DNA of 9,278 nucleotides, taken from the NCBI GenBank assembly GCA_018400545.1, contig JAGYLT010000078.1, positions 1-9,278 on the forward strand, given 5' to 3'. Numbering within the stretch: position 1 is the first letter of the stretch; the number at the start of each line of letters is the position of its first letter. Of this stretch, positions 1 through 9,278 are shown piece by piece. Source of the DNA: Bacteroidales bacterium (GTDB lineage: Bacteria > Bacteroidota > Bacteroidia > Bacteroidales > 4484-276). Both the position numbers and the translations under genes were made by a program. The notes under the pieces were generated by a model. It made no database searches and was not told the origin of the DNA. It worked only from the letters and a program-made list of their open reading frames with translations.

Positions 1-2504
1 ACATAGCGGATATCACCGGGCTGGGCTTCGGCTCCGAGAGCAGCCTGCGAAGGATGTCTATCAACATCTGCCTGGGTCTGGAAGATTCCATCGGTCTGAT
101 ATCCGTAGAAATAACCAATGGGGAAACCAACTTCCATACGTGCCGGCAGTGGTTGGCCAACGCCGAAGCTACCGCCTTCAACAAATCCGGTTCCGTTATT
201 AACTTCCGTTACTTCGTTTTTGAGGGCGGTGAGGTTATAATTAACCTGGTAGCTAAAATCATTTCCAAACATGCCACGATAACCGATTGAAAATTCGAAA
301 CCACTGTTGCGTACTGTACCTGCGTTAGCTGTTGGAGGTGCAGCACCCGGAGCAGATGTTCCGAAAATACCTGAAACCGGAATGTTGCTGATAAGCAGAT
401 TGGCCGTTTCTTTATTGAAGTAGTCAGCTGTAATTTGAATTCTATCCATCAGGAAATTCATGTCAACACCAACGCCAAACTGCTTTGATTCTTCCCATTT
501 AATGCTTGGATTTGCCAGTGGTCCGATAGCACGTCCATTCACGATCCCGCCATTTAAAACATATTGTGCCTCACCACTGAGCGTTGAAATGTACATGTAG
601 TCGCCAATTTTATCCGAACCGAGAATACCATAGCTTAACCTGAGTTTCAATAAATTCATTTTTCTGAATTGGTCCATAAATGCCTCATCGGAAATAATCC
701 AACCAACCGTTGCTGATGGGAAGTAAGCAACTGCATTATCAGGGCCAAATTTTGTTGACGCATCCCGACGGATCATTACAGAAGCCAAATATTTTCCCTT
801 GTAATCATACTGCCCACGAGCAAAGTATGACAGCCTGCGCTGATCAAATACATAAGACCCTGTTGTCTTCGACTCAACCAAACCATTTGCAAGGCTTATG
901 TCTGCAAATTCCCACGAGTTGTTTGGAACGTCCCAGCCAGTAGCATTCAAACCATCACCCCAGGTTTTGTAAATTGTTGTACCAACAGTACCTACAATAT
1001 GATGATCTTCAGCAACAGTATTGTCGTAGGTTACAAAAGCATCAAATGTGTAATCATTATAGTTGTTGCGATTCTGAAAAACACTACTACGCGTGATGTT
1101 GAATACTTTTCCGGGGCCATAATCCTCTATCCTGGAAAATGATTTTGATTTATCATTGGTAGTGTTAAAACCAACTCGTGCCGTTGCTGTGAAATGCTGG
1201 GCAAAACTTGCTGTAAGGCCAACATTTCCATTCCACTTGTCAAGATCATATTCATTAAAGGTGTTATCCAGCTGCTGGAGCGGGTTTGCAACCTCGATAC
1301 CCACATCGGCAGGAGCTCTGAAGTAGGTACCATCCGGGTTGAAGATCGGATAGGTTGATGGCATATTCAGCGCGTTGAAAAGCACGGAACCCAAACCGAA
1401 GTCGTTAAATGTTTTACGATCGATATGGGTGTAGGTGAGGGTGGTATTTACTTTTAACCACTCTGTTAAATCAGCTCCCAGGGCAATCCTTGCGGTATTC
1501 CTGTTGTAGCCAGACTTGTCGCCCCCCACAATACCTTCCTGACGGAGGTCGGAGGCACTGATGGAGTAATTCATGTTACTTGACCCACCAGCTACCCTGA
1601 CATCATTATCGAATATCGGGGCTGTTTGGAAAAGTTCATTTTGCCAGTTGGTACCTTCACCCAGACCTGAAACATCAGGATATGGGAGGTCCTGGCCATT
1701 GGCAGCATAACTTTCGTTTAGAATTACTGCGTACTCAGAAGCATTTAACACAGGAAGTTTACGCGTGGTTTGCTGCACACCTGCTGAACTGTTGATATTA
1801 ACAGTGGTAGGCATATCACGCTTACCGCTTTTGGTGGTAACAAGGATAATACCGTTAGCACCTACCGTACCGTAGATAGCAGCCTGGGCATCTTTCAAAA
1901 CCGTAATGGTTTCGATGTCGTTCGGGTTCAGGGTACTTAAATCACCCTGATAACCATCGATGATTACTACAGGCGCAGCATCACCGTTGGTAGAAATACC
2001 ACGAATCCTGATGTCGAGCCCGGCACCGGGAGCACCTGATTGCGAAGTTACGTTAACACCTGTCACCGTACCCTGAAGCGCTTCTTCCACCTTTACAGGT
2101 TTCAGTTTGTCGATTGTTTTGGAACCAACTGTTGAAACAGAGCCGGTAACATCCTTTTTCTTTTGCACACCGTAACCAATCACCACCACTTCTTCCAGAG
2201 CGGTGGATTCAGACTCTAAGGTTACATCAATGGATGCCTGTCCTGTGTACTTGACCTCTTGCGAACTCATTCCGATAAATGAAAACACAAGCGTAGAGTC
2301 CATTGGAACATTTTGCAAAGTGTAATTACCATCGATGTCGGTAGTGGTACCATTAAAGGTGCCCTTAACAAGCACCGTCACACCGGGGATGCCCAAACCG
2401 TCATCCGCCGAAATCACAACACCGGATACAGTGCCACTCTGCGCAAAGGCAGACAGGCCGTACACCAGCATTGCAATCATCATTAAAGTAAGTTTTCTCA
2501 TCAT
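1..2504 (-). CDS. SusC/RagA-family TonB-linked outer membrane receptor, partial (C-terminus off left edge)
   Basis: This is a TonB-dependent channel that imports glycan fragments across the outer membrane, normally capped by a SusD lipoprotein. I translated the minus strand from 2504 and found 834 codons without a stop to the window edge. Family members are usually about 1000 residues, so part of the barrel C-terminus is missing. Visible in order: a signal peptide (about 1-21, ending SAFA before Q22), a carboxypeptidase-regulatory-like beta-sandwich (about 25-98), the conserved LEEVVVIGYGVQKKKDVTG linker/TonB-box region (103-121), a plug domain (to about 228) ending AIYGTVGANGIILVTTKSG, then barrel strands including a DLRQEGIVGG-type segment. 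No STN domain is present. The usual Arg in the plug motif YGxRGANG is Val214. Two ATGs are adjacent; the first (2504) is chosen, and 2501 is equally possible. The leader is AT-rich without a Shine-Dalgarno sequence. It is divergent from the GH16 gene and shares a promoter architecture with it. The family call is secure; the substrate (beta-glucan) is inferred from the neighbour. Confidence 0.95.
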   Translation of the reverse strand, partial: MMRKLTLMMIAMLVYGLSAFAQSGTVSGVVISADDGLGIPGVTVLVKGTFNGTTTDIDGNYTLQNVPMDSTLVFSFIGMSSQEVKYTGQASIDVTLESESTALEEVVVIGYGVQKKKDVTGSVSTVGSKTIDKLKPVKVEEALQGTVTGVNVTSQSGAPGAGLDIRIRGISTNGDAAPVVIIDGYQGDLSTLNPNDIETITVLKDAQAAIYGTVGANGIILVTTKSGKRDMPTTVNINSSAGVQQTTRKLPVLNASEYAVILNESYAANGQDLPYPDVSGLGEGTNWQNELFQTAPIFDNDVRVAGGSSNMNYSISASDLRQEGIVGGDKSGYNRNTARIALGADLTEWLKVNTTLTYTHIDRKTFNDFGLGSVLFNALNMPSTYPIFNPDGTYFRAPADVGIEVANPLQQLDNTFNEYDLDKWNGNVGLTASFAQHFTATARVGFNTTNDKSKSFSRIEDYGPGKVFNITRSSVFQNRNNYNDYTFDAFVTYDNTVAEDHHIVGTVGTTIYKTWGDGLNATGWDVPNNSWEFADISLANGLVESKTTGSYVFDQRRLSYFARGQYDYKGKYLASVMIRRDASTKFGPDNAVAYFPSATVGWIISDEAFMDQFRKMNLLKLRLSYGILGSDKIGDYMYISTLSGEAQYVLNGGIVNGRAIGPLANPSIKWEESKQFGVGVDMNFLMDRIQITADYFNKETANLLISNIPVSGIFGTSAPGAAPPTANAGTVRNSGFEFSIGYRGMFGNDFSYQVNYNLTALKNEVTEVNNGTGFVEGGSFGVGQPLPARMEVGFPIGYFYGYQTDGIFQTQADVDRHPSQAALGAEAQPGDIRY

Positions 2505-2576
2505 TTAAAAATTTAGTTTTGGAAATGTGTTGATGATTTTTGAGACTACGAAATAAACATGAGAAAACCTGTGATA

Positions 2577-2584
2577 CAAATAAT
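2577..2584 (-). promoter_or_regulatory. Putative -7 promoter box of susC (ATTATTTG)
   Basis: On the minus strand this reads ATTATTTG, keeping the TTTG end of the Bacteroidota -7 consensus TAnnTTTG but not its TA exactly. It lies 33 bp downstream of the GATGTA operator, and the same octamer lies 33 bp downstream of the operator in front of the GH16 gene. There is no clear TTTG at the expected -33 position, which fits a promoter that needs an activator. The implied 5' leader is roughly 65-70 nt. Confidence 0.5.
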
Positions 2585-2617
2585 TGATATGCTCAAAAAC
2601 TCAGCATGCCGAATTAT

Positions 2618-2640
2618 TAACTACATCTTTATTACATCAT
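2618..2640 (-). promoter_or_regulatory. Putative activator operator upstream of susC (GATGTA direct repeat)
   Basis: Read on the minus strand, this 23-bp element is ATGATGTA-N5-GATGTAGTTA. It contains two GATGTA half-sites in direct orientation, with starts 11 bp apart. The element at 3168-3190 on the plus strand matches it at 18 of 23 positions, and all five mismatches fall in the central N5. It ends 113 bp before the susC start codon and exactly 33 bp before an ATTATTTG box. The likely binder is the adjacent LuxR-type regulator; that link is inference. Confidence 0.7.
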
Positions 2641-3024
2641 ACTAATTGTAATATTTTGATTTTGTACACCTTAAAAATAAATATTTGTATGTTTTATAAT
2701 TTCACAAGAAAAATTGTAGATGCATCATCAGGAAAGATGAAAATATCAATAAAAAAATGAAACTGGCATCCAAAATATAAATCTGTAAAATTGATAGAGA
2801 CGGATTTGAATGTAAAACGGGTAAAATTAAAAGCCAGTTTATTGCTTCACAAGTCTGACATTTTCACTTCCAGAATTCGCGTAACCGCATCATCAATCCG
2901 GATTTTGACAGGTGCATCTGCGTTCAGTTAACAGGGCAGATAAAATAGCGGCAAAATAAAAAGCTGAATAAAACAGAATAAAACCTTTTCATTTTTATCA
3001 AATTCTAAGTACGTAAAGTTAATC

Positions 3025-3033
3025 ATGATGTAG
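3025..3033 (+). promoter_or_regulatory. Possible extra GATGTAG half-site
   Basis: ATGATGTAG here matches the first half of the operator consensus, but no second GATGTA follows at the 11-bp spacing and no ATTATTTG follows at the expected distance. It overlaps one of two AATCATGA direct repeats (3021-3028 and 3044-3051). It may be an auxiliary weak site or chance. Confidence 0.25.
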
Positions 3034-3167
3034 CTGATCAATAAATCATGAAATTATTGAGACAGGTATTTAACGGATTAAAATTGTTTTGGCAAACCTC
3101 AAAAAATATTATATTATATTGATTTTAAAGCTTTTAATGCAAATCATTACCATACACCTATCCGGGC

Positions 3168-3190
3168 ATGATGTACATTTGATGTAGTTA
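3168..3190 (+). promoter_or_regulatory. Putative activator operator upstream of the GH16 gene (GATGTA direct repeat)
   Basis: This is the plus-strand copy of ATGATGTA-N5-GATGTAGTTA, with GATGTA half-sites starting at 3170 and 3181, 11 bp apart. It matches the susC-side element at 18 of 23 positions, all mismatches being in the N5. It ends 107 bp before the GH16 start codon (113 bp for susC) and 33 bp before ATTATTTG. If the octamer is the -7 box, the operator would cover roughly -67 to -45, a normal location for an activator. Confidence 0.7.
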
Positions 3191-3223
3191 GTCTGTCAAA
3201 TTTATGTAATTATTAATGGGGAG

Positions 3224-3231
3224 ATTATTTG
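3224..3231 (+). promoter_or_regulatory. Putative -7 promoter box of the GH16 gene (ATTATTTG)
   Basis: This octamer is identical to the one in front of susC and sits at the identical 33-bp distance from the operator, although the spacers do not resemble each other. It resembles the Bacteroidota -7 element only partly (TTTG retained). Transcription would begin a few bases downstream, leaving a leader of about 60-65 nt. A TACATTTG at 3174-3181 fits TAnnTTTG better, but lies inside the operator and is not conserved on the susC side. Confidence 0.5.
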
Positions 3232-3297
3232 GATTTCGAAATTTCAATAACGATTTTTACAGGAATTTTTAAATTCAAAATTTAATTATCAGCAACT

Positions 3298-5964
3298 ATG
3301 AAGAATCATCTTACCTTATTATTACGCGCAGCAACAACAATACTTTTTCTGCTTTCGATTTCGATTCAGGGATTTACACAGATCGGAAACCTGATCTGGG
3401 AAGAGCAGTTTGAAAACCTTGACAACTGGATAATTGAAACCGGAAATGGAGCCTGGGGCTGGGGCAACGGAGAGCTTGAATTTTATAAGGCTGAAAATGC
3501 TGAGATTGCCGAAATTCCCGGCGAACCCGGAAGCCAGGCCCTTAAGATTACCGCCAAAGAAGAGTCAGGCCCGGGTATTGTTGACCAATGGGGGAATCCA
3601 TTATATTATACTTCAGCAAGGCTTAACACCAAATCAAAGGTTTCTGTAAAATATGGAATGATCGAAACCCGTGTAAAAATTCCCGATCTTGATTTAGGTG
3701 GATGGCCTGCTGTATGGTTGCTGGGAACCTCCAATTACGCCTGGCCAAGGTGTGGCGAAATAGATATGATGGAAATGGGATATACCAAAGCATTCAGGGA
3801 TTTGCACGATGAGCACAATGGCGGTAACGGGCAGGACAATTCTACCGTAAATCAGATGATTGGGGCAAATGCTATTTTCTATTCCGAAGATGCCATCACG
3901 CCCGAAAATCCATCAGGCGCAGCAAGTCTTTCCTGGGACCCGGATGATGAGTTTTGCAGGCCTTATTACAATTATAATCCACCTCTGACCGATCGCTTTT
4001 TAATTTATCGCACATACTGGGACGAAGAAAGCCTGCGCTTTACCGTTGAAGACCAGGGCGTTGAATATGATCTTTATACCGAGCCTTTTTATTTCGACAG
4101 CAATTCGGCAGAGTTTCAGGAACCCTTTTACCTGATTGCCAACTTTGCCATTGGTGGTGCTTTTACCGATGCATACAATCTCGGCAATCCGGGCAGCGGA
4201 CTTCCGGTTTCAATGCCTTTCCCGGCTGAGATGTACCTGGATTACATAAAAGTTTATGAATGGAACGGTAAAGGCGAGGTACAGGTTGGCCCACCTGATT
4301 TTCAATCAGGAACATTTGGGGTTTTTACGGATGAAACGATTGTGGATAATGGTTTATTTACAGAAGGAATGGACGCTGAAATTTATGTTTGGGAAGGCAC
4401 ATTGTCTGAAGGCTCAATTCCACCTTTCGAGGGAGAAAATGGTTTGTCCTTTGTTACCAATGGCCTGGGCTGGTTTGGTGCCGGGATAATGTCGGTGCAG
4501 CCGGTGAACCTTTTCAATTTTGGTGATGGTTTCCTGAAATTCAGGATTAAAATCCCTGCCTATGTGAGTTTTCAGATTGGCATCATTGATGCCTGGGGAA
4601 ATCAGAATTATGTGGAATTCCCGGCCAACCAAACCACTTATGGCCTGGAAAGAAACGGTGACTGGGGGCAGGCTGCAATTCCTGTGGAGGATATCCGTGG
4701 CGCGTTGATCGATTTACGGATGTTAAGTTATGAATTTGTGATTCTGGAAGTTAATGGCACTTCCTGCGAATTTGCTGTGGATGATATTTACTGGGAAGGC
4801 GGTGTTGCAGCCGGGGAAACACATACCATAAAATTGCCTGCCGGCTGGTCAGGGCTGTCAAGCTATATAATGCCTGAAAATAGCGACATAGAACCCATTT
4901 TTGGAAGCATACTGAATGAACTTGAGATTGTACTTACAGAAGATGAAATGTTCTATCCGGCCTATAACATCAATACCATCGGCAACTGGGAACAACATTC
5001 GGCTTACAAAGTAAAAACAAACACGAAAGTCAGCCTGGATATCAATGGACTTGCGGACGGAAATAAAACCCTGCAACTTGCTGAAGGCTGGAACCTGATC
5101 CCGGTGATATCATCCTGTCAAGCGGATGTAGAAACTTTGTTTGAACCCATAGAAGCTGATCTTCAAATTGTAAAAGAAGTGGCCGGCTACGGCGTTTACT
5201 GGCCGGCTATGGGCATTAACAACCTGGGTACATTAAATCCGGGAGAGGCCTATTATGTTTCGATGACCAGTGCAGATGCTGTTACTTTTGAGGATTGCCA
5301 AAAAAGCACAGCGCCTGCACCTAAGTTTGCGTTTCCACAGAATCCGGCATGGAATCCGGTACAACAAACAGCAGGCAATCACGTGATCGGCATCCCGGAG
5401 AATGCCATGATTAATCTTGAACCCGGAGACTACATTGGCGTATTTACGACCGATGGCATCTGCGCCGGACAAATCCGCATCGATACACAGAAAAATCAGC
5501 GTGCTATGATTGCTTTTGGAGCGGACAATTTTGGCACACAGCTTCAGGGTTTTGAAACCGGCGAGCGGTTCAGCTTTAAACTTTACAAAACTGCTACCGG
5601 TGAAGAGCTTGAACTTTTAACTGAATTTGATGCATCCACGTCCGGCGCCAACGGCTTGTTCGAGGAAAACGGAGTTTCTGTCATCAACGGCTTTAAAACT
5701 ACAGGCGGTTTTGGAGCAACTGGCTTATCCCCAAATGACATTGATTTGCATCCAAACCCAACCAAAGGAAGCTTTACAATTGTTGGAATTTCAAAGGATG
5801 CACAGGTTGAAATATTTAACATGCAGAGCCAGGTAATCAGGCGTGAAATAATCAACACAGACCAGGGCAACCGCTTTAGCCTTGCCGGACAGCAGCCGGG
5901 GGTTTACATAATCCGCATTCAAAGCAGAGATGGGCAGGTGTACAGGAAGTTGATTTTGGAATAG
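3298..5964 (+). CDS. Secreted GH16 laminarinase-like endo-beta-glucanase with T9SS sorting domain
   Basis: The predicted activity is endo-hydrolysis of beta-1,3 (or mixed-linkage) glucan outside the cell. The 888-residue protein has a signal peptide (about 1-28), then a GH16 jelly-roll (about 30-321). The catalytic motif GEIDMMEM gives nucleophile E154, D156 and acid/base E159. Supporting family blocks are GWGNGELEFY (54-63), YGMIETRVKIP (119-129), GGWPAVWLLG (134-143), PFYLIANFAIGG (276-287) and YLDYIKVYE (313-321). Residues about 335-500 form a beta-sandwich domain ending AVDDIYWEGG, probably carbohydrate-binding. Residues 510-664 are two copies of a GW-starting module, and about 690-800 another T9SS-associated module. 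Residues 815-888 are a type A sorting tail (HPNPTKGSFTI to the C-terminal KLILE), so it should pass through T9SS and be surface-anchored or released. Between E159 and the next conserved strand lies a long loop rich in Asp, Asn and His, and the usual FHxY histidine is Leu235. No Shine-Dalgarno sequence is seen; the start is set by the signal peptide. Other GH16 specificities (agar, porphyran) are less likely but not excluded. Confidence 0.93.
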   Translation: MKNHLTLLLRAATTILFLLSISIQGFTQIGNLIWEEQFENLDNWIIETGNGAWGWGNGELEFYKAENAEIAEIPGEPGSQALKITAKEESGPGIVDQWGNPLYYTSARLNTKSKVSVKYGMIETRVKIPDLDLGGWPAVWLLGTSNYAWPRCGEIDMMEMGYTKAFRDLHDEHNGGNGQDNSTVNQMIGANAIFYSEDAITPENPSGAASLSWDPDDEFCRPYYNYNPPLTDRFLIYRTYWDEESLRFTVEDQGVEYDLYTEPFYFDSNSAEFQEPFYLIANFAIGGAFTDAYNLGNPGSGLPVSMPFPAEMYLDYIKVYEWNGKGEVQVGPPDFQSGTFGVFTDETIVDNGLFTEGMDAEIYVWEGTLSEGSIPPFEGENGLSFVTNGLGWFGAGIMSVQPVNLFNFGDGFLKFRIKIPAYVSFQIGIIDAWGNQNYVEFPANQTTYGLERNGDWGQAAIPVEDIRGALIDLRMLSYEFVILEVNGTSCEFAVDDIYWEGGVAAGETHTIKLPAGWSGLSSYIMPENSDIEPIFGSILNELEIVLTEDEMFYPAYNINTIGNWEQHSAYKVKTNTKVSLDINGLADGNKTLQLAEGWNLIPVISSCQADVETLFEPIEADLQIVKEVAGYGVYWPAMGINNLGTLNPGEAYYVSMTSADAVTFEDCQKSTAPAPKFAFPQNPAWNPVQQTAGNHVIGIPENAMINLEPGDYIGVFTTDGICAGQIRIDTQKNQRAMIAFGADNFGTQLQGFETGERFSFKLYKTATGEELELLTEFDASTSGANGLFEENGVSVINGFKTTGGFGATGLSPNDIDLHPNPTKGSFTIVGISKDAQVEIFNMQSQVIRREIINTDQGNRFSLAGQQPGVYIIRIQSRDGQVYRKLILE
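4825..5289 (+). repeat. Tandem duplicated protein module within the GH16 enzyme
   Basis: Residues 510-583 and 591-664 of the enzyme align as two divergent copies. Shared landmarks are TIKLPAGW / TLQLAEGW at the start, DIEPIFGSI / DVETLFEPI, LEIV / LQIV, YPAYNINTIG / YWPAMGINNLG and SAYKV / EAYYV. Identity is low, so this is an old duplication visible at the protein level only. Such modules are common between catalytic regions and sorting tails in T9SS cargo of Bacteroidales-like organisms; their function is unknown to me and they may act as spacers or in adhesion. Confidence 0.75.
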
Positions 5965-6169
5965 GAATGCACCGGGAGCAAAGCCAAACCTGTATTGTCG
6001 CTTGAATCTAAAAGTTTAGGGGTTGAAAAATTCAGGGGCTTCCGGCCTTCTTCCATAACTTCAGGGGATACCTAAGGAAACATGCCAATGGCAAATCATG
6101 CACAGCAGTGAAACATCGCAGGGTTGTAAAATTTTAAACTCCGCTGTGCCTCTGTGGTTAGGTAAAATG
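5965..6169. other. Convergent spacer between the GH16 and regulator genes
   Basis: The two genes end facing each other across 205 bp. I see no strong GC-rich hairpin followed by a T-run for either gene; the best candidate near 6036-6052 forms only about four pairs. TTCAGGGG occurs twice (near 6031 and 6060). The right part holds a CTCTGTG-type repeat described separately. No coding frame is convincing here. Confidence 0.7.
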
Positions 6170-6174
6170 TTAAA
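6126..6174. repeat. CTCTGTG-type short intergenic repeat flanked by GTAAAAT direct repeats
   Basis: The core CCGCTGTGCCTCTGTGGTTA (6141-6160) is built of heptad-like CTGTGCC/TCTGTGG units. It is flanked by GTAAAATTTTAAA (6126-6138) and GTAAAATGTTAAA (6162-6174), identical at 12 of 13 positions. The two flanks can also pair imperfectly. The second flank overlaps the TAA stop of the regulator (6170-6172). On the minus strand the core begins TAACCACAGAGGCACAG, a motif I remember as recurring between genes in many environmental bacterial genomes; that memory is not verified here. Confidence 0.5.
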
Positions 6175-9064
6175 ACCCCATGATGAACTCGGTGAGGTTG
6201 GTATCGTGTTCGAGGTTGAGTTTTTTACGCAGGCGATAGCGGCTGATCTCAACGCCCCTGGTGGAAATATTCATCAGTGTGGCGATTTCCTTGCTGGAAA
6301 TATTCAATCGCAGGTAAGCACAAAGCTTCATCTCGCGCGGCGTAAGGTCGGGGTATTTTTCTTTAAGTCGTTTCAGGAACTCTTCGTGTACACTTTCAAA
6401 ATGCTTCTCAAAAACCTCCCACTGCTGCTCCGTATCCATCTCACGGTTAATCTTTCTGATCATCGAATTGATGTAATTGGTAATGAGATCGTCGTTGATC
6501 TCTTTTGATAATTTATTCAGATCCCTCTTGATTGCGCTCAGCGACTTACTCTTCTGAATCATTTGCATAGTACTGTTGGCCAGTTCCTTATCCTTCTGTT
6601 TCATTTCGGCCCGTAGATTTTCGTTTTTCAGCCTGATTACCTCCTTCTCCGCTTCGAGCGCCTCTGTTTGCAGTTGCTTTTCACGGTCCCTGAACAAACG
6701 CTTCTGACGTTCCTCCTCCAATTGCTTGGATTTCTCCATGCGCATCCGCACGTACTTACCCATCAGAAAAACAACTCCCATAAAAGCCAGAAAATACAAA
6801 ACATAACCTTCCCAACTCAGGTACCATGGCGGATCAATCACAAATGCATATTCTGAGGTATTACTTTGGGTGCCAAACAGGTTTCTGGCCTTAACTTTAA
6901 ACAGATATCTTCCGTGTCTGAGATTTGTAAACTCACGCATCGCCCTGTTAGTCCAGTCCTGCCACTCCTCATCAAAACCCTGAAGCTGGGTCGAAAACAT
7001 CATCTGACCGGGATTCTCAAAATCATTGGCCGAAAATTCAAACCTGATTTGATTAAATTTAAAAGGTATCGCAGGAATTTGCTGAGGTTTACTCAGATAT
7101 CCTTTCATTAATGCGGAATCAGCTCCGTGGAGATCTACCCTGCGAATGAAAGATGAAAACTCCTGTTGATAATCCTTAGGATATTCAGGGGTGTAATGGA
7201 CAAACCCATTCTGAACACCAAAAAACACATGATCTTCATCCATCGGGTAAACAAATTGAAATCCTTTAACAAAGAAGCCTTTCAGTTCCCGAAAAGGCAC
7301 ATCAACACGCGCATAGCTACCATCCTCCTGCAGCCTGAAAACCCCTGCCTCATCCACCGTAAAATACCACACATTGTCATCTGCATCCTCTTTGAGTAAA
7401 CTGATATTCTTACCGGGAAAAGTGCTGTTGAGGTTTTCATCGGGGAAAAAACTGTCGCTTTTTGGATCATAGGAATAGAGACCATAATCAGTGGTTGTAA
7501 ATATGGGTTGGCCGGCAACCTCACAAACATTAATATTCTTATTGGATTTAAATCCTGAATTCTCATTGTAAAACCGGACTTCTGTTACGCTGTCGTAATT
7601 CGGATCAAACTGAACTTTAAATACCCCTTTATATCCGTGGGCCATCCACATGGCATTGTTTCCTGCATTGGCCAGTGATCTTGAAGACTCCTTAAATCCC
7701 GGAATTACTTTACCTTTTTGCCATTTGTTATTCCTTTTTTCAAATTTTACAAGGTTGGTGTAGGTTCCGCAAATCAATACATCCGGATTGTTTTCAGGCC
7801 GGGTAAACGTCCATCCGCCCTGCACATCTGATACCCTGGCCGCCTTTGCACCATCAATTGTAAAAACTCCCGAGTTATGGCCACAGAATAATGTGCCATC
7901 AATATTTTTCAGCTCCCAAACCTGACCCTGCGTGCCGGGGACAAGCTGAAACCTTTGATTTGCAAACCCGTTATCAAGCGCTTCCCAGTTGGCATAAAAC
8001 AACCCCCGGTTTGTACCAAGATATAAAATACCTTTATGCAGGATGGCAGCATATCCGGCGCTAAGCCCGTTAAACGAAGAAAAATAGCTGAGTGGTGAAT
8101 TGGTCTCCACATAGTCGATACCATTGTCGAGCCCAAGCCAGAGGTTTCGGTACTGATCCACTTTTATGCTCAGCACGGTACTATTCTGCAATCCGCTTTC
8201 TATGCCAACTTTTTGCAGAATTTTTCCGGCTGTATCGCAAACGAGCAACCCATCCTGAATGGTCCCGAAAAGATAAGTGGTTTCATCAAAATTGGCCCCA
8301 CAATACACCTGGTTTTTCGTCAGGAATTCTGATGCCGGGTTTTCCCATGCTTTAAGATCCAGGCCGTCGAACTCAAAAATACCTTCACTCGCTGTGGCGA
8401 TGAGTAGATTATTTCCCTTTGGCAGGATTGACCAAATGAGCTTACCTTTTAAATAATCAGTGCCGTGAACTTTAATGAGGCGTTCACCTGCAAGCCGAAA
8501 AAGGCCTTCATCCTGATCGTTGATGTATAATTCACCATTTACAAGGAACGAAAAATGGAATTTTCCGGGCAGGTCGATGGTTTGGATTTGCCCATCCTTA
8601 TAAATCATCAATTGCTGGAAGGTCTGAAAAACAATCCCCTGAGGCATTTCATAAATCCGCCAGACATCTTCAAAATTTCGTTCTTGTTCAGGCATTAAAT
8701 CATGCAGGGCATGAAATTTCAATTCCCCTTGATTATCCGGAAAAAAATAGCCAAACTGGTTGAAAGCCCCGGCATAGATGCGGCCATCAGATGTGGCTTT
8801 AACGCTTCTTACGACAGTTCTGTTAGGCATCGGATATTTTCGCCAGCTCAAACCGTCAAACTCAACCACTCCATCATTATTGGCAAAATATGCCAGGCCA
8901 TTGGGGCTGATGTCGATCATCCAGGTTTGCGAGCCGGCCTGCAGGGTAGAAATGGAATAATTTCTTGTGAAAGGTATTCCGATGTTTTTAATCAGTGCAT
9001 GGCCGGACTGACCTGAAACCAGAACAAAAATAAAAATGAAAATATGGGTCAATCTGAAATGCAT
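6170..9064 (-). CDS. Membrane-spanning sensor-regulator: beta-propeller, Y_Y_Y domain, coiled coil, LuxR-type HTH
   Basis: This is a one-component transmembrane transcription regulator of the type linked to glycan loci in Bacteroidota. With the start at 9064 it has 964 residues: signal peptide (about 1-23), a periplasmic propeller with Reg_prop-like repeats (clear example SGLQNSTVLSIKVDQYRNLWLG, about 290-311, of which only the core is certain), a Y_Y_Y domain (about 678-744, with LQGFDEEWQDWT and LRHGRYLFKVKARN), one membrane helix (about 752-772), a charged coiled coil (about 774-860) and a C-terminal LuxR-type HTH (about 901-956, LTPREMKLCAYLRLN then SSKEIATLMNISTRGVEISR). No histidine kinase or receiver domain is present, so signalling is presumably direct through the membrane. 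The frame is open to an ATG at 9121, but the first 19 residues there would precede a normal signal peptide, and 9064 follows a weak TTAGG. It converges on the GH16 gene. No GATGTA site is seen in its own leader, so autoregulation is not indicated. The ligand is inferred only from context. Confidence 0.92.
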   Translation of the reverse strand: MHFRLTHIFIFIFVLVSGQSGHALIKNIGIPFTRNYSISTLQAGSQTWMIDISPNGLAYFANNDGVVEFDGLSWRKYPMPNRTVVRSVKATSDGRIYAGAFNQFGYFFPDNQGELKFHALHDLMPEQERNFEDVWRIYEMPQGIVFQTFQQLMIYKDGQIQTIDLPGKFHFSFLVNGELYINDQDEGLFRLAGERLIKVHGTDYLKGKLIWSILPKGNNLLIATASEGIFEFDGLDLKAWENPASEFLTKNQVYCGANFDETTYLFGTIQDGLLVCDTAGKILQKVGIESGLQNSTVLSIKVDQYRNLWLGLDNGIDYVETNSPLSYFSSFNGLSAGYAAILHKGILYLGTNRGLFYANWEALDNGFANQRFQLVPGTQGQVWELKNIDGTLFCGHNSGVFTIDGAKAARVSDVQGGWTFTRPENNPDVLICGTYTNLVKFEKRNNKWQKGKVIPGFKESSRSLANAGNNAMWMAHGYKGVFKVQFDPNYDSVTEVRFYNENSGFKSNKNINVCEVAGQPIFTTTDYGLYSYDPKSDSFFPDENLNSTFPGKNISLLKEDADDNVWYFTVDEAGVFRLQEDGSYARVDVPFRELKGFFVKGFQFVYPMDEDHVFFGVQNGFVHYTPEYPKDYQQEFSSFIRRVDLHGADSALMKGYLSKPQQIPAIPFKFNQIRFEFSANDFENPGQMMFSTQLQGFDEEWQDWTNRAMREFTNLRHGRYLFKVKARNLFGTQSNTSEYAFVIDPPWYLSWEGYVLYFLAFMGVVFLMGKYVRMRMEKSKQLEEERQKRLFRDREKQLQTEALEAEKEVIRLKNENLRAEMKQKDKELANSTMQMIQKSKSLSAIKRDLNKLSKEINDDLITNYINSMIRKINREMDTEQQWEVFEKHFESVHEEFLKRLKEKYPDLTPREMKLCAYLRLNISSKEIATLMNISTRGVEISRYRLRKKLNLEHDTNLTEFIMGF

Positions 9065-9278
9065 ACCTAAAAAATTGATTAAGTCATTGGCCTGTAAAAT
9101 TAGTAAATTGAAATTAACCAATCATTCATTGAGGATATTTGGACCATATCTATTTTTAACCTAAAATCCGCAAGGATTTTTATTAGATCAATTTTTGGTG
9201 GTGATCCATAACACAAAGCAACACCCATACGAATAATCTAAAATTCGTTTAATTCCCGCCTTCATATCATTACGGCGG
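9065..9278. other. Regulator leader and right flank
   Basis: These 214 bp upstream of the chosen regulator start are AT-rich. I find no good TAnnTTTG box in the orientation of the regulator; TAATTTTA about 35-45 bp before the start is a poor match. Apart from the hairpin at 9163-9180 there is an inverted repeat CCGCC (9256-9260) / GGCGG (9274-9278) cut by the window edge. A minus-strand frame is open from 9277 to a TGA at 9190-9188 (29 codons), which could be the tail of a neighbouring gene but does not look clearly coding. Confidence 0.5.
9163..9180. terminator. Small hairpin with GCAA tetraloop, possible terminator
   Basis: AAAATCC (9163-9169) pairs perfectly with GGATTTT (9174-9180) around a GCAA loop, giving a 7-bp stem. 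On the plus strand it is followed by TATT, giving a short T-rich tail, but no plus-strand gene ends here. On the minus strand the 3' arm itself ends in TTTT and would lie just after a possible stop codon at 9188-9190 of an off-window gene. The stem is weak, so function is uncertain. Confidence 0.35.

Follow-up and report, generated by a model that had tools for sequence, protein, structure and literature searches.

In this work we analysed a 9,278-nucleotide stretch of Bacteroidales DNA (hereafter the window), in which two copies of a gapped element point in opposite directions, one towards a susC-type gene and the other towards a GH16 glycoside hydrolase gene. These elements are likely to belong to a ComA-like tandem operator made of GATGTA boxes, through which the adjacent membrane regulator of LuxR type would activate both promoters. 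The computations delivered the sequences themselves, their association with this type of regulator, the helical spacings of the boxes, a fixed distance to TAnnTTTG in relatives and a predicted HTH fold. Taken alone the window is suggestive, not decisive, and the strong support is comparative.

Two facing elements in the window

The genes of the window form a cluster that probably digests a polysaccharide, and the intergenic gap between susC and the GH16 gene is the location of both elements. A pattern scan of the window finds ATGATGTA-N5-GATGTAGTTA-N33-ATTATTTG at 2640-2577 on the minus strand and at 3168-3231 on the plus strand, with 0 mismatches, as the first-pass annotation had described. 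The features are listed below; offsets are counted from the first GATGTA, and the 5' end of the regulator gene is set at its first ATG (9064), the ORF list beginning at a TTG (9121).

3..2504, minus strand: partial gene for a SusC/RagA-type outer-membrane transporter, putative target 1 (Pfam, NCBIfam TIGR04056)
3298..5964, plus strand: gene for a GH16 glycoside hydrolase with a type IX secretion tail, putative target 2 (Pfam PF00722, TIGR04183)
6170..9064, minus strand: gene for a membrane regulator with Reg_prop, Y_Y_Y, a long helix and a LuxR/GerE HTH (domain matches)
2618..2640, minus strand: outer pair facing susC, GATGTA at 2638-2633 and 2627-2622, 11 bp apart, within ATGATGTA-N5-GATGTAGTTA
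3168..3190, plus strand: outer pair facing GH16, GATGTA at 3170-3175 and 3181-3186
2589..2605, minus strand: putative degenerate inner pair on the susC side, GCTGAG-N5-GAGCAT at offsets 33 and 44 (3/6 and 2/6 to GATGTA), weak by itself and placed by register
3203..3219, plus strand: putative degenerate inner pair on the GH16 side, TATGTA (5/6)-N5-TAATGG (1/6) at offsets 33 and 44, placed by register
2577..2584, minus strand: ATTATTTG on the susC side, taken as the probable -33 element; counted from the last box, its TTG is at +15
3224..3231, plus strand: ATTATTTG on the GH16 side, assigned to the -33 position; the same octamer is at offset 54 in locus L084 and 53 in L161
2549..2556, minus strand: candidate -7 position on the susC side, TTATTTCG, +38 from the last box, 4/6 to TAnnTTTG, placed by the register of relatives
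3252..3259, plus strand: candidate -7 position on the GH16 side, GATTTTTA, 4/6 to TAnnTTTG, placed by the register of relatives

Other parts of the earlier description stand as well: the N5 is unmatched between the two elements (0/5 positions identical), and the distances from operator to start codon are 113 bp for susC and 107 bp for GH16. The 18-base gapped pattern, allowing up to three mismatches, occurs 0.01 times per dinucleotide shuffle of the window, a figure to be read with the fact that the pattern was derived from the same window on which it was tested. Of 5000 shuffles, 29 have the same octamer at one shared offset past both operators. Tests that presuppose no pattern are much less favourable: in the intergenic region the best ungapped 64-mer identity of one strand against the other is 40, a value reached in 36 of 200 shuffles, and the best 23-mer identity is 18, equal to the shuffle mean (18.1). 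Such unexceptional whole-strand identity would suit a functionless likeness, due to chance or to one promoter having recently been copied to the other gene. We regard this explanation as very improbable, since the 33-bp spacers, which the first reading had rightly called unrelated in appearance, are identical at only 10 of 33 positions, and since the element and its register recur in distant genomes.

A third ATGATGTA lies at 3025-3032 (plus strand), without a second box. Downstream of it, on the same strand, are a promoter-like ATTATTGA (3053-3060), 18 bp and then TAAAATTG (3079-3086); the segment 3025-3086 is possibly a second, upstream promoter directed towards GH16.

Occurrence of the pattern in other genomes

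In a collection of species-genome contigs the exact pattern is present in 16 stretches, 10 from Bacteroidota and 6 from elsewhere. The ten Bacteroidota stretches come from Bacteroidales, Chitinophagaceae, Saprospiraceae, Flexithrix and others, and in 10/10 the pattern is aimed at a start codon, which lies 101-167 bp downstream when counted from the first GATGTA. The downstream gene is susC-like in five of them (L001, L005, L007, L008 and L014), and a homologue of the window regulator is encoded within the same 8 kb in eight, within a region of 13-20 kb in nine. Each of the ten genomes has a single site when one mismatch is allowed. Outside Bacteroidota the matches are five Nitrosopumilales loci and one Neoehrlichia locus. 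The Nitrosopumilales matches (L002, L003, L004, L006, L011) were rejected as unrelated: their 18/18 fixed bases overlie the stop codon of one orthologous gene, that is, a conserved coding end.

One of the ten pattern genomes, G004, served to define a larger sample. The 395 genomes of its class contain 23 exact TGATGTA-N5-GATGTAG sites, spread over 18 genomes with one or two each. Fourteen of these sites were new to the sample; eight have a start codon 92-162 bp downstream, three lie within open frames of the opposite strand, two have no start codon and one was left out. The regulator closest to that of the window (73% over the last 200 aa) is encoded at L174, positions 8459-11295 (minus strand), where it is split over two overlapping frames in the contig; the L174 site has 2 mismatches.

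Reversing the pattern gave 18 matches in the 395 genomes, against 23 forward ones (10 of the 18 are in genomes with a forward match, 8 in genomes without), and one match in the ten pattern genomes; likewise, scores of at least 12 were obtained for 39/80 regulators and for 37/80 with the sequence reversed. In our view this control is invalid, since reversal leaves GATGTAG unchanged and sites of the GATGTAGnnntGATGTAGT form therefore match their own control. Dinucleotide shuffles, other spacings and the flanks of other genes were used instead. The control word GTAGTA-N5-GTAGTAG gave 1 exact and 5 one-mismatch matches, and it overlaps the variant GTAG repeats found beside some regulators.

Association with LuxR-type Reg_prop/Y_Y_Y regulators

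A motif-blind set was assembled from the regions around 70 regulators, chosen regardless of motif by a regulator search of the 395 genomes and of 59 relatives of G004. In their 600-bp flanks GATGTA-N5-GATGTA is found exactly 19 times, at 16/70 loci, against 0.05 in shuffles, and with at most one mismatch 34 times, at 24/70 loci, against 0.50 (20 rounds). The remainder of the same 70 regions is about 15- to 16-fold poorer in pairs per kb than the flanks. The spacer is preferred at five nucleotides, N5 giving 8 exact matches in the first 40 regions and N3, N4, N6 and N7 none. Flanks totalling 24.6 kb beside 20 Reg_prop proteins that have other outputs contain no pair; three of these proteins have an AraC-like C-terminal sequence as judged by eye. 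All matches listed for 60 regions and the window fall between genes, and every one except two faces a start codon. The two exceptions (L071 at 8394 and L098 at 550, both on the plus strand) sit immediately beyond the regulator's stop codon and face that gene.

The site is also linked to the recognition helix of the regulator. It is present for 14 of 20 regulators with the helix RGVEI[SG]RYRLRKKL and for 10 of 50 without, and on the regulator tree the site label changes 19 times, compared with 26.2 when shuffled; related genomes, and sites of one locus, are non-independent samples in these counts. The first-pass annotation had proposed a PUL-specific activator operator. The operator part is strengthened by these data and can be made more precise, as the flanks of LuxR-type regulators carry the site, those of the 20 controls with other outputs do not, and the recognition helix covaries with it. 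Specificity for one PUL stands in a restricted sense, that of few sites per genome, and the sequence itself recurs across the class. The preference for an activator over a repressor is still a reading of the sequence, as our computations give position and not sign.

A pair is absent within 600 bp at 46 of the 70 blind loci, and L099 has the site with no such regulator in 18.5 kb. Both facts would fit an operator that is real and bound by another protein, the adjacent regulator merely travelling along with it. We judge this quite unlikely, because among the Reg_prop genes compared only those of LuxR type carry the site, because the site is linked to the recognition helix, and because the geometry of the pair is known for an HTH of the LuxR/NarL type. 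The assignment of the site to the regulator beside it appears well supported by association, not proven.

An out-of-sample test on 20 further, more distant regulators was set beforehand. It shows weak enrichment, with 3 matches in 25.2 kb of flanks (2/20 loci) versus 3 in about 238 kb elsewhere, and the number of loci with a site is well below the prior expectation. Counted by eye, the site occurs for 2/3 regulators with the recognition helix and 0/17 without. Sites of this set overlap those of the 395 genomes (L123, L135, L130, L139), of which they are not a fresh sample. A second pair is present downstream in L210, and in L212 the best one (9/13) is upstream.

Some regulators with other helices have other elements beside them. 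In L059, L063, L068, L069, L074 and L076 the helix is RGVEIRRYRLRKK or RGIEIRRYRLRKK, and the adjoining conserved element is ATGATGTA-like followed by AATGTAGAG and, in several, by ATTATTTG. Regulators with GGVELARYRLRKK (L072, also L065 and L066) have repeats of the GTGTTTTTGTA type, and L072 has two copies of GATGTGTTTTTGTA at a distance of 33 bp. One clade (ILNI..RGVE.SRYRLRKKM; L090, L091, L111, L112) carries GTAG-type boxes (GTTGTAG, GTAGTAG) as direct repeats of 11 bp in place of GATGTA.

A second pair of boxes at helical distances

Relatives have a second pair as well, mostly placed 2, 3 or 5 helical turns further downstream, at offsets of 22, about 30-34, or 53-55. Distances from one GATGTA to another in the flanks are mostly 11, 21-22, 32-33, 43-44 and 54. 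With the second pair at offset 22 the boxes form four-box arrays, as in L106, L159, L163 and L165. A single universal distance was rejected, since counts at a score of at least 9/13 are spread over 21-22, 30-34, 44, 53-55 and 78 (2). The mean-score profile for a second pair has no clear peak, and for one site out of 29 a score of 9 is found upstream. A perfect four-box array like that of L159 was also rejected for the window, where the boxes mismatch at offset 22 on the minus strand.

A guide to the window is L161, which has boxes at 0, 11, 32 and 43 with GCTGAG-N5-GATGTA at 32/43. GCTGAG is common to this locus (offset 32) and to the minus-strand element of the window (offset 33). We infer that the operator of the window is longer than first described, the element being its outer half, and that the so-called spacer contains a degenerate inner pair, a feature absent from the first description of the 33-bp spacer.

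Register of the promoter

The distance from the boxes to the promoter was measured on 44 of the 45 listed sites, L071 having been excluded for its orientation towards the 3' end of the regulator gene; 28 of them have a second pair scoring at least 9/13. In 14 of these 28, TAnnTTTG (at least 5/6) starts 38 bp past the last box and in three 39 bp past it, whatever the spacing of the pairs; a start at 37 or 40 bp is seen in none of them. When the downstream letters are shuffled, a mean of 1.6 sites have TAnnTTTG at 37-39, and at most 8 in 2000 shuffles. TTG is found at +15 from the last box in 10 of the 28. Fourteen sites fall outside this earlier set; five have a second pair of at least 9, and TAnnTTTG is at +38 in three of the five (L125, L137 and L138, not L123 and L135). 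In the distant set L210 contributes the two sites that have a second pair, and neither shows a 5/6 match to TAnnTTTG at +38/39 (4/6 in one, at most 3/6 in the other).

Neither window site is among the 28, and the register proposed for the window rests on L161 and L084. If the last box is that at offset 44, ATTATTTG (54-61) places TTG at +15, and ATTATTTG is then most likely the -33 element, because its TTG lands there as in L084 and L161. In L161, ATTATTTG is at offset 53 and is followed by TATGTTTG at 81. The -7 register of the window, at offset 82, is poor, and from this both window promoters would be weak and in need of an activator.

The first-pass annotation had favoured a promoter with probably no -33 element, in which ATTATTTG itself is the -7 element and the activator replaces the -33 contact. 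The same octamer is indeed at the same offset on both sides, and the match at offset 82 does not exceed 4/6 on either strand, which both agree with that proposal. The relatives do not: counted from their last box, TTG is at +15 and TAnnTTTG at +38/39, and L161 combines the octamer with TATGTTTG in this very register. In ATTATTTG, moreover, no TA stands where TAnnTTTG would require it. The proposal is therefore unlikely, and we retain ATTATTTG as the probable -33 element.

The same geometry bears on the sign of regulation. Pairs that serve repression, or ligand-dependent activation together with repression, instead of plain activation, would be compatible with a computation blind to sign and with a site that is upstream of -33 but abuts it. 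We consider this improbable, as all boxes are upstream of -33, as poor -7 elements suit an activator, and as SusR, a membrane regulator of a starch PUL, is described as an activator (PMC3878776).

Proposed mechanism and wider code

Activation by the adjacent regulator could work as follows. Two direct GATGTA hexamers separated by a 5-bp gap would form a half-operator, in which the boxes, at a distance of 11 bp, share a helix face. A second pair, degenerate in the window, would lie about three turns (33 bp) downstream, with -33 at +15 and -7 at +38 of its last box. The propeller/Y_Y_Y part of the regulator may sense a periplasmic oligosaccharide, and its HTH domains, joined by the long helix, would occupy the two pairs and engage RNA polymerase at the weak promoters. 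One signal would then switch on the importer (susC) and the secreted GH16 enzyme together.

The relatives raise the prospect of an operator code common to the membrane Reg_prop/Y_Y_Y/LuxR regulators of Bacteroidota, in which hexamer-N5-hexamer pairs can be stacked at 2, 3 or 5 turns, the innermost box is always 38-39 bp before TAnnTTTG, and the letters of the boxes change with the recognition helix in sister clades. We hold such a class-wide code to be somewhat more probable than its absence, a grade slightly reduced because the distant-regulator set also missed the +38 rule. Relatives of the window regulator are widespread, 357 of the 395 genomes of G004's class having a match at E 0.001, other Reg_prop architectures included. 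If the code is true, the targets of many unstudied glycan sensors could be read from sequence. A fixed geometry between site and promoter would make regulons predictable and guide the design of glycan-inducible reporters, and would offer a clean case of one HTH acting on direct repeats at several helical spacings.

Comparison with known systems

No published operator for LuxR-type Reg_prop regulators was found in the open full-text literature, which omits most subscription journals. The sensor part of the window regulator is of the Reg_prop/Y_Y_Y type that is also found in HTCS proteins, whose shared sensor domain is termed COG3292 (PMC3878776). It differs from them in having no kinase, receiver or AraC domain, Pfam giving only Reg_prop, Y_Y_Y and GerE (E 0.001). 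The promoter consensus described for Sigma-ABfr of Bacteroidota is TTTG near -33 and TAnnTTTG near -7 (PMC7366714). Relatives of the window show both in fixed register with the operator; in the window the TTTG within ATTATTTG is at the TTG +15 register, as expected of a -33 element in a predicted promoter, and the match to TAnnTTTG at +38 is 4/6 on both strands.

For the SusR-like regulators of Bacteroides, direct repeats have been predicted whose centres are separated by 67 or 77 bp (PMC3878776). The likeness is that of a membrane regulator with a C-terminal HTH, encoded beside susC genes and with a helically phased direct-repeat operator. The spacings of 67 and 77 bp are not those seen here, which are 11 and about 33 bp in the window and 11, 22, 30-34 and 53-55 bp in relatives. 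The C-terminal part of the window regulator scores 33.5 bits against NCBIfam BT3442_fam, far under its cut-off of 940 bits.

The nearest parallel is ComA of Bacillus subtilis, a LuxR/NarL-type protein described as binding direct repeats of hexamer-5 nt-hexamer, with n = 5 optimal (PMC4797271). The window too has two hexamers in the same orientation with a 5-nt spacer, on both sides of the intergenic gap. A tetrahelical HTH of the LuxR/NarL type, which ComA uses for promoter activation, is predicted in the window regulator, and the best PDB sequence match of the window HTH is ComA, a weak one (E 0.02). ComA differs in being a soluble response regulator that recognizes the hexamer TTGCGG and has an inverted repeat upstream (PMC4797271), whereas the type found in the window has no repeats other than the direct-repeat pairs, which are stacked at intervals of 2, 3 or 5 turns, and goes with a membrane-bound one-chain sensor.
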